From: Opitutus sp.
GTDB lineage: Bacteria; Verrucomicrobiota; Verrucomicrobiia; Opitutales; Opitutaceae
Assembly: GCA_024998815.1 (NCBI GenBank)
Contig: JACEUQ010000001.1
Coordinates: 930,001 to 994,000, forward strand
DNA length: 64,000 nt
Direction: 5' to 3'
A program made the translations under genes and the position numbers. The notes under the pieces are model-generated. The model worked only from the letters and a program-made list of their open reading frames with translations, was not told where the DNA came from and did not search any database. Of the stretch, positions 1 to 64,000 are shown piece after piece. The stretch's first letter is position 1, and each line of letters starts with the position of its first letter.

Positions 1-296
1 TGTAAGCCAAGTGCACTGGCCCCATTTTTCTGGGTCGTCAGCCACCACATCGCTTGAAACCACACCCGCAACGGCGTGCGTGTGTCTTGAAATACGGTAC
101 CGACGGTAACAGATACCTGCCTTTTACAAGCACAACATTGCCAGAGTATTACCCTAATCTTCCATGCCTTAGTGCCGCCGCAATACGGACACACGAAGCC
201 TTTCGGCCACCTCAGCTTTACAAGATAGGCCCGGCACGCCTCTTCAGTTCCAAACCACGCATCAAACTCCTGTAAATCATGCGGGTACTCGTCCAT
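1..296 (-). CDS. IS1595-family transposase, N-terminal part (cut by window edge)
   Basis: Translating the minus strand from the ATG at 296 gives an open frame that runs off the left edge (98 codons seen). It starts MDEYPHDLQEFDAWFGTEEA and carries a zinc-ribbon with CPYC about residues 35-38 and CCAC about residues 55-58, then RQVSVTVGTVFQDTR and the segment WFQAMWWLTTQKNGASALGL. This order (zinc ribbon, then the T.GT.F..T..PL..WF.A.....QKNG.SA block) is typical of IS1595-type transposases. The catalytic domain lies outside the window, so I cannot tell whether the gene is intact. A candidate element end lies around 317-345 but could not be confirmed. Confidence 0.85.
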   Translation of the reverse strand, partial: MDEYPHDLQEFDAWFGTEEACRAYLVKLRWPKGFVCPYCGGTKAWKIRVILWQCCACKRQVSVTVGTVFQDTRTPLRVWFQAMWWLTTQKNGASALGL

Positions 297-395
297 TCAC
301 TGTGACCACAATTGGTTGTGCCTACATGAGTCAAGCGGATACCCACTAACAATTAATACCACCCACCCGAAACCTTTAGGCAGTGGTTTAATCCA

Positions 396-420
396 AGCCC
401 GAACGTCGGTCGGGCTTTTT
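396..420 (+). terminator. Orphan rho-independent terminator
   Basis: A 7-bp stem (AGCCCGA / TCGGGCT) with a 7-nt loop is followed directly by five T on the plus strand. No plus-strand gene ends just before it; the nearest gene is the minus-strand IS1595 transposase. It may be left over from a gene lost to the insertion or end a small transcript. Confidence 0.55.
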
Positions 421-542
421 CATCGGAGGGATGACCTCCATTTCGTCCCAGCCCGAACCAACCCAAACGGAGGTGAGCCCCTCGGACTGCCGGCCTGTAA
501 TCAGGCGCAACCCGCTTTTCTGATTGGGCCCCTTTTAACCCC

Positions 543-742
543 AATGCCTGTAAGGCATGGCCAAGATAGATTTAATCACCTCTAAATCAAGACCATGGGC
601 GAGACGCCCATGCCACGTTACGAGCCGATGAAAGGGCGGGACGCCCAAGGCACTCGGCCCCGTCCGGACGTAGCATGGGCGTCCCGCCCATGGGATTGCT
701 GCTGTGTCGGTTATGGTACTTTTAGGAATGCCTTACAGGCAT
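543..742. repeat. Palindrome cluster (two ATGCCT/AGGCAT hairpins flanking CATGGGCG palindromes)
   Basis: The hairpin ATGCCTGTAAGGCAT at 543-557 and its exact reverse complement ATGCCTTACAGGCAT at 728-742 bracket the block. Inside are CATGGGCGAGACGCCCATG (about 594-612) and CATGGGCGTCCCGCCCATG (674-692), which share 8-bp arms and differ only in the 3-nt loop, plus a GGGCGGGACGCCC piece near 635. The whole looks like a REP/BIME-type extragenic palindromic unit. The rest of 297-813 shows no gene. Confidence 0.7.
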
Positions 743-813
743 TGCTTTTAACCCCAAATTAATATCAGGCGTTCTGATTAAGGGTGCCCAAGCACTCGGC
801 ATTCAGAGTGATA

Positions 814-1017
814 CTACAGAGGAAATCTGGCCGCCGGAGCAACGGCCTGAGCCGCCACGCCCTCCCCCCGGGCGGCAGTTTGCCCGGTCTGCCGACACGC
901 ACCACCGCCCACCGCGAGCACCAATTGATCCGCAACTCCCGAAAGGGCCATCGATTGGCGATGAAGATCAGCCGCCGTCACCGCCGACTCCTCGGCACTG
1001 GAGGCGGCGCGCTGCTC
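814..1017 (-). pseudogene. Possible C-terminal fragment of a second methyl-accepting chemotaxis protein
   Basis: Reading the minus strand in the frame that stops at 814-816 gives EQRAASSAEESAVTAADLHR followed by QSMALSGVADQLVLAVGGG. This resembles the end of chemoreceptor signalling domains (AAxAEESAxxxxxLxxQxxxLxxxVxxLxxLVGG). There is no start or signalling hairpin, and the frame upstream reads through the stop region of the neighbouring receptor gene. I infer a gene remnant, perhaps from recombination between receptor paralogues. The match is short and the call is tentative. Confidence 0.35.
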
Positions 1018-1115
1018 AAATCGTATCCATTTGCGCCACCGTGGACGTAATCTGCGTGATCCTTTATTTTTCCAGACAAGGAACCGATCGCGATAGTCGG
1101 CTCCGGAGTTCGGAG

Positions 1116-1213
1116 CTAAACGACGACCGCCCGCCCGCCTACCACTTTCGTGAGCTCCCCAACACTTTGACGCAGTGAGTCAGCTTGCACGCTGAGCGAT
1201 TCGGCGACTTTGG
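1116..1213 (-). pseudogene. Detached 3' end of the interrupted chemoreceptor gene
   Basis: After the 7-bp duplicated target ACTTTGG (1207-1213) the minus strand reads AKVAESLSVQADSLRQSVGE and on to a TAG at 1116-1118. This is the natural continuation of the receptor gene whose 5' part lies at 4596-6304. Removing the IS21 element and one target copy joins the parts in frame (1709 + 91 = 1800 nt, 599 residues). Confidence 0.9.
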
Positions 1214-1276
1214 TGTGAGCGGCGGCGCGAACACCGTCTATTTCTGGCGGTTACAAAATCACCTGTCGTAAAAGCC

Positions 1277-1306
1277 GATGACCGGCCCCGCCAGGGGCCG
1301 ATCATC
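1277..1306 (-). terminator. Hairpin after istB, copy 1
   Basis: Just past the istB stop the minus strand has a 13-bp dyad (GATGATCGGCCCC / GGGGCCGGTCATC, one mismatch) with a 4-nt loop, followed by GGCTTTTA. It is a likely terminator of the IS operon, with a short T-run. Confidence 0.5.
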
Positions 1307-1314
1307 AGGCCCGG

Positions 1315-2082
1315 TCAGCTTGCAGGTTCGTCGGCCAGGCGGTCTTTCATGCGGTAGGATTTGCCCTCGATGACGACGGTCTGGGCCCGGTGCAGTAGGC
1401 GGTCCAGGATCGCCGCGGTGATGCCAGCGTCGTTGTTAAAGATCCCTGCCCAGTGTTTGTAGGCCTTGTTGGTGGTGACGATCAGCGAGCCGCGTTCGTA
1501 GCGTTGGCTGACGATCTGGAAGAGCAGGTCGGCCCCCGACTTGTCGAGCGGCAGGTAGCCGACCTCATCGAGCACGAGCACCGCAGGGGTCATGTAACGC
1601 TTCAACTCGGCTTGCAACCGGTGCAGGGACTGGGCGGTGACCAGGGCGTTGATCGCGTCCACCGCCGTCGTAAACAGCACCGTGTAGCCCGCCTGGCACG
1701 CCGCGTAGCCCAACGCGCTCGCGAGATGTGTCTTCCCAAGCCCCACACCACCGCAAAACACCGCGTTGGTGCGCTCCTTGACAAAGCCCAGTTCGAAGAG
1801 GTGCCGCACCTGCGCTTCGTTCAACTCCTTGGGCCAGTCCCACTGGAACTGGTCGACGGTTTTCTTGACCGGGAAGCGCGCTGCCTGGATGCGCCGCTCC
1901 AGCGCCCGGATCTGGCGGTCCTGGGTCTCGGCCTGCACCAGTCGGCGTAAAAATTCGGCGTGCGAACAGCGCGCCTTGGCCGCCTCGGCCGTGAGTTCGC
2001 CGTGGTGGCGCAGCAGGTAACCGAGTTTCAGGTACTTGAGTTGATCTTTTAATAAATCGGTTTTTTCGGGTTCTGTTTTCAT
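1315..2082 (-). CDS. istB: IS21 helper ATPase IstB, copy 1
   Basis: This is the AAA+ ATPase that works with IstA in IS21 transposition, binding DNA and activating the transposase. The 255 residues are normal for the family. A Walker A motif GGVGLGKTH lies at about 111-119 and Walker B LVLDEVGYLPLD at about 169-180, after an N-terminal helical region of about 90 residues. The ATG overlaps the istA stop by 4 bases (ATGA), which implies translational coupling. The protein is identical to that of copy 2; codons GCC-CTG here are GCT-TTG there. Nothing suggests inactivation. Confidence 0.95.
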   Translation of the reverse strand: MKTEPEKTDLLKDQLKYLKLGYLLRHHGELTAEAAKARCSHAEFLRRLVQAETQDRQIRALERRIQAARFPVKKTVDQFQWDWPKELNEAQVRHLFELGFVKERTNAVFCGGVGLGKTHLASALGYAACQAGYTVLFTTAVDAINALVTAQSLHRLQAELKRYMTPAVLVLDEVGYLPLDKSGADLLFQIVSQRYERGSLIVTTNKAYKHWAGIFNNDAGITAAILDRLLHRAQTVVIEGKSYRMKDRLADEPAS

Positions 2083-3545
2083 TGGGTATAGGGGCTTAAA
2101 TCCGGGGGACGCAGTTCGAGTTCCAGTGCGGCCAACGCGTCGGCGCGGGTGAGGTGGATCGGCCCGGCTTGCGGCAAGGCCCGCGCGCGTTGTTCGAGCA
2201 AGTTGAGGATGTAATCGCTGGAGTAGGCGCCGAGTTCATGGGCGCTTTCGATCGCCCGGCCGACTGCCTCCGTTCCATACAGGGCCACCAAACCCACGAT
2301 AGTCGCCAGGTGGTGTCCCGCGTTGAGCCGGCGCTCCTCCAGCCCCCGTTGGTAGGCGGGTGCCGCCGGGCTCAGTTCCAAAAACCGTAGCCGCAGGCGC
2401 TGCCGCGCCCCCTGCCGTTTGCGCTCCTCGAGTTCGCGCACATGCTCGGGGTTTTCCACATCGGCGCGGCGGGCAAAACTGCGGGCATGCTCGGCCACCA
2501 GGGTGCGGTCCGCATAAAACCTCACCTGCGCCCCCTCGATCTGCGCGGTGAGTAGCGCCCCGGCAAACTTCGTGGGCACCGAGTAGCGGTTCGTTTCGAT
2601 ACTCACCCGGCACCGCCGCGACGCCCGCACGCTTAAGGTGCGCACCGCCGGACTGGCCACCGGGTTAAGCGGCAGGAGCGCAGCGCGCTCCTCGGGCAGC
2701 CGGTCCACCGGCCGGCCCTGGGTTTCAGCGTGAACGCGCACGTTGGCCACCGTTTCCAGCCACAAGCTGGCGGCCGGCCCCAGCTCGGTAAACCCGTTCA
2801 TCTGCCGCCCGCCAAGGAAGCTTTTTTTCACGTAACCCACCGCGTTTTCCACCATGCCCTTGGACTGCGGATGCCCCGGCCCGCACGCTTTTATCGTAAA
2901 CCCGTAGTGCCGGGCAAAGTCCAGGTACTGGGCGTTGTACACCGGGTCGGTCCCGGGCACATGCGAGAGGACGGCCGTCTTGCAGTTGTCCACCATCACC
3001 TCGCGCGGCACCCCGCCGAGTTTTTCAAAGGCGCGCCGGTGACAGCCCAGCCACCACTCCTGGCCCTGCCCGAGGGTAAATTCCACATGCAGGAACCGGC
3101 TGTACCCCAAAACCATGACGAAAAAACTTAAAGCCCGCCGGGTGCCGTCCACCTCCACCGCGCCAAAACTGCCCCAGTCCACCTGCGCGGTCTGGCCGGG
3201 GGCAAACTTGAGGGTAAGAAACGCCTCCAGGTTCCTCGGCCGCACCCGCCGCACGTAGTCTTTCAAAATTGAATACCCGCCCGTGTACCCCCGCTCGCGC
3301 ACCTTTTGCCAGAGCTGCATGGCGGTGAACGGATGGGCCTCCAGCCAGCGCGCGATCGCCGGCTTGTGCACGTCGAGCTTGCTTGGCCTAGGCACCTGCG
3401 CGGCCTGGCTGCGCACGTACTTTTCCTGCGCCTGCCAGCGCCTCACCGTCTGCACGTGCAACTGGAGCGAGCGGGCGATTTGCGGCGCACTGTGACCGGC
3501 CGCCTCCGCCTGTTTTATCCGGCAATACAGTTCGTAATCGATCAC
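2079..3545 (-). CDS. istA: IS21 transposase IstA, copy 1
   Basis: DDE transposase of the IS21 family, 488 residues. An N-terminal helix-turn-helix is seen at about 18-40 (HSAPQIARSLQLHVQTVRRW). The catalytic acidic residues are D123 in QVDWGSF, D186 in MVDNCKTAV and E233 in SKGMVENAVGYVKK, all present and well spaced. The C-terminal part contains the usual IstA beta-barrel-like region (NRYSVPTKFAG). It starts with GTG at 3545, overlapping the stop of the upstream small gene by 4 bases (GTGA). It appears intact and identical to the copy at 39223-40689. Confidence 0.95.
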   Translation of the reverse strand: MIDYELYCRIKQAEAAGHSAPQIARSLQLHVQTVRRWQAQEKYVRSQAAQVPRPSKLDVHKPAIARWLEAHPFTAMQLWQKVRERGYTGGYSILKDYVRRVRPRNLEAFLTLKFAPGQTAQVDWGSFGAVEVDGTRRALSFFVMVLGYSRFLHVEFTLGQGQEWWLGCHRRAFEKLGGVPREVMVDNCKTAVLSHVPGTDPVYNAQYLDFARHYGFTIKACGPGHPQSKGMVENAVGYVKKSFLGGRQMNGFTELGPAASLWLETVANVRVHAETQGRPVDRLPEERAALLPLNPVASPAVRTLSVRASRRCRVSIETNRYSVPTKFAGALLTAQIEGAQVRFYADRTLVAEHARSFARRADVENPEHVRELEERKRQGARQRLRLRFLELSPAAPAYQRGLEERRLNAGHHLATIVGLVALYGTEAVGRAIESAHELGAYSSDYILNLLEQRARALPQAGPIHLTRADALAALELELRPPDLSPYTQ

Positions 3546-3901
3546 GCGCCCACCTCCCGGCTCGGCGGCGGCGTTGCCGCCAGCGTGTGCGTTGGCCTGC
3601 CCCGGTCCAAGGAGAGCACCTGGTAAAGTGGCGCGGCGTAGGCGATCACCCCGGCCTCGATTAACTGCCGGCGCGCCTCGACCAGGCCGTCCTCGCTGAG
3701 CGTGAGCAGCCGGGCCAGGGTGCGCGTGGCGTAGTAACTCAGCCCGTCGGCGTCGCCCACGGTGACCAGGACCAGATAGAGGCCCCAGGCGGGGGCACTG
3801 GCCCGCCCCAGGTAATTGCCCCGCACCAGCCGGTGGTCCAGCCAGCTAAACTGGGCCGGCGTGCGCCGGAGTTGTTCGCGATCGATCGGTTGTTTTTGCA
3901 T
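3542..3901 (-). CDS. IS21-borne small protein with HTH-like region, copy 1
   Basis: A 119-residue protein inside the IS21 element, between the zinc-finger gene and istA. Residues about 45-95 (DADGLSYYATRTLARLLTLS and on through DGLVEARRQLIEAGVIAY) read like a winged-helix DNA-binding domain: a 'sees ATRTLARLLTLS, then a recognition-type helix, then a wing'. It overlaps the upstream gene by 56 bases and istA by 4, so it is part of the IS operon. I do not recognise a named family. A role in regulating transposition or choosing targets is only inference from context. Confidence 0.75.
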   Translation of the reverse strand: MQKQPIDREQLRRTPAQFSWLDHRLVRGNYLGRASAPAWGLYLVLVTVGDADGLSYYATRTLARLLTLSEDGLVEARRQLIEAGVIAYAAPLYQVLSLDRGRPTHTLAATPPPSREVGA

Positions 3902-4403
3902 AATCGGGCGGCTGGACGTCGATGCCCAGGATCACCCGCCCCCGGGATTGCAGGTGTCGCAGCATGGGTTCGAGGTCCTCTTGTAACGTCACTCCGGCGA
4001 ACTGCGCGATAAGCCCCACGAGCACAGGGTTTTGCGACTCCCATCTGTCTTGTAACGGCACGCAGGGATTCGGTAACGCCACCTCGGCGACCGGCTCGGC
4101 TTTAGGCTGGTGCACAACGGATTGCGTAGTTGGGATGTCTTGTAACGCCACCCGCCGTCGCGGCCCCCTCCGCCTTGAGTACCCCGGATTGGCCTTCCGC
4201 CACTCCTGCACCCGTTGGACATTTTCTGGGCCTTTCCAGTGGTCGAGGTTCTCCGGCTTCGCCAACCATTTGGCCTGACTGGCCGCCCGGCTCGCCCGTC
4301 GGCATCCCGGCTTCCCGCAGTAGCGCTGACGCTCGCGGTTATGCGCGTCGGGCAGAAAGAAATCGACACAGTGCAAACACTTGCGTGAACCGGTTGGATG
4401 CAT
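3846..4403 (-). CDS. IS21-borne zinc-finger protein, copy 1
   Basis: A 185-residue protein and the first gene of the IS21 operon. The N-terminus has CLHC at about 9-12 and a second cysteine pair (YCGKPGCRRAS) at about 28-38, a likely zinc-binding CxxC...CxxxxC knuckle, followed by SQAKWLAKPENLDHWKGPEN and a WRKANPGY segment. The rest is low-complexity, Pro/Gln/Val-rich. I recall similar proteins next to istA in Planctomycetota/Verrucomicrobiota elements, but no function is known to me. The start is ATG at 4403, soon after the right end of the element. Confidence 0.75.
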   Translation of the reverse strand: MHPTGSRKCLHCVDFFLPDAHNRERQRYCGKPGCRRASRAASQAKWLAKPENLDHWKGPENVQRVQEWRKANPGYSRRRGPRRRVALQDIPTTQSVVHQPKAEPVAEVALPNPCVPLQDRWESQNPVLVGLIAQFAGVTLQEDLEPMLRHLQSRGRVILGIDVQPPDYAKTTDRSRTTPAHAGPV

Positions 4404-4516
4404 CGCTGTGCATCCGCCAAGCGTCCCGCCGGTTCAATCTCCACCCATTCGCACCCCTCATATCCCCAGCCGGACAGGGAAGAAAACCCACCCACGGAAG
4501 AAGAGTATTACTCTTT

Positions 4517-6304
4517 TTAAGGGGAAGAAGATCCACCGAAGAAGAAGTGCATTCCTAACCGCCAGAAATAGACGCTTTCCCGCTCGCCGCTCACAACTTT
4601 GGCGCCTTCCTCAGTTTGGACTACACTCGCTTGCACAATCGCGTCCATCTGGGTGACCGAGTTATTGAGCATCACAATGCCTTGGGTTTGCTCGTCCGAA
4701 GCGAGTGATATCTCGGCGACCAAGTCATCGACTGCGCGTGATTTTTCGGCGATATCGCGTAACCGACTCGAAACTTGGCCACAAATCTCGACGCCACGGT
4801 TACTCTTATCCAAAGAATCGGCGAGTTTGACGGCGGTCTCCTTGGACGCACTCGCACTGCGTTGGGCGAGCGCACGAACCTCATCGGCAACCACCGCAAA
4901 ACCAGCCCCCGCTTCACCGGCACGGGCAGCTTCAACCGCTGCATTGAGCGCCAAAATATTGGTTTGGAACGCAATTTCGTCGATGGTTTTGATGATTTTT
5001 GAAATTCCCATGCTGGACACCTTTATCGCCTCCATCGCCGTGTTCATCGATTCCACTTCGCCCGTGCCAGCTTCGGCGGCGGTGCGGGATTCACTGGCGA
5101 TACGCTTGGCCTGCTGCGCCGATTCAGTGTTCCGCTTAGCCATACTGGCAATCTCTCGGAGCGCTGAGCTGGTTTCCTCCAGCGAGGCGGACTGAGTGGA
5201 TGCGCCTTCGGCCAACATACGCCCCGATTCCGACATTTGCGTGGCGGCGGATAAGACAGAGTCCGAGCTGACATGCAGTTTTTGAGTAATATTCGAAATG
5301 CGACGACTGATACGACGAGCAATCATGAACGCTACAGCGCCACCCACCAGAATACTCAAAGCCGAAACCCCCAAACTGACCTTCGAGGTTAAATTAATCT
5401 GATGCGCAATGGTGTCTTGCCCGGCGGCAAATTCGGTCTCGGCAAAATAACGCAACTTCCCCACCTGCTTCTCAACCAATATGATACGATCTTCAAAGAA
5501 ATCGGTGTCGGTACCGGCTGCCGCGTTGGCTAGAGCAAGGTCACAGGACTTGTCGAACTGCACGACCAGCGCGCTCAACAACTCTTGGGCAGCGGCATCG
5601 AGTTCGCGTTTCTTTAATGCAGCGACCCCCGCATTAAACCGGGCCCGACCAATGAAATTCAAATCGGCCACCGACTCCGAAAATAAAACGAGCAGAACAG
5701 GCCGCCCCAGCTCAGCGAAAGCCTTGGCGTCAATTACGCCCAGGGCACTGGAACGTCGGTAGACTTTGGAAAGAGCTTCACGCTCTTCTGCCAAGCGTTT
5801 CATCGTGCCGAGGCGGGTATTCGCCAGATCAAAAGCCTTATCAGCGGCCCCACCTAGTTCAACCATATCGGTGGCAAGTTTACCCACCAATTCGCCTACC
5901 GTGAGCGGAGCCGCCGCCTCTTCGGTCTTAACCTCGTCCGCTTTCGGCTTTGTCTCGTCTGCTTTTAAGGCTGTAACGGGAATCACGCTATTGTGCAGCG
6001 ACTTATAATTATCCCCGGCAAACTCCTTAATAATGACATTGACCGCAGTCAGCTTGACTCGACTGGCCGCCTGAAGGGTCGCGATGTCACTGAGTTGCTT
6101 CGCTGAAAACGCCTTAAACACGTCTTGTCGAAGCCCTCCCGTCAGCTCAACGACTTGCACCGTCGACTGTAGTAAAGGGATATGAACACTACCGGCCTGG
6201 TTTACCGAGCGCTGGACCCCCCCCAACTCGAAATACACTAAAGCCACGACTAAGACGAAGCCTATGGCCACTACACCAACCGCACCAAGAATTTTACGGA
6301 GCAT
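4517..6304 (-). pseudogene. Methyl-accepting chemotaxis protein, 3' end disrupted by IS21
   Basis: A transmembrane chemoreceptor that would relay ligand signals to CheA/CheW. The present frame has 595 residues: a transmembrane segment at about 7-25, a periplasmic helical sensor of about 280 residues, a second transmembrane segment around 315-335 ([19 protein letters not shown]), then the cytoplasmic signalling domain with the hairpin tip ([19 protein letters not shown] and [15 protein letters not shown]). The IS21 insertion after residue 569 replaces the last 30 native residues with 26 IS-encoded ones (ending in GGSSSP); the native tail is at 1116-1206. The hairpin core remains, so partial function is possible. 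A run of about 13 C precedes the ATG and no Shine-Dalgarno is evident. Confidence 0.9.
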
Positions 6305-6317
6305 GGGGGGGGGGGGG
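6305..6317 (-). repeat. Poly-C tract (about 13 nt) directly before a chemoreceptor start codon
   Basis: On the coding strand an uninterrupted run of about 13 C abuts the ATG of the receptor gene, where the ribosome-binding spacer should be. Such tracts are prone to slipped-strand length change. No AG-rich Shine-Dalgarno is seen immediately upstream. Confidence 0.8.
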
Positions 6318-6559
6318 AATCGGATGATTGAGACGATGCGTTGTGCTTACTGGGGCATTTAGGTAACACGCTTACAAAAAACAGGAGCCGACCTCTACAA
6401 CAGCAGGCCTATTTGGTTAACCTTTCGGCGCTGGAGAAGGCCCCGGTAATACCGAGGAACTCATCAACTGCGAAACGAACATCACTATATATATAGTAAG
6501 CCTGAACGAAAAAGCCGGCAGAACGCCGATCGCCATCGACCGGCGCCATCAACCGAAGC

Positions 6560-7111
6560 TTATTTCGACAGATGAGTGACGAGTGCATTGGACTGCTCAA
6601 TGCCCTCACTCATTTCCTCTTTCATATCTTTAAGATAGGACTCTTTTTTATCCTTATCGTAGGATTGGGCGGCCTTGAGAACCAACAAGGGATGTACGAT
6701 AGCGTGAATCGGATCGGTGAAATGCTCATTATCCTCACTCTTCAGATCTAATCCGACCTCATGGCCAGGCTTTGCGAAATAGCCAAGGTCATGCCACTCG
6801 GTCAACAACTCGTCGTAACCGAGTTTTTTCATTTCAGGGATATTCGCAATAACCGCATTAAGCAGCTTAGCCCCAGCTGGATAAGCTTTAATATAAGCCT
6901 GAGCTAGAACCGTGCCTTCAGCGACCAAGATATCAACTTTGGCAGTGACGGTGGCGAGATCGACTTTTTGGGCGATCACCATGTCGACGACCGATTTACC
7001 TGCCACTTGATATTTGGCTCCGGCAGCGACAACCGCTGGATCAGCGGCACCCCAAAGCGAGGTGGTAGCAATTGAAACTAAACAGGTGAGGAGAACTTTG
7101 ATGTATTTCAT
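6560..7111 (-). CDS. Small secreted helical protein, unknown function
   Basis: A 183-residue protein with a clear signal peptide (MKYIKVLLTCLVSIATTSLWG, cleaved near GAA-DP). The mature part is charged and helical, without cysteines, with features such as EWHDLGYFAKPG, an acidic LKSEDNEHFTDPIHAIVHP segment and a KEEMSEGIEQS end. I do not recognise the family. It lies between a broken OprB-type porin and a broken chemoreceptor, all on the minus strand, so a periplasmic binding or accessory role in sensing is possible, but this is inference. Confidence 0.8.
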   Translation of the reverse strand: MKYIKVLLTCLVSIATTSLWGAADPAVVAAGAKYQVAGKSVVDMVIAQKVDLATVTAKVDILVAEGTVLAQAYIKAYPAGAKLLNAVIANIPEMKKLGYDELLTEWHDLGYFAKPGHEVGLDLKSEDNEHFTDPIHAIVHPLLVLKAAQSYDKDKKESYLKDMKEEMSEGIEQSNALVTHLSK

Positions 7112-7168
7112 GGGGGTATAAGGGAACAGGAGTGGACGGAAAAGAAGTAGAGCTGGATTGGAGTGCGT

Positions 7169-7304
7169 TTAGTAGCTGGCGCTCAGGCGGAGCAGGAACA
7201 TCAGGGCGTTATCCCGCGTGGAATCACTGGCGGGATGGCGAATGTACTGCAGGTCAGGTTGCAGGCTCAGGTGATCGTTGAGAACGATCGTGTAACTGAG
7301 CTCG
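7169..7304 (-). pseudogene. Detached 3' end of the interrupted porin gene
   Basis: Reads LSYTIVLNDHLSLQPDLQYI and on to a C-terminal SASY, ending with TAA at 7169-7171. This is the final beta-strand region of an OprB-type porin (the TxxxxDWLSLQPDLQYIxHP block) with a terminal aromatic residue as in outer-membrane barrels. It joins in frame to 8418-9452 when the IS630-type element and one CTCG copy are removed, giving 388 residues. Confidence 0.9.
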
Positions 7305-8417
7305 TGCTTAATTGCGTAGATTAATGATAGTATTTCTGAGTTGGCTTCCCTTGACCTCGCGCTTGCGCCACTTGAACGGCTTGGCATTGGGCAGGTAGGC
7401 GGCGACGAAAGCGTCAATGGCCTGACTAAGTTCGGCGACGCTTCTGAAGTTCGCGCCCCGTAGCGCCTTCCTTGTTAGTATGCCGAACCAGATTTCAACT
7501 TGATTGAGCCAACTCGCCGAGGTTGGGGTAAAGTGGAAGTGGACATTGGGGTGCCGAGCGAGCCAAGCGTCGCACTTTTTGTGGGTGCAATAATTATCCA
7601 AAATCACGTGGAGTTCTCTCTCGGGCGGGTGATCCGCCACCACTTGGTCCATGAACAGCAGGAACTCCTCCCGGCGCTTAAGGGTGGTTTTCTGCGTCTT
7701 GATCAAGCCCGTGGCCACATCAAGGGCAGCGAACAAGTTGAGTGTACCGTGGCGCTTGTAGGTGCTTTTGAGTCCCTGGACGATTTTACCATTGTCGGTC
7801 TCCACGTAACCGGTGGCGCGCTCTAGGGCTTGGATGCCAGGCTTTTCATCCACACTTATCACCAATGCCTTTTCCGGTGGGCTCAGGTAGAGCCCGACGA
7901 TATCGGCTGCCTTGGCTGCGAACTGCTTGTCAGTGCTCACGCACCACGAGCGCTGGCGCTGCAGGCAAATGCCCTCCTTGCGCAGCACTCGCCAGACCGC
8001 GTGCACCGAGCCGCCGAGCACACGGGCCACCGCTGGACCATCCCAGCGCGCCTGCCCCGGAGGGGGTGGCCCTTCCAATAAAGCCAGCACCCGATCTCGA
8101 AAGTCCTCACCGTAGGTGCGCTTCGCGCCCGGCCGTGCCGCATCATCCAGCCCCTTCATGCCAAGCAGCACAAAGCGATCCCTCCACTTTATTACGGTGT
8201 TCGGCCTGGTGTTGCAGCGGCGCGCCACCTCTTGCACCTGCTCGCCACTCACGCACCCAAGGATCATCCGGGCGCGCTCAACTCGCTGCCTCGACTCAAT
8301 CCGGCTGGTTGCCCGTTTTTCTAGGGATTGCTGATCCCCCTCGCTACAAGTGATTCGCACGGCTTTTCGTCCCATCTACAAAGCGGATACAATATCACTT
8401 ATTATTGCAAGTAAGCA
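7305..8417 (-). mobile_element. IS630-family insertion sequence (1113 bp)
   Basis: The ends are imperfect inverted repeats, TGCTTACTTGC and TGCTTAATTGC, read inward from each side. The element is flanked by the 4-bp duplication CTCG at 7301-7304 and 8418-8421. Excision of the element plus one CTCG restores the porin frame, which fixes the boundaries. A single transposase gene fills it. IS630 relatives normally duplicate TA, so the 4-bp duplication without a central TA is unusual. Confidence 0.9.
7308..8375 (-). CDS. IS630-family transposase
   Basis: DDE transposase of 355 residues, full length for the family. An N-terminal helix-turn-helix (VQEVARRCNTRPNTVIKWRD, about 47-66) is followed by a second HTH-like segment. 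The catalytic core has VISVDEKPGIQALERA (first Asp), HVILDNYCTHK (second Asp) and SASWLNQVEIWFGILTRKAL (Glu). The stop codon lies inside the terminal repeat, as in many compact elements. The gene appears intact and is encoded on the same strand as the porin it interrupts. Confidence 0.93.
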   Translation of the reverse strand: MGRKAVRITCSEGDQQSLEKRATSRIESRQRVERARMILGCVSGEQVQEVARRCNTRPNTVIKWRDRFVLLGMKGLDDAARPGAKRTYGEDFRDRVLALLEGPPPPGQARWDGPAVARVLGGSVHAVWRVLRKEGICLQRQRSWCVSTDKQFAAKAADIVGLYLSPPEKALVISVDEKPGIQALERATGYVETDNGKIVQGLKSTYKRHGTLNLFAALDVATGLIKTQKTTLKRREEFLLFMDQVVADHPPERELHVILDNYCTHKKCDAWLARHPNVHFHFTPTSASWLNQVEIWFGILTRKALRGANFRSVAELSQAIDAFVAAYLPNAKPFKWRKREVKGSQLRNTIINLRN

Positions 8418-9452
8418 CTCGTAAACCTGTTCGAAATCCAGACCGTCGACGTTGGTGGCCCGATCTGCATGCACAAAACCGACCGCCAAAGTGTCCGCAT
8501 CGCGGCCCGGCAGCAGGCCGATGGCGGCAACTCCGGTGTCGAGCGTCCAGCCAAAGGCGTTGCGATCCTCGGGGGCAAAGCCGGCACGCACATGCGCCTC
8601 GATATTGCCCTTCTCGCCGGTTTTCCCAGCCAAGGTGCGCTCCACTGCGGCGTAAGACCCGTAGTTGCCCGAATGCAACGTGCCGGTGCCGTCCGTATCC
8701 TCAAAGTCAGCGGTGTGCATCCAAGCGCCGACTTGGTAGCGGAAGGCCGAATTCGTCGGTGCCCAGTTCAGCTCCGAGATGATAAACGCGCCTTGGTCGT
8801 TATTAATTTCGTAGTGGGTGCCGTGGCGATTGGTCCGGTCACCGCCGTCGGGGTCGTCAAAACTGTCACCGTCATAAACGCCGAGTTTCCAGGTGGTGGT
8901 TTCACCGGTGAAGGCAAGGCGAGTGCCGAGGGCCGCCGCATAGTAGGAAGGTCCTGCATTCAGCGTGTTAGCGGAAATAAACGCAGGCCAGCCGAAGGCA
9001 CCGTTGATCAAGGAGCCCCCGGGGGTGGTGCAGCAAAATTCAGTATCGGCCAACAGCGCTCCTAAGCGTACCGACCAGGCGCCGGCGGTGGCCTGCCCCC
9101 ACCACTCATAAAGGCGCAGGCTCTCGTAGGCCTCGCTGTTACTGGCCGCCATATCGTCGCTCAAAAATTGATCACTCGGCCCATGGCCCTCGACCCAGAG
9201 CACGCTGGCGAACGCATTAAAACTGACCGGACGCCCCTCGACGGGTTTTTGATCCCAGGCCACTCCGGCCACCAGCGCGCCATGCAAGGAGTCACCGCCA
9301 TTGGTACCGGACAAGCCGTAGGCGTTGTCCACCGAAGCATCGGCATTCACCTTGATTTCACCACCGGCCAATTCCTTGGCGCCAACGGTTAAAAGGCTGC
9401 CAGCAAACACACTCGAAACCGCCAACGCGCGAACAAATGAAGGATAGGTCAT
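8376..9452 (-). pseudogene. OprB-like carbohydrate-selective porin, 5' part, disrupted by IS630 element
   Basis: An outer-membrane barrel protein likely for sugar or small-solute uptake. Features are a signal peptide (about 1-25, ending GAKELAGG), then beta-strand repeats with LRLYEWWGQATAG, FCCTTPGGSLINGAFGWPAF, LGVYDGDSFDDPDGGD and NDQGAFIISELNWAP, all OprB-type landmarks. The element enters after residue 345, so the present frame (358 residues) ends with 13 IS-encoded residues and lacks the last 43 native ones, including the C-terminal aromatic needed for barrel assembly. It is probably non-functional. Confidence 0.88.
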
Positions 9453-9658
9453 GCGCTTATGAACGGAACAACTTCGAAAAACTTAAACGATTTTAAAAAA
9501 AAAGCGGTGAAAGCAGCGAAAAATCTCCCATTGCCCCTGCATAGAACGCAAAAATTGAGCAAAGGAGTAGGCTAGACTGCCCATAAGGCGGACCTGTGCA
9601 GGGATGCTACCTACCCTAGCCCATTCGCCCCCCTCGCTAATACTCATTCGCGATCAAG

Positions 9659-9723
9659 ATTGGCCAGGGACGGCCAACGCTACAAATGCTCGGAAAATGT
9701 AGGGTTGGCCGTCCCTGGCCAAT
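9659..9723. repeat. Extragenic palindrome (TTGGCCAGGGACGGCCAACG family)
   Basis: Arms TTGGCCAGGGACGGCCAACG at 9660 and its near-complement ending at 9722, with GCTAC/GTAGG at the loop side. It lies in the gap 9453-9780, which otherwise shows only the porin promoter region and no gene. Confidence 0.75.
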
Positions 9724-9780
9724 TCAGCTACCCGGGATCGGAAGTAGCCATTTCACGCTCACCTCAAAAACGATTCGCCC

Positions 9781-11106
9781 TCAATGCGTCGCGGCAGGCG
9801 CCAGGCGCTGGACTTTGACCCGGCGCACCCGTTCGGCGTGCACGTCCACCACGGTCACCACGTAGTCGCCCAGCGTCACCGTCTCACCGCGCTTGGGCAG
9901 GGTGGCAAAATGCCGCTGCGTCCACACCGCCACCGTCTCCTTCGGCTGCCACTCAAAAGTCCAGCCGGTCTCCGCCTGCAACTCGCGCATCGTCAGCATT
10001 CCGCTCACCACGATAAACTGGTCGGTTAACTCGAAAATGGGCCCGTGCTCGATGTCGAATTCGTCACGGATATCGCCAACAATCTCCTCCAAAACGTCCT
10101 CAAAACTGACGATACCCGCCGTGTTGCCCTCGTCATCGAGGACCAGCGCCAGGTGGTTACGCGAGGAGCGGAACAATTCGAGCATCGAGTGAATCGGCGT
10201 TTTTAAGGTAAAGGTCAGCACCGGGCGCAACAGGGGCTCGAAGGAGGTCTGCGGCCCCAGTTGCTGGATCTGCCAGAGCCATTCGCGGACCAGCAGCACG
10301 CCCTCGACCTGATCGAACGAGCCGTCGCGGCAGACGGGGAACCGGCTGTGGCCGCTCATTTGGGCAATGCGCAGGTTTTCATGAATTGGGCGGTCGATCC
10401 ACAGGGCGACGATCTGCTCGCGCGGGCGCATGATCTGAAAGGCGCGAATCTCGCGCAGGCGCAAAGAGCGGATCATGAGCTTGTTGATCAACGAATCCCC
10501 GGGATGCGAATGGTGCGCGTGGCTGAGCACGTATTCGAGTTCCTCCGAGCTAAACGCGCCCTCGCCTTCGCCGGCGGGCCCGAGCCCTGCCCACTTCAGA
10601 AACAAGTTGGCGGTGCCATTGAGCGCCCAGATGAACGGGTACAGCAGGTAATAAAACCCCATCAACGGGGCGGCGGTGAATAGGGTAACCGCCTTGGGCC
10701 GCTGAATCGCCAAGGACTTCGGCGCGAGTTCGCCAAAAATGATGTGCAAAAACGTGATCACCACGAACGACACGGCAATGGACACCGAGGAGACGGCGGT
10801 CGGATCGGTCACCCCAAACGCACCCAACAGAGGGGCGATGCGGTGGGCGATAAACGGTTCTCCCACCCAGCCCAAGCCGAGGCTGGACAACGTGATGCCG
10901 AGCTGGGTGGTCGACAGAGCAGCATCGAGTTTATGGGTGGCCGCCAGGGCAAACTTGACCCGCCAGCCGCCCGTTTTGGCCATGGGCTTGAGCTGGCTGG
11001 CGCGCACTTTTACCAGCGCGAACTCAGCGGCCACGAAAAACCCGTTCGCCGCCACCAGTAACAGAACGACTAAAATCTCGAGCGTGATGCCGAAAAAAGG
11101 ATGCAT
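9781..11106 (-). CDS. HlyC/CorC (CNNM-type) transporter-associated membrane protein
   Basis: An inner-membrane protein of the UPF0053/hemolysin-C family, thought to act in Mg2+/Co2+ efflux or its regulation. The 441 residues hold a DUF21/CNNM membrane domain (about 1-200; starts with ILVVLLLVAANGFFVAAEFA, then LSTTQLGITLSSLGLGWVGE), two CBS domains (about 215-340; MRPREQIVALWIDRP and the LVLDDEGNTAGIVSFEDVLE end), and a C-terminal CorC_HlyC domain with ETVAVWTQRHFATLPKRGE. The order and length are standard. It is a single gene with gaps on both sides. The substrate cannot be read from sequence. Confidence 0.93.
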   Translation of the reverse strand: MHPFFGITLEILVVLLLVAANGFFVAAEFALVKVRASQLKPMAKTGGWRVKFALAATHKLDAALSTTQLGITLSSLGLGWVGEPFIAHRIAPLLGAFGVTDPTAVSSVSIAVSFVVITFLHIIFGELAPKSLAIQRPKAVTLFTAAPLMGFYYLLYPFIWALNGTANLFLKWAGLGPAGEGEGAFSSEELEYVLSHAHHSHPGDSLINKLMIRSLRLREIRAFQIMRPREQIVALWIDRPIHENLRIAQMSGHSRFPVCRDGSFDQVEGVLLVREWLWQIQQLGPQTSFEPLLRPVLTFTLKTPIHSMLELFRSSRNHLALVLDDEGNTAGIVSFEDVLEEIVGDIRDEFDIEHGPIFELTDQFIVVSGMLTMRELQAETGWTFEWQPKETVAVWTQRHFATLPKRGETVTLGDYVVTVVDVHAERVRRVKVQRLAPAATH

Positions 11107-11240
11107 GAAGTGGCCAAAGGGTTGGAGGCAACCCGCCGCGGCGTCGAGAGCAACCTCTCAGGGCCCGGTCCGCAGGAGGTGCCATTTAGAGGCCCAAATC
11201 CTGCGCCCCTGAAAAACCATCGAAGTTTTAGCCGCAAGAC

Positions 11241-11295
11241 ATAGCGCAGACTTCCTGTCTGCTTATGCGGAAAGCAGGCTAGAAGCCTGCGCTAC
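11241..11295. repeat. Extragenic palindrome (GTAGCGCAGACTTCC family, copy 1)
   Basis: Arms AGCGCAGACTTCCTGTCTGC and its imperfect complement ending in GCCTGCGCTACG. A close relative lies at 24498-24554. Confidence 0.75.
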
Positions 11296-11333
11296 GTCGA
11301 GCCGATTGCAGCTATACCACTATGTGAAATGCT

Positions 11334-12344
11334 CTAGCGCGGTGGCTTTTCCAGCGTGACCTCACCGGCGCGGAAGCGCTCCGTGCGACCGCTGGGGGTG
11401 CGCACCAGAAATGACCCTTCGTCGTCGATTCCGAGCGCGATGCCTGCAACCCGCTGCGTATGCGTCAACACCGCCACAGGCCGGTTGCGCAGCACGTCGT
11501 AACAGTTCCACAGGTCCGCAAACGTGGCCTTGTAACTGCCGTCCACAAACCGCTCGTAGGACTGCCGCACGCGGCCAATCAGCGCCGCCGTGAGTTTGTT
11601 TAAATCAACCGGCTGGCGGGTGTGTTCGGAAAGCGACACCGCGCGGTCGGCCAACTCCGCCGGCCAGCCTCCGGGCGGCGCCATCACATTGAGCCCCAGC
11701 CCGAAAACCAAGTCGCGGATCTGATCGGCGTCGATGCGCGCCTCGGTCAGCATACCACCGGCCTTACGACCATCGAAAAGCAGGTCGTTGGGCCATTTCA
11801 GGCCAGGTGAGGTGCGGCAAAAGCTGGCGATCAGGTCGCAGATACTCGCGCCCATCCACAGGGTAAACATCTGCATGCGCGCCGGCTCAAGGCACGGGCG
11901 GAAGGCGAAACTCGCGTAGAGGTTGCCGTTCGACTCACTGTGCCAGGGCCGCCCAAAACGACCGCGGCCCTTGGTTTGCCGCTGCGCGATGATCGCAAAA
12001 GGTGCCTCTTTGCCGGCCGCCAGTTGGCGCGCGGCCTCGTCGTTGGTGCTATCGATCTCGGCAAGCACCTCCAGCGGGAAAGCGCCCACGCGGTCACGCC
12101 GGTAGGACTGAATCAGCGTGGCGCTGAGTCCCTCGGGGCGCGTGAGCAGCCGGTAGCCGCGGGCACGCACCGCTTCAAAGGTGAAGCCCTGCTCGCGCAG
12201 TTTTTCCATGTATTGCCACACCGCCACCCGGCTGATGCCCAGCTTCAGCGCCAGCGCACTGCCGGACACAAACGCCGGATCCGCAGCGCTTAACTCGGCG
12301 AGTATCACCATCTCGGGCGGAGCTGATGCAGGGGCTTTTTTCAT
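11334..12344 (-). CDS. birA: Biotin operon repressor / biotin-[acetyl-CoA carboxylase] ligase BirA
   Basis: Attaches biotin to the carboxyl-carrier protein through biotinyl-AMP and, with its N-terminal domain, may repress biotin genes. From the ATG at 12344 the protein has 336 residues: a winged HTH (about 15-65; SGSALALKLGISRVAVWQYM), then the ligase core with GRGRFGRPW, KWPNDLLFDGRKAGGML and FGLGLNV, and a small C-terminal domain. The ATG overlaps the nadC stop (ATGA), so I prefer it to the upstream in-frame start at 12374. This forms a nadC-birA two-gene operon. Confidence 0.95.
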   Translation of the reverse strand: MKKAPASAPPEMVILAELSAADPAFVSGSALALKLGISRVAVWQYMEKLREQGFTFEAVRARGYRLLTRPEGLSATLIQSYRRDRVGAFPLEVLAEIDSTNDEAARQLAAGKEAPFAIIAQRQTKGRGRFGRPWHSESNGNLYASFAFRPCLEPARMQMFTLWMGASICDLIASFCRTSPGLKWPNDLLFDGRKAGGMLTEARIDADQIRDLVFGLGLNVMAPPGGWPAELADRAVSLSEHTRQPVDLNKLTAALIGRVRQSYERFVDGSYKATFADLWNCYDVLRNRPVAVLTHTQRVAGIALGIDDEGSFLVRTPSGRTERFRAGEVTLEKPPR

Positions 12345-13258
12345 ACGCGCCAATCCAGCCCGATATCCACCCACACACTCTGGTGGACGAGCGCGCCAGT
12401 GGAGACAAAGTCGAGCCCGAGCCCGGCGAAACGCGGCAGGGTTTTTAAGGTGATGCCGCCGCTCGCCTCGGTGAAGGCGCGGCCGGCGATCAGCGCCACG
12501 GCCTTTTTGATTTTAGCCGGCGTAAAGTTGTCCAAGAGGATCACGTCGGCGCCGGCGGCGAGGACCGGGGGAATCTGCGCGAGTTCATCGACCTCGACCT
12601 CCACCGCCAGATCAGGGGCGGCCTTTTTGGCCCGGGCGACCGCTGCGGCGAGCCCCTCGGTGGAGCCCAGCAGCGCGAGGTGGTTATCCTTGAGCATCAC
12701 GCGGTCGAACAGGCCGAGGCGATGGTTCCAGCCACCACCGCAGGCGACCGCGTACTTTTCCAGCATACGGTAGCCGGGCGTGGTTTTGCGGGTATCGAGC
12801 AGGCGGGTACGGCCCTCGCCCAAGGCGGCGACGTAGGATTGGGTTTGGGTGGCGACACCGGACAGGCGCTGGAGGAAATTCAGGATAACGCGCTCGGCGG
12901 CCAGCAAGGTGCGCGGGTCGCCGGAAAGGGTAGCGATGACCTCGCCCGGGGCGATGGTACGGCCGTCGCGAGCGCACAGTTGCACGGAGGCATTGCCGCC
13001 GTAGGCAGAGAGAATGAGAGGGATCAGCGGCAAACCGCAGGCGACCAGTGATTGGCGGGCCACGAGATCAGCCGAGCCCTGGCGGGGAGGCGCGGGCAAC
13101 GCGGCGGTGGAACGGTCGCCGGTGACAGTGGGTTTTACGCGCAGGCCCAGACCGGCGAGGTCCTCGTCGCGGGCGAGTTCGATGAGTTTACGCAGAGAGG
13201 CGAGGTCGAGATCGTCCCAGTTGAGGCGTTTAAGCAAGGTGTCGGCGGGTGCGGGCAT
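12341..13258 (-). CDS. nadC: Nicotinate-nucleotide pyrophosphorylase (carboxylating)
   Basis: Converts quinolinate and PRPP to nicotinate mononucleotide, CO2 and PPi in NAD synthesis. From the ATG at 13258 it has 305 residues, usual for NadC; a longer frame from a TTG at 13300 is less likely. Visible signatures are GDRSTAAL, LNFLQRLSGVAT, DTRKTTPGYRMLEKYAVACG, HRLGLFDRVMLKDNH, VEVEVDEL and a glycine/DNF-rich C-terminal barrel end. It is followed by birA with a 4-base overlap. No other NAD-pathway genes lie nearby. Confidence 0.95.
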   Translation of the reverse strand: MPAPADTLLKRLNWDDLDLASLRKLIELARDEDLAGLGLRVKPTVTGDRSTAALPAPPRQGSADLVARQSLVACGLPLIPLILSAYGGNASVQLCARDGRTIAPGEVIATLSGDPRTLLAAERVILNFLQRLSGVATQTQSYVAALGEGRTRLLDTRKTTPGYRMLEKYAVACGGGWNHRLGLFDRVMLKDNHLALLGSTEGLAAAVARAKKAAPDLAVEVEVDELAQIPPVLAAGADVILLDNFTPAKIKKAVALIAGRAFTEASGGITLKTLPRFAGLGLDFVSTGALVHQSVWVDIGLDWRV

Positions 13259-13356
13259 CGGATGATTTAACCAATGAGCCAACACCCTCGGGGCAGGCAA
13301 GGCAGCAACTGGAGCCGGGGTGGTTTAAATGCAAAGAAGCTCCTGCCACCGGCAGC

Positions 13357-13453
13357 ACCTTGAGCTCACGCTCAAGGCCACAGCCGAACCCCAGCCCACC
13401 CCAACCGACCCGCCTTCCCTTTAACACCGTGGCCTTGAGCGTGCGCTCAAGCC
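13357..13453. repeat. Extragenic palindromes (GGCCTTG/CAAGGCC family)
   Basis: One unit CCTTGAGCTCACGCTCAAGG near 13358 and an opposite unit GGCCTTGAGCGTGCGCTCAA near 13431, about 50 bases apart. It is the same family as the arrays at 18743 and 37853. The gap 13259-13570 holds nothing else clear. Confidence 0.7.
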
Positions 13454-13570
13454 TGCGCAAACATCTGAGCGCCTCCCGCGTCCCAAAAAAGAAAAAACGC
13501 ACCTCGTGAAGCCACCAGCCACCTTGGGCTTGCGGACGCGCCTTCAGCCGCAATTACTCGGCCACGCGGC

Positions 13571-14539
13571 ATGATTCATTCTTTTATTTTCAGCGAAGGT
13601 AGACTCGTCGGCCAGGACCTTGAGGTCGAAGCCCTGCGCCTTGTGCGCGCTGACAAGGGCCTGGTTCTCTGGGTCGACTTGGAAAACCCCACCGAGGACG
13701 AAATAAAATTGATTCTAACCGACGTCTTTCAATTTCACCCGCTCGCCATCGAGGACTGCGTCACCCCCAGCCCGCTCCCCAAGATCGAGGACTTCGATGA
13801 CTACCTATTTTTCGTCACCCACGCAGTCGACTTCACCCGCACCGAAAAGTTCAACACCACCGAACTCGACCTGTTCCTGGGCAAAGACTACCTGGTCAGC
13901 TTTCACCGCAACCCGTTAAAATCGGTCACCTCGGTCATCGACCGCTGCATCAAAGCCACCGGCATCGTCGCGCGCGGCCCCGACCGGATTGCCCACTTCC
14001 TGCTTGATGCCATGGTGGACAACTTCCAGCCGATCATCGACGAGATGCGCGGCGAACTCGAAGAGATCGAGGAAACCGTGCTGTCCAAAAACTCTGACGG
14101 CCTCATTCCCGACCTGATGCACGTGCGAGCCGACATCACCTTGCTGCGCCAAATCATCCGCCCGCAGCGCGAACTGGTCACCCGGCTGGCACACGGCGAA
14201 AACAAGCTGATACGCGCCCTCATGCAGCCCTACTTCCGCGACCTGCGCGACAACCTCATTCGCATCGAGGAAACCGCCGCCGGTTTCGCCGACCAGTTGC
14301 TCATCTCGTTCGACCTGTACCTGAGCAAATCCGACTACGAGGCCAATCAAGGCATCAAAACCCTCACCGCGCTCACCGTGCTGACCCTTCCGGCCACGCT
14401 GATCAGCACCTGGTACGGCATGAATTTCGAGCACATGCCCGAGCTCAAGTCCGCCTACGGTTACCCGATCATTGTCGGGCTGACACTCGTCTTGACCGCT
14501 TGCACCTGGGCGTGGTGCAAACGCAAACGCTGGATCTAG
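13571..14539 (+). CDS. corA: CorA-family magnesium/divalent cation channel, copy 1
   Basis: A CorA-type inner-membrane Mg2+ channel of 322 residues. The large N-terminal cytoplasmic domain (LWVDLENPTEDE, FHPLAIEDC, PLPKIEDFDDYLF, YLVSFHRNPL) is followed by the long stalk helix and two C-terminal transmembrane helices. The selectivity motif is YGMNFEHMPE at about 287-296, and the chain ends in a basic KRKRWI tail. The gene directly downstream (14721) is a second CorA, so the pair is a tandem duplication. Mg2+, Co2+ or Zn2+ selectivity cannot be told from sequence. Confidence 0.95.
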   Translation: MIHSFIFSEGRLVGQDLEVEALRLVRADKGLVLWVDLENPTEDEIKLILTDVFQFHPLAIEDCVTPSPLPKIEDFDDYLFFVTHAVDFTRTEKFNTTELDLFLGKDYLVSFHRNPLKSVTSVIDRCIKATGIVARGPDRIAHFLLDAMVDNFQPIIDEMRGELEEIEETVLSKNSDGLIPDLMHVRADITLLRQIIRPQRELVTRLAHGENKLIRALMQPYFRDLRDNLIRIEETAAGFADQLLISFDLYLSKSDYEANQGIKTLTALTVLTLPATLISTWYGMNFEHMPELKSAYGYPIIVGLTLVLTACTWAWCKRKRWI

Positions 14540-14720
14540 TACCTCCCGCAATCCACGAGTGCAAAAACCCAAAAGATCAAAGGGCCAAAACGCAAAAAAA
14601 CGCCTCTCGGCCTCACTTTAAAATGCCCGCCGCCCTGCCCACCTATTGCCCGTCCGCTCCCTCGCTGCCCTGTTGGAATTTGACCGCTTGGGATTTGGGA
14701 TTTACGGCGCAGCCGTCGTT

Positions 14721-15692
14721 ATGATCACCACGCTCGTTTATCGTGACCACAAACTCACCCCCCTGAGGCCCGGGGTCGAGTCGCTGGCCGCCCTGCGCCA
14801 GGAACCCGGGGTTTTGCTCTGGGTCGACCTGAACCAACCCAGTACCGAGGAAGTCACCGCGGTGCTCGAAACCGTGTTCGGCTTTCACCCGTTGACGATC
14901 GAAGACTGCGTCGCCGACAGCCCCCTGCCCAAAATCGAGGATTATGGTGATTACCTCTATTTGGTGGCGCATTCCATCGCCTACGAAGCCGGCAACGGCT
15001 TCACGACCTCGGAGCTCGATCTCTTTTTGGGGCCCAACTACCTGGTTACCTATCACCGCACGCCGCTCAAAGCCGTGCAGGCCGTCATCGAGCGCCACCA
15101 ACGCACCCCGTCCACCCCAGTGCGCGGCCCCGACCGCTTCGCCCACGGGCTGCTCGATGGCTTGGTCGAAAGTTGCCAGCCCGCCCTCGCCGCACTGCGT
15201 GCCGAAGTGGACAAACTTGAAGAAGGCGTGCTGATCAACATCTCGGCCGAAGAGCTGTTCCCCCAAGTCGTCGCGTTGCGCAAAGACCTCTCGCGCCTGC
15301 GACAGTTAATCCGCCCCCAGCGCGAGGTGCTCATGGCCCTGACCCACGGCAAGTCAAAGCTGGTTCGCCCCACCATCGTGCCTTACCTGCGCGACGTCGG
15401 CGACGACCTGGTGCGCATTGAAACCCAAGCGGCAACCTGGGCCGAGCAACTGATCCTCTCATTCCGTATTTATTTAAACAAATCGGGCTACGAGGCCAAC
15501 CAAGGCATCAAGATCATCACCGCGATCACGGCGATGACCATCCCGCCGCTGCTCATCGGCGGGTGGTTCGGCATGAATTTCCGCCACATGCCCGAACTCG
15601 CCTCAATCCACGGTTACGCAATCTCGGTGGCACTGATGCTGACGAGCATGGCGGGCATGCTGGTGTTCATGCGCAAGCGGCGCTGGATCTGA
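14721..15692 (+). CDS. corA: CorA-family magnesium/divalent cation channel, copy 2
   Basis: A second CorA of 323 residues, counted from the ATG at 14721 (MITTLVYRDHKLTPL); a longer frame from 14646 adds an unrelated 25 residues. The landmarks are colinear with copy 1: LLWVDLNQPSTEE, FHPLTIEDC, PLPKIEDYGDYLYLVAHS, YLVTYHRTPLKAVQ, GPDRFAHGLLD, then FGMNFRHMPE in the pore and a KRRWI tail. The copies diverge clearly (YGMNF against FGMNF), so the duplication is old. The gap of 181 bases between them shows no promoter I can name. Confidence 0.94.
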   Translation: MITTLVYRDHKLTPLRPGVESLAALRQEPGVLLWVDLNQPSTEEVTAVLETVFGFHPLTIEDCVADSPLPKIEDYGDYLYLVAHSIAYEAGNGFTTSELDLFLGPNYLVTYHRTPLKAVQAVIERHQRTPSTPVRGPDRFAHGLLDGLVESCQPALAALRAEVDKLEEGVLINISAEELFPQVVALRKDLSRLRQLIRPQREVLMALTHGKSKLVRPTIVPYLRDVGDDLVRIETQAATWAEQLILSFRIYLNKSGYEANQGIKIITAITAMTIPPLLIGGWFGMNFRHMPELASIHGYAISVALMLTSMAGMLVFMRKRRWI

Positions 15693-15728
15693 GCGCAGAA
15701 GCGGCTTCACACTGCCAAAACCGGCCAC

Positions 15729-15764
15729 AAAAAACCCCGAGTTACTTCTAAAAGTAATGCGGGG
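15729..15764 (-). terminator. Terminator of the tRNA-Leu transcript
   Basis: On the minus strand, CCCCGCATTACTT pairs with AAGTAACTCGGGG around a 4-nt loop, followed by six T. It lies 10 bases past the tRNA 3' end. Confidence 0.8.
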
Positions 15765-15773
15765 GAAAAAGAG

Positions 15774-15856
15774 TGCCCGGGGCCGGAGTCGAACCGGCAC
15801 GTCCTTGCGAACAAGGGATTTTAAGTCCCTGGTGTCTACCATTCCACCACCCGGGC
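15774..15856 (-). tRNA. tRNA-Leu (anticodon TAA)
   Basis: An 83-nt cloverleaf on the minus strand. The acceptor arms are GCCCGGG and CCCGGGC with discriminator A. The D-arm region reads GTGGAATGGTAGACAC and the anticodon stem-loop CAGGGACTTAAAATCCCTTG gives TAA. A long variable arm (class II, typical of Leu) follows, then the T-arm GCCGGTTCGACTCCGGC. CCA is not encoded. Confidence 0.95.
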
Positions 15857-15996
15857 GGGAAGCAGGCGGGAAGATTGAGCGGGCTCACAGGCGTTGGTCA
15901 ACGCTTACGCTTCAACTCCCCTAAAATCGCCGCGCGTCCCAATTTCTGGACAGCGACCTGTTCATTTGACGGTTTAACCAACTCGGTACGCGGGTC

Positions 15997-16073
15997 CGTG
16001 GCCCTGAGCGTGCGCTCAGGGTCTGGATGCGCAAGTACAGTGTAATCCCTGAGCTCACGCTCAAGGCCACAGG
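15997..16073. repeat. Extragenic palindrome pair (GGCCTTG/CAAGGCC family)
   Basis: GTGGCCCTGAGCGTGCGCTC at 15998 and the opposite unit CTGAGCTCACGCTCAAGGCC near 16050. It lies in the 333-base gap between tRNA-Leu and the SPFH gene; the rest of that gap holds only the SPFH terminator. Confidence 0.7.
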
Positions 16074-16097
16074 TCGGGTTCACCCACTTTAGTACTC

Positions 16098-16143
16098 AAA
16101 AAAAAACCGCACCAGGCCCGACGGATGGTCGGGCGCAGTGCGG
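16098..16143 (-). terminator. Rho-independent terminator of the SPFH gene
   Basis: On the minus strand a strong stem pairs CCGCAC..CGCCCGAC with GTCGGGC..GTGCGG around a 5-nt loop, followed by nine T. Confidence 0.85.
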
Positions 16144-16189
16144 ACAATCGGTTAATACCTGGTCGAACTTTTCGGGTGATGCCGTGCGC

Positions 16190-18538
16190 TTAAACCTTCT
16201 CGACCGGAACCGGCGAGGCCGACTTTTCCGTCTCCTTCACCGCAAAACTGCGGCCGGTTAACTTCTCAATGAGGCTGATGCCAAAGAAGCCGTTCATCAT
16301 GTCGGCGCCGCCTCCACCCGCACCGCCGCCACCCCCGATTACGAGGTTTTCGGGGATGAGCTTGAGGGTGCCCGTGGCGATTTTTTCGACCACGCGGATC
16401 TGGCCAAACACGTCCTGGCCCATCGCCTGAACTTCGAGCCGGTAGGCTTCGGCGGTGGATTGGCCCTTGGCGAGAATGACCTCGGCCTCGGCGTTACCCA
16501 CCTTAGAGGTCGCTTCGGCTTCGGCCACGGCCGTCACCTTGGTCGCCTCGGCTTGGGCGTTGGCGCGCAGCTTGATCGCCTCAGACTCACCGGTGGCTTG
16601 CAGAATGGCCGCAGCCTTGGAGCCCTCGGCCTCCTTCACTTTACCCTCGGCCAAGTTCTTTTGGATTTCCACGTTGCGCTCGGATTCCACCACCTTCGGC
16701 TGCATGGCGGCCTGGGCGGTCGCATTTTCGAGGGCGCGGCGCTCGTCCTGCGCCTCTTTCTGCGTGGCGTAGGTTTTTTTCTCCTGCTCGGCGATCTGGC
16801 GGTCGGTCACCGTTTTGGTGAGCTCGGGCGGCAGCACCACGTCGGCGATGAGCGTATCCTTGGAATCGATATGGTGAACGCGAAGCACGTTATCGATGTG
16901 CATCTTGGCCTTTTCCTGAAGCTGCTTGCGCTCGGTGTACAGGTCGAGGGCCTTGATGTACTGGGCGGCGTTGCGGAAGTGCGAGCTGATGGCCGGCTCA
17001 AGCACCTGCGAGATCATGTTTTTCACCGAGCCCAGGTTGGCGATCACCTTGGGCGCGTTTTTCATCGGGATGTGGATGATCACACTCACGTCCATGTTGA
17101 CGTTAAAGGCGTCTGCTGTGCGCAGGGTGATCGTCTTGAGGCTGGAATCGAGCTCGTGGGCGCTGGAACGGTTGTCGGCCCAGTTGAGCAGAATCTGGGT
17201 GGTGGGCACGATATCGACCTTGAGGATCTTGGTGTTGAGCGGGTGTTTGCCGGGCTGGAGCGAGTCGGCCCAGATGCCCTTATAGCCGTTGGCGACGATT
17301 TTGGCGTTCACGGCTTCGTCGGTCAGGTCGGCGCCCTCGGCACCGACGTAGCTGGTGACCACGCCGCAGAAGCCGATGTCGACGCGGATCATCGGGGCTT
17401 TTTCGACCGAGGCGAACCACGGGTTGATGGCGTAATTGCCGGCGCGCAGCACGGGAATTTGCAGGCCCTTTTGACCGCCGGCGGAAAGGAAGGCGGCGGG
17501 ATCTTGGAAGTTGTTATGCGTGCCTAGGGGCAGTTCTTCGGCGGCGATCTTCGAGGAGTCGACGATGGGTTTACCCTCCAAGATGGTGACGATGCCGACC
17601 TGATCGGCCTCGATGTTGGTCCAGTCGACCACGCTGATGACCTTGAAGAGCGCCGGATTGATGCGGTAACGGCCGGGCATGAGCACGTCGAGTTGGCGGC
17701 CCTTTTCGCCACCGTTTTTAATAAACGCCTCGCCGTCGTAAAAGCTGTTATGGCCGTGAACCTTCAAGGCGAGCAGGCGGCCCTCGGGAATGCGGGCGCC
17801 ATCGGTGGCCTCGACCAAGCCGATCTGGCCGCCCTTGATCTCGGTGATGGGGCGCTTTTCGATGTGAAACAGGATGGTGTTGATGCGGTAAAAACCGGGC
17901 GTGAGAAACGAGATCTGCGGGCCCTTTTGGCCACCGTTGTCGATGAAGGCCTGGGCGTCCTGAAAGCTGTCGCAAACGACGGGCGAGCCAAAGTTGCCGC
18001 CGGCGCGAGTGACGGGCTGGCCGGCGATGGCCTCGACGTAGCCGACCTCGTTGTCGTCGATCATGATGGCGTCGACGATGGTGATCTCGAAAAGGGCGGG
18101 GTTAATCTTGTATTCGCCCTCGGGCAGGATGGCCAGCTGCGGGCCCTTTTCGCCGCCATTGCGCAGGAACGCTTCGCCGTCCTGGAACAGGTCGCAGGCG
18201 ATGCTTTTCGCCATGTAATTGCCCGAGGGAATGGGCGCGCCGGTGATGGCGCGCACCACGCCGACTTGGTTGGACGGAATCACCAAAAAGCGGTGTTTGC
18301 GGGTAAGGTAAAGAAACGGGATGAGGAGGTGAAAGCCGGGCCCGAGCACGCGTGCCTGCACGCCGACCTCGCTGCTTAACGCAACGGTTCGACCATCGGG
18401 CATCTGGCGGCCGAACCAGCGGCGCTCCAGCGTGACGATCTCGTCGCCACCAGCGATGGTGATCGAGTTGTAGAGCAGAATGAGCAGCGGAATGGCCAAC
18501 AGAATGTAGCCGAGGTTTTCTTCGATATAGGTGGGCAT
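16190..18538 (-). CDS. Flotillin-like SPFH protein with tandem N-terminal repeats
   Basis: From the ATG at 18538 (MPTYIEENLGYILLAIPLLI) the protein has 782 residues. It has one N-terminal membrane segment (about 8-25), then four full and one partial repeat of about 72 residues (roughly 95-450) with consensus VGxVxxxxGxPI...FxDxxAF..NGGxKGxQ..xLxxGxYxINPxLF, then an SPFH/band-7 domain (about 450-590), an Ala/Glu-rich coiled coil (about 590-725) and a glycine-rich stretch (IGGGGGAGGGGADM). Flotillins organise membrane microdomains and form cage-like oligomers. The longer frame reaching 18997 is only translated palindromic repeats. The repeat-SPFH-coil order recalls major vault protein; that resemblance is inference. 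Confidence 0.9.
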   Translation of the reverse strand: MPTYIEENLGYILLAIPLLILLYNSITIAGGDEIVTLERRWFGRQMPDGRTVALSSEVGVQARVLGPGFHLLIPFLYLTRKHRFLVIPSNQVGVVRAITGAPIPSGNYMAKSIACDLFQDGEAFLRNGGEKGPQLAILPEGEYKINPALFEITIVDAIMIDDNEVGYVEAIAGQPVTRAGGNFGSPVVCDSFQDAQAFIDNGGQKGPQISFLTPGFYRINTILFHIEKRPITEIKGGQIGLVEATDGARIPEGRLLALKVHGHNSFYDGEAFIKNGGEKGRQLDVLMPGRYRINPALFKVISVVDWTNIEADQVGIVTILEGKPIVDSSKIAAEELPLGTHNNFQDPAAFLSAGGQKGLQIPVLRAGNYAINPWFASVEKAPMIRVDIGFCGVVTSYVGAEGADLTDEAVNAKIVANGYKGIWADSLQPGKHPLNTKILKVDIVPTTQILLNWADNRSSAHELDSSLKTITLRTADAFNVNMDVSVIIHIPMKNAPKVIANLGSVKNMISQVLEPAISSHFRNAAQYIKALDLYTERKQLQEKAKMHIDNVLRVHHIDSKDTLIADVVLPPELTKTVTDRQIAEQEKKTYATQKEAQDERRALENATAQAAMQPKVVESERNVEIQKNLAEGKVKEAEGSKAAAILQATGESEAIKLRANAQAEATKVTAVAEAEATSKVGNAEAEVILAKGQSTAEAYRLEVQAMGQDVFGQIRVVEKIATGTLKLIPENLVIGGGGGAGGGGADMMNGFFGISLIEKLTGRSFAVKETEKSASPVPVEKV

Positions 18539-18742
18539 GGGAGGGGACGGATGGGAGCTGGACTCAGCGGAAAAGAACGACGCGGGAACATGCACGAGCC
18601 GGGCAACCATCGGCAATAGGGTTTTGATGGAGTGGAATTTAACCGGCCGATTCCGCGCAAGAAGCCGGGACCTGCTGAGAATGACATGCCAAGGGCTAGA
18701 TTGACGCATGCCGGTGATACCGAAGCGATCGGTGCCACGCGG

Positions 18743-18945
18743 CTGGTGGCCTTGCGCGTGAGCGCAGGGAGGGGGCCCCACCCGTTTCCCTGAGCTCACG
18801 CTCAAGGCCACCACCTGAATGCCCCTCATCGTAGCCTTGCGCGTGAGCGCAGGGTGTTTTGCCCCACCCGCATCCCTGAGCTCACGCTCAAGGCCACAAG
18901 GACTGTGTTCCCGAAGCGGGTGGCCTTGCGCGTGAGCGCAGGGAG
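18743..18945. repeat. REP/BIME-like array (three forward, two reverse units)
   Basis: Units GGCCTTGCGCGTGAGCGCAG alternate with the opposite unit CTGAGCTCACGCTCAAGGCC. Linkers such as GTTTTGCCCCACCCGCATCC and ACCACCTGAATGCCCC recur almost unchanged in the array at 37853. The block fills most of the 458-base gap upstream of the SPFH gene. Confidence 0.85.
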
Positions 18946-18996
18946 GTGTTAAACTAAAGGCCTCCGCTCGCCCGCTCGAACCCGATTTTACCGCCA

Positions 18997-19317
18997 CTAA
19001 GACGCGCTCGAACGCGGCGCGGCATTACCAGTCTTTTCGGACCTTGGCGGCGTGGCCAGCGTTTGACGGACCATCATCTGCGTGACTGCGGCGCGCGGTC
19101 GGGTAAAGGCCCAGCACCGCGTCCGCGCTTCCTCGAACACCGTCACCACCGTCTCAACCAAGGGGCAGCCCGCATCAACACACGGCGTCTCGGAAACGGT
19201 AACCACCGTGTCGTCACCCAGGCCGAGCGCGGCACGGGCCCAGCGTTTGACTGCGGCGGCCTGTTCGGGGTCAAGCGCCGCCTCCGGCGCACCCAATTCA
19301 GGGATAAAGCGGTGCAT
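18997..19317 (-). CDS. Conserved small protein with CxxxGCPxVET motif
   Basis: A 106-residue protein without signal peptide or membrane segment. The centre reads TVSETPCVDAGCPLVETVVT followed by a beta-strand-like VFEEARTRCWAFTRP. I recall small proteins with the CxDPGCPPVETV signature in many bacteria, often of unknown role, sometimes near P-loop metallochaperones; no such gene is seen here. The two cysteines might bind a metal, which is inference. It lies between the SPFH gene and the WD40 gene, on the same strand. Confidence 0.6.
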   Translation of the reverse strand: MHRFIPELGAPEAALDPEQAAAVKRWARAALGLGDDTVVTVSETPCVDAGCPLVETVVTVFEEARTRCWAFTRPRAAVTQMMVRQTLATPPRSEKTGNAAPRSSAS

Positions 19318-19420
19318 AGTCAGGCAAGCTCAACGCCACTATATCCATTAGACGAGTGGGTAGTAACATGGATTTCATCGAATCCGACACATCGCCAACA
19401 GCAACGCCACACATCGGATT

Positions 19421-19500
19421 TTTAGCCGCGAAAGATCGCAGAGATCGCATAGAAATACAGTGATTGTTCTTTGCGCTCCTTGCGTTCTTTCGCGGCTAAA
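19421..19500. repeat. Extragenic dyad with TTTAGCCGCGAAAGA arms
   Basis: Arms TTTAGCCGCGAAAGA at 19421 and TCTTTCGCGGCTAAA ending at 19500 are exact complements, with an imperfect inner part (GATCGCAGAGATCGCA against TGCGCTCCTTGCG). A looser relative lies at 22262-22335. Confidence 0.75.
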
Positions 19501-19553
19501 CTGCCGTGGTTTTATCCGGCACGTTAACTGTTACTGCCTGCTAGGTGCGCCGA

Positions 19554-20594
19554 TCACGCCTCGCACTTGAGCACGTAAACCACGCCCTTTTCGCTGCCGA
19601 CGGCGAGCAGCGTGTCGTCGGGGGACCAGGATAACTTGGTGGCGGGGGTGGGCATTTTTATGGTGGCGCGCAACGGCTTGGGCCGCTCGGGACTCCAGAT
19701 TTGCACTACGCCGTCGACGCTCGCCGTCGCCAACAGGCCGTGGGAGTTCTGAAACGCCACCGCGCAGACCTTGGCGTCGTGCGGCAACATCACGGGCTCG
19801 CGCCCCTCGGGCCCCCCACCGGTGCAATCCCACAAGCAGGCGTCCTCGCCGCCGCCGGTGGCCAACCAGTGCGATTCACGGTCAAAGGAGAGCTCTTTCA
19901 CCTTGCTCTCGTAGCCACTCATGTGGAACTCGTCATTCTGCTCGGGCAACCACAGGTGGACGCTCGGATCCTGGTTGCCGGAAACCAGCCAGCGGTTGTC
20001 GGGCGACCACACCAAAGCGTGGATACCGTTAGCATAAGCGAATTCCTTTTGGGCGATAAAATCGTCGGCATCCCATAGGCAAACGCCGCCAAAATAGGCT
20101 GACGCGAGGCAACCGCCTGCGGGTTGCCAAGCGATCGCGCTCAGGGTTTTGGGCGCGGGGGCGAACGCATGCAGCGTGGAGCCATCGGCGCGCAGCAGCG
20201 TGAGCTGACGGCCGGCGGCGACGGCGAGGATAGGCGCAGCGGACGGCAGACCTTCGACATTGGCCGACTGCTTCGAAACGGGCCGCCAAGCGAGGTGCTC
20301 AATCCAGGCCCCGCCGACCTCGGCCGAAGCGGTGTGTTGCCCGCTCGCGGCGTCCCAAAATTTGACCTTCGAGTCCTGGCCACCGGTGGCGAGCAGCGGC
20401 TGCGAGGGATGCCAGGCGAGGCAATTGGTGCCGTCGTCATGGCCGGGCAAATCGGTGCGTGCTCCCGCGGCGGCGGTGAACAGGGAAACTGGGCCGGAGG
20501 AGGCAGCGGCGGCGAGCAGGGAGCCATCGGCGGCCCAAGCGAGGTCGATCACGTAGTCGTCGAGCTGTGCAGCCCAGTGTTTGGTAAGTTGCAT
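19554..20594 (-). CDS. WD40-repeat beta-propeller protein
   Basis: A 346-residue protein made almost wholly of WD40 repeats, about seven blades, for instance LAWHPSQPLLATGGQDSKVK followed by FWD, LVWSPDNRWLVSGNQDPSVH followed by LW, and AFQNSHGLLATASVDGVVQI followed by W. There is no signal peptide and no extra domain, so it is probably a cytoplasmic scaffold or binding protein. It is divergent from the M42 peptidase gene and follows no recognisable operon. Its partner cannot be read from the sequence. Confidence 0.92.
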   Translation of the reverse strand: MQLTKHWAAQLDDYVIDLAWAADGSLLAAAASSGPVSLFTAAAGARTDLPGHDDGTNCLAWHPSQPLLATGGQDSKVKFWDAASGQHTASAEVGGAWIEHLAWRPVSKQSANVEGLPSAAPILAVAAGRQLTLLRADGSTLHAFAPAPKTLSAIAWQPAGGCLASAYFGGVCLWDADDFIAQKEFAYANGIHALVWSPDNRWLVSGNQDPSVHLWLPEQNDEFHMSGYESKVKELSFDRESHWLATGGGEDACLWDCTGGGPEGREPVMLPHDAKVCAVAFQNSHGLLATASVDGVVQIWSPERPKPLRATIKMPTPATKLSWSPDDTLLAVGSEKGVVYVLKCEA

Positions 20595-20749
20595 GAGATG
20601 AACCCAAGTGAGCGCGGCGCGCCCGCACGTGCAAGGACGGAAGCCCCCGGCCCTTGGGTTGCATGAAGCTGCGCCACTTGGGGCGCGAAGGGCCCGGCTC
20701 GCTGTTTTTCCGCTTTGCCTCGCTGCCTTTGCCGGTGTGGCATGCAGCC

Positions 20750-21817
20750 ATGTCGAACTACAAAGCCCCGTCGTTTCTCGTCGATTTGCTCCACGCCCGC
20801 TCGCCCTCCGGGGCTGAATTCGAGGCCCAAAAGGTGTTCGATCATTACGTCAAACCCGCCGCCTCGACTTATGCCAAAGACGCCATGGGCAATCGTATCG
20901 CCACGCTCAATCCCAAGGGCGATCCGGTGCTCATGCTCGCCGGCCACATGGATGAACTCGGCCTCATCATCACCTACGTCAACAAGGACGGTTTTATCTA
21001 TTTTGACACCATCGGCGGCCACGACCGCACCGTCATTTCCGGTCGCCGGGTGGTTATCCAGACCGCCAATGGCCCGATCAAGGGCGTAACCGGCAAACGG
21101 GCCATCCACCTGATGGACGACGCCGACCGCAAGAAGGTCCCCGAGATTCATGAGATCTGGATCGACATCGGGGCGCGCTCCAAAAAAGAGGCGCTGGAAC
21201 GCGTCGAGATCGGCGACACGGTGACCTACGACCACGAGTTCGAACTGATCCATGGCAGCGTTGGAACCGCCCGCGCCTTTGACAACAAGGTGGGCGCCTA
21301 CGTCGTCGGCGAGACGCTCATTCGCCTCGCTGCGGCCAAGAAAAAACTGGCCGCTAAACTGGTTGCCGTGGCAACCGCGCAGGAGGAAATCGGCACGCGT
21401 GGGGCCATCACGGCAGCCTATGCGGTTAACCCGCACATCGCGCTCGCCGTCGATGTCGGCCATGCGACCGACCACCCCGATTGTGACCCGCGCAAGTTTG
21501 GTGAGACCAAACTCGGTGGCGGCCCGATCATCTGCCGTGGACCCAACATCAACCCGCTGGTTTACGAGCGCTTGGTGAAGGCCGCCAAAAAACTCAAAAT
21601 CCCCTATCAACTCGAGGCCGACCCGCGCCCCACCGGAACCGATGCGCGCGCGATCCAGGTTGGCCGCTCCGGCATCGCCACGGGTTTGGTGAGCATCCCG
21701 CTGCGCTACATGCACACGCCGAGCGAAGTCGTGGACCTCGAAGACGTGGAGCGCACGGTGCAATTGTTCGTCGAGTTCGCCCTTGAGTTGAAAGCCGGCG
21801 AGTACCTGCACTGGTAA
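20750..21817 (+). CDS. M42-family metal-dependent aminopeptidase
   Basis: A cytosolic di-metal peptidase of 355 residues that forms large complexes in relatives and removes N-terminal residues from peptides. I start at the ATG at 20750 (MSNYKAPSFLVDLLHARS); the frame reaches back to 20654 but that part looks non-coding. Metal and catalytic landmarks are LAGHMDELGLIITYV, AFDNKVGAYVVGET, TAQEEIGTRGA (the Glu pair), AVDVGHATDHPDCDP and IPLRYMHTPSEVVDLEDVE. All expected residues are present. The gene stands alone, and a long antisense frame on the minus strand is a shadow. Confidence 0.95.
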   Translation: MSNYKAPSFLVDLLHARSPSGAEFEAQKVFDHYVKPAASTYAKDAMGNRIATLNPKGDPVLMLAGHMDELGLIITYVNKDGFIYFDTIGGHDRTVISGRRVVIQTANGPIKGVTGKRAIHLMDDADRKKVPEIHEIWIDIGARSKKEALERVEIGDTVTYDHEFELIHGSVGTARAFDNKVGAYVVGETLIRLAAAKKKLAAKLVAVATAQEEIGTRGAITAAYAVNPHIALAVDVGHATDHPDCDPRKFGETKLGGGPIICRGPNINPLVYERLVKAAKKLKIPYQLEADPRPTGTDARAIQVGRSGIATGLVSIPLRYMHTPSEVVDLEDVERTVQLFVEFALELKAGEYLHW

Positions 21818-22130
21818 TGCGCCGTGGCAAAGTGACCGCTACGGCGGCGGCCACTTGGGGAGAGAGGAAGTGACACCCCACCTGTGCCGTGCGCCCAAAG
21901 GCTCGAGAACCTTTTGCGATTAGGTGGGCTCCTCCGGATGGCTTCGTGCTTTCCGATTTACGGCCTAGCACTCTCCCACCCGTTCCGGATCCCGTATTTT
22001 ATCAAAGGCAAAGAGCAGTTATTGAAAGCACCTCGAACACTGCAGGGTGTCACGGCCCAACGTAGGAGCCACCACCGCTCCGTCAATGGCCATCCCCGGT
22101 GCCCCGCCGAAAGCCCATAGGCCTTCGATC

Positions 22131-22413
22131 TTGTGTCATTTTGTGGTTTTTGTGGCCAATGGCGACGAGCCGATTAACGCAGGATCTAACCTGTTTTTAA
22201 CTCAAAGATCGCCAATCCACGCAGTGCAGAGCCATCCACCTCGCCCCCAACAACGGAGGGTGGCCGCAAAGAGGCACAAACGGCGCAAAAAACGGAGTGC
22301 CCCCTTTTTGCGACTTATGCGATTTTTTGCGGCTAAATCCCCCGTTTTTTAACTCCCGGGGTGGGATTGGGCGGGTTGGTTTTGTGTCATCTCGTGTTTT
22401 TTGTGGCCAATGG
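22131..22413 (+). repeat. Two 32-bp direct repeats in a gene-free region
   Basis: TTGTGTCATTTTGTGGTTTT at 22131 and TTGTGTCATCTCGTGTTTTT at 22382 both continue into TTGTGGCCAATGG. Between them (22262-22335) is an imperfect dyad with GGCCGCAAAG and CTTTTTGCGG-type arms. The whole gap 21818-22537 (720 bases) has no gene I can support. Confidence 0.6.
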
Positions 22414-22537
22414 GTTGGGGGCTACCCACCGATAACGTCGAAGAACCCGCAGGAGGCTCTGAACATTAAGGTGGCTGCGGCGTTCGCCTTTTTCCTTACT
22501 CGGTGCACCCCACACCGCCGCAGCCGTTTAAAACTCG

Positions 22538-23629
22538 ATGCTACCGCCCCCTACCCCGCCCGATCCCATCGGCCATGCCCTGCTAGCCGAGCGCCTCGCC
22601 GCCCTGCCCCACGTGCTGGCCGCCATGATCAGGCGCGGCCCCGCGCCGTTGCGCCCGGCCACCCGCGCCTCCCGGCGCTTCATCATCACCGGCACCGGCA
22701 GCTCGGAAGCGCATGCGCGTTACCTGACGATGCTGCTTAACCTCCACACCGACCGCGCCGCCGCTTACCTACCGCTTTCGGGTTTCACCCTGGCCGAGCC
22801 GGCCTGCTTCGCGGGCGCAACCCTGGTGGTATTTTCCCAGGGCGTTTCACCCAACGCCCAAATCGCGCTGCGACGCCGGGGGGATTTCGCCCATTGCGTA
22901 CTGTTCACCGCCACCACGCCCTCCGCCGCACGCGCGGCCGGAAAACCCGACCGCGCCGCACTGCTCCAGTCCATCCTAGATGCAGGCGGCGAAATCATCG
23001 AATTCCCCCTGGCCGAGGAATACACCACCTTGATCCGCTTTGTCGGCCCCATGGCCGGCTACCTGGCCGCCCTCCAATTCGCCGCAACCCTCGACGGCAG
23101 CCGCCTGCAACTGCCCACTCTGGGCGAAATTCTTCCCCTGCTGGAGGAACGCCCGCCGACGGAGCTGCTGACGGCGATGAAGCGCTTGCCCAGCGCGTTC
23201 TCGGCCGGCTTTAACTTGGTCACCGCCGCGCCCATCTCTGATTACGCCCAAAACCTGGCCTGCAAGTTTATGGAAGGCGTGTACTGGCCGTGCCCGCCGA
23301 TCAGCGATTTTTTGCAATTTGCCCACGGCCCCTTTCAGGAAATGAACGCGCACCCCAAGCCGGTGGTCATCCTGCAAGGCGGCGCGGCGGTTGAGTCCGA
23401 GATGGTCGAACGCAGCGTGCGCATGCTGCGCGAAGTGGGGCTGCACGCGTTTGTGATCCGCGTGGAGGGCGCGGCGTTGCACTCCATTTTCGGTTTTGAA
23501 GCGGCGCTCAATGCCCTGGTTTTCGAGGTGATGGTCCACCTGCGCGTGGACCAAATCAACTGGCCCGGCAAAGGCCGCGACGACCTGCTCTACGGCTTCT
23601 GCCCCGATCTGGCGCAGCCTAACCCCTGA
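22538..23629 (+). CDS. SIS-domain phosphosugar-binding protein
   Basis: A 363-residue protein with two sugar-isomerase (SIS) domains, as in the isomerase half of GlmS or AgaS-type proteins. The first has RRFIITGTGSSEAHARYLTM and LVVFSQGVSPNAQIAL; the second has CKFMEGVYWPCPPISDFLQF and QEMNAHPKPVVILQGG. No glutaminase domain precedes it. It probably binds or isomerises a phosphorylated amino sugar; the substrate is unknown. It stands alone on the plus strand. The start is ATG at 22538, where the frame becomes coding-like. Confidence 0.85.
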   Translation: MLPPPTPPDPIGHALLAERLAALPHVLAAMIRRGPAPLRPATRASRRFIITGTGSSEAHARYLTMLLNLHTDRAAAYLPLSGFTLAEPACFAGATLVVFSQGVSPNAQIALRRRGDFAHCVLFTATTPSAARAAGKPDRAALLQSILDAGGEIIEFPLAEEYTTLIRFVGPMAGYLAALQFAATLDGSRLQLPTLGEILPLLEERPPTELLTAMKRLPSAFSAGFNLVTAAPISDYAQNLACKFMEGVYWPCPPISDFLQFAHGPFQEMNAHPKPVVILQGGAAVESEMVERSVRMLREVGLHAFVIRVEGAALHSIFGFEAALNALVFEVMVHLRVDQINWPGKGRDDLLYGFCPDLAQPNP

Positions 23630-23762
23630 GCCGCCCCAAGGACAAAACCCGGCGTTACCTTCGCCACTTGCCTCACTTGGAGAAACCCACGAACCTCCGC
23701 ATCCACTTGTTTTAACTAGGAGTTACCCGTTAACAAACTGCCCGTCTCCCCCTTTTTTGCAT

Positions 23763-24464
23763 ATGAGTTCTCACTCCGCCAACGACTCCGCCCAGACCCA
23801 CGATGCCCAGCTGCTGGCACGCGTCGCCCAAGGCGAACAAACCGCCCTCGGCGAACTCTACGACCGCTGGAGCCTGCCACTGCAAGCCCTCGCCGCCCCA
23901 GTGCTTAAAGACCCCGCCCAACTCGAAGACGTCCTGCATAACACGTTCATCACCCTCTGGGAAAAAGCAGGCGACTTCGATCCTACCCAAGGGTCGGCCT
24001 ACGACTGGGCGGCCACCTGGGTTCGCGCCAACTCGGTTCCTGCAAACGCGGGGCCCGATGCCGCCACCGCAGCTCGCCCGCAACTCACCCCATCCCTCGA
24101 TCTCGCGCCGCCCTCAGCAGCCCTTCGCGCCCGCATCCTCAACTCTGCGGTGCCGCTCCCTGCCGAGGTTCGTCACCTGCTCCCCTTCCCCACTCCGCCC
24201 GCGTGGCTTGGCTGGGGCTTCGCCGCCGTGTTCAGTTTGGCCGCCATTTTCTTTGCCGCCAAAAGCTTCAACGTCCGCAACGAGCTGCAAGCCGCGCTTG
24301 AGTCAGAGCGCATGGCCCGCCTCGAGGCGGGCACGCTGAAAAACCTGCTCGAGGCCGAACGCATCCTTTCACGCGCCCAACTGGAGCGCCTGCTCGCCGC
24401 CGACCGGCTTAACGCCGAGTTGCGCGCACAGGTCAATCGGGGCGCACAACCCGCGCCGCGCTAG
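23763..24464 (+). CDS. Hybrid of ECF sigma-factor region 2 and RskA-type anti-sigma membrane part
   Basis: A 233-residue protein from the ATG at 23763. Residues about 15-90 match sigma-70 region 2 of SigK-type ECF factors (DAQLLARVAQGEQTALGELY, then ALAAPVLKDPAQLEDVLHNT, then FDPTQGSAYDWAATWVRAN). Sigma region 4 is missing. The chain passes straight into a Pro/Ala linker with LAPPSAALRARILNSAVP, one transmembrane helix (LGWGFAAVFSLAAIFFAAK) and a helical tail, as in the second half of RskA-type anti-sigma factors. SigK and RskA genes are normally adjacent, so an in-frame deletion that fused them is the simplest explanation. It is unlikely to work as a normal sigma factor. Confidence 0.75.
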   Translation: MSSHSANDSAQTHDAQLLARVAQGEQTALGELYDRWSLPLQALAAPVLKDPAQLEDVLHNTFITLWEKAGDFDPTQGSAYDWAATWVRANSVPANAGPDAATAARPQLTPSLDLAPPSAALRARILNSAVPLPAEVRHLLPFPTPPAWLGWGFAAVFSLAAIFFAAKSFNVRNELQAALESERMARLEAGTLKNLLEAERILSRAQLERLLAADRLNAELRAQVNRGAQPAPR

Positions 24465-24497
24465 AGCGCGCTTAAATTTGATCTGTAGCCGTTTAAA

Positions 24498-24554
24498 GTA
24501 GCGCAGACTTCCAGTCTGCTCCGAGCACGAATGCAGACTGGAAGTCTGCGCTAC
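24498..24554. repeat. Extragenic palindrome (GTAGCGCAGACTTCC family, copy 2)
   Basis: GTAGCGCAGACTTCCAGTCT at 24498 and its exact complement ending at 24554 form a 22-bp perfect stem with a 13-nt loop. It lies between the convergent sigma hybrid and RluD-type genes and could also act as a bidirectional terminator. Relative of 11241-11295. Confidence 0.85.
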
Positions 24555-24613
24555 TTATACTGAAATTGAACGCGCCCCGTGCGCCCCGCGCGCAGCGGGG
24601 CCTCAAGCGCGAA

Positions 24614-25606
24614 TCACTTGGGGTTTAACGGGCTGCGCAGCCCGCGTTTGATCGTGCTGGCGGTGGGCTTGTCCAGCTTGCGCAGGCCCTTGAGCATCTT
24701 GTCGAAATCCTTCGGCAGGGGCGCCCGCAGATCGAGAACTTTGCCGGTCACCGGATGGGTCACCACGAGGTGCTCGGCGTGCAGCAACATGCGCGTGGGC
24801 TGCGCGGGGAGGCGCGGACTGGGCTTCCAACCATAAATCACGTCGCCCAGCAGGATGTGGCCGAGCGACTTCATGTGAACACGGATCTGGTGCGTGCGCC
24901 CCGTGTGAATTGTGCAACGCATAAGCGCGGCGAGGTTACCACCAAAGGCCTCAACGCGCACCCAATCCGTGTGCGCATCTCGCCCGCCCGGCCCCTCGAC
25001 CACGGCCATTTTGTGGCGCTGGGTGGGATTGCGCCCGATGGGCTTGCGCAGGCTCCCGCTCAACAGCCCAGGAACCCCGTCCACCAGCGCCAAATACTCT
25101 TTGTGCGAGGTGCGCGCTGCAAATTGCTCCGAAATCCCGCGATGCGCCGCATCGGTTTTTGCAACCAACATGATGCCCGAGGTGTCGCGGTCGAGCCGGT
25201 GCACGATGCCGGGACGCTCCACCCCACCGATTCCGCTCAACTCGCCCTCGCAGTGGGAAAGCAGCGCGTGCACCAGGGTGTCCTCACCGGTGCCTGCACC
25301 CGGGTGAACCACCATGCCCGCCGCCTTGTTAATGGCCAGCAGGTGCTTGTCCTCAAAAACCACCTCGAGGGGAATATCCACCGCGCGCAACTCGGTGGGC
25401 TTGACGTCAGGAAACGTGAAAATGAGTTCGTCACCCGCCACGACTTCGGCACTGCGGTCGATGACCTTGCCATTGAGCGTGACCAGGCCGGCATCGAGCG
25501 AGCGCTGAAACGCCACGCGGCTGTGCTCAGGAAATGCGGTCGCCAAAACCTTGTCAGCGCGGGCACGAGAGGAATCAGGCGGAACGGTGTAGCAGGTGTT
25601 TTCCAT
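24614..25606 (-). CDS. rluD: RluD/RluA-family 23S rRNA pseudouridine synthase
   Basis: Isomerises uridines in 23S rRNA. It has 330 residues: an N-terminal S4 RNA-binding domain (about 15-80; RVAFQRSLDAGLVTLNGKVI) and a pseudouridine synthase domain with MVVHPGAGTGEDTLVHAL, the catalytic GIVHRLDRDTSGIMLVAKTD (Asp in RLD) and CTIHTGRTHQIRVHMKSLGH. The length and domain order fit RluD, although RluC/RluA assignments cannot be excluded. It is convergent with the sigma hybrid and divergent from the epimerase operon at 25792. Confidence 0.93.
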   Translation of the reverse strand: MENTCYTVPPDSSRARADKVLATAFPEHSRVAFQRSLDAGLVTLNGKVIDRSAEVVAGDELIFTFPDVKPTELRAVDIPLEVVFEDKHLLAINKAAGMVVHPGAGTGEDTLVHALLSHCEGELSGIGGVERPGIVHRLDRDTSGIMLVAKTDAAHRGISEQFAARTSHKEYLALVDGVPGLLSGSLRKPIGRNPTQRHKMAVVEGPGGRDAHTDWVRVEAFGGNLAALMRCTIHTGRTHQIRVHMKSLGHILLGDVIYGWKPSPRLPAQPTRMLLHAEHLVVTHPVTGKVLDLRAPLPKDFDKMLKGLRKLDKPTASTIKRGLRSPLNPK

Positions 25607-25723
25607 GGAGCAGGCCTTTTATGGGAGAGGAGCGCAGCAGATAGCAACCACCGCCCCGAGGTTCGCAAATAAATGGGCGCTCCCACCCACGCCCTGCCGC
25701 TCATGCCTAGGACTCCCCCTCAC

Positions 25724-25750
25724 CGTGGCCTTGCGCGTGCGCTCAAGGAT
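25724..25750. repeat. Single palindromic unit (GGCCTTG/CAAGG family)
   Basis: CGTGGCCTTGCGCGTGCGCT followed by CAAGGAT, in the divergent gap between the RluD-type gene and the epimerase gene. Confidence 0.65.
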
Positions 25751-25791
25751 TGCCCCCCGTGCCGCAGCCTGCGAAATCCACGGGCTCCGCA

Positions 25792-27195
25792 ATGAGTTTT
25801 TCGACTTTTACCCGCAGCATCCGTATCGCCCGTCCCGCCGCCGAGGTGTTCGCTTGGCATGAACGCCCGGGCGCGTTCGAGCGTCTTGCCCCACCGTGGC
25901 AGAAGCTCCAACTCATCTCCCGTTCCGGCGGTATCCGCGACGGCGCGACCGTGAGCCTGCGCACCAAAATCGGCCCGCTTTGGGTGCGCTGGGACGTCGA
26001 ACACCGCGACTACCGCGAGGGGGTGCAATTTCGCGACGTGCAGCGGCGCGGCCCCTTCGCCCACTGGGAGCACCTGCACAGGGTCGAACCCGTCGAGGAC
26101 GGCCGCGCCTGCGTGCTCACCGACGCCATCACGTATCAATTGCCCTTCGGCGCCCTCGGCCGGTGGTTTGGCGGCGCGCTGGCTCGGCGCGAGTTGTCAC
26201 GACTCTTTGACTACCGCCATGCGCTCACCCAAGCCGATATCGAGGGCGCGGCGCGGCACATCGCGGTGCGGCCCATGACGTTTCTCGTCGCCGGTGCCTC
26301 CGGTTTGGTCGGGCAGGCGCTGACTGCGTTTTTGCAAACCCAGGGGCACACCGTGCTCCGGCTGGTGCGTCGCACGACCAGCACGGCCGACGAGGTGTTT
26401 TGGAATCCCGCCACGGGTGAAATGCCCGCCCAGGCCCTGCGCGGGGTGGATGTCGTTGTTAACCTCGCCGGTGAAAACATCGCCGAGGGGCGCTGGACTG
26501 AGGAACGCAAAACCGCTCTCCGCAGCAGCCGTATCGATTCAACGCGCACGTTGGTCAAGGCGATGGCGGCGATCAAAAGCGAGCGCCTGCGACCGTTCGT
26601 GTTCATCTCGGCGTCGGCCACCGGTTTTTACGGGAGCAGGGGCGATGAACAACTCGACGAAGAGTCGGCGGCGGGCGGCGGATATCTGGCCGGGGTGTGC
26701 GCGGATTGGGAGCGCGAAGCCGGGGCGGCCGAGGAGCTGGGCGTGCGCGTGGTGCGCTTGCGAACCGGGGTGGTGCTCACGCCCGCAGGCGGCGCGTTGG
26801 CCAAGTTGCTGCCGGTGTTTGCCGCCGGGCTGGGCGGGCCGCTCGGCTGCGGCAAACGCTGGATGAGCTGGATCTCGCTGGAGGACCTCGTCGGCGCAAT
26901 TTACCACGCGGTGCTCGACTGGCGCTGCTACGGGCCGGTCAACGCGGTCGCGCCGCAACCCGTCACCAACGCGGAGTTCACCGCCACGCTGGCGCGGGTG
27001 TTGCACCGTCCCGCCGTTCTGCCGGTGCCGCCGTGCGCGTTGAGGCTGGCGCTGGGCGAAATGGCCGACGAAACGCTGCTATCGAGCGCGCGCGTGTATC
27101 CGGGGCGGTTGCAGGAAGCCGGCTACCGGTTCCGCCACGAAAACGTGGAGGCCGCCTTGCGCTCGTCGTTGGGCCATGCACCTTCCGCCCCTTAA
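25792..27195 (+). CDS. SRPBCC-domain plus TIGR01777-family NAD-dependent epimerase fusion
   Basis: A two-domain protein of 467 residues from the ATG at 25792 (MSFSTFTRSIRIARPAAEVF). Residues 1-150 are an SRPBCC/START-like ligand-binding domain. From about 163 a Rossmann fold begins (MTFLVAGASGLVGQALTAFL), with VVNLAGENIAEGRW, FISASATGFYGSRGDE and a C-terminal YPGRLQEAGYRFRHENVEAA, as in TIGR01777/YfcH epimerases. The fusion is common in bacteria; its substrate is unknown. It heads a run with two FAD oxidoreductases and cysteine synthase, with 3 bases to the next gene. Confidence 0.9.
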   Translation: MSFSTFTRSIRIARPAAEVFAWHERPGAFERLAPPWQKLQLISRSGGIRDGATVSLRTKIGPLWVRWDVEHRDYREGVQFRDVQRRGPFAHWEHLHRVEPVEDGRACVLTDAITYQLPFGALGRWFGGALARRELSRLFDYRHALTQADIEGAARHIAVRPMTFLVAGASGLVGQALTAFLQTQGHTVLRLVRRTTSTADEVFWNPATGEMPAQALRGVDVVVNLAGENIAEGRWTEERKTALRSSRIDSTRTLVKAMAAIKSERLRPFVFISASATGFYGSRGDEQLDEESAAGGGYLAGVCADWEREAGAAEELGVRVVRLRTGVVLTPAGGALAKLLPVFAAGLGGPLGCGKRWMSWISLEDLVGAIYHAVLDWRCYGPVNAVAPQPVTNAEFTATLARVLHRPAVLPVPPCALRLALGEMADETLLSSARVYPGRLQEAGYRFRHENVEAALRSSLGHAPSAP

Positions 27196-27198
27196 ATC

Positions 27199-28158
27199 AT
27201 GAATCACCCCACGGTTGTCATTGGCGCAGGAATCGCCGGTTTGTTGCTCGCACGCGGGCTCGCCGCGGCGGGCGCGTACGTCGTCGGGGTTGAGAAAAGC
27301 CGGGGCTTTGGCGGGCGCATGGCCACCAAACGCGTGGGCGAGGCGAGCTTTGACTCCGGCGCGCAGTTTTTCACGGCGCGCGAGCCGGACTTTGCCGCCG
27401 TGGTCGCGGGCTGGCAGCAGCAGGGCTGGGTAAACAACTGGCCGGCCTCGCCGCATCGCCGCTGGGTGGGACGCCCGTCGATGACCGCCGTGCCCAAGGC
27501 GCTGGCCGAGGGGCTGACGCTGTTGCGCGAGCACAAAGTCACTGCGGCACGGCGCACGGCGAACGGCCACTGGGAGCTGGAGATAGAAAACCAGCCGCTG
27601 CTGCACGCCGAACGGGTGTTGTTCACCTGCCCCGTTCCGCAAGCGCTGGCCGTGTTGGCGGCGGGCGGCGTCCGTCTGCCGGAGTCGGTCGCCCCCGCAT
27701 TGGAGGCGATCAGTTACCACCCGTGCCTGGCGTTGCTGGTGATGCTGGCGGGCCCCAGCGCGGTGCCGGCCGATGGCGTTGCGCTGACCGAAGGCCCGGT
27801 GCGTTGGCTGGCCGATAACGTTAAAAAAGGCCTCACGCAAAACGCGCCTGGGGCGGTCACGATTCACGCATCGGCGGAGTTTTCGGCGGAAAACTACGGG
27901 CGTCCCGAGGCGGAAATCGCCGCGCTGCTGCTGCCGGAGGTCGAGCGCTGGTTGGGCGCTGCGGTGGTGTCCACGACCCTGCACCGGTGGAAATTCAGCG
28001 AGCCCAAAACCACGCACCCCGAGCGCTGCGTGTGGTTGCCCGAGCTCGGACTTGGCTTTGCGGGCGACGGGTTTGGCGGCCCCAAAATCGAAGGCGCGGC
28101 GATGTCGGCCTTGGCGTTGGCCCAAATGGTGGCGCAGCACCCCCAGTCGGCGTCATGA
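27199..28158 (+). CDS. Renalase-like NAD(P)/FAD-dependent oxidoreductase
   Basis: A flavoprotein of 319 residues. The N-terminal dinucleotide-binding motif is VVIGAGIAGLLLARGLAAAG, followed by VEKSRGFGGRMATKR and the FDSGAQFFTAREPDF signature of renalase-like and amine-oxidase proteins. The C-terminus has a flavin-binding GLGFAGDGFGGPKIEGAAMS. The reaction is unknown; the bacterial renalase role, oxidising dihydro-NAD(P) isomers, is possible. It starts 3 bases after the epimerase gene and its stop overlaps the next start (ATGA), so these are cotranscribed. Confidence 0.88.
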   Translation: MNHPTVVIGAGIAGLLLARGLAAAGAYVVGVEKSRGFGGRMATKRVGEASFDSGAQFFTAREPDFAAVVAGWQQQGWVNNWPASPHRRWVGRPSMTAVPKALAEGLTLLREHKVTAARRTANGHWELEIENQPLLHAERVLFTCPVPQALAVLAAGGVRLPESVAPALEAISYHPCLALLVMLAGPSAVPADGVALTEGPVRWLADNVKKGLTQNAPGAVTIHASAEFSAENYGRPEAEIAALLLPEVERWLGAAVVSTTLHRWKFSEPKTTHPERCVWLPELGLGFAGDGFGGPKIEGAAMSALALAQMVAQHPQSAS

Positions 28159-29387
28159 GCAACGAGGTCATCATCGTGGGCGCAGGTCTGGCGGGGCTGA
28201 CCTGTGCCCGCCGACTGCAACAGGCCGGGCGCACCTGCGTGATCCTTGAAGCGGCCGAGGCGGTCGGCGGGCGCGTGCGCACCGACGTGGTCGAGGGATT
28301 TCGGCTCGATCGCGGCTTTCAGGTTTTGCTCACGGCATATCCCGAGGCCCGGCGCTGGCTCGATTACGCGGCGCTAGATCTGCGCGCGTTTAACCCCGGG
28401 GCGCGGGTGCAAACGGCGACGGGTTTACACCGGGTTGCCGACCCGTTCCGGCAACCTGAGCACCTCTGGGCGACGCTGCGCGCGCCGGTGGGTTCGCTCT
28501 TCGACAAGCTGCGCATCGCCACCCTGCGCAGCCGCGCCCGCCGGGGCTCGCTGGCGGAGGTGTTGCAACGCCCCGAAACGACGACCCTCGCCGCGCTGCA
28601 GGCGCACGGCTTTGGGGCGGACATGATCGAGCGGTTTTTGCGCCCCTGGCTGGGCGGGATTTTCCTGGAACGCGAGCTGACGACGTCCAGCCGGATGATG
28701 GAGTTTGTGTTCCGCATGCTGGCCGAGGGCGACGCGGCGGTGCCCAGCCGAGGCATGCAGGCAATCCCGGATCAACTGGCGGCGGGACTGTCCGCCGGTA
28801 CGGTGCGACTGAATACGCCGGTGGCCTCAATCGCGCCGGACGGCGTGCGGTTAGTCTCGGGCGAACACCTGCGCGCGGCCCACGTCGTGATCGCCACGGA
28901 TGGCGCGGGCGCTGCGGCCCTTTTGCCCGAAGTCACGGCACCGGCCTGGCGCTCGACGGTGACGGTCTATTTTCAGGCGCCGCACAGCCCGGTGAACGAA
29001 GCGACGTTACAGCTCAACGGCCAGGCCGGCGGACGAGTTAACCACGTGGCGGTGATGAGTGATGTTGCCCCCGATTACGCTCCTGCCGGCAAGGCCCTGC
29101 TGGCGGTTTCAATCCTCGGCGCGGCTGAGGAAAACGACGAGGCTCTGGCCACGCAGGTGCAGACCGAATTGACCGCGTGGTGGGGCAAGCAGGTGAAGGA
29201 GTGGCGGGTGTTAAAAACGGTGCGCGTACGCCACGCTTTGCCGGTGCGTTTGCCGCTGGTGAGCGAGCTGGCGCGGCCCGTTCACCCCGGAGTCTGGGTG
29301 TGCGGGGATCACCGTGACACCGCTTCGATTCAGGGCGCGATGCAGAGCGGCCGGGCGACTGCGGATGCGATTATCTTGCCCGCCTAG
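28155..29387 (+). CDS. FAD-dependent amine-oxidase/desaturase-like protein
   Basis: A 410-residue protein from the ATG at 28155, which overlaps the previous stop by 4 bases; the frame upstream to 27987 belongs to the previous gene's other frame. It has an FAD motif VIIVGAGLAGLTCARRLQQA, then EAAEAVGGRVRTDVVEGFRL and DRGFQVLLTAYPEA, then a C-terminal GVWVCGDHRDTASIQGAMQS flavin-binding end. The layout matches phytoene-desaturase/protoporphyrinogen-oxidase-type flavoproteins. No carotenoid or haem genes are nearby, so the substrate is unknown. Confidence 0.88.
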   Translation: MSNEVIIVGAGLAGLTCARRLQQAGRTCVILEAAEAVGGRVRTDVVEGFRLDRGFQVLLTAYPEARRWLDYAALDLRAFNPGARVQTATGLHRVADPFRQPEHLWATLRAPVGSLFDKLRIATLRSRARRGSLAEVLQRPETTTLAALQAHGFGADMIERFLRPWLGGIFLERELTTSSRMMEFVFRMLAEGDAAVPSRGMQAIPDQLAAGLSAGTVRLNTPVASIAPDGVRLVSGEHLRAAHVVIATDGAGAAALLPEVTAPAWRSTVTVYFQAPHSPVNEATLQLNGQAGGRVNHVAVMSDVAPDYAPAGKALLAVSILGAAEENDEALATQVQTELTAWWGKQVKEWRVLKTVRVRHALPVRLPLVSELARPVHPGVWVCGDHRDTASIQGAMQSGRATADAIILPA

Positions 29388-29411
29388 GCGCGTGCCGCTT
29401 TGAGTCGGCTC

Positions 29412-30362
29412 ATGTCCGCAGCCCTTTACCCCGACATCGTTGCCACCATCGGCCAGACCCCGTTGATCAAACTCAACCGCATCGCCGCCGGTTTGCCCGC
29501 GACGATTTATTTGAAGGCGGAGTTTTTCAACCCGCTGGGGAGCGTGAAGGACCGCATCGGCCGGGCGATGATCGAGGCGGCCGAGCGCGAGGGGAAACTC
29601 ACGGCGGGCACGGTGGTCATCGAGCCTACGTCGGGCAACACCGGCATCGCGCTGGCCTTCGTGTGTTCGCAACGCGGCTACAAGTTGATCCTCACCATGC
29701 CGGAGACGATGTCGCTTGAGCGGCGCGTGCTGCTGCGCATGTTGGGAGCGGAGATCGTACTGACGCCGGGAACCGAGGGCATGCCCGGGGCGATCCGCAA
29801 GGCCGAAGAACTGCTGGCGCAGCACGGCGGCCGCGGGTTCATCCCGCAGCAATTCGAGAACCCGGCCAACCCCGAGGCCCACCGGCGCACCACGGCTGAA
29901 GAAATCTGGGCGGCCACCGGCGGCAAGATCGACGCCTTCGTGGCTGGGGTGGGCACCGGTGGCACGATTACCGGAGTTTCCGAGGTGCTGAAAACGCGCT
30001 GCAATCTGCGCAGCATCGCGGTGGAACCGGCCGCCAGCCCAGTGTTATCCGGAGGCAAGCCGGGGCGGCATTTGATTCAAGGGATTGGCGCGGGCTTTAT
30101 CCCCAAAAACTGCAATACCGCGATCATCGACGAGGTGATCACGGTGAGTGACGACCAGGCGCTGGAAACGGCCCGTGAATTGGCGCTCAAGGACGGTATT
30201 TTGGGAGGGATTTCGACCGGCACCAACGTCTGGGCGGCACTGCAAGTTGCCAGAAGATCGGAGTTTGCCGGAAAGGTGATCGTGACCGTGGGGTGCAGCT
30301 GCGGTGAGCGCTACCTGTCGACCGTCTTGGCCGACAAGGCGCGCCTCGAGGTTGCGGTTTAA
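29412..30362 (+). CDS. cysK: Cysteine synthase
   Basis: A PLP enzyme that makes L-cysteine from O-acetylserine and sulfide. From the ATG at 29412 it has 316 residues, standard for CysK; the TTG at 29400 is a less likely start. Visible landmarks are [12 protein letters not shown], the PLP lysine in [11 protein letters not shown], the substrate loop [13 protein letters not shown], the phosphate-binding [13 protein letters not shown] and the C-terminal [12 protein letters not shown]. It lies 24 bases after the flavoprotein gene and is probably cotranscribed, although a functional link is not obvious. CysM or beta-cyanoalanine synthase activity cannot be excluded. Confidence 0.93.
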
Positions 30363-30460
30363 GCCAATTTGAAACCAACAGGATTGGGCTGCGCGGAGTC
30401 CGGGCTTAAGCAACCAATCCGTGCGATTTGGCGCCCAAAGCGACACGCGCGTCGCACAAG

Positions 30461-31573
30461 TTATTCCAGCACCCAGTCGGGCAAGTCGGCGCGCATCGCT
30501 TCGGGGCGCTGGCAGGTGGTGGTGAGGAGGATGTGGTGGCCCGCGTCACTCGACTCGTGAATCGCCTGCATGATGTCCAACGCGTGCAGGGCGATGGCGT
30601 CGTTGGCGCGGTGCGGCCGCCCTTGGGCGATCGCGCGGGCCATGTCCGCCACGCCGACCCCGCGCGAGCCCTCGGCATACGGGTGGGTGTGACGCAGCGA
30701 AACCCAGTCGGCGAACCGCGCCGTCTTCAACTTAGGGATACCGCCGGTGCCGTTCGGGTCCGGCACCGAGAGCGAGCCAGCCGAACCGTAGATTTCGATA
30801 TTCGGTGAGGCGTGGCCGTGTTTGACGTCAAAGGAGGTGGTTAACTGGCCGATCACCCCGTTGTGAAATTCCAGCAACGAAACGATGTGCGTGGGCACTT
30901 CCACCGGGACGACCGTGCCGCGTTTTGGCGCGCTGGTGATGGTGCGCGACGGGAAGCTGGCCCGAGTGAGGCCGGCGACGCGTTTCACCGGGCCGAGCAG
31001 GGTGATCAGGGCGTGCAGGTAATAAGGGCCCATGTCGAACATCGGGCCGCCCCCGCGTTGGTAATAAAATTCCGGTGACGGGTGCCAGTGCTCGTGGCCG
31101 CCGCAAATCATGTTAGCCTGGAAGGAAAGCGGAGTGCCGATTTCGCCGTCGTCGATTACTTTGCGGGCGGTCTGTATCGCCGCGCCGAGGCAGGTGTCGG
31201 GCGCGCAGCCTACGCGCAGGCCGGCTGCAGCGGCGGCGGCCACCACCGCCTCGCCCTCGGCGCGGGTCAGGGCAAAGGGTTTTTCGCTAAAAACGTGTTT
31301 ACCGGAGGCGATGATCCGCAGGTCAATTTCGGCATGGACCCGGGGAATGGTGAGGTTGACGACGATGGCGATTTCGGGGTCGGCCAGCAGCGCCTCCACG
31401 GAAAGCGCCCGGCAGCCGTGCTCTTGGGCCTTGATTTCGGCGGCGGCAAAGTTCAGGTCGGCGCAGGCGCTGACCCGCAAAAAGGGAAAGCGTTTGCAGG
31501 CAGTGAAGTAGGCCTGGGAGATGGTCCCGCAGCCGATAATGCCGACGGCGAAGGTTTTTTCGATTTGGCTCAT
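30461..31573 (-). CDS. Gfo/Idh/MocA-family oxidoreductase
   Basis: An NAD(P)-dependent sugar or inositol dehydrogenase-type protein of 370 residues. An N-terminal Rossmann segment (VGIIGCGTISQAYFTACKRF, about 10-30) is followed by SGKHVFSEKPFALTRAEGEA with the EKP catalytic lysine, then GGGPMFDMGPYYLHALITLL. The C-terminal alpha/beta domain ends in a family-typical helix. It is downstream of a ThuA-like gene (66-base gap) and both are divergent from an AraC-type regulator, suggesting a sugar-use locus. The substrate cannot be read. Confidence 0.92.
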   Translation of the reverse strand: MSQIEKTFAVGIIGCGTISQAYFTACKRFPFLRVSACADLNFAAAEIKAQEHGCRALSVEALLADPEIAIVVNLTIPRVHAEIDLRIIASGKHVFSEKPFALTRAEGEAVVAAAAAAGLRVGCAPDTCLGAAIQTARKVIDDGEIGTPLSFQANMICGGHEHWHPSPEFYYQRGGGPMFDMGPYYLHALITLLGPVKRVAGLTRASFPSRTITSAPKRGTVVPVEVPTHIVSLLEFHNGVIGQLTTSFDVKHGHASPNIEIYGSAGSLSVPDPNGTGGIPKLKTARFADWVSLRHTHPYAEGSRGVGVADMARAIAQGRPHRANDAIALHALDIMQAIHESSDAGHHILLTTTCQRPEAMRADLPDWVLE

Positions 31574-31639
31574 GATGTTCAGGGTGAAGGTGGGGAGAGC
31601 GAGTTAGGGCGCTGGGTTGGGTTTATCCACGCGGTGCGG

Positions 31640-32281
31640 TCAAAGATCACCGGCCGCCCACAGTAGGCCGCGCACGGTGAGGTCATGGACGAAGGGGTAT
31701 TTGGTGAATTCCTCCGGCTCGTGGCCCAGGGCGTGATAAAACACCCGGCCCTTGCCCCAGTGTTTGACCCAGGCGACGGGCATCGTGCAGGACCGGCCTT
31801 GGTAGGTGTAAACGGTGTCGGCCAGCACCTCGATCGCCGGGTCCACCATCATATAATATTGCTCGGAATGGTAGGCGAACGACGCCGGCAGTCCGGCCGT
31901 GAGCGGGCTCGACAGCGAGCGCAGGTTGACCACGTAGTCGCCGACATGCGGGTGCCCCAAAAAATGTCCGCCGACCATCCACTCGTAGTCGAGGTCACCC
32001 CGGAAGGCGTCGCCCATGCCGCCATGGATGCCGGCCAACCCCACGCCGGCGTGGACCGCAGCGCGCAGCCCGGCGCTTTGTTCTTTGGTCAACGCGCCCA
32101 TCGTCCAGCACGGGAAAATCACCGCGAAGTCCTGCAGCCGCGCCGTATCGGCGAGGATGTCCAGCGACGTCTCGATGACGGTGGAGAAACCCTTGGCAGC
32201 GAGGGCGGAACTGAAGAGATGGACGATTTGCTCCGGTTTGTGACCGGCCCAGCCGCCGCAGAGAAAGAGTGCTCGTTTCAT
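31640..32281 (-). CDS. ThuA-like trehalose-utilisation domain protein
   Basis: A 213-residue protein with a class-I glutamine-amidotransferase-like fold. It shows LFLCGGWAGHKPEQ, VIFPCWTMGALTKEQSAGL, VGLAGIHGGMGDAFRGD, YEWMVGGHFLGHP and PVAWVKHWGKGRVFYHALGH, all ThuA signatures. ThuA relatives take part in trehalose or other disaccharide catabolism, often beside Gfo/Idh/MocA dehydrogenases as here. It is the first gene after the divergent promoter region shared with the AraC regulator (32282-32346). Confidence 0.92.
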   Translation of the reverse strand: MKRALFLCGGWAGHKPEQIVHLFSSALAAKGFSTVIETSLDILADTARLQDFAVIFPCWTMGALTKEQSAGLRAAVHAGVGLAGIHGGMGDAFRGDLDYEWMVGGHFLGHPHVGDYVVNLRSLSSPLTAGLPASFAYHSEQYYMMVDPAIEVLADTVYTYQGRSCTMPVAWVKHWGKGRVFYHALGHEPEEFTKYPFVHDLTVRGLLWAAGDL

Positions 32282-32346
32282 GGTTTTAAGGTGAAGGGTT
32301 GATTCAAACTACCTATCGACCATACTTGGATTTGCGCCGTTGGTGA

Positions 32347-33207
32347 ATGGACGGCGTTTTCAATAACATGGATTTTAGGATCAAGCACTGGCTGGGTTAT
32401 ACGCGACGCTTCCCGTCGCCCTATCCGGTCGCTTCCGCCAATTTGGTTAACCAGAAAGATCACTGGGTTCGTACGGTGTTCGATACCTGTAACTTCTCCC
32501 TAATCCTGCGTGGTCACGGGCTATTTAACCGGCTCGGCCGATCGTGGGAGGTGGTGGCGCCGTGTGTGATTACGCAGTGGCCCGGCGAGCAGTTGGAGTA
32601 CGGGCCGAACCTACAGGATGAGACGTGGGACGAGTTTTATATTATCTACGGACGGGAGTTGCGGCCGCGCTTTATGGCGTCCGGATTAGTCGATACGGCG
32701 CGCCCGGTTTGGCCGATCCAGGATCTCGGCCGGGTGCAGGCACTGATCGCCGAATATGGGGCTCTGGCGGATTCGGCTAATCCGGAGGCGGTGGTCGATC
32801 GCGTCGATCGAGTGTGCGAACGGCTGGTATTGGAGACGCTGCTCGACGTCGATGCGGACAATTCAGGTGATACGCCACTGGGCCGACTGCTGGGCGAGGT
32901 GCGGCGGGAGTTCGCCGGTCCGGTGGATTTCGACGCGCTGGCGAGTCGGCACGGGCTGTCGCGGGCGACCTTTCGGCGGCGCTGGGCCGAGATAATGGAC
33001 AAGCCGCCGGCGCGGTACTTGCAGGAGCTGCGGATGCGCGAGGCATGCAGGCTGCTAGCAGAGACGACCCGTCCGATTCGGGAAATAGCTGCGGCGGTGG
33101 GGTTCGAGGACGAGTTATATTTCTCGCGACGGTTCCGGCTGGAGCAGGGGCGTCCGCCGAGCGACTACCGCAAAATCTACGCCCTGCGTTCCCAGCGTCA
33201 GGCGTGA
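32347..33207 (+). CDS. AraC-family transcriptional regulator
   Basis: A regulator of 286 residues with an N-terminal cupin-like sensor (about 20-120) and a C-terminal double HTH (about 185-280): FDALASRHGLSRATFRRRWA, then the second helix pair REIAAAVGFEDELYFSRRFR and a terminal GRPPSDYRK. It faces away from the ThuA and Gfo/Idh/MocA genes across about 65 bases and probably controls them in response to a sugar. An ATG at 32368 (MDFRIKHW) is an alternative start. Confidence 0.92.
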   Translation: MDGVFNNMDFRIKHWLGYTRRFPSPYPVASANLVNQKDHWVRTVFDTCNFSLILRGHGLFNRLGRSWEVVAPCVITQWPGEQLEYGPNLQDETWDEFYIIYGRELRPRFMASGLVDTARPVWPIQDLGRVQALIAEYGALADSANPEAVVDRVDRVCERLVLETLLDVDADNSGDTPLGRLLGEVRREFAGPVDFDALASRHGLSRATFRRRWAEIMDKPPARYLQELRMREACRLLAETTRPIREIAAAVGFEDELYFSRRFRLEQGRPPSDYRKIYALRSQRQA

Positions 33208-33217
33208 GGGATCGAAA

Positions 33218-33293
33218 GTAGTGCGATGCTTCAGCCCGCCTCGGCGAGTCTGGAAGGAATTCAATAAACCTGCGGGCTGAAGCGCCGCGCTAC
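33218..33293. repeat. Extragenic palindrome (GCTTCAGCCCGC family)
   Basis: GTAGTGCGATGCTTCAGCCC at 33218 pairs imperfectly with GGGCTGAAGCGCCGCGCTAC ending at 33293. It lies between convergent genes (AraC regulator and proB). Confidence 0.75.
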
Positions 33294-33340
33294 GTCAGAG
33301 CTCAACCCGCCACCTTGAATGTTACTGCCTAGTGTCCCCG

Positions 33341-34441
33341 TCAGAGCAGCACGAGGTTGTCACGATGCACGACTTCGAGGCGCTTACGGCCAGGGAAACG
33401 CGGCTTCAATTCGTCGCTGCTGTGGCCAGCGATGGCGTTGACTTCGTGATCGGCAAAAGCCGACACACCACGAGCGAGGATTTTACCGTCGGGGCCGAGG
33501 ATGTTAACGATGTCGCCTTCGGCAAAAGCGCCTTTGGCTCCCGTTACCCCAATGGCCAAAAGGCTGCGTCCCTGATCGCGCAAAATGGGGACAGCGTCAG
33601 CCTTCACCGTGATGTTTCCGGTGGGGCGCTGGAAATAGGCGAGCCAGCGTTTCTTGGCTTCGAGCGGAATACCGCTCGGTACAAAAAAAGTCCCGGGGCC
33701 GGTGCCGCCGAGCAGCCGCGAGATGATATCGGGCTCGGCGCCACTGGCGATAAACACCCCGCAGCCGGCGCGCAGGGCGATCTTGGCGGCTGAGATTTTG
33801 GAGATCATGCCGCCGGTGGCGGTCACATCGGTGGTGCCGCCCGCCATTGCCTCGATCTCGGGGGTGATCTTTGCGACCACGGGGACGATTTTCCCCGTGC
33901 CCTTCATGTCGATCAAACCGGGGGCGGTGGAGAGGATTAAAAGGTGCTGCGCCCCCGTGAGACTGGCTACCATCGCCGAAAGCGTGTCGTTGTCGCCGAA
34001 CTTGATTTCGGCGGCGCTGACCGTGTCGTTTTCATTGATGACCGGAATGGTTCCGTAGGCGATGAGCTCCTCAAGACAGGCTTTAACGCCAAGGTGGCGG
34101 TCACGGCTGCGCAGGTCTTCGTGGGTGAGCAAAACCTGGGCGGCGGTGAGGCCGTGGGGATCAAAACCACGCTGCCAAGTTTGCATGAGCAGCGACTGGC
34201 CAATGGCGGCGCAGGCCTGCTTTTTGGATACGTCGGCGGGTTTCTTTTTAAGGCCAAGCCGGCCCATTCCCAGACCGACCGCGCCGGAGGAGACGACGAT
34301 GACCTCGGTGCCGGAAGCGCGCAGTAACGCCACCCCCGCCGCCAGTGCGGCAATGCGCGCGGTATTCAACTGGCCAATGCCGGAAGTGAGCACACCGGTG
34401 CCCAGTTTGATGATGACGCGGTGGGGCGCGGTGGTTTTCAC
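33341..34441 (-). CDS. proB: Glutamate 5-kinase
   Basis: Phosphorylates glutamate in the first step of proline synthesis. It has 366 residues: an amino-acid-kinase domain (about 5-260; IIKLGTGVLTS, VVSSGAVGLGMGRL, INENDTVSAAEIKFGDNDTL, TGGMISKISAAKIALRAGCG) and a C-terminal PUA domain (about 280-360; GRSLLAIGVTGAKGAFAEGD). It is full length. It lies last in the pyrH-small ORF-frr-proB run, 84 bases from frr. proA is not in the window. Confidence 0.95.
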   Translation of the reverse strand: MKTTAPHRVIIKLGTGVLTSGIGQLNTARIAALAAGVALLRASGTEVIVVSSGAVGLGMGRLGLKKKPADVSKKQACAAIGQSLLMQTWQRGFDPHGLTAAQVLLTHEDLRSRDRHLGVKACLEELIAYGTIPVINENDTVSAAEIKFGDNDTLSAMVASLTGAQHLLILSTAPGLIDMKGTGKIVPVVAKITPEIEAMAGGTTDVTATGGMISKISAAKIALRAGCGVFIASGAEPDIISRLLGGTGPGTFFVPSGIPLEAKKRWLAYFQRPTGNITVKADAVPILRDQGRSLLAIGVTGAKGAFAEGDIVNILGPDGKILARGVSAFADHEVNAIAGHSSDELKPRFPGRKRLEVVHRDNLVLL

Positions 34442-34525
34442 GTGAGCGCGGGGGGATGATGACGAGGATGCGACTGAGTGTACCGGTGCGAGGATGAGTC
34501 ACATGAACCCGGTGGGCGGGCAGGA

Positions 34526-35071
34526 TTAGACCGTAAGCAGGTCTTTTTCCTTGGCGGCGAGGTTCTTATTTACCTCTTCGATAGACTTGTCGGTGAGCGT
34601 CTGAATCTCCTTTTCGGTACGCTTGGCCTCGTCTTCCGGAAGCTTGGCTTTTTTGAGGGCCTCAAGGCAGTCGCGACGGGCGTTGCGCACATGAACGCGG
34701 CCTTCCTCGGCCAGGCGGTTGGCAACCTTCACGAATTCTAGGCGGCGTTCGCGGCTCATATCCGCCAAGGGAATACGCACCAGTTGACCATCGACAGCTG
34801 GGTTAAAGCCGAGGTTGGCAATCATGATGGCCTTGGAAATGGCTTGGGTGAGCCCCTTGTCCCAGGGCTGGATGACGATCTGGCGAGCATCGGGGGTGGA
34901 GATGGCGGCGCAGTCTTTGATGCGCATCATCGTGCCGTAGGACTCGACCATGATGTTTTCCACCATGGAGGGCGAGGCCTTGCCGGTATGGATATTGGCA
35001 AACTCGTGGAGCGTGTGGTCCACGGCCTTCTTCATCTTGAGCTGGGTGTCGGAGAGGATCGATTGAGACAT
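34526..35071 (-). CDS. frr: Ribosome recycling factor
   Basis: Releases ribosomes from mRNA after termination, with EF-G. It has 181 residues (family about 185) with the three-helix core and beta-barrel: HTGKASPSMVENIMVESYGT, TPDARQIVIQPWDKGLTQAI, GFNPAVDGQLVRIPLADMSR followed by ERR, and VHVRNARRDCLEALKKAK. The pyrH-frr pairing is typical of bacterial genomes, here with a small ORF between them. Confidence 0.97.
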   Translation of the reverse strand: MSQSILSDTQLKMKKAVDHTLHEFANIHTGKASPSMVENIMVESYGTMMRIKDCAAISTPDARQIVIQPWDKGLTQAISKAIMIANLGFNPAVDGQLVRIPLADMSRERRLEFVKVANRLAEEGRVHVRNARRDCLEALKKAKLPEDEAKRTEKEIQTLTDKSIEEVNKNLAAKEKDLLTV

Positions 35072-35161
35072 AACGTTAAAAATTAAAGCGGTAAAAGAAG
35101 CTCAGGCCGCCGGCAAGCGCGCAGCGAGCGGGTCAGGAATTTTGGGGAAGATGTGGGGCGC

Positions 35162-35386
35162 CTAGACCTCTTTTTGCGCGAGGCAAAGGATGTGCGTGGT
35201 CACGATCACCCGGAGCTGTTCGTGCTCCAACGACTCCACCCAGTGCAAGCGCTCGATCAGCGGTTTGGTGCGAATCAAGCACAGCGGACAATCAGGCGGG
35301 TTGGATTGATCGAAGGGGCACGCCATCGTCAAACCGACCACCCATGCCTTGAGCCGCTCACGGTCTTCATTGGCGGACAAGGGCAT
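35162..35386 (-). CDS. Small conserved protein with a CPFDxxNPPDCPLC motif
   Basis: A 74-residue protein from the ATG at 35386. The centre has MACPFDQSNPPDCPLCLIRT, then KPLIERLHWVESLEHEQLR and a C-terminal HILCLAQKEV. The cysteines could bind a metal ion. I recall similar short proteins in other Opitutaceae-like genomes, without known function. It sits between pyrH and frr on the same strand, with gaps of about 60 and 90 bases, so it is probably cotranscribed with them. Confidence 0.65.
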   Translation of the reverse strand: MPLSANEDRERLKAWVVGLTMACPFDQSNPPDCPLCLIRTKPLIERLHWVESLEHEQLRVIVTTHILCLAQKEV

Positions 35387-35445
35387 GGTATATTGAGTGG
35401 GGAGGGCGACTCGATGAGTGGAACGGAGGGGACCAGCTACACAGC

Positions 35446-36180
35446 TTAACCGTGAACGAGAGTACCGACCTTTTGACCAGTGACGGCTTTTTCAATGGCG
35501 TGCGGGTCGTTCAAGTCGAACACGAGGATCGGGACGTTGTTGTCCAAACAAAGGGAGAACGCGGTCGAATCCATGACGTTGAGGCGCTGGCGCAGGGCGT
35601 CGATGAAGGTGATCTCGTCGTACTTGACGGCATCAGGGTGCTTCTTGGGGTCCTTGTCGTAAATGCCGTCAACCTTGGTGGCCTTCATGATGATGTCGGC
35701 GTGCATCTCGGAGGCGCGCAGGGCGGCCGTGGTGTCGGTTGAGAAATAGGGATTGCCGGTACCGGCGGCGAAGATCACCACGCGGCCCTTTTCAAGGTGG
35801 CGCATGGCGCGACGAAGAATGAACGGCTCGGCAACCTGGTTCATGGGAATCGCGCTTTGAACACGGGTAGAGACACCCATTTTTTCCAAGCAATCCATCA
35901 GCGCCAATGAGTTAATCACCGTGGCGAGCATTCCCATGTAATCGCCCGTGGTACGATCCACCCCACGCTGCTCGCCCTGCAGGCCACGGAAAATGTTACC
36001 GCCGCCGATGACCACACAAACCTGCACCCCTTTTTCATGGATTTCCTTAACCTGGGAGCAGATGCGCTCGAGAACGCCTGCGTCGATCGGGTTGCTGGAT
36101 TTCCCGCTCAGGACTTCGCCGCTCAGTTTGAGCACGATGCGTTTATACTTGGTCTTGGGCTTGGCCGCTTTGTCACTCAT
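35446..36180 (-). CDS. pyrH: UMP kinase
   Basis: Phosphorylates UMP to UDP. From the ATG at 36180 ([20 protein letters not shown]) it has 244 residues, normal for hexameric bacterial PyrH; the frame reaches 36261 but the extra part is not typical. Motifs are [62 protein letters not shown] and [20 protein letters not shown]. All are present. Confidence 0.96.
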
Positions 36181-36381
36181 AGGGCAGAGGAAAGGTTTCG
36201 GTAAACTCGGCGTCAATGCGCGAGATGAATTAGCTGCATCCCTACCCGATGGTGCTCGCAAGCCCTAGTCGGTTAACCCGACCCGGGCGCCTCACCCACA
36301 AAGTAAAAGGTGCAGGTATTGTCTTCTATTCTTTCGGACTCGGGTTTAGGGATAACCGCGACGCCCCCAGTCCCCGCCCCC

Positions 36382-37770
36382 ATGCCTAATTCGCCCATTC
36401 GCCAAAATTTGCGCTACTGCACGTATGATGCATTGGTCGCAACCCCGTTCTGCTATTTGCTGCAACCCGGGAATTTCATCGTCGCTGCGCTGCTGGTGTC
36501 GCTCTTCAAACTGCCTCCCGCGGTTTATGGGTTGATCTCAGCACTCCCGTTTTTGGCCAACTTTGCCCAGGTGTTTTTGATGCCGCTAATCAGCCGGTCC
36601 TATTCGACGAAAACCATCTCCGTTGCCACGGTTTCTTTGCAAGCCCTGTGCTGGCTCACGATGGCCGCACTGATGCCATTCCTACCCATCGATAAGCCCG
36701 AGATTAGCGGGAAATGGTGGATTACCCTTTATATGATCTCCGCCGCCCTGACCGCCATGGCCGGAGTGAGCTGGATTTCATGGATCCGCGAGTGGGTGCC
36801 CCAAGGGCTTCTCGGCAAATACTTTGGGTTACGCAATCGCCTCGCCCAGTTCTCGCAGATTTCCTTCCTCCTCATCACCGGTTGGCTCATCAACCGACTC
36901 GGCAACTCGATCCTCGCATTCCAATCTATCCTCATCGTCAGCAGCCTATTGCGGCTGTTATCGGCGTGGTACCAATGGAAAACAACAACGGAAACACCCC
37001 TTCACAGTCACCCTCGGACGAGTCTAAGCTGGCGTGAGCAACTGGCAGTTTTACTCCAAACCAAACCCTGCCTGTGGTTCATCGCCTACGGCGCGGCATG
37101 GGGGTTTGCAGCCAGTTTGTTCGGCCCGTTCGTATCCATTTTTATGTACGAGGATCTAAAGCTTTCTGTGCAGCAGGTCAGCACCATCGTTATCGTGGCC
37201 AGCGTTGGCGGAGCGGTTTCAGCGACCGCATGGGGCAAGTTGGCCGATCGCTTTGGCAATAAACCGGTGATGCTTTTCTGCATGATTCTCTGGCAGGCCC
37301 AAAACTTTCTGTGGTGCATCGTTACGCCCGCCAACCACTGGATTCTTTACCCGATGTGGGTTTTTGGTGGGGTAATGGGAGCGGGCTTCACCCTCAGCCT
37401 TTTTAACCTCCAACTTAAAATCATTCCCGCCCAGGCCAAAACCCTGGCCATTAGCGTCAACATTGCCGTCGCCTCCCTGCTCACCGCCAGCGGCCCGATC
37501 CTTGGAGGCAAAATCCTCCAATGGGCGCTGTCTGGTAACACTCCGGCCATTGACGTTTATCACCGTGTTTTTTTCTTCACCCCTGTACTGTCCCTGCTCG
37601 CCTGCCTCCTGCTCATCCGAGTACGCGAATCCTCGGCCAGCCCTCTGTCCAGCGTCGTGGGTGCAATGCGCAACATCCGCACTCTTAGCAGTATCTTCGG
37701 CGCTAGTTTTCTAGCCGACTACATGTTCGTAAAAACGCAAAAGCGCACCACCCCGGGCTCGCCCCGCTAA
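36382..37770 (+). CDS. Major facilitator superfamily transporter
   Basis: An inner-membrane carrier of 462 residues from the ATG at 36382 (MPNSPIRQNLRYCTYDALVA); the frame is open from 36310. It shows about 12 hydrophobic segments, a central cytoplasmic loop (about 205-225, HSHPRTSLSWREQ) and the MFS-type loop WGKLADRFGNKP between segments of the second half. The substrate is unknown; the family is seen in Verrucomicrobiota and other phyla without a clear assignment. It stands alone, followed by a palindrome array and IS21 copy 2. Confidence 0.85.
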   Translation: MPNSPIRQNLRYCTYDALVATPFCYLLQPGNFIVAALLVSLFKLPPAVYGLISALPFLANFAQVFLMPLISRSYSTKTISVATVSLQALCWLTMAALMPFLPIDKPEISGKWWITLYMISAALTAMAGVSWISWIREWVPQGLLGKYFGLRNRLAQFSQISFLLITGWLINRLGNSILAFQSILIVSSLLRLLSAWYQWKTTTETPLHSHPRTSLSWREQLAVLLQTKPCLWFIAYGAAWGFAASLFGPFVSIFMYEDLKLSVQQVSTIVIVASVGGAVSATAWGKLADRFGNKPVMLFCMILWQAQNFLWCIVTPANHWILYPMWVFGGVMGAGFTLSLFNLQLKIIPAQAKTLAISVNIAVASLLTASGPILGGKILQWALSGNTPAIDVYHRVFFFTPVLSLLACLLLIRVRESSASPLSSVVGAMRNIRTLSSIFGASFLADYMFVKTQKRTTPGSPR

Positions 37771-37852
37771 AAAACAAGTCGGTCGAAACCGCCCCCATTA
37801 AGTTCGGGCGGAGTCGGCATGCGCCCCAGTTAACACCTCGGGAAAAACGCCT

Positions 37853-38142
37853 CGTAGCCTTGCGCGTGAGCGCAGGGTGCCCTTACCCCAAAAGGCATCC
37901 CTGAGCTCACGCTCAAGGCCACAAGAACTGTGTTCGCGTAGCGGGTGGCCTTGCGCGTGAGCGCAGGGTGTTTTGGCCCACCCGCATCCCTGAGCTCACG
38001 CTCAAACCCACCACCTGAATGCCTCTCCTCGTGGCCTTGCGCGTGAGCGCAGGGTGTTTTGCCCCACCCGCATCCCTGAGCTCACGCTCAAGGCCACCAC
38101 CTGAATGCCCCCTCCTCGTGGCCTTGCGCGTGAGCGCAGGGG
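37853..38142. repeat. REP/BIME-like array (four forward, three reverse units)
   Basis: Units GCCTTGCGCGTGAGCGCAGG alternate with CCTGAGCTCACGCTCAAGGC. The spacing and linkers (GTTTTGCCCCACCCGCATCC, CCACCTGAATGCC, ACTGTGTTCGCGTAGCGGG) match the array at 18743. One reverse unit is degenerate (CTCAAACCCA). It ends about 30 bases before IS21 copy 2; the gap 37771-38172 holds nothing else. Confidence 0.9.
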
Positions 38143-38364
38143 GCTTTGCCCAAACGCTAAACATTCCGCCTCTGTGAGCGGCGAGCGGGAAAGCGTCTAT
38201 TTCTGGCGGTTAGGAATGCACTTCTTCTTCGGTGGATCTTCTTCCCCTTAAAAAGAGTAATACTCTTCTTCCGTGGGTGGGTTTTCTTCCCTGTCCGGCT
38301 GGGGATATGAGGGGTGCGAATGGGTGGAGATTGAACCGGCGGGACGCTTGGCGGATGCACAGCG

Positions 38365-38922
38365 ATGCATCCAACCGGTTCACGCAAGTGTTTGCACTGT
38401 GTCGATTTCTTTCTGCCCGACGCGCATAACCGCGAGCGTCAGCGCTACTGCGGGAAGCCGGGATGCCGACGGGCGAGCCGGGCGGCCAGTCAGGCCAAAT
38501 GGTTGGCGAAGCCGGAGAACCTCGACCACTGGAAAGGCCCAGAAAATGTCCAACGGGTGCAGGAGTGGCGGAAGGCCAATCCGGGGTACTCAAGGCGGAG
38601 GGGGCCGCGACGGCGGGTGGCGTTACAAGACATCCCAACTACGCAATCCGTTGTGCACCAGCCTAAAGCCGAGCCGGTCGCCGAGGTGGCGTTACCGAAT
38701 CCCTGCGTGCCGTTACAAGACAGATGGGAGTCGCAAAACCCTGTGCTCGTGGGGCTTATCGCGCAGTTCGCCGGAGTGACGTTACAAGAGGACCTCGAAC
38801 CCATGCTGCGACACCTGCAATCCCGGGGGCGGGTGATCCTGGGCATCGACGTCCAGCCGCCCGATTATGCAAAAACAACCGATCGATCGCGAACAACTCC
38901 GGCGCACGCCGGCCCAGTTTAG
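38365..38922 (+). CDS. IS21-borne zinc-finger protein, copy 2
   Basis: Identical to the 185-residue protein at 3846-4403: N-terminal CLHC and YCGKPGCRRAS cysteine pairs, followed by the WLAKPENLDHWKGPEN segment. First gene of the plus-strand IS operon. Function unknown. Confidence 0.75.
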   Translation: MHPTGSRKCLHCVDFFLPDAHNRERQRYCGKPGCRRASRAASQAKWLAKPENLDHWKGPENVQRVQEWRKANPGYSRRRGPRRRVALQDIPTTQSVVHQPKAEPVAEVALPNPCVPLQDRWESQNPVLVGLIAQFAGVTLQEDLEPMLRHLQSRGRVILGIDVQPPDYAKTTDRSRTTPAHAGPV

Positions 38923-39226
38923 CTGGCTGGACCACCGGCTGGTGCGGGGCAATTACCTGGGGCGGGCCAGTGCCCCCGCCTGGGGCCTCTATCTGGTCCT
39001 GGTCACCGTGGGCGACGCCGACGGGCTGAGTTACTACGCCACGCGCACCCTGGCCCGGCTGCTCACGCTCAGCGAGGACGGCCTGGTCGAGGCGCGCCGG
39101 CAGTTAATCGAGGCCGGGGTGATCGCCTACGCCGCGCCACTTTACCAGGTGCTCTCCTTGGACCGGGGCAGGCCAACGCACACGCTGGCGGCAACGCCGC
39201 CGCCGAGCCGGGAGGTGGGCGCGTGA
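38867..39226 (+). CDS. IS21-borne small HTH-like protein, copy 2
   Basis: Identical to the 119-residue protein at 3542-3901. It overlaps the zinc-finger gene by 56 bases and istA by 4 (GTGA). A winged-helix-like region lies at about 45-95. Function unknown. Confidence 0.75.
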   Translation: MQKQPIDREQLRRTPAQFSWLDHRLVRGNYLGRASAPAWGLYLVLVTVGDADGLSYYATRTLARLLTLSEDGLVEARRQLIEAGVIAYAAPLYQVLSLDRGRPTHTLAATPPPSREVGA

Positions 39227-40689
39227 TCGATTACGAACTGTATTGCCGGATAAAACAGGCGGAGGCGGCCGGTCACAGTGCGCCGCAAATCGCCCGCTCG
39301 CTCCAGTTGCACGTGCAGACGGTGAGGCGCTGGCAGGCGCAGGAAAAGTACGTGCGCAGCCAGGCCGCGCAGGTGCCTAGGCCAAGCAAGCTCGACGTGC
39401 ACAAGCCGGCGATCGCGCGCTGGCTGGAGGCCCATCCGTTCACCGCCATGCAGCTCTGGCAAAAGGTGCGCGAGCGGGGGTACACGGGCGGGTATTCAAT
39501 TTTGAAAGACTACGTGCGGCGGGTGCGGCCGAGGAACCTGGAGGCGTTTCTTACCCTCAAGTTTGCCCCCGGCCAGACCGCGCAGGTGGACTGGGGCAGT
39601 TTTGGCGCGGTGGAGGTGGACGGCACCCGGCGGGCTTTAAGTTTTTTCGTCATGGTTTTGGGGTACAGCCGGTTCCTGCATGTGGAATTTACCCTCGGGC
39701 AGGGCCAGGAGTGGTGGCTGGGCTGTCACCGGCGCGCCTTTGAAAAACTCGGCGGGGTGCCGCGCGAGGTGATGGTGGACAACTGCAAGACGGCCGTCCT
39801 CTCGCATGTGCCCGGGACCGACCCGGTGTACAACGCCCAGTACCTGGACTTTGCCCGGCACTACGGGTTTACGATAAAAGCGTGCGGGCCGGGGCATCCG
39901 CAGTCCAAGGGCATGGTGGAAAACGCGGTGGGTTACGTGAAAAAAAGCTTCCTTGGCGGGCGGCAGATGAACGGGTTTACCGAGCTGGGGCCGGCCGCCA
40001 GCTTGTGGCTGGAAACGGTGGCCAACGTGCGCGTTCACGCTGAAACCCAGGGCCGGCCGGTGGACCGGCTGCCCGAGGAGCGCGCTGCGCTCCTGCCGCT
40101 TAACCCGGTGGCCAGTCCGGCGGTGCGCACCTTAAGCGTGCGGGCGTCGCGGCGGTGCCGGGTGAGTATCGAAACGAACCGCTACTCGGTGCCCACGAAG
40201 TTTGCCGGGGCGCTACTCACCGCGCAGATCGAGGGGGCGCAGGTGAGGTTTTATGCGGACCGCACCCTGGTGGCCGAGCATGCCCGCAGTTTTGCCCGCC
40301 GCGCCGATGTGGAAAACCCCGAGCATGTGCGCGAACTCGAGGAGCGCAAACGGCAGGGGGCGCGGCAGCGCCTGCGGCTACGGTTTTTGGAACTGAGCCC
40401 GGCGGCACCCGCCTACCAACGGGGGCTGGAGGAGCGCCGGCTCAACGCGGGACACCACCTGGCGACTATCGTGGGTTTGGTGGCCCTGTATGGAACGGAG
40501 GCAGTCGGCCGGGCGATCGAAAGCGCCCATGAACTCGGCGCCTACTCCAGCGATTACATCCTCAACTTGCTCGAACAACGCGCGCGGGCCTTGCCGCAAG
40601 CCGGGCCGATCCACCTCACCCGCGCCGACGCGTTGGCCGCACTGGAACTCGAACTGCGTCCCCCGGATTTAAGCCCCTATACCCAATGA
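39223..40689 (+). CDS. istA: IS21 transposase IstA, copy 2
   Basis: A 488-residue DDE transposase identical to copy 1, with D123, D186 and E233 in place and an N-terminal HTH. GTG start at 39223. Overlaps istB by 4 bases. Confidence 0.95.
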   Translation: MIDYELYCRIKQAEAAGHSAPQIARSLQLHVQTVRRWQAQEKYVRSQAAQVPRPSKLDVHKPAIARWLEAHPFTAMQLWQKVRERGYTGGYSILKDYVRRVRPRNLEAFLTLKFAPGQTAQVDWGSFGAVEVDGTRRALSFFVMVLGYSRFLHVEFTLGQGQEWWLGCHRRAFEKLGGVPREVMVDNCKTAVLSHVPGTDPVYNAQYLDFARHYGFTIKACGPGHPQSKGMVENAVGYVKKSFLGGRQMNGFTELGPAASLWLETVANVRVHAETQGRPVDRLPEERAALLPLNPVASPAVRTLSVRASRRCRVSIETNRYSVPTKFAGALLTAQIEGAQVRFYADRTLVAEHARSFARRADVENPEHVRELEERKRQGARQRLRLRFLELSPAAPAYQRGLEERRLNAGHHLATIVGLVALYGTEAVGRAIESAHELGAYSSDYILNLLEQRARALPQAGPIHLTRADALAALELELRPPDLSPYTQ

Positions 40690-41453
40690 AAACAGAACCC
40701 GAAAAAACCGATTTATTAAAAGATCAACTCAAGTACCTGAAACTCGGTTACCTGCTGCGCCACCACGGCGAACTCACGGCCGAGGCGGCCAAGGCGCGCT
40801 GTTCGCACGCCGAATTTTTACGCCGACTGGTGCAGGCCGAGACCCAGGACCGCCAGATCCGGGCGCTGGAGCGGCGCATCCAGGCAGCGCGCTTCCCGGT
40901 CAAGAAAACCGTCGACCAGTTCCAGTGGGACTGGCCCAAGGAGTTGAACGAAGCGCAGGTGCGGCACCTCTTCGAACTGGGCTTTGTCAAGGAGCGCACC
41001 AACGCGGTGTTTTGCGGTGGTGTGGGGCTTGGGAAGACACATCTCGCGAGCGCGTTGGGCTACGCGGCGTGCCAGGCGGGCTACACGGTGCTGTTTACGA
41101 CGGCGGTGGACGCGATCAACGCTTTGGTCACCGCCCAGTCCCTGCACCGGTTGCAAGCCGAGTTGAAGCGTTACATGACCCCTGCGGTGCTCGTGCTCGA
41201 TGAGGTCGGCTACCTGCCGCTCGACAAGTCGGGGGCCGACCTGCTCTTCCAGATCGTCAGCCAACGCTACGAACGCGGCTCGCTGATCGTCACCACCAAC
41301 AAGGCCTACAAACACTGGGCAGGGATCTTTAACAACGACGCTGGCATCACCGCGGCGATCCTGGACCGCCTACTGCACCGGGCCCAGACCGTCGTCATCG
41401 AGGGCAAATCCTACCGCATGAAAGACCGCCTGGCCGACGAACCTGCAAGCTGA
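40686..41453 (+). CDS. istB: IS21 helper ATPase IstB, copy 2
   Basis: A 255-residue AAA+ ATPase with Walker A GGVGLGKTH and Walker B LVLDEVGYLPLD. The protein is the same as in copy 1; the codons for Ala-Leu at 41121-41126 are GCT-TTG instead of GCC-CTG, a silent adjacent double change. Confidence 0.95.
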   Translation: MKTEPEKTDLLKDQLKYLKLGYLLRHHGELTAEAAKARCSHAEFLRRLVQAETQDRQIRALERRIQAARFPVKKTVDQFQWDWPKELNEAQVRHLFELGFVKERTNAVFCGGVGLGKTHLASALGYAACQAGYTVLFTTAVDAINALVTAQSLHRLQAELKRYMTPAVLVLDEVGYLPLDKSGADLLFQIVSQRYERGSLIVTTNKAYKHWAGIFNNDAGITAAILDRLLHRAQTVVIEGKSYRMKDRLADEPAS

Positions 41454-41461
41454 CCGGGCCT

Positions 41462-41491
41462 GATGATCGGCCCCTGGCGGGGCCGGTCATC
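41462..41491 (+). terminator. Hairpin after istB, copy 2
   Basis: Same 13-bp dyad and GGCTTTTA tail as at 1277-1306, on the plus strand. Confidence 0.5.
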
Positions 41492-41606
41492 GGCTTTTAC
41501 GACAGGTGATTTTGTAACCGCCAGAAATAGACGGTGTTCGCGCCGCCGCTCACACGCCTCAAACCGAATTCGCGCGTCCCTGCTTCAACACAATTAGCCC
41601 CCCACG

Positions 41607-42119
41607 TTACGGCCGATTCGGCACTAGGCTGGATTGGGTGGCCCGCCGGACGAGGATTTCCGTGGTGCGTTGGACTTCGAGTTCGGCGTTGCGCTTGGCG
41701 ATGCGCAACAACTCCACCTCGCGGGCCAGTACCAAACCCTGCCCCGCAGCATCAATCCGCGCATGACGAACCGCACTCAACTGCTGTTCAACTCCCGCCA
41801 GTTCAGCCCGCAGAATCGTTGCCTGCTTCTGATAACCCTCCGTTTCGGCGGCGATCCGAGCTGTTTCAGCCGACCATTGCTCGTGCAACATCTCCTGTTT
41901 TTTCCGCTCCGCCTCGACCCGGGCAGCGGCGCGCGAAGCGACCTCAGCGCGCGCCTTGGCTTCAGCGGCCGATTGCTGCGCCTTTGCGGCCGATTCGGCC
42001 GCCGCAACGGCGGCGGCCCGCGCTTGGGCGTCCGCGTCGCTTTGCTGGCTGTGGTACCAATAAACGCCGCCGAACAGGGTCAAAAAAACGATTGGGATGA
42101 TCAGGTAAAAACGATTCAT
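41607..42119 (-). CDS. Membrane-anchored coiled-coil protein (last gene of TonB operon)
   Basis: A 170-residue protein with one N-terminal membrane segment (about 5-22, LIIPIVFLTLFGGVYWY) and an Ala/Glu/Arg-rich coiled coil (about 28-150), ending in a short loose tail. No enzymatic motif is visible. It follows a similar protein (42141-42680) with a 21-base gap and closes a TonB/ExbBD operon, so it may be a periplasmic partner. The family is not recognised. Confidence 0.75.
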   Translation of the reverse strand: MNRFYLIIPIVFLTLFGGVYWYHSQQSDADAQARAAAVAAAESAAKAQQSAAEAKARAEVASRAAARVEAERKKQEMLHEQWSAETARIAAETEGYQKQATILRAELAGVEQQLSAVRHARIDAAGQGLVLAREVELLRIAKRNAELEVQRTTEILVRRATQSSLVPNRP

Positions 42120-42140
42120 GGCGTGCTTAAAAAAGGAGGC

Positions 42141-42680
42141 TTACTGCTTTTTCTTCGAGCTCAGGTCGGGGGCGGCTTCGAGGCGCGGCGTACCCTCGCC
42201 GGACGACAATTGGGCAATGACCCCGGCAAGGGCTTTTACGTTGGCCTCGGACTGGACGACGATTTTCTTCAGAAACTCCTGCTCAACGAGCGCGGCGTTG
42301 CGGTTCACGGTCAGCTGCGCGAGCGCGCGCTGTTCGGCCGACAGCTCTTTTTTCAGGACCTCAAGCTGGCGCGCGAGACGTTGCTGTTCGTGCAAGGCCT
42401 GCTCGCGATCCGTTACAGCCTTCTGGCGTGACTCCAGTCGTGCCCGTTCAATCGCCTCGCGGGCCTCCTGCTTTTTTTGCAGCTCCGCCTGCACGCGCAC
42501 GGACTCAATCACCGCCAGCCGACGCGCTTCGGTCTCGGCTGCAAGCTTGGCCTTCAGGTCGGCCTGAGCCCGCGCGCTGCGGGTTTGCTCACGGGTGCGT
42601 TCGGCGCTGCTGAAAGCCAAAAACAGGGCGGCAAAAACCAGCAGGGCAACCAACGGGGCGATCCAGTAGGATTTTTTCAT
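42141..42680 (-). CDS. Membrane-anchored coiled-coil protein
   Basis: A 179-residue protein, MKKSYWIAPLVALLVFAALF at the N-terminus (one membrane segment), then a charged coiled coil (about 30-135) and a lysine-rich end (SSKKKQ). It has the same layout as the next gene and may be its paralogue. It lies 10 bases after the TPR gene on the same strand. The function is not known. Confidence 0.75.
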   Translation of the reverse strand: MKKSYWIAPLVALLVFAALFLAFSSAERTREQTRSARAQADLKAKLAAETEARRLAVIESVRVQAELQKKQEAREAIERARLESRQKAVTDREQALHEQQRLARQLEVLKKELSAEQRALAQLTVNRNAALVEQEFLKKIVVQSEANVKALAGVIAQLSSGEGTPRLEAAPDLSSKKKQ

Positions 42681-42690
42681 GGGTGAAGAC

Positions 42691-43632
42691 TTAATACGCT
42701 TCGCCAGCAGTGGCGGTTGCAGGGGAATCCAGCGCCGCGCGAAGGGCGAGCAGGGTCGCCTGATCTTGGGCGGTCGTCAGGTGACCGAGGACCTGAGCGC
42801 GTTCAAAAGAGAGCAGAGCGCAAAGTTGATAACGGGATACGCTTACGGGGTCGGGCGCATCGGACGCGAGCGTGAGGTAGGTGCCGACGAGTTGTTGCCA
42901 ATACACCGCAGTGGCGGAATGGGCTTTGACGAGCAGCTCCAGCGTGTCGGCTGAGGCCTCGCGCTGGCCGAGTTGCTGCTGGCTGGCGAGCAGCAGGACA
43001 TAGCTGGCTTCACGCGGAGTGTTTTCCAAAAGCAGGGATTCGGCGGCGGCTAGTCGGGCGAGCTCGAGTTGGGCCAAATCGGGTTTGGCGGGATCCAGCA
43101 GCGCGCTTTGGTAAAGCGTCGAGGCGATGAACAGCTGCACCTCGGCACTCGGCCGGGGTGACTGAGCTTGCCAGCGCCGGGCGTAGTCGAGAGCGCTGGC
43201 CAGGTTGCGCTGGCGGTTCACTCTCGTACCCGGGGTGGCGGCGAGTTGCGCGTGAAGTTGCCCTAACAGAAACAGCGTATCGAGGCGGGTGTTCTCATCG
43301 AAAAACCCGTGGCGCTCGCCGAGCTCCACGGCGAGCTGCAGGGGCGCAAGGGCCTGTTCGTAGCGCGCCTCGGCAAGGAAAATTTGGCCTTTAACCTGCG
43401 AGAGCACCGCGAGGTCAAAGCTGGGATTGGCGGCGTGCGCCAAAAGTCGCTCGATTAAGGAGAGCGCCGCTGGGTAAGCGCGGCTGTCGGTCAAAGTCCG
43501 CAGCTGATCCAACTCGGCGGCGACGGTCGCGGAGAGCACCTTGGGGGGCGACGGGGCCGCCTGAACTAGTGCCAAGGACACGATGGCCCCGATCAACAGG
43601 AGCACGTGGCGGAGGTGACGCGAAGGAGCCAT
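42691..43632 (-). CDS. Secreted TPR-repeat protein
   Basis: A 313-residue protein with a signal peptide (about 1-25, ending VQAAPSP) and several TPR-like helical hairpins, for example SQVKGQIFLAEARYEQALAP and LDTLFLLGQLHAQLA. It is periplasmic and probably serves as a scaffold. It lies 3 bases after tonB in the operon; TonB/ExbBD loci of Verrucomicrobiota and Planctomycetota often carry TPR proteins. The exact partner is unknown. Confidence 0.8.
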   Translation of the reverse strand: MAPSRHLRHVLLLIGAIVSLALVQAAPSPPKVLSATVAAELDQLRTLTDSRAYPAALSLIERLLAHAANPSFDLAVLSQVKGQIFLAEARYEQALAPLQLAVELGERHGFFDENTRLDTLFLLGQLHAQLAATPGTRVNRQRNLASALDYARRWQAQSPRPSAEVQLFIASTLYQSALLDPAKPDLAQLELARLAAAESLLLENTPREASYVLLLASQQQLGQREASADTLELLVKAHSATAVYWQQLVGTYLTLASDAPDPVSVSRYQLCALLSFERAQVLGHLTTAQDQATLLALRAALDSPATATAGEAY

Positions 43633-43635
43633 GGT

Positions 43636-44325
43636 TCAGTTCGCCTGAAGATTAAACACTAGGGGAACCTGCATGCGGGTGTTGACGGGCACACCGCTTC
43701 GTCGCCCAGGGCTGAATTTCCACTGAAGCACCGCACGCACCGCTTCGTCGGCGAACTCTCGACGAGTGGAGCTAACGACATGGGCGTCTCGCACTTGGCC
43801 CTTCGTATCGACGATAAAACTGACCAACACCTCCCCACTCACTCCGGCTCGACGCATTTCGTAAGGGTAAACCGGAGACACACTTACCGCAGAAGAAGGC
43901 AGCTGATCGAGATCGGCCAGGTTAAACAGGTTAGCCAGGCCTTGCCCGATGCCGGAACCTGTACCGCCAGGGCCTCCGCGTGCACCGGGTATCGCAATCA
44001 CCGAGCCACGTGCGGCCATCCCCGGGGGCTGCGGCTGGATCGGTTGGACAAAGGGGGCATCAACGGCTGCGGAAATCAGTTCAGGGGACGTTTCCGGTGC
44101 GGGAGAGGTCACCGCGGAGGACTCCCCTCCACCAGCGGGAGCGGAGGGCATACTGGGAGCGGCTGATTCCCCCGAGGGTAACGGCACGAGTTCGATCACC
44201 GGGATCGGCTCAACGGGAGCGACGGTGGGCGTGGACGCGGGGGATTTAAACCATTGCCCGCCGGCAAAAAAAGCGACGTGCAAAAGCAGCGCGACGAGAA
44301 GGGCGATGAGGGTGTCGCGTTTCAT
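43636..44325 (-). CDS. tonB: TonB-family energy transducer
   Basis: From the ATG at 44325 (MKRDTLIALLVALLLHVAFF) it has 229 residues. The N-terminal membrane anchor (about 6-24) includes a histidine as in TonB. A Pro/Ser/Ala-rich periplasmic linker (about 30-125) and a glycine-rich stretch (GARGGPGGTGSGIGQG) lead to the C-terminal TonB domain (about 150-229): SPVYPYEMRRAGVSGEVLVS, then GQVRDAHVVSSTRREFADEA and VLQWKFSPGRRSGVPV. It transfers ExbB/ExbD energy to outer-membrane receptors, none of which is in this window. An upstream frame to 44574 is the exbD gene in another frame. Confidence 0.93.
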   Translation of the reverse strand: MKRDTLIALLVALLLHVAFFAGGQWFKSPASTPTVAPVEPIPVIELVPLPSGESAAPSMPSAPAGGGESSAVTSPAPETSPELISAAVDAPFVQPIQPQPPGMAARGSVIAIPGARGGPGGTGSGIGQGLANLFNLADLDQLPSSAVSVSPVYPYEMRRAGVSGEVLVSFIVDTKGQVRDAHVVSSTRREFADEAVRAVLQWKFSPGRRSGVPVNTRMQVPLVFNLQAN

Positions 44326-44326
44326 G

Positions 44327-44776
44327 TCAGCGGCCGGTGGCGCGGTAGGCGGTCTCGATGGAAACCTGGGTGATGCCCGCCTTGCGGACCTCGTCGAGGG
44401 CGCGAACTGCGTCGCCGTAGCGGGCGTGATCGTCGGCGCTGATGAGCACGCGCGGCAGCGGTGAAGTGGCGCGGTAGTGCTGTAGGCGCGGGGAAATGTC
44501 GGCCAGGCCGATGAGTTCTTTGTTCCAGTAGGCGCTTCCAGCGCTGGAAATTTGCAGGATAACAAGGTCGTCATCAGCAGCGGAAACCAAGGCAGCGGAC
44601 GCCACCGGAAGATCGACCGGCAGGGACTGGATTTTACTTAACGAGAGGGTAAAGAGCACGAAGGTCGCCAGTAGGAAAAAGATCACATCGATCAAGGGAA
44701 TGATTTCGATGCGGGCTTTTTTGGGGGCGCTGGGACTGGTCGCCGTTACCCCGAACGGATCGGAGAAGCGCTTCAT
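44327..44776 (-). CDS. exbD: ExbD/TolR-family biopolymer transport protein, second copy
   Basis: A 149-residue inner-membrane protein of the proton-driven ExbB/ExbD motor. After a cytoplasmic N-terminus (KKARIEIIPLIDVIFFLLAT) comes one membrane helix with the conserved Asp of PLIDVIFFLL, and then a periplasmic domain of about 90 residues. The first half is nearly the same as that of the preceding ExbD, so this is a tandem duplication. Its ATG overlaps the previous stop by 4 bases, and tonB follows after 1 base. Confidence 0.93.
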   Translation of the reverse strand: MKRFSDPFGVTATSPSAPKKARIEIIPLIDVIFFLLATFVLFTLSLSKIQSLPVDLPVASAALVSAADDDLVILQISSAGSAYWNKELIGLADISPRLQHYRATSPLPRVLISADDHARYGDAVRALDEVRKAGITQVSIETAYRATGR

Positions 44777-45204
44777 GGGTTGGCAGGACGCAGTCGCGTC
44801 TCGATGAGGATTTTGCCGATGCCCGCCTTGCGAATCTCATCAATGACGCCACGCGCGATGGAGAACGGCGCGTTTTCATCGCCGTTAAGCAGGATGCGTG
44901 GGTTGGGCTCCATCTGCTGGTAAGCCTGCAACCGGGCGGTCAATTCGGAGACGGTCACCCGCTCTTGATCCCAAGCCAGATTCCCTTCGGCGGTGATCGA
45001 CACGGTGACGGCCCCGTCGGCCTCACGCGCCAGGCTGGTTTCGACTGCGGGCAACTCCAACCTGAGACCGCCGGAGCGGTTAAGCGAAAGGGTGAACAGG
45101 ACGAAGGTCGCCAGCAGGAAAAAAATCACGTCGATCAACGGGATGATTTCGATGCGGGCGCGCTTGGGCGGCGAGGTAAACAGGTTGTTGTGTGAACCGG
45201 TCAT
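44773..45204 (-). CDS. exbD: ExbD/TolR-family biopolymer transport protein, first copy
   Basis: A 143-residue ExbD with PKRARIEIIPLIDVIFFLLA, including the membrane Asp, and a periplasmic domain (LELPAVETSLAREADGAVTV). It lies 21 bases after exbB. The two ExbD proteins differ after the membrane helix, as expected for a heteromeric pair. Confidence 0.93.
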   Translation of the reverse strand: MTGSHNNLFTSPPKRARIEIIPLIDVIFFLLATFVLFTLSLNRSGGLRLELPAVETSLAREADGAVTVSITAEGNLAWDQERVTVSELTARLQAYQQMEPNPRILLNGDENAPFSIARGVIDEIRKAGIGKILIETRLRPANP

Positions 45205-45225
45205 GGGGCCAAAGGCAGGGCGAAC

Positions 45226-45891
45226 TCAAAGGCCTTTGGGCTCTGCTGATTCCGATTTCTGGATGATCACCTCAAGGGCGTGCGAGGCATCGGCGATATC
45301 GTGTTTGGCGGTTTCGACGGTGGCGCTGAGGATGTTGTAGGGGAACAGGCCGAGGATCGCGATCACCAGGCCGCAGGCGGTGGCAATGAGTGCCTCGCCC
45401 ACCCCGCCGGTGATCTTACCGGCACTGGCGCCCAGATCGCCTTCGCCCAACGCGCCGAAGGTCGCCATCATTCCGGTGACCGTGCCGAGCAGACCCAGAA
45501 GCGGAGCTGCGGTGATGCAGGTGTCGAGGACCGCGATGCCCTGCTGGAAGCGGGCCAGTTCCTTGTTGGCGGCGCGCATGAAGGCGTTGCTCAACGAGTG
45601 TTCCCGGTGAGTGAGCGCATACACCAAGATGCGCGCCACGTAGTCGGAACTCTGCTGACCCAGGACGAGGGCGCGCTGGGGTTCGCGGGCCTCGACGAAT
45701 TCGAGCATTTTTTCAACCACCTCGGGTTGGCGGGCGGAGCGCTCGCGCAGCAAAAAAATAACCCGCTCGATCACCACGGTGATCGCCAAAAACGATACGA
45801 GCAGGATCGGCCACATGATGGGGCCGCCTTTTGCGAAAAGCTCCAGCGGCGTCTGGCCGAGGAGGAAAGCGAGTGGAGCGAAGAGCATCAT
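45226..45891 (-). CDS. exbB: ExbB/TolQ/MotA-family proton channel
   Basis: A 221-residue inner-membrane protein with three membrane helices: LFAKGGPIMWPILLVSFLAI (about 18-40), LDTCITAAPLLGLLGTVTGM (about 120-140) and EALIATACGLVIAILGLFPY (about 165-190). The GLLGTVTGMMATF and GGVGEALIATACGL stretches are the family signature. It is the first gene of the exbB-exbD-exbD-tonB-TPR-coil-coil operon. The downstream energised receptor is not in this window. Confidence 0.95.
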   Translation of the reverse strand: MMLFAPLAFLLGQTPLELFAKGGPIMWPILLVSFLAITVVIERVIFLLRERSARQPEVVEKMLEFVEAREPQRALVLGQQSSDYVARILVYALTHREHSLSNAFMRAANKELARFQQGIAVLDTCITAAPLLGLLGTVTGMMATFGALGEGDLGASAGKITGGVGEALIATACGLVIAILGLFPYNILSATVETAKHDIADASHALEVIIQKSESAEPKGL

Positions 45892-45978
45892 ATAAAATCA
45901 GCGGACACGTTAGCGGGATGTCTTCAGCCGAAGGAAGTTTTTTAACGAAATCCAGGGGCTACGATGGGAATTTGGGCA

Positions 45979-46016
45979 TAAAAAAACGCACCCCCCGGGT
46001 TAAGGGAGTGCGTTTT
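45979..46016 (-). terminator. Rho-independent terminator of the urt-fmd operon
   Basis: On the minus strand, AAAACGCACTCCC pairs with GGGGGGTGCGTTTT around a short loop, followed by a T-run. It lies 52 bases past the fmdB stop. Confidence 0.8.
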
Positions 46017-46068
46017 GGAACCTACTGCTGGTCGTAGCCGAGAACGGGTGACCACCTAATAGGGATGC

Positions 46069-46413
46069 TCAGTGGCCGAGCATCCACGGGCGATTACCCT
46101 TTCGCGGCGCGTGCAACGCGGGCGTGCCATCGCGCTTGACCGCAGCTTTGCGCTTGCTGGGTTTGCACCCGCAGCCGGTGCCGCAGTTGTGGCCACTGCG
46201 GCTGTCGCTCACTCGCGGTTCGTAGCGACTGCGTTCGTTAATCGAATGAGCTTTGCGGGTACTGGCACTCATCAACGCCAAGTTAGGCGCGGAAACGACT
46301 CGCTTGGCCGCCCGCTGGCAGTCCGGGCACGCGGTGGGCGTGTTGCGATCGTCCATGAGGTGGAAGCTCATGAACGGGCCGCAGGCCTTACACTCGTAGT
46401 TATAGAGTGGCAT
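46069..46413 (-). CDS. fmdB: FmdB-type zinc-ribbon regulatory protein
   Basis: A 114-residue protein, from the ATG at 46413 (MPLYNYECKACGPFMSFHLM). The first 50 residues are the FmdB/CxxC_CxxC-SSSS zinc ribbon with CKAC and CPDC pairs. A basic tail follows with a second cysteine cluster (CGTGCGCKPSKRK). In Methylophilus methylotrophus, FmdB is linked to control of amide use. Here it lies 28 bases after fmdA, so is cotranscribed with it. The upstream frame to 46500 is unlikely. Confidence 0.9.
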   Translation of the reverse strand: MPLYNYECKACGPFMSFHLMDDRNTPTACPDCQRAAKRVVSAPNLALMSASTRKAHSINERSRYEPRVSDSRSGHNCGTGCGCKPSKRKAAVKRDGTPALHAPRKGNRPWMLGH

Positions 46414-46441
46414 GGAATGCTGGTTTGGGGAGCGGTAAGGC

Positions 46442-47671
46442 TCAGGGCGTCGAGGTGCGCGCCAAGTCGGCGGTGCCCGTGATGTGCTTGGTGGGACCAT
46501 CGGCGTTGGGCATGATGTCGAACGCGAAGATCTCGGTGGGCAGGTAGAGCGTAGCGCAGGCGTTGGGGATATCGACGATACCGCTGATGTGGCCTTCCAC
46601 CGGAGCGGTGCCGAGGATGGCGTAGGCCTGTTCGCCGGTGTAGCCGAATTTCTTCATGTACTCGATGGCGTTAAGGCAGGCGCGGCGGTAGGCGATGGTG
46701 GCGTCGAGGTAGTGCTGCGTGCCCGACTCGTCGACCGAGATGCCCTGGAAGATGAGGTGGCGCGTGTAGTGCGGCTCGACCGGGCTGGGCTGGAAGATCG
46801 GGTTTACGATGCCGTACTTGCGCATGCCGTCCTTGATGATGTTCACCCGCAAATCGAGGAACCCGGCCATTTCAATGGCGCCGCAGAAGGTGATTTCGCC
46901 GTCGCCCTGGGAGAAGTGAATGTCGCCCATGGAAAGACCGCCGCCTTTGACGTAAACGGGGAAATAAACCTTGGAGCCACGACTCAGGTTTTTGATGTCG
47001 CAATTACCGCCGTGTTCGCGGGGCGGGACGGTGCGGGCGCCCTCCATGGCGGCGAGCTTGGCGGCTTCGCCTTTCATGCGGCCCATGTGCGCGGTCTCGG
47101 CGTAGGGCAAGGTGCACAGCGGGGGCGTGCGGTTGGGATCGGTGGCGAAGAGCGCGGCTTCGCGCTTGTTCCAGATATCGAGCAACTCGCGAGACGGCAG
47201 ACAGCCGATGAGGCCGGGGTGGATAATACCCGCGAATTCGACGCCGGGAATGTGGCGGGAATTGGCGTAAACACCGCTGAAGTTCCAACAGGCCTTGCGA
47301 GCCTCGGGATAGTGTTCGTCGAGGAAACCGCCGCCGTTCTTTTTGTCGAACAGGCCAGTGAAACCCCACGCCGAATCCGGCAGAATGCCGACGTCGAGCA
47401 GGTCCACCACGAGCAAATCTCCGGGCTCGGCTCCTTCAACGCCGATGGGGCCGCTCAGGTAATGGACCTTGGTGAGGTCAACGTCGCGGATGTCGTTGGC
47501 GCTGTCGTTGTCAAAAATCTGACCACCGGTCCAGTCCACGCACTCGACGCGGAACTCGTCACCGGGTTTCACATACGCGACCATGGGAAGGTCGGGGTGC
47601 CAGCGATTATGGATACAATCCTGCTGGGTCGGAGGAGTATTGAGATCTATTTTGATGAGCGTTTTAGCCAT
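46442..47671 (-). CDS. fmdA: Formamidase (acetamidase/formamidase family)
   Basis: Hydrolyses formamide, and often acetamide, to ammonium and the acid. It has 409 residues, standard for FmdA. It starts MAKTLIKIDLNTPPTQQDCI and has HNRWHPDLPMVAYVKPGDEF, GDLLVVDLLDVGILPDSAWG, GGNCDIKNLSRGSKVYFPVY, LSMGDIHFSQGDGEITFCGA and a C-terminal PTEIFAFDIMPNADGPTKHI. It lies 103 bases after urtE and shares orientation with urtABCDE, so the transporter probably feeds it. Confidence 0.96.
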   Translation of the reverse strand: MAKTLIKIDLNTPPTQQDCIHNRWHPDLPMVAYVKPGDEFRVECVDWTGGQIFDNDSANDIRDVDLTKVHYLSGPIGVEGAEPGDLLVVDLLDVGILPDSAWGFTGLFDKKNGGGFLDEHYPEARKACWNFSGVYANSRHIPGVEFAGIIHPGLIGCLPSRELLDIWNKREAALFATDPNRTPPLCTLPYAETAHMGRMKGEAAKLAAMEGARTVPPREHGGNCDIKNLSRGSKVYFPVYVKGGGLSMGDIHFSQGDGEITFCGAIEMAGFLDLRVNIIKDGMRKYGIVNPIFQPSPVEPHYTRHLIFQGISVDESGTQHYLDATIAYRRACLNAIEYMKKFGYTGEQAYAILGTAPVEGHISGIVDIPNACATLYLPTEIFAFDIMPNADGPTKHITGTADLARTSTP

Positions 47672-47734
47672 GATGCGTGTGGTGATTTAGGATGAGCAGT
47701 GACGGTTGGGTACAGGCGGGGAAAGGGTGTTGGT

Positions 47735-47766
47735 CCGAGTCGCCCGAATCGGGCCGGGCGACTCGG
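47735..47766 (-). other. Intercistronic hairpin between urtE and fmdA
   Basis: A perfect 12-bp dyad (CCGAGTCGCCCG / CGGGCGACTCGG) with an 8-nt loop, in the 103-base gap. No T-run follows, so it is more likely an mRNA stabiliser or processing site than a terminator. Confidence 0.6.
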
Positions 47767-47774
47767 GAGTGGTT

Positions 47775-48464
47775 TTAAACGGCGAGCAGTTTTTTAACCT
47801 TGTCGGCGTCGAGATCGGAGCGCGGGGCCTCGTGCACAAACCGGCCGCGTTCGATGACGATGGCGCGGTCGCAGGAATCCATCATGAAGCTCACCACCTG
47901 CTCGGTGACCAGGATGGAGATTTTGCGCATTTTACGGATTTCGCGGAGCGCGCGGGCGATGTCCTTGATGATGGAAGGCTGGATACCCTCGGTTGGCTCA
48001 TCGAGGATCAGCACCTTCGGGTTGGTGATGAGTGCCCGGGCGATGGCGAGCTGCTGCTGCTGGCCGCCGGAGAGGTTACCGCCCTTTCGTTTGCGCATTT
48101 CGTGCAGGACCGGGAAGAGCGTGTAGATCTCATCATAGGTGGATGGGTCCACCGGGCCACGGGCGCCGGTGAGCATGTTTTCAACCACCGTGAGGTAGGG
48201 GAAAATCATCCGGCCCTGGGGCACAAAGGCGATGCCCTGACGCACCCGCTCGAAGGAGGGCGCGTCCTGCAACTCCACGCCGTCGATCATGATGCGCCCG
48301 GACTTGGACGGGTGCATGCCAACGAGGGCCTTGAGCAGGGTGCTTTTGCCCATGCCGTTGCGCCCCATAATGGCCAAAATCTCCTCGTCACCGACGGTGA
48401 AGGAAACGTCTTGGATCACCCGACTCAGGCCATAGCCCACCTGAAGATTTGAAACGGTTAGCAT
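47775..48464 (-). CDS. urtE: Urea/amide ABC transporter, ATP-binding protein UrtE
   Basis: From the ATG at 48464 (MLTVSNLQVGYGLSRVIQDV) it has 229 residues. Walker A is GRNGMGKSTLLKAL, the signature is LSGGQQQQLAIARAL and Walker B is KVLILDEPTEGIQPSI. The QQQQ signature and the length match UrtE/LivF-type subunits of branched-chain-amino-acid-like transporters. The frame open to 48755 is only the antisense side of urtD. It lies 11 bases after urtD. Confidence 0.95.
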   Translation of the reverse strand: MLTVSNLQVGYGLSRVIQDVSFTVGDEEILAIMGRNGMGKSTLLKALVGMHPSKSGRIMIDGVELQDAPSFERVRQGIAFVPQGRMIFPYLTVVENMLTGARGPVDPSTYDEIYTLFPVLHEMRKRKGGNLSGGQQQQLAIARALITNPKVLILDEPTEGIQPSIIKDIARALREIRKMRKISILVTEQVVSFMMDSCDRAIVIERGRFVHEAPRSDLDADKVKKLLAV

Positions 48465-48475
48465 AGTGTTTGAGT

Positions 48476-49222
48476 TTAATGGCCGAGATACACTTCGATG
48501 ACTTTTGGATTGTGCTGAACCTGCTCCATTGAGCCTTCGGCGAGGATTTTCCCCAGGTGCAACACCGTGACGCGGTGGGCGATCCGGGATACGAACTCCA
48601 TGTCGTGCTCGATGATGATAATCACGCGACCTTTGCTGATGCGGTTGAGCAAGGCGGCGGTCTGTTCGCGTTCCGCCGGGCTCATGCCCGCCACCGGCTC
48701 GTCGAGCATGATGAGCTGAGGCTCCTGCATGAGCAGCATGCCGATCTCCAGCCACTGTTTTTGCCCGTGACTTAAGATAGCACCTTCGGCGTCCAGCAGG
48801 TGATCGAGGTAAATCTCCTTGGCGACCTCATTGATCCGAGCGACCACATCGGCAGATCGCGAGAAGGCCAGACACCCCAACACGCCACGGCCCCGAGGGA
48901 AGGAAACCTCCAGGTTTTCATACACGGTGAGGTTTTCGTAGATGGAGGGAGTTTGAAACTTCCGCCCCACCCCTTCGCGCACAATCTCGTGTTCGGATAG
49001 CCCGATGAGCTCCTTGCCGTTGAATAGAACACTGCCGGCGGTGGGCTGGGTTTTTCCGCAAATCAGATCCAACACGGTGGTTTTACCGGCACCGTTGGGA
49101 CCGATGATCACACGCAGTTCGTCTTTTTCCACGTAGAGGTTGAGCCCGTCGACGGCTTTGAACCCATCGAAGGAGACCGTGAGGTCTTCGATATAGAGGA
49201 TAAATTCTTTTGGGTTACTCAT
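48476..49222 (-). CDS. urtD: Urea/amide ABC transporter, ATP-binding protein UrtD
   Basis: A 248-residue ATPase of LivG type. It has IGPNGAGKTTVLDLICGKTQ (Walker A), then the UrtD-characteristic signature LSHGQKQWLEIGMLLMQEPQ and LIMLDEPVAGMSPAEREQTA. The start overlaps the urtC stop by 4 bases (49219-49222). The length is normal. Confidence 0.95.
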   Translation of the reverse strand: MSNPKEFILYIEDLTVSFDGFKAVDGLNLYVEKDELRVIIGPNGAGKTTVLDLICGKTQPTAGSVLFNGKELIGLSEHEIVREGVGRKFQTPSIYENLTVYENLEVSFPRGRGVLGCLAFSRSADVVARINEVAKEIYLDHLLDAEGAILSHGQKQWLEIGMLLMQEPQLIMLDEPVAGMSPAEREQTAALLNRISKGRVIIIIEHDMEFVSRIAHRVTVLHLGKILAEGSMEQVQHNPKVIEVYLGH

Positions 49223-50385
49223 GGTGTTTTGCTGGTTTCAGTTTCCAAGGCGACAGGAGCGATGACTTCGGTTGCGACAGCGACTGGCGCCTTGCGGCGG
49301 GCAGCAGACCAGCCGGAGAACTTTTCAGTTAAATTCTGCCAAATGCCGGCGATGCCATTGGGGAAAAGCACCACCACGGCGATGAACAGACCGCCCATCA
49401 TGAACAGCCACAGCTGCGGGAAGTTTTCCGAGAAGAGACTCTTTCCCGTATTCACCAACAGGGCACCGTAAACCGCTCCGTAGAGTGACAGTTTTCCGCC
49501 CACCGCGGTGAAAATCACCATCTCGATCGAGGGTACGATGCCAACCAGTGAAGGCGAGATAAAGCCGACCTGGACGACGAAGAGCGCGCCACCGAGTCCG
49601 CTGAGCGCGGCAGCCAGGCTAAAGATGAAGATTTTGTAAGCGGACACGTCGTAGCCCGAGAAGCGGACCCGATCCTCGCGGTCGCGCATAGCGAGGAGAA
49701 TCTTCCCCATTTTACCGGAGAGCATCCACTGCAGCAGGAGAATGACCCCGATTAACAGTACACACGTCGTGAAGTAGAGGACATATTGGGCGTGCTGCGA
49801 GCGGATGTCGTGGCCGAGAAGTGTGCGCAAATCGGTGATTCCATTGCGCCCACCGGTGAGGCCCTGATTACCATCGATGGCCAAGGAGATGATGAGAGCG
49901 ATGGCCTGGGTGATAACCGCAAAGTAGACACCGCCGACGCGGCGTTTGAACATCGCAAGACCTATAAAGAAGGCCAGCAGAGCGGGAACTACGAAGACCG
50001 CAGCGGAGGCGAACGGGAAACTGTGAAACGGAACCCAGAACGAAGGGAGCGCCTTGAGCTGATTCCAGTCCATGAAATCAGGGATGCCCGGCGTGGACTG
50101 GATCTTGGTGCTGATCGGATCCGACGCCTCCAATTTGAGGAACATCGCCATACAGTAGCCTCCGAGTCCGAAGAAAACACCCTGACCGAGACTGAGCACA
50201 CCGGCCTTGCCCCAGAGGAGAACCAAACCGACGCCAACAAAAGCGTAGGTGAGGTATTTACCCACCAAATTCAGCCGGAAAATATCCAGCGAAAGCGGCA
50301 GAATAACCAGCAGGATGAGACCGAGTACGAGCAAATTTCTCGCCCCGTGTTTACCTGCAAACAAACGATCAAATAAAATTTTCAT
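49219..50385 (-). CDS. urtC: Urea/amide ABC transporter, permease UrtC
   Basis: From the ATG at 50385 (MKILFDRLFAGKHGARNLLV) it has 388 residues. It has about 10 membrane segments and typical UrtC landmarks: GVGLVLLWGKAGVLSLGQGV, IDGNQGLTGGRNGITDL and FSGYDVSAYKIFIFSLAAAL. An upstream frame to 50418 is not needed; the ATG lies 10 bases after the urtB stop. Confidence 0.94.
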   Translation of the reverse strand: MKILFDRLFAGKHGARNLLVLGLILLVILPLSLDIFRLNLVGKYLTYAFVGVGLVLLWGKAGVLSLGQGVFFGLGGYCMAMFLKLEASDPISTKIQSTPGIPDFMDWNQLKALPSFWVPFHSFPFASAAVFVVPALLAFFIGLAMFKRRVGGVYFAVITQAIALIISLAIDGNQGLTGGRNGITDLRTLLGHDIRSQHAQYVLYFTTCVLLIGVILLLQWMLSGKMGKILLAMRDREDRVRFSGYDVSAYKIFIFSLAAALSGLGGALFVVQVGFISPSLVGIVPSIEMVIFTAVGGKLSLYGAVYGALLVNTGKSLFSENFPQLWLFMMGGLFIAVVVLFPNGIAGIWQNLTEKFSGWSAARRKAPVAVATEVIAPVALETETSKTP

Positions 50386-50395
50386 TTTAGGTAGG

Positions 50396-51319
50396 TTACG
50401 AGCGCACCTTGTTAGCAAATAGCCCCTTGGGCCGAATCATCAGGATGATCACGATGGTCAGCAGCACCGCGACTTTACCCATGGTTCCCTCTAAAAAGAA
50501 CTCGAAGATCGACTGGGCCTGGGCGATGCCGAAGGCCGATGCGATCGTGCCGGCCAGACTCGCCGTGCCACCAAAAACCACGACCAGGAACGTATCCACA
50601 ATGTAACGCGATCCGCTGTCAGGCCCCGTTGAGCCAATTGTCGTAAATGCGGCTCCGGCTACACCGGCGATTCCACACCCCAGTGAAAAGGTCATGCGAT
50701 CCACCCAGCGCGTATTGATGCCCACCGCACCACTCATGGAGCGGTTTTGCACGGTGGCGCGCATCCGTAGTCCAAGTCGCGAGCGGTACATGAACAACCA
50801 GACTCCACCGGTCAGGGCGAGCGTGAGGGCCATCACGAAGACGCCGTTGATGGGAATGTCGATTGATTCGGACGGCTTGAACGAACCCATCAGCCAATCG
50901 GGCAAGGTGGGCGTCACTTCGCGGGCACCAAAGATGGTGCGGAAGAGCTGCTGCATGATCAGGCTCAAGCCCCAAGTGGCCAGCAGCGTGTCGAGGGGGC
51001 GCTTATACAGGAAGCGGATGAGCGACCATTCGACGAACAACCCAGCTAATGCCGAGGCGAGGAAGGCGGCCACGATGGCGACCAAAAAGTAAATCGGAAC
51101 TAGGGCAGGTGCGTAGGTGTGCGCCAGTTGAGAGCAGAGGTAAACGGTGTAGGCACCGAGGGCCATAAACTCGCCATGGGCGAGATTCACCACCCCCATC
51201 TGCCCGAAAATGATAGCGAGACCCAGAGCCATGAGCAGCAGCACGCTGAACAGGCTGAATCCGGCAAAACTCTGCATGGCCGTAATCGACCACAATTCGG
51301 AAGCGGTATATTGACCCAT
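50396..51319 (-). CDS. urtB: Urea/amide ABC transporter, permease UrtB
   Basis: A 307-residue permease of LivH type. Landmarks are ALGLAIIFGQMGVVNLAHGE followed by FMALGAY, WGLSLIMQQLFRTIFGAREV, RATVQNRSMSGAVGINTRWV and SRYIVDTFLVVVFGGTASLA. About eight membrane segments. It is preceded by a hairpin in the 101-base urtA-urtB gap, which may reduce expression of the permeases relative to urtA. Confidence 0.94.
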   Translation of the reverse strand: MGQYTASELWSITAMQSFAGFSLFSVLLLMALGLAIIFGQMGVVNLAHGEFMALGAYTVYLCSQLAHTYAPALVPIYFLVAIVAAFLASALAGLFVEWSLIRFLYKRPLDTLLATWGLSLIMQQLFRTIFGAREVTPTLPDWLMGSFKPSESIDIPINGVFVMALTLALTGGVWLFMYRSRLGLRMRATVQNRSMSGAVGINTRWVDRMTFSLGCGIAGVAGAAFTTIGSTGPDSGSRYIVDTFLVVVFGGTASLAGTIASAFGIAQAQSIFEFFLEGTMGKVAVLLTIVIILMIRPKGLFANKVRS

Positions 51320-51359
51320 GTTACAAGAAATCGATTGGCTAAAAAAAGACTGAGAGGAA

Positions 51360-51395
51360 AACCCCGCCGACCACCGCTAAGCGGCAGGCGGGGTT
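51360..51395 (-). terminator. Attenuator-like hairpin between urtA and urtB
   Basis: Arms AACCCCGCC and GGCGGGGTT are exact, with an inner CCGCTTAGCGG-type stem. On the minus strand the stem is followed by TTTTCCTCTCAGTCTTTTTT. Such partial terminators after binding-protein genes let more urtA than permease be made. Confidence 0.65.
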
Positions 51396-51420
51396 GATTA
51401 ACGACGTAACCGATGGCGGC

Positions 51421-52665
51421 TTATTGATAGCCCTTAGGGAACGGGTTGGGCTCAATCAGGCCGGACTCATAGAGGACCTTAACTTGACCATCCATCTTCC
51501 ACTGGCCGATGCGCAGTTTGCTCCACAGGTGATGATTGGGGTGGAGTTTCACGTAACCTTCCGGCGCGGTGGTCAGCTCCAACTCAGGGGAGGCGGCGAC
51601 AACTTTATCCACATCAAAGCTACCGGCTTTTTCGACAGCGGCCTTGTACAACCATGGCCCGAGATAACCGGCCTGGGTGACGTCACCGATGACCGATTTG
51701 TCGCCATACTTGGCCTTGAAGGCTTTGACGAAAGCGGCGTTGTTCGCGTTGTCGAGGGACTGGAAGTACTTCATCGCCGAGTAGAAACCAACGAGGTTCT
51801 CACCGCCAATGCCGAGGGCTTCATCCTCAGTGACCGAGATGGTGATCAGCGTGGTGTTTTCACCCGTGATACCAGCGGCCTTGAGCTGCTTGTAGAAGGA
51901 GACGTTACTGCCGCCAACGATGATGGCATAAATGACGTCCGGCTTCTTCAATTTGATCTTGTTGATCAAGGAACCGAACTGGGTGTGGCCGAGGGCGTAG
52001 AACTCTTCGCCGACAACTTTGCCGCCGAGAACGTTCTCGATGTGCTTGCGGGCGATTTTCGCGGACGTACGCGGCCAGATGTAGTCAGAGCCGATCAAAT
52101 AAAAGGTCTTTGCGCCCTTTTCTTTGGCGATCCAATCCAAGCCGGCGAGGATCTGCTGAGTCGCCTCTTGGCCCGTATAAATCACGTTCTTGGACTGCTC
52201 CAAGCCTTCGTAGAAGGTCGGGTAGTAAAGGAGACCGTTCTCCTTTTCGAAGACGGGCAACACGGCTTTGCGGGACGCCGAGGTCCAGCAACCGAATACG
52301 GTGGCAACCTTGTCGTTAACGAGAAGTTTTTTGGCCTTCTCGGCGAAGGTGGGCCAATCGCTCGCACCGTCCTCAGGGATCACTTTGATCTGACGACCGA
52401 GGATGCCGCCCATGGCGTTGATTTGATCGATAGCCAGCTGTTCGGCCTGAATCGAACCGGTTTCACTGATCGCCATCGTGCCGGTGGCGGAGTGCAACTG
52501 GCCAACGGTCACCGTGGTATCGGTGACGGCCAGACCCGTTGTGTTAACTTTCGAGGTCGGATAGTCAGCCGCCTGCAGAGACAAACTAGCCGCCAACATC
52601 AGACCCGGCAGTGCACGCCGGAGCGTGTGGAGTGGAGCGAACGTTTTCAGTTGAGACGTATTCAT
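51421..52665 (-). CDS. urtA: Urea/amide ABC transporter, substrate-binding protein UrtA
   Basis: A periplasmic binding protein of 414 residues with a signal peptide (about 1-33, ASLSLQAADYP). It has TTVTVGQLHSATGTMAISET, then GRQIKVIPEDGASDWPTFAE, VFGCWTSASRKAVLPVFEKE and YPTFYEGLEQSKNVIYTGQE, all typical of UrtA/FmdD-type proteins that bind urea or short amides. It is first in the operon; a sigma-54-like promoter lies about 130 bases upstream. Which ligand is bound cannot be told. Confidence 0.95.
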   Translation of the reverse strand: MNTSQLKTFAPLHTLRRALPGLMLAASLSLQAADYPTSKVNTTGLAVTDTTVTVGQLHSATGTMAISETGSIQAEQLAIDQINAMGGILGRQIKVIPEDGASDWPTFAEKAKKLLVNDKVATVFGCWTSASRKAVLPVFEKENGLLYYPTFYEGLEQSKNVIYTGQEATQQILAGLDWIAKEKGAKTFYLIGSDYIWPRTSAKIARKHIENVLGGKVVGEEFYALGHTQFGSLINKIKLKKPDVIYAIIVGGSNVSFYKQLKAAGITGENTTLITISVTEDEALGIGGENLVGFYSAMKYFQSLDNANNAAFVKAFKAKYGDKSVIGDVTQAGYLGPWLYKAAVEKAGSFDVDKVVAASPELELTTAPEGYVKLHPNHHLWSKLRIGQWKMDGQVKVLYESGLIEPNPFPKGYQ

Positions 52666-52795
52666 GTGGTTATTCTGCTTTTTGTTATCCCGTGGAAGCG
52701 GGGGAAATGGGCTACTTCACCAAGGCCGAGGGCCTCAGCCCCTGACATGCGACCGGCAGTGCTGGAGTGGATTTACCGATACGCATGGGAGGGAT

Positions 52796-52814
52796 TTAGC
52801 ACAGGTTGTGCCAA
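52796..52814 (-). promoter_or_regulatory. Candidate sigma-54 (-24/-12) promoter of urtA
   Basis: The minus strand reads TTGGCACAACCTGTGCTAA. It has GG and GC exactly 10 bases apart and fits YTGGCACG-N4-TTGCW with two mismatches. The same 19 bases also form an imperfect dyad (TTAGCACA-N3-TGTGCCAA), so a dimeric regulator could bind here instead. It lies about 130 bases before urtA, leaving a leader of roughly 115-120 bases. Confidence 0.55.
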
Positions 52815-52956
52815 GGCCCTAAAACGCGCCGATTACGCCATGCTGAAAATAATGCACAGCCCCATGACTCGAATTCATAACCCCACTACACGATATCTGG
52901 GGGGATGTCCCTGAATTGGACCTTTCTGTGCTACAGGCAGCGGACCGCAGCGCGCC

Positions 52957-53862
52957 ATGAAGCCCTACATAGAAAGCCAATACCTGCATGTGTTCGTGAC
53001 CTTGGCACGCACGCTGAACATGAGTGAGGCGGCCCGCGAACTCGGCCAGACGCCATCCGCGATCAGCCATGCACTTAAGGCGCTAGAAACCAATCTAGGG
53101 TGCCGCATTTTCGAGCGTAGCCCCAGACACATGAACCTTCTGCCTACGGGCCACACCCTGCTTCCCGAAGCGATTGCCGTTTTAGATCACCTGCGACTGC
53201 TGCGCGCCAACGTGGATGCCTTGACCGGGAAACAGGAATCACGGGTCAGGCTGAGCGCCAACACCGACATTTTAAACTTCCTGCTACCGGCGGTACTCAA
53301 AAAATTCCGGGGGCTTTATCCTGACTGCCCGGTGCAGATCGAAGGCCTCCCCACAACCAAAGGGTCGTCCCCTCTCACCGATGGCCAAGTCGATCTGGCG
53401 GTCCTGCTGGAGCCGGCAAGCAACCCGCAACTCGATATGACGCTGCTCGGTGCGGACGAATTGCGGCTGATCGTGAATTCCCGCCACGAGTGGGCATCTA
53501 AAAGCCGCGTCCCGCTTGGCGAGATCCTCGCTCGAAAGCCCCTGGTCACCGACTGCGGAGAATCCCACAAGTGGATCACGGATTACTTTAAAAATGAAAC
53601 GCGGGGGACCCCATCGCGTTTTGAGTTTGAAAACGAGCAGGCGATTAAAGTCAGGCTTACCGACAACACCGGCATCGCCCTGCTGCCCTCATGGGCCGTG
53701 GCGGCACATCTAAAGGCGGGCAGCCTGACCCAGATTTCCCTGGGCCGGGTGCCACTTAAACGGCGGTGGATGCTGGCATGCAGGAAAGCCTACACGCTCA
53801 ATCCCGCTGAAACCCTGTTTGTTAATCTGACCAAAGCGGCCATCCAGAAATGGGGAAATTGA
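52957..53862 (+). CDS. LysR-family transcriptional regulator
   Basis: A 301-residue regulator: N-terminal winged HTH (about 5-65; YLHVFVTLARTLNMSEAARE, LGQTPSAISHALKALETNLG, CRIFERSPRHMNLLPTG) and a C-terminal substrate-binding domain (about 90-295). It is divergent from urtABCDE-fmdAB across 291 bases and probably regulates them. The inducer is unknown; an amide or a nitrogen-status metabolite is a guess. An IS1182-type element begins 70 bases past its stop. Confidence 0.92.
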   Translation: MKPYIESQYLHVFVTLARTLNMSEAARELGQTPSAISHALKALETNLGCRIFERSPRHMNLLPTGHTLLPEAIAVLDHLRLLRANVDALTGKQESRVRLSANTDILNFLLPAVLKKFRGLYPDCPVQIEGLPTTKGSSPLTDGQVDLAVLLEPASNPQLDMTLLGADELRLIVNSRHEWASKSRVPLGEILARKPLVTDCGESHKWITDYFKNETRGTPSRFEFENEQAIKVRLTDNTGIALLPSWAVAAHLKAGSLTQISLGRVPLKRRWMLACRKAYTLNPAETLFVNLTKAAIQKWGN

Positions 53863-53931
53863 TACGGTGCGGGCTCGCACGTTAAGCGACCGCTTTGGGC
53901 CACGGCCAAAGCTGGAACTCGCCGAGGCTAG

Positions 53932-55593
53932 CAGCCCGTCGGACTGAAAAAAGCGGGTTCGGGCCAAGTCCCCGGCCCGCGCGCCAACTTTGAGTGTGGC
54001 GGATAGATTTTGGGGCCTAAAATACTCCTTCGGGCTGTGGCCCGTTGGATTAGGGCGGTTAATCAATGGCGCGTCCGGATTTTTTTGGTGTTTGAGGGTT
54101 GGTTTTCCTGCGTTGGCGAGGTTAGGCCGGCCGCAGTTTGGCGTTGAGGCGATGAAGACGCTTAAAGTTGTAGGCCAGGCACACCAGCTCCCATTCGAGG
54201 GATACTTTTTCCAGTCCGCGCATTAAAAAACGTCGGAAGCCGAGCGCCTCTTTTATAATACCAAAAATCGGTTCAATGGTTTCTTGCCGTAGTTTATATA
54301 ACGCTCGTCCGGCGGCCGTAGCGGTGCGGTGGATCATGCGTTCGGCGAAGCTCGCCTCGGGGCCCGGTTGCGGCGGGTCTTCGTGCTGTTCGAGTTGGGC
54401 GATCGTGCGGCCATGCGGCTCCCGTTTCATCGCTGCATATACAGTTACGCCCGTTGTGGTTGCGTCCGGTGCGGACTCGGCCTTTGTCACCGCCGCTTCA
54501 CTCACAAAACCACTGTCAATCAGTACGTTCGCCACCTCAATATGTTGCGCGATGGCCGCCAGGTTTGGCTCAAGCTGCTGTTTATCATTGGGCGCATTAC
54601 AGACCCGCGCACCGACGATCAGGCGCGAGTCGGTGTCGGCCCCGGCTTGTGCATTATAACACTGCTGGAAGCCGTTGCCCGTTTTCATAATCCGGCTGAC
54701 TTCATCGGTCAGGTTGACCTGGTCTTTCGTGCCCGGAGTGGGGTCGGGCTGAACGGGAACTGGGCCACGCGGTTTTTTACCCGTGTCGGCTTCGGACGCG
54801 GAGCGTTTTGCCATTTTAGCTTCATACTCAGCTTGTTCCGCCTGAAACCGCAGATGCGCCCGGGCCTCGATTTCCGCCTTGGCCTTGGCCAACGTCGCCT
54901 TGCGCTCCTCGCGCCGCTGGATCTCTGCGGGGATCGTCAACCCGTCTTGCAGCGGGATCGCGTCCGCAGCGTCGGCTTTGCGCAACAGTTCAGCGATTTC
55001 CAGATCAAGGACTTCCATCGTCTTAACCGCATGGGCATAACTCACCGCCGAGTGCTTGCTGGCGTTGGCAAGTATTTTGGTGCCATCGACGGCCACCGTG
55101 ACGTTGCCGATCTTTAACACTCCGCACGCCGCAGACATCTGAAGTAATTGAGCAAAAGCTTTTTGCACCAATTTCCGGTTCTCCCGGCGGAACGTGCAAA
55201 TCGTATCGTGGTCGGGGTGCGTGTCGGCACAGAGCAGGCGCACTGCCACGTTTTCATAGGTCGTGCGCTCAATTTGGCGGCTGGAAAAAACTCCCGTCGC
55301 GTAACTGTAAGTCAGTAAACTCAGGAGCATCGACGGCGGGTATTGCGCACTGCCGCTCCCACGCTGATTTACGGACACCGAACTGACGTCGATCAAGTCA
55401 ACCGCATCGATGACAAAATGCACCAAGTGATCCGGCTTCACCCAATCCCGCAGGTCGGGCGGCAGCAGTAACGGAGTGCGCCGATCAATTATAACGAACT
55501 TGGTTGCCATGGAACTACTTAGTTACGCTTTTAATTGGTAGTCAATATAAAACAAATATTTAATGCGTTTATTTTTCCAAGTCCGACAGGCTC
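53932..55593 (-). mobile_element. IS1182-family insertion sequence (1662 bp)
   Basis: The inward-read ends are CAGCCCGTCGGACT and GAGCCTGTCGGACT. A palindromic 4-bp duplication CTAG flanks it (53928-53931 and 55594-55597). It holds one minus-strand transposase gene. It is inserted at the edge of an IS1380-type transposase fragment. Confidence 0.85.
54122..55510 (-). CDS. IS1182-family transposase
   Basis: A 462-residue DDE transposase. The N-terminus has DLRDWVKPDHLVHFVIDAVD and YPPSMLLSLLTYSYATGVFS followed by SRQIE; the core has VAVDGTKILANASKHSAVSY (catalytic Asp), a central charged coil, DSGFVSEAAV (second Asp) and the C-terminal YKLRQETIEPIFGIIKEALG followed by FRRFL (Glu in ETIEPIFG). 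The reading frame is intact, so the element may be active. Confidence 0.93.
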   Translation of the reverse strand: MATKFVIIDRRTPLLLPPDLRDWVKPDHLVHFVIDAVDLIDVSSVSVNQRGSGSAQYPPSMLLSLLTYSYATGVFSSRQIERTTYENVAVRLLCADTHPDHDTICTFRRENRKLVQKAFAQLLQMSAACGVLKIGNVTVAVDGTKILANASKHSAVSYAHAVKTMEVLDLEIAELLRKADAADAIPLQDGLTIPAEIQRREERKATLAKAKAEIEARAHLRFQAEQAEYEAKMAKRSASEADTGKKPRGPVPVQPDPTPGTKDQVNLTDEVSRIMKTGNGFQQCYNAQAGADTDSRLIVGARVCNAPNDKQQLEPNLAAIAQHIEVANVLIDSGFVSEAAVTKAESAPDATTTGVTVYAAMKREPHGRTIAQLEQHEDPPQPGPEASFAERMIHRTATAAGRALYKLRQETIEPIFGIIKEALGFRRFLMRGLEKVSLEWELVCLAYNFKRLHRLNAKLRPA

Positions 55594-55597
55594 CTAG

Positions 55598-56029
55598 GGT
55601 AAGCAAACACGACCATAGCGGCCGCCAAAACTCCTCGATATGACGCTGGGTAAACCGACGGAAGAAGTCGCGCACCGTGTCGTCGCCCGGGAATCGCGGG
55701 ATGCCGAGCAGCGCATGCAAGGCCCTGTCCCCGCGCAACCAATCGACATGCGCAAAGCGACTGGCCCCGGTCACCACTGCGAAGAGAAACGCCGTCAAGG
55801 TATGCTCCAACGGGATACCGTTGGGGGAAGTCAGCGCCGGGAACGGCATGGCCTGCGCCACGCGGGCCCCGAAGCCGATCTGCTGCAAATAAACGATGAA
55901 GCTGCACAACCCTCCGAAAGGCGTCACTGCCTTGGCGGTTTCGTCCACGACCACTTTCGCGCCCCCAAACAATGGGGTGACTGGAGTGGCGTCTGTTTTG
56001 TGGGCATCTGTGGTTGTGGTTTTTGTCAT
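55598..56029 (-). pseudogene. IS1380-type transposase, N-terminal fragment
   Basis: Reads from the ATG at 56029: FGGAKVVVDETAKAVTPFGG, LCSFIVYLQQIGFG, then HTLTAFLFAVVTGASRFAHV and GIPRFPGDDTVRDFFRRFTQ. This resembles the N-terminal third of IS1380-family transposases. After about 144 residues the frame enters the IS1182 element and ends; beyond that element no continuation is seen, because the LysR gene ends there. Only a fragment remains. Confidence 0.75.
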
Positions 56030-56043
56030 TCAACCACCCTACA

Positions 56044-56577
56044 ATGAAGCGCTTTCGTGATTCCACTCCTGACTCAACTTCGGAGTTCAGGTTAAAAGAT
56101 CCCGCTGCCGAGCAACGTACCACCCAGGAAAAGAAGCACCCCGTGACGCGCACCCTGGTGGCGCGCGAGTTGAGCGCGGAAAGCGCCTGCTTCCCCCTGG
56201 TGGCGCAAGCCGCGAGAACCTGCCGAAAACGCCACGGCAAGCCCACCGAGACCGTGGCGCTGATCACCAGTCGCCCCGCCGCCGAGTTGACTCCCGCCCA
56301 ATGGCTGGAGGTCAACCTTGCGCACTGGGGAATCGAAACCGGTTTGCATGCCCACCTCGACGCCTCGCGCCAGGATGATCGCTGCCGATTACGCCGCCCG
56401 AACGCGGTTTGTATCCACGGTATGTTCAACCGCTGGGCCAATAGCCTTTTCATGCACTGGCGCGGCCAACGCCCCCAAAAACATCACCTTTATACCTCCG
56501 ACTTTCTCGCTCACATGTCAGAAAATCATGACCGTCGCGCGCTCCGCGCCCTTACCTCGCTAAACTTCCCGCTATGA
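56044..56577 (+). pseudogene. ISAs1/DDE-type transposase, C-terminal fragment
   Basis: A plus-strand frame with KPTETVALITSRPAAELTPA, then LAHWGIETGLHAHLDASRQD, DRCRLRRPNAVCIHGMFNRW. The HWGIExxLHxxLDxxxxxDxxRxR block is the end of ISAs1-type transposases, carrying the catalytic Glu. The N-terminal two thirds are missing, so it is a remnant. It lies back to back with the IS1380-type fragment. Confidence 0.7.
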
Positions 56578-56654
56578 ATCGGCGCTGAGTCATCCCGTCC
56601 CCTTCATTTAGGGATCGATTGGGACGGGTTAATGGTTTTGCTCGGTCCAGCTTC

Positions 56655-57572
56655 ATGCGCAACCCGACCTCAGCCCGCTTGCTTGGCATCCATTTCTTTA
56701 CCGGCTCCGTCGCGGTAGCCGTCGAGCGGGTCATCGACCAGTCCAACGCCTTTCAGCGCACTACCTCGGGCGCCCCCCCGCGCACTCCCGCAGCGGTACT
56801 CGCCGGCACCCATGAGCAGCGCGGAAGCGCTGTAGCCGGCGCCGCCGTACTGACCGCCCCCAGCGGCACCGAGGGCGCGTTCCCCTCGATGCTCGTCGTC
56901 GCCCCATCCGCGCCAGGCTTGGCGGCCGATTTGGTCAAATCCGCCTCCTATCGCGAGGCCCTGACCACGGCCGACCTGGCCATCACCGATTCCGGCTTCA
57001 TGGTCCTGCTCTGGCGCGCGTTTACGGGTGTAAAGCTCCCGCGGCTCTCCGGGCTTAAATTCATGGTCGCCGTGCTCGCCCGGCCCGAACTCAAGCAGCC
57101 GGGTGCCGTCTTTTGGGTAATGCCCTCGTCCGAGGAGGATCAACGCAATCGCGCTTGGCTCGTCAGCAAGGGTTTTCCCGTGACTGAGGCCGACGTTTAC
57201 CTCGCCCCGCACTATCCACTCGGGGCCATTCAGGATGCCGAGTTGCTTCGCCGCATCGAGGCGCGCAAACCGCGTGTCGTGATGCTAGCAATCGGTGGCG
57301 GCGTCCAGGAGCGACTCGGGCTGATGTTGCGAGCCCAACTCCAGGTGCCGACATCCATCCTCTGCCTCGGTGCAGCCATCGCGTTTCTCTCCGGAGGACA
57401 GGCCAATATCCCGCCTTGGGCCGACCGCATGGTGCTTGGCTGGCTACTACGTTTGGCGTCCAACCCGCGTAAATTCTGGCGGCGTTACTGGGAGGCGCTC
57501 GCGTTGGTTTCGCTGCTGTGGCGGCACCGCGACCGCCTGCCGCCGTTGGCTGCGCCGAAGCGCGCCCGCTAA
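56655..57572 (+). CDS. WecG/TagA/CpsF-family glycosyltransferase
   Basis: A 305-residue protein from the ATG at 56655 (MRNPTSARLLGIHFFTGSVA). Landmarks of the family are ADLAITDSGFMVLLWRAFTG (usually AD..I.DG....), LPRLSGLKFM, GAVFWVMPSSEEDQRNRAWL, RKPRVVMLAIGGGVQERLGL and LCLGAAIAFLSGGQANIPPW followed by ADRMVLGWLLRL. These enzymes transfer N-acetylmannosaminuronic acid or a related sugar to a lipid-linked intermediate. No other polysaccharide genes are visible, so its pathway is unknown. A low-complexity Ala/Thr-rich insert lies at about 45-70. Confidence 0.88.
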   Translation: MRNPTSARLLGIHFFTGSVAVAVERVIDQSNAFQRTTSGAPPRTPAAVLAGTHEQRGSAVAGAAVLTAPSGTEGAFPSMLVVAPSAPGLAADLVKSASYREALTTADLAITDSGFMVLLWRAFTGVKLPRLSGLKFMVAVLARPELKQPGAVFWVMPSSEEDQRNRAWLVSKGFPVTEADVYLAPHYPLGAIQDAELLRRIEARKPRVVMLAIGGGVQERLGLMLRAQLQVPTSILCLGAAIAFLSGGQANIPPWADRMVLGWLLRLASNPRKFWRRYWEALALVSLLWRHRDRLPPLAAPKRAR

Positions 57573-57795
57573 ACGGCCATCGTCAGTCCGCAAACCAACG
57601 CAAGGCCGCCACCAAACCAGCGTTGGGCAGTCAGCAAATCCGCTCCGGCCGAATTAACCTGTGCAGGTAACAATCAGGAAAACCGTGGATTCCTCCTTGA
57701 TGTATTGATTAAACGACTAACTGTCAGCCGCCTCATTGTTCCCGCTCCCGCACCACGCCCGCCCAAACTCACCAGCCCGCTCCCTCACTTCCCGC

Positions 57796-58341
57796 ATGCA
57801 ACGCCTCGTTCTCAAAGACCTGCCCCGCTACGAGTGCCTGGTGGCGGCGTCCAAGCAGTTCCCCGACCTCAATCCCTCGGCTTGCGAGGCGTTCATGCAC
57901 CTGATTCGGGCCAGCGACGAGGTTTGTCGGGTGATGAACGGGCATTTTGCCGCACACGATATCACCCAGGGGCGTTTTTTGGTGATGATGCTCTTGCTGG
58001 AGAAAAAGGACACCGAGTGCCCGCGCCCCAGCACGCCGGCCGCGTTGGCCGAGCTCGCCTCCGTCTCACGCGCCACCATCACGGGCCTGCTCGACACCCT
58101 CGAACGCGACGGCTTTGTCCGCCGCGAGCCCGATGCGGCCGACCGCCGCCAAATCTCGGTCTACCTCACCCCGGCGGGCCAGTCCTTCATGCACGGCCTA
58201 CTGCCCACCCACTTTCAGCTCATCAACGGCCTGATGGGCAACTTGAACGAGGCGGAGCGCAAAACCCTCGTTAACCTGCTCCACAAAATCGTCGAGCGCA
58301 CCAACCCCGATTCTCCCGCCGGCGACCCCGCCCCACGCTGA
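57796..58341 (+). CDS. MarR-family transcriptional regulator
   Basis: A 181-residue regulator from the ATG at 57796. A winged HTH at about 65-125 shows PAALAELASVSRATITGLLD, TLERDGFVRREPDAADRRQI and SVYLTPAGQSFMHGLLP. It is 62 bases upstream of the efflux genes on the same strand and probably represses them. The ligand is unknown. Confidence 0.92.
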   Translation: MQRLVLKDLPRYECLVAASKQFPDLNPSACEAFMHLIRASDEVCRVMNGHFAAHDITQGRFLVMMLLLEKKDTECPRPSTPAALAELASVSRATITGLLDTLERDGFVRREPDAADRRQISVYLTPAGQSFMHGLLPTHFQLINGLMGNLNEAERKTLVNLLHKIVERTNPDSPAGDPAPR

Positions 58342-58403
58342 ACCGCAGCCCCGCCCCCACCCTTTCGAATTAGCCTTAACCGCCACTCAATTTCCACAAA
58401 ACC

Positions 58404-59534
58404 ATGATCAAGAAAATCGCCTTCACCTGCCTGGCTCTGCTGCTCGTTCTCGGCGCCATCGCCGGCGTCAAAGCCCTGCAGATCCGCGCCCTCATCGCCT
58501 CCGGCAAAACCATGGTGCCGCCACCCGATGCCGTGACCACCGCCGTCGTCCGCGCGGAGACCTGGGAGACCACCCTCAACGCGATCGGCTCATTCGCCGC
58601 CGTGCAGGGCGTGACGCTGAGCGCCGAAGTCGCCGGCACCGTCAGCAAGATCGACTTCGAATCCGGTGCCAGCGTCGCCGCCGGCGCCGTGCTCGTCGAA
58701 CTCGACACCTCGGTCGAGCAGGCCCAACTGCGCTCCGCCGAGGCCACCGCCGAACTCGCCCGTCTTAACCTCACCCGTGCCCGTGAACTGCGCCTGCAGA
58801 ACACCAATTCGCAAGCCGACCTCGACTCCGCCGACGCCCAGGCCAAACAGGCCGCCGCCCAGGCCGATAACCTCCGCGCGATCCTCGCCAAAAAACTCAT
58901 CGCCGCCCCCTTCACCGGTCGAGCCGGCATCCGTTTGGTTAACGTCGGCCAATTCCTCCCCGTGGGCACTCCGATCGTTTCGATTCAGGCGCTCGACCCG
59001 ATTTTCCTCAATCTGTCCCTGCCGCAGCAGCAACTCGGGCAAGTCTCCGAGGGACTGACCGCTCGCGTCGTCACCGACGCCTATCCCGGCCAGCTTTTTG
59101 AAGGCAAGGTCACCGCGATCAACCCCGACCTCGATCCCACCACCCGCAGCGTGAAGCTCCAGGTCACCCTGCCCAACGCCGATTCGCGCCTGCGCCCGGG
59201 CATGTTTGGCACCGTTTCGATCGTGCTGCCGGTGACCGCGCCGGTCATCATTATCCCCGCCACCGCCGTGCTGTATGCGCCCTACGGCGACACGGTTTTT
59301 GTCGTCGAAGAGAAGAAAAACGAGGCCACCGGCGAAACCCAGCAAGTCGTGCGCCAGCAGTTCGTGCGCTTGGGCACGGCGCGCGGCGACTTCGTGGCTG
59401 TAACCTCCGGCCTCAAAGTCGGCGACACCGTGGTGAGCGCGGGCGTTTTCAAACTGCGCAACGGCTCGACGGTTTCCGTCAAAAACGAGTTCGCCCCCAA
59501 CGCCCAGCTCGCCCCCAAGCCTTCCGATTCCTGA
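58404..59534 (+). CDS. RND efflux pump periplasmic adaptor (membrane fusion protein)
   Basis: A 376-residue adaptor linking the RND pump to the TolC-type channel. An N-terminal membrane anchor (about 5-25), a lipoyl half (VQGVTLSAEVAGTVSKIDFE, about 70-90), an alpha-hairpin (about 105-160), the second lipoyl half (LIAAPFTGRAGIRLVNVGQF) and a beta-barrel domain (IFLNLSLPQQQLGQVSEGLT) follow in order. GVLVELDT-like and APFTGRAG motifs are family signatures. It precedes the RND permease by 49 bases. Confidence 0.94.
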   Translation: MIKKIAFTCLALLLVLGAIAGVKALQIRALIASGKTMVPPPDAVTTAVVRAETWETTLNAIGSFAAVQGVTLSAEVAGTVSKIDFESGASVAAGAVLVELDTSVEQAQLRSAEATAELARLNLTRARELRLQNTNSQADLDSADAQAKQAAAQADNLRAILAKKLIAAPFTGRAGIRLVNVGQFLPVGTPIVSIQALDPIFLNLSLPQQQLGQVSEGLTARVVTDAYPGQLFEGKVTAINPDLDPTTRSVKLQVTLPNADSRLRPGMFGTVSIVLPVTAPVIIIPATAVLYAPYGDTVFVVEEKKNEATGETQQVVRQQFVRLGTARGDFVAVTSGLKVGDTVVSAGVFKLRNGSTVSVKNEFAPNAQLAPKPSDS

Positions 59535-59583
59535 TCAACCGCATCGCTTGGCAGGCGCTTAACCGCCCCACCCGGCCACCACC

Positions 59584-62500
59584 ATGAAATCTTTTACCGA
59601 CATCTTCATCCGCAAGCCCGTGCTGGCGATCGTGATCAACCTGGTGATCATCATCGCCGGTTTGCAGGCCTATCGTTCGCTCAACGTGCGCCAGTATCCG
59701 CGCAGCGAGAACGCCTCGGTCACCGTCACCACCGCCTACGTGGGCGCGAGCGCCGAGCTGGTGCGCGGGTTCATCACCACGCCGCTGGAGCGCGCCATCG
59801 CCGAGTGCGACGGCATCGACTACGTCCAGTCCAACAGCGCCCAGAGCGTTTCCACGATCACCGCCCGCCTGAAACTCAACTACGACGCCAACAAGGCGCT
59901 CTCCGAGATTAGCAGCAAGGTGAACAAGGTCCGAGGCGACCTGCCGCCCGAGGCCGAGTTGCCCGTCATTAACATCATCTCGGCCGACAGCCAATTCGCC
60001 GCCGCCTACCTCAACTTCCGCTCGGACGTCCTCCAGCAAAACGAGATCACCGACTACTTGGTGCGCGTGGTGCAGCCACGCTTGACTGCCGTGCCCGGCG
60101 TGCAACGCGCCGAGGTGCTCGGCGCGCGCACCTTTGCCATGCGCATCTGGCTCAAACCCGAGCGCATGGCCGCCCTCAACCTCAGCCCAGCGCAGGTCCG
60201 CTCCGCGCTGGCAAAAAACAATTACCTAGCCGCCGTCGGCCAGACCAAGGGCGCACTCATACAGGTCAATCTCACTGCCAACACCGACCTGCGTTCGGTC
60301 GAGGAATTCAAACAACTCGTTGTATTGGAATCGGGGGGTACCATCGTGCGCTTGCAGGACATCGCCGACGTCGTCCTCGGCGCCGAGGACTACGAAACCG
60401 AGGTGCGCTTCTCCGGTCAGACCGCCGTGTTCATGGGCATTTTTGTGCTGCCCAACGCCAACTCGATCGACGTGATCAAACGCATCCGCACCGAGATGGT
60501 CGGCATAGCCAAAGACCTGCCCACCGGCTTGGAAAACCGCGTCGCCTACGACTCCACCGCCTACATCAACGACGCCATTCACGACGTGGTCAAAACCCTC
60601 GTGGAAACCCTCTTAATTGTCGTCATCGTCATCTTCCTGTTCCTCGGCTCATTCCGCTCGGTGCTCGTGCCGGTGGTGGCCATTCCGGTGTCACTGATTG
60701 GCGCGATTTTTCTTATGCAGGCCTTCGGCTTCACCATCAACTTGCTGACCCTCCTCGCGGTGGTGCTGGCGGTCGGTCTGGTGGTCGACGACGCCATCGT
60801 GGTAGTGGAAAACGTCGAACGTCACATCGGCGAGGGTAAAACCCCGCTCGATGCCGCGCTGCTCGGCGCACGCGAATTGGTCGGCCCGGTCATCGCCATG
60901 ACCATCACCTTGGCGGCGGTTTACGCCCCCATCGGCCTGCAAGGTGGTCTCACCGGCGCGTTGTTCCGTGAGTTCGCCTTCACCCTAGCCGGCGCCGTCA
61001 CGATCTCCGGCGTGGTTGCGCTGACCCTTTCGCCGATGATGTCGGCCAAATTGCTCACCGCCGACATCGAGCACCAGGGTTTGCCGGCCAAGATCAACGC
61101 CGGTTTTGAGCACCTCAAACGCGGTTACGCCCGCCTGCTCGACGGCACGCTGGGCAACCGCCCCTACGTTTATGCGGTGTGGATTTTCGTGAGTTTGCTC
61201 GCGCTGCCGCTGTTTAAAATGTCGCCCACCGAACTGGCCCCGGCTGAGGACCAAGGCGTTATTTTCGGCATCATGAACACCGGTGCCAACAACACCCTCG
61301 ACCAAACCAGCCTCTACGCCGCCGCCGCCGGAAAAGAGTTCCGCAGCCTACCCGAGACCGACTTCACCTTCCAAATCACCCGGCCGACCTCCGGCTTCGG
61401 CGGCCTCGTGGTAAAACCCTGGACCGAGCGCGACCGCAGCGTGTTTAAGATGATCCCCGAGGTGCAGCAAAAGCTGGGTGCCGTTCCCGGCATCCAGATG
61501 TTTGCGGTGACCCCGCCCGCGCTGCCAGGCGGCGGCCAATTCCCGGTCGAGTTCTACATCGCCTCCACCGCGCCCAGCGACCAAGTGCTCACCTTCGCCC
61601 AGGAGCTGCAAAAGCGCGCCATCGCCAGCAAGAAGTTCGCCTTCCCGCCGATTATCGACGTCAAGGTGGACCAACCCCAGTCCGAGATCGTGATCGACCG
61701 TGACAAGGTCGCCGCGCTCGGCCTGAACCTCACCCAAATCGGTGCCGACGTGAGCGCGGCGGTGGGCGGCAACTTTGTTAACCGCTTCAACATCGACGGT
61801 CGCAGTTACAAAGTGATCCCGCAGATCAAACGCGTTGACCGGCTCACCGCCGAGCAGATCAAGGATCTCCACGTGACCGGCCCGGGCGGAAAACTCATCC
61901 CGCTGAGCACGGTGGCCGAGATCAAAAACAGCACGGTGCCGCGCACGCTCAACCGCTTCCAGCAGCTCAACGCCGTGTCGCTGTCCGGAGTGTGCATCGT
62001 GCCGCTCGACGAGGCGCTGCGCTTCCTCGAAGACGAGGCCGCCAAGATCCTGCCCAAGGGCTATGTCATCGACTACACGGGCGAGTCCCGCCAACTGCGC
62101 GCCGAGGGCAACAAGTTCCTGCCCTCGCTCGGTCTGGCCGTGGTGCTGATTTTCCTCGTGCTGGCCGCGCAGTTTAACTCCTTCCGCGACCCGTTCGTGA
62201 TCCTGTTCGGCTCGGTGCCGCTGGCGATGTTTGGCGCGTTGCTCTTCACCTTCCTAAAAATGCCCAACCCTAACTTGCCGTTCTGGACCGACGGCTGGAC
62301 CACCACGATGAACATCTACGCCCAGATCGGCCTGGTGACCCTGGTCGGTTTGGTTGCCAAAAACGGCATCCTGATCGTCGAGTTTGCCAACCAGCTGCAA
62401 GCCCAGGGCCGCAGCAAATTACAAGCGGTGCGCGAGTCGTCGATCACCCGTTTGCGCCCCATCCTGATGACTTCGGTGGCGACCGTGGTCGGTCACTTCC

Positions 62501-62700
62501 CGCTGACCTTGGTGAGCGGCCCGGGCGCATCGGCGCGTAACTCAATAGGCCTGGTGCTGGTCGGCGGTATGACCATCGGCACGCTGTTCACGTTGTTCAT
62601 CGTGCCCTCGCTCTACGTCCTGCTCGCCAAAGACCACAAAGCCAAGCCCTCCATCCCACCCGCTCCGGGCGTGCAGCCGCAGCCCGTTCCCGCCAAGTAA
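59584..62700 (+). CDS. RND-family multidrug efflux permease (HAE1 type)
   Basis: A 1038-residue inner-membrane pump, the usual length. Twelve membrane segments are arranged as 1 + 5 and 1 + 5 with two large periplasmic loops. Key features are the proton-relay Asp pair in AVVLAVGLVVDDAIVVVENV followed by ERH, the FxGxF-like ends and GLVGLVAKNGILIVEFANQL in the second half. It starts MKSFTDIFIRKPVLAIVINL and is followed by a TolC-family gene after 22 bases. The substrate range is unknown. Confidence 0.96.
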   Translation: MKSFTDIFIRKPVLAIVINLVIIIAGLQAYRSLNVRQYPRSENASVTVTTAYVGASAELVRGFITTPLERAIAECDGIDYVQSNSAQSVSTITARLKLNYDANKALSEISSKVNKVRGDLPPEAELPVINIISADSQFAAAYLNFRSDVLQQNEITDYLVRVVQPRLTAVPGVQRAEVLGARTFAMRIWLKPERMAALNLSPAQVRSALAKNNYLAAVGQTKGALIQVNLTANTDLRSVEEFKQLVVLESGGTIVRLQDIADVVLGAEDYETEVRFSGQTAVFMGIFVLPNANSIDVIKRIRTEMVGIAKDLPTGLENRVAYDSTAYINDAIHDVVKTLVETLLIVVIVIFLFLGSFRSVLVPVVAIPVSLIGAIFLMQAFGFTINLLTLLAVVLAVGLVVDDAIVVVENVERHIGEGKTPLDAALLGARELVGPVIAMTITLAAVYAPIGLQGGLTGALFREFAFTLAGAVTISGVVALTLSPMMSAKLLTADIEHQGLPAKINAGFEHLKRGYARLLDGTLGNRPYVYAVWIFVSLLALPLFKMSPTELAPAEDQGVIFGIMNTGANNTLDQTSLYAAAAGKEFRSLPETDFTFQITRPTSGFGGLVVKPWTERDRSVFKMIPEVQQKLGAVPGIQMFAVTPPALPGGGQFPVEFYIASTAPSDQVLTFAQELQKRAIASKKFAFPPIIDVKVDQPQSEIVIDRDKVAALGLNLTQIGADVSAAVGGNFVNRFNIDGRSYKVIPQIKRVDRLTAEQIKDLHVTGPGGKLIPLSTVAEIKNSTVPRTLNRFQQLNAVSLSGVCIVPLDEALRFLEDEAAKILPKGYVIDYTGESRQLRAEGNKFLPSLGLAVVLIFLVLAAQFNSFRDPFVILFGSVPLAMFGALLFTFLKMPNPNLPFWTDGWTTTMNIYAQIGLVTLVGLVAKNGILIVEFANQLQAQGRSKLQAVRESSITRLRPILMTSVATVVGHFPLTLVSGPGASARNSIGLVLVGGMTIGTLFTLFIVPSLYVLLAKDHKAKPSIPPAPGVQPQPVPAK

Positions 62701-62722
62701 TTCATCCTTTCGAACTCGTCCC

Positions 62723-64000
62723 ATGAAAAGCTCCTCGTTCCTCGCGCTTCTAGCTCCCGCCGCTCTGTTGATCGGCGGCACGGCCCAGTTAGACGCTCAG
62801 CCGGCGGCCGCACCGGTTGAGACCGTTAGCCCAGCGCCCGACGTCCCCCCACGCCTCGATCTGCGCAACGCCATCGCCTACGCACTGGAGAACAATTACT
62901 CCATTCAACAGGCCCGCGAGCGCATCAAGGAGCAGGAAGGCCTAATCGTTGAAGTGAAGGCCAAGACCATTCCCCAACTCGGCCTGGGCAGTTCGTATAA
63001 GAAAAAGGATCAGGAGCTCGTCCAAGGTGGTGGCAGCGACCAGGACTGGAGCATCGCGCTCGAAGCCCGCCAGGTGCTCTACGCCGGCGGCGGCATCTCG
63101 GCGGCGCTCGAAGCCCAAAAGGTCAGCCGCGAAGCGGCCCTGCTCGACCTCAAAGCCACGATTAACAACGCGCTGCTGGAGGTGCGCACCCGTTACTACG
63201 ACGTGCTGCTGGCCCGTGAGCAGATCACGGTGCAGGAGCAGAACGTCCAACTACTCCGCCAGCAGTTGCAGAACGCCAAAAACCGTTTCGAGGCAGGCAC
63301 CATTTCCAACTTTGAGGTTCTCCGCGCCGAGGTGGAATTGGCCAACGCCCAGCCCGAGTTCATCAAGGCGCGCAACCGCAAGCGCACCTCGGTCGACCAA
63401 CTCCGCCAAGCCATCGGCTACACCAACACCACGCCGGAAAACCTACACAAAACCCCCGAGTTTTTGGGCACCTTGGACTTCCAGCCCGTGAGCTATGATT
63501 TGCAAAAATCCCTCGACGCCGCGCGCACCAACCGCCCCGACCTACTGCGGCTCGATCGTCTGGCCAAGGCCCGTGAGGCCGGCGTGCGTATCGAGCAGGC
63601 CGGTAACCGCCCGACGGTCGACCTGATCGGCGGCTACCAGGTGGTTAAAAAAATAAGCTCGAACAGTTTTAACGACTCGCCCGAAGGCTGGGTTGTCGGC
63701 GTGCAGTCGAACTGGGCGATTTTTGACGGCCGGGCCACGGCGGGCAAAGTCGCACAGGCGCGCTCCCGCCTGCGCCAGTCGCAGTTGAGCGCGCGCGAGC
63801 AAGAGCTCGCCGTCGAGGTCCAGGTGCGCACCGCGCTGTCCTCGTTACAGGAAGCCGCCGAGTTGGCCGAAGCCGCCCAGAAGGTCGTCGCCCAAGCCGA
63901 GGAGTCGCTGCGCCTGGCTGATGCGCGCTATGCAGCCGGCAGCGCCACCCAGCTCGACGTGTTGCAGGCCCGCGTCTCGCTGACCCAGTCGCGCACCAAC
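62723..64000 (+). CDS. TolC-family outer-membrane efflux protein (cut by window edge)
   Basis: From the ATG at 62723 (MKSSSFLALLAPAALLIGGT) the frame is open to the right edge, 426 codons seen. It has a signal peptide (about 1-26), then LDLRNAIAYALENNYSIQQA, and the first alpha-beta repeat with VRTRYYDVLLAREQITVQEQ and NRFEAGTISNFEVLRAEVEL. The second repeat begins near YDLQKSLDAARTNRPDLLRL and has GYQVVKK, VVGVQSNWAIFDGRATAGKV and YAAGSATQLDVLQARVSLTQ. Only the last residues are missing. It completes the efflux operon with the adaptor and the permease. Confidence 0.95.
   Translation, partial: MKSSSFLALLAPAALLIGGTAQLDAQPAAAPVETVSPAPDVPPRLDLRNAIAYALENNYSIQQARERIKEQEGLIVEVKAKTIPQLGLGSSYKKKDQELVQGGGSDQDWSIALEARQVLYAGGGISAALEAQKVSREAALLDLKATINNALLEVRTRYYDVLLAREQITVQEQNVQLLRQQLQNAKNRFEAGTISNFEVLRAEVELANAQPEFIKARNRKRTSVDQLRQAIGYTNTTPENLHKTPEFLGTLDFQPVSYDLQKSLDAARTNRPDLLRLDRLAKAREAGVRIEQAGNRPTVDLIGGYQVVKKISSNSFNDSPEGWVVGVQSNWAIFDGRATAGKVAQARSRLRQSQLSAREQELAVEVQVRTALSSLQEAAELAEAAQKVVAQAEESLRLADARYAAGSATQLDVLQARVSLTQSRTN

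Follow-up and report, generated by a model that had tools for sequence, protein, structure and literature searches.

A reduced sigma/anti-sigma fusion of the SigK-RskA kind under purifying selection in Opitutus

Introduction

The window analysed here, a stretch of 64,000 nucleotides from a contig of Opitutus sp., carries a gene in which a SigK-like sigma region 2 (sigma2) and parts of an RskA-like membrane anti-sigma factor are joined on one chain. This fusion is a real, selected, lineage-specific and unusual variant of the SigK-RskA kind. It is conserved in three species of the genus, evolves under purifying selection and occurs in species that lack SigK and RskA_C. The reading that is tentatively favoured, at somewhat less than an even chance, is that the product is a self-capped membrane protein outside transcription rather than a sponge for RNA polymerase; anti-sigma helix 4 would dock onto sigma2, core binding would be lost and the biological role would reside in the membrane part.

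Anatomy of the fusion gene

The gene and its parts are as follows.

23763..24464, plus strand: fusion gene, 233 aa, ATG at 23763; a single open frame for sigma2, linker, putative anti-sigma helix 4, membrane span and long helix
23802..24026, plus strand: sigma region 2 (2.1 to 2.3), residues 14-88, without region 2.4 (PF04542, alignment, fold)
24027..24110, plus strand: variable linker, residues 89-116, with the deletion junction inside and nearly all indels (alignment)
24111..24155, plus strand: putative helix 4 of the RskA anti-sigma domain, residues 117-131 (identity to intact RskA; weak alignment to 4nqw_B; PMC7406223)
24201..24263, plus strand: membrane span, residues 147-167 (hydropathy maximum at 147-165; homology to RskA)
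24264..24443, plus strand: long helix after the span, residues 168-227 (one modelled helix 148-227; conserved)

A first-pass annotation had described one frame joining a SigK-like region 2 to the second half of an RskA-like protein, and this description holds: Sigma70_r2 (PF04542) matches residues 32-89 with E 9.3e-9, exceeding the Pfam gathering score, the fold matches SigK, and the second half is 65-71% identical to the rskA genes of congeners. SigK-like families match the fusion in NCBIfam, with SigK as the best, and SigK 4nqw_A (E 1.3e-7) and CnrH are its sole relatives in a PDB sequence search; the same type of search with one RskA gave chance hits only. Region 4, also said to be absent, has no Pfam match (PF08281/PF04545) in the three fusions and is present in the SigK of congeners. 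In the alignment the sigma likeness ends just ahead of region 2.4 (NRAIDRLRSR), so region 2 of the fusion is itself incomplete. Region 2.4 is responsible for -10 recognition in sigma70, and with its loss -10 recognition by the fusion should be gone.

The second half was only partly as first described. Hydropathy and homology to RskA give a single membrane span, and the helix that follows would be periplasmic if the topology matches that of RskA; both elements are present, but the periplasmic domain RskA_C (PF10099) is missing as well (no Pfam match in the fusions). The anti-sigma N-terminal domain had been reported as absent, which is correct for helices 1-3, missing from the fusions in alignment with intact RskA, but probably not for helix 4. 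RskA likeness restarts after the missing helices at PSAALRARILNSAVP (residues 117-131), identical at 15/15 positions to RskA of the congener G011 and at 14-15/15 to the four nearest intact RskA proteins. This segment aligns to PPAHLRTAILDAT, the final segment of the crystallised RskA domain (4nqw_B), with E 0.2, a weak match that is nonetheless collinear with the rest of the domain, and on this alignment it is provisionally assigned to helix 4.

AlphaFold2 models built on a 41-row alignment (mean pLDDT 90; pTM only 0.57-0.67) predict with high confidence four sigma2 helices at residues 2-22, 26-44, 51-71 and 79-91. They also show a short helix at 119-128 with a pLDDT of about 90 between linkers at 46-65, and a single long helix at 148-227 which includes the membrane span. 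The top PDB match in Foldseek is SigK 4nqw_A (rmsd 1.1 A across 78 columns), with modest E-values because sigma2 makes up only one third of the chain. Heptad counting and Fourier periodicity revealed no coiled-coil signal above shuffles in the long helix, which is why the feature is named for its length; a coiled-coil scaffold gains no support from it.

Distribution, origin and genomic context

Related sequence is present in all 13 genomes analysed from the genus. A search of the relatives for the same fusion and for separate sigK and rskA genes found the fusion in this genome and in two congeners, G012 (83% identity) and G007 (60%). Eight other congeners encode separate sigK and rskA genes that abut with a 4-base overlap, at a locus other than that of the fusion, and in the remaining two (G003 and G008) the gene has only the membrane span, the long helix and RskA_C.

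L040:9152-9802 and L041:985-1617, minus strand: genes of the tail-only type (G003, G008) that have lost the sigma and anti-sigma domains; span and long helix are conserved and RskA_C drifts

Across 252 family genomes, no fusion of both halves was found beyond these three genes at E 1e-14, a threshold at which fusions with strongly diverged tails could escape. A match at 39-223 in G004 was considered as another fusion and rejected, being the rskA frame of that genome. An IleS tree unites the three fusion species with a support of 100/100 and joins them to the tail-only species and G001 at 88/97. The fusion looks like the product of one event, given this single clade and its occurrence in only three of the family genomes. 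RskA_C has no copy above cut-off in the three fusion genomes and one in each of the ten other congeners; SigK and RskA_C are absent in exactly the three fusion species, and no intact SigK or RskA was found elsewhere in this genome.

A fabV-like gene follows sigK-rskA in several of the intact species, whose counterpart of the gene preceding the fusion sits elsewhere. In the three fusion species the fusion is located downstream of one conserved gene.

22538..23629, plus strand: gene of 363 aa that precedes the fusion and is conserved across the three fusion species; SIS/GlmS-like by eye, no Pfam match at E 0.1

Since the fabV region of this genome holds no remnant of sigK or rskA and the fusion lies at a different locus, relocation accompanied the reduction. 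The origin proposed at first, an in-frame deletion across adjacent genes, is supported by the abutting genes of the eight congeners but is insufficient by itself, as the gene has also been shortened at its C-terminal end and has moved to another locus. The SigK-RskA gene pair of an Opitutaceae ancestor would thus have become one gene by in-frame loss of sigma4 and anti-sigma helices 1-3, the RskA periplasmic domain would also have been truncated, and the reduced gene would now occupy a new locus.

The motif TGCATCC-N16-CGTT, a candidate SigK-type promoter seen by eye upstream of intact sigK, was not in register upstream of the fusions, where no sigma70-type promoter was found either. A block, CTTCGnnACTTGCCTC, at 23659-23674 upstream of the fusion is common to the three fusion species while the surrounding spacer has diverged, and is a possible regulatory element. 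Just downstream of the fusion lies an inverted repeat, GTAGCGCAGACTTCCAGTCTGC (24498-24519 and 24533-24554), a member of a large palindromic repeat family. With one mismatch allowed, its forward and reverse matches number 134 and 143 in this genome, 40 and 52 in G007, 14 and 14 in G012, 8 and 8 in G001 and 0-1 in the other nine congeners. Six of the 22-base copies lie on one strand of this genome at G000:C1:658608-663872 with a spacing of about 1.0-1.1 kb, pointing to a tandem array whose units measure roughly 1 kb.

Selection on the fusion and its relatives

The whole gene has a dN/dS of 0.19-0.25 (NG86 with codon bootstraps). By part, the values are 0.13-0.19 for sigma2, 0-0.08 for helix 4, the most constrained segment, flanked by the fast-changing linker and a less conserved spacer, and 0.08-0.24 for membrane span and long helix; those of the linker lie between 0.07 and 0.82 and have broad intervals, a consequence of nearly saturated synonymous sites. 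A decaying pseudogene or an assembly deletion would accommodate the restriction to one lineage, the loss of two domains and the fast linker. Such an account is highly improbable in view of a dN/dS well below 1, a probability of about 0.006 that neutral drift would leave a stop-free frame at the distance of G007, and the recurrence of the fusion in three separate assemblies. The two possibilities raised earlier were each rejected: an assembly artefact by the same fusion in two congeners, and a dead remnant with a kept frame by the purifying selection.

The fusion sigma2 is 63% identical between this genome and G007 at an IleS identity of 94%, whereas that of intact genes is 72-84% identical at IleS 88-90%. 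The constraints on it have therefore shifted, as it changes faster than intact SigK for the divergence of the species. Its own purifying selection implies, however, that sigma2 must do something beyond being tolerated.

In the tail-only genes dN/dS is 0.24 for span and helix vs 0.59 for RskA_C, and RskA_C identity is 39% between these genes vs 90% between intact ones. It could be argued that only span and long helix matter in the fusion as well, sigma2 and helix 4 being a folded, harmless N-terminal cap devoid of its own function; G003 and G008, where span and helix stay constrained and RskA_C drifts although sigma2 and helix 4 are gone, would fit this. As both of these elements are under purifying selection in the fusion, this explanation is considered rather unlikely.

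Polymerase binding and the role of helix 4

In class-I anti-sigma domains, coevolution and crystal data indicate that helix 4 binds sigma2 regions 2.1/2.2, the clamp-binding face, and that helix 1 touches sigma4 (PMC7406223). On this basis the fusion would have lost the sigma4 half of a dual interface and kept the sigma2 half. The alignment shows neither sigma2 nor helix 4 in the tail-only genes, and this joint absence is expected if helix 4 is kept for its contact with sigma2.

In Escherichia coli, residues 403, 406, 407 and 409 of region 2.2 touch beta-prime, and replacement of the acid weakens core binding but need not abolish it (PMC8321222). By the numbering of an ungapped alignment made in this analysis, the 407-equivalent acid is D/E in 23/23 related sigma factors and N, N and H in the fusions, and the 423-equivalent position is R or K in 19/23 related sigma factors and Q in all three fusions. 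A membrane-tethered decoy that binds core RNA polymerase, perhaps only after displacement or cleavage of helix 4, could build on regions 2.1-2.2, which retain the fold and most structural residues, the D403 equivalent included. The acid is lost in all three species, however, a conserved helix 4 predicted to cover the core-binding face is present in cis, and sigma2 outpaces intact SigK in its evolution, and so a decoy is judged unlikely. The sequestration of core polymerase suggested by the first-pass annotation is weakened by the same observations; the replaced acid and the cis helix 4 argue against a simple polymerase sponge, and weak or regulated core binding would still be compatible with the sequences.

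The fusion might instead act in trans, its sigma2 head or its helix 4 targeting a different sigma factor or an anti-sigma factor, for instance by titrating the latter; eight other sigma region 2 matches in this genome would be candidate systems. Against it, the three fusion genomes encode no other RskA_C protein above cut-off and the contacts of helix 4 are described as partner-specific (PMC7406223), making this similarly unlikely.

In the favoured model, one chain would keep the mutual binding elements sigma2 and helix 4, followed by membrane span and long helix. Helix 4 would fold back onto the sigma2 of its own chain or, by a swap, of another one and cover the polymerase-binding face, so that the capped protein would neither initiate transcription nor titrate polymerase, and the retained job would lie with span and long helix in a structural or scaffolding role. 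A capped head is suggested by the strong constraint on helix 4 and its near identity to intact RskA, its loss together with sigma2 in G003 and G008, the known binding of class-I helix 4, the confidently predicted short helix between low-confidence linkers, and the altered region 2.2 acid together with the lost region 2.4. A role of span and long helix is favoured by the constraint on both elements in the fusion as well as in the tail-only genes, against the loss or drift of RskA_C. Against a capped and idle head stand the low pTM, an acid loss that may merely weaken binding and the purifying selection on sigma2. A quite unlikely extension of this scheme is a membrane switch of a new kind: sigma2 and helix 4 would form a permanent pair, within one chain or across two, in which a signal transmitted by the long periplasmic helix would dislodge helix 4 and make sigma2 accessible to a new, non-promoter partner.

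Relation to known systems and significance

The direct ancestor by homology is SigK-RskA (PDB 4NQW), an ECF sigma and a class-I anti-sigma factor, with which the fusion shares sigma2, the putative helix 4, the span and the periplasmic helix. SigK-RskA comprises two genes, whereas the fusion is one gene without sigma4, anti-sigma helices 1-3, region 2.4 and RskA_C. Fused ECF/anti-sigma proteins (IutY/ECF243, ECF36, ECF48, ECF52 and ECF53; PMC8999054) likewise carry a sigma and a membrane-bound anti-sigma factor on one chain, but have whole sigma domains and are described as functional sigma factors that proteolysis sets free, while the present fusion lacks sigma4. RsoA of the SigO-RsoA system, a sigma2-only co-sigma factor of Bacillus subtilis, is also sigma2-like without sigma4 but acts with a separate sigma4 protein (PMC8103513); the fusion has lost region 2.4, is membrane-anchored and appears to bring its own helix 4. 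RskA truncations, made artificially or recurring in nature, lose extracytoplasmic sequence and keep the membrane part as the fusion does, but there SigK is separate and complete and the cytoplasmic anti-sigma part is retained (PMC7509140). No description was found in the open-access literature of a sigma/anti-sigma pair cut down to a lone sigma2/helix-4 contact and selected after loss of promoter recognition.

The fusion offers a natural test of whether half of a dual sigma/anti-sigma interface suffices by itself. Considered alongside the tail-only genes, it points to a function of the membrane span and long helix of RskA that goes beyond the retention of SigK.
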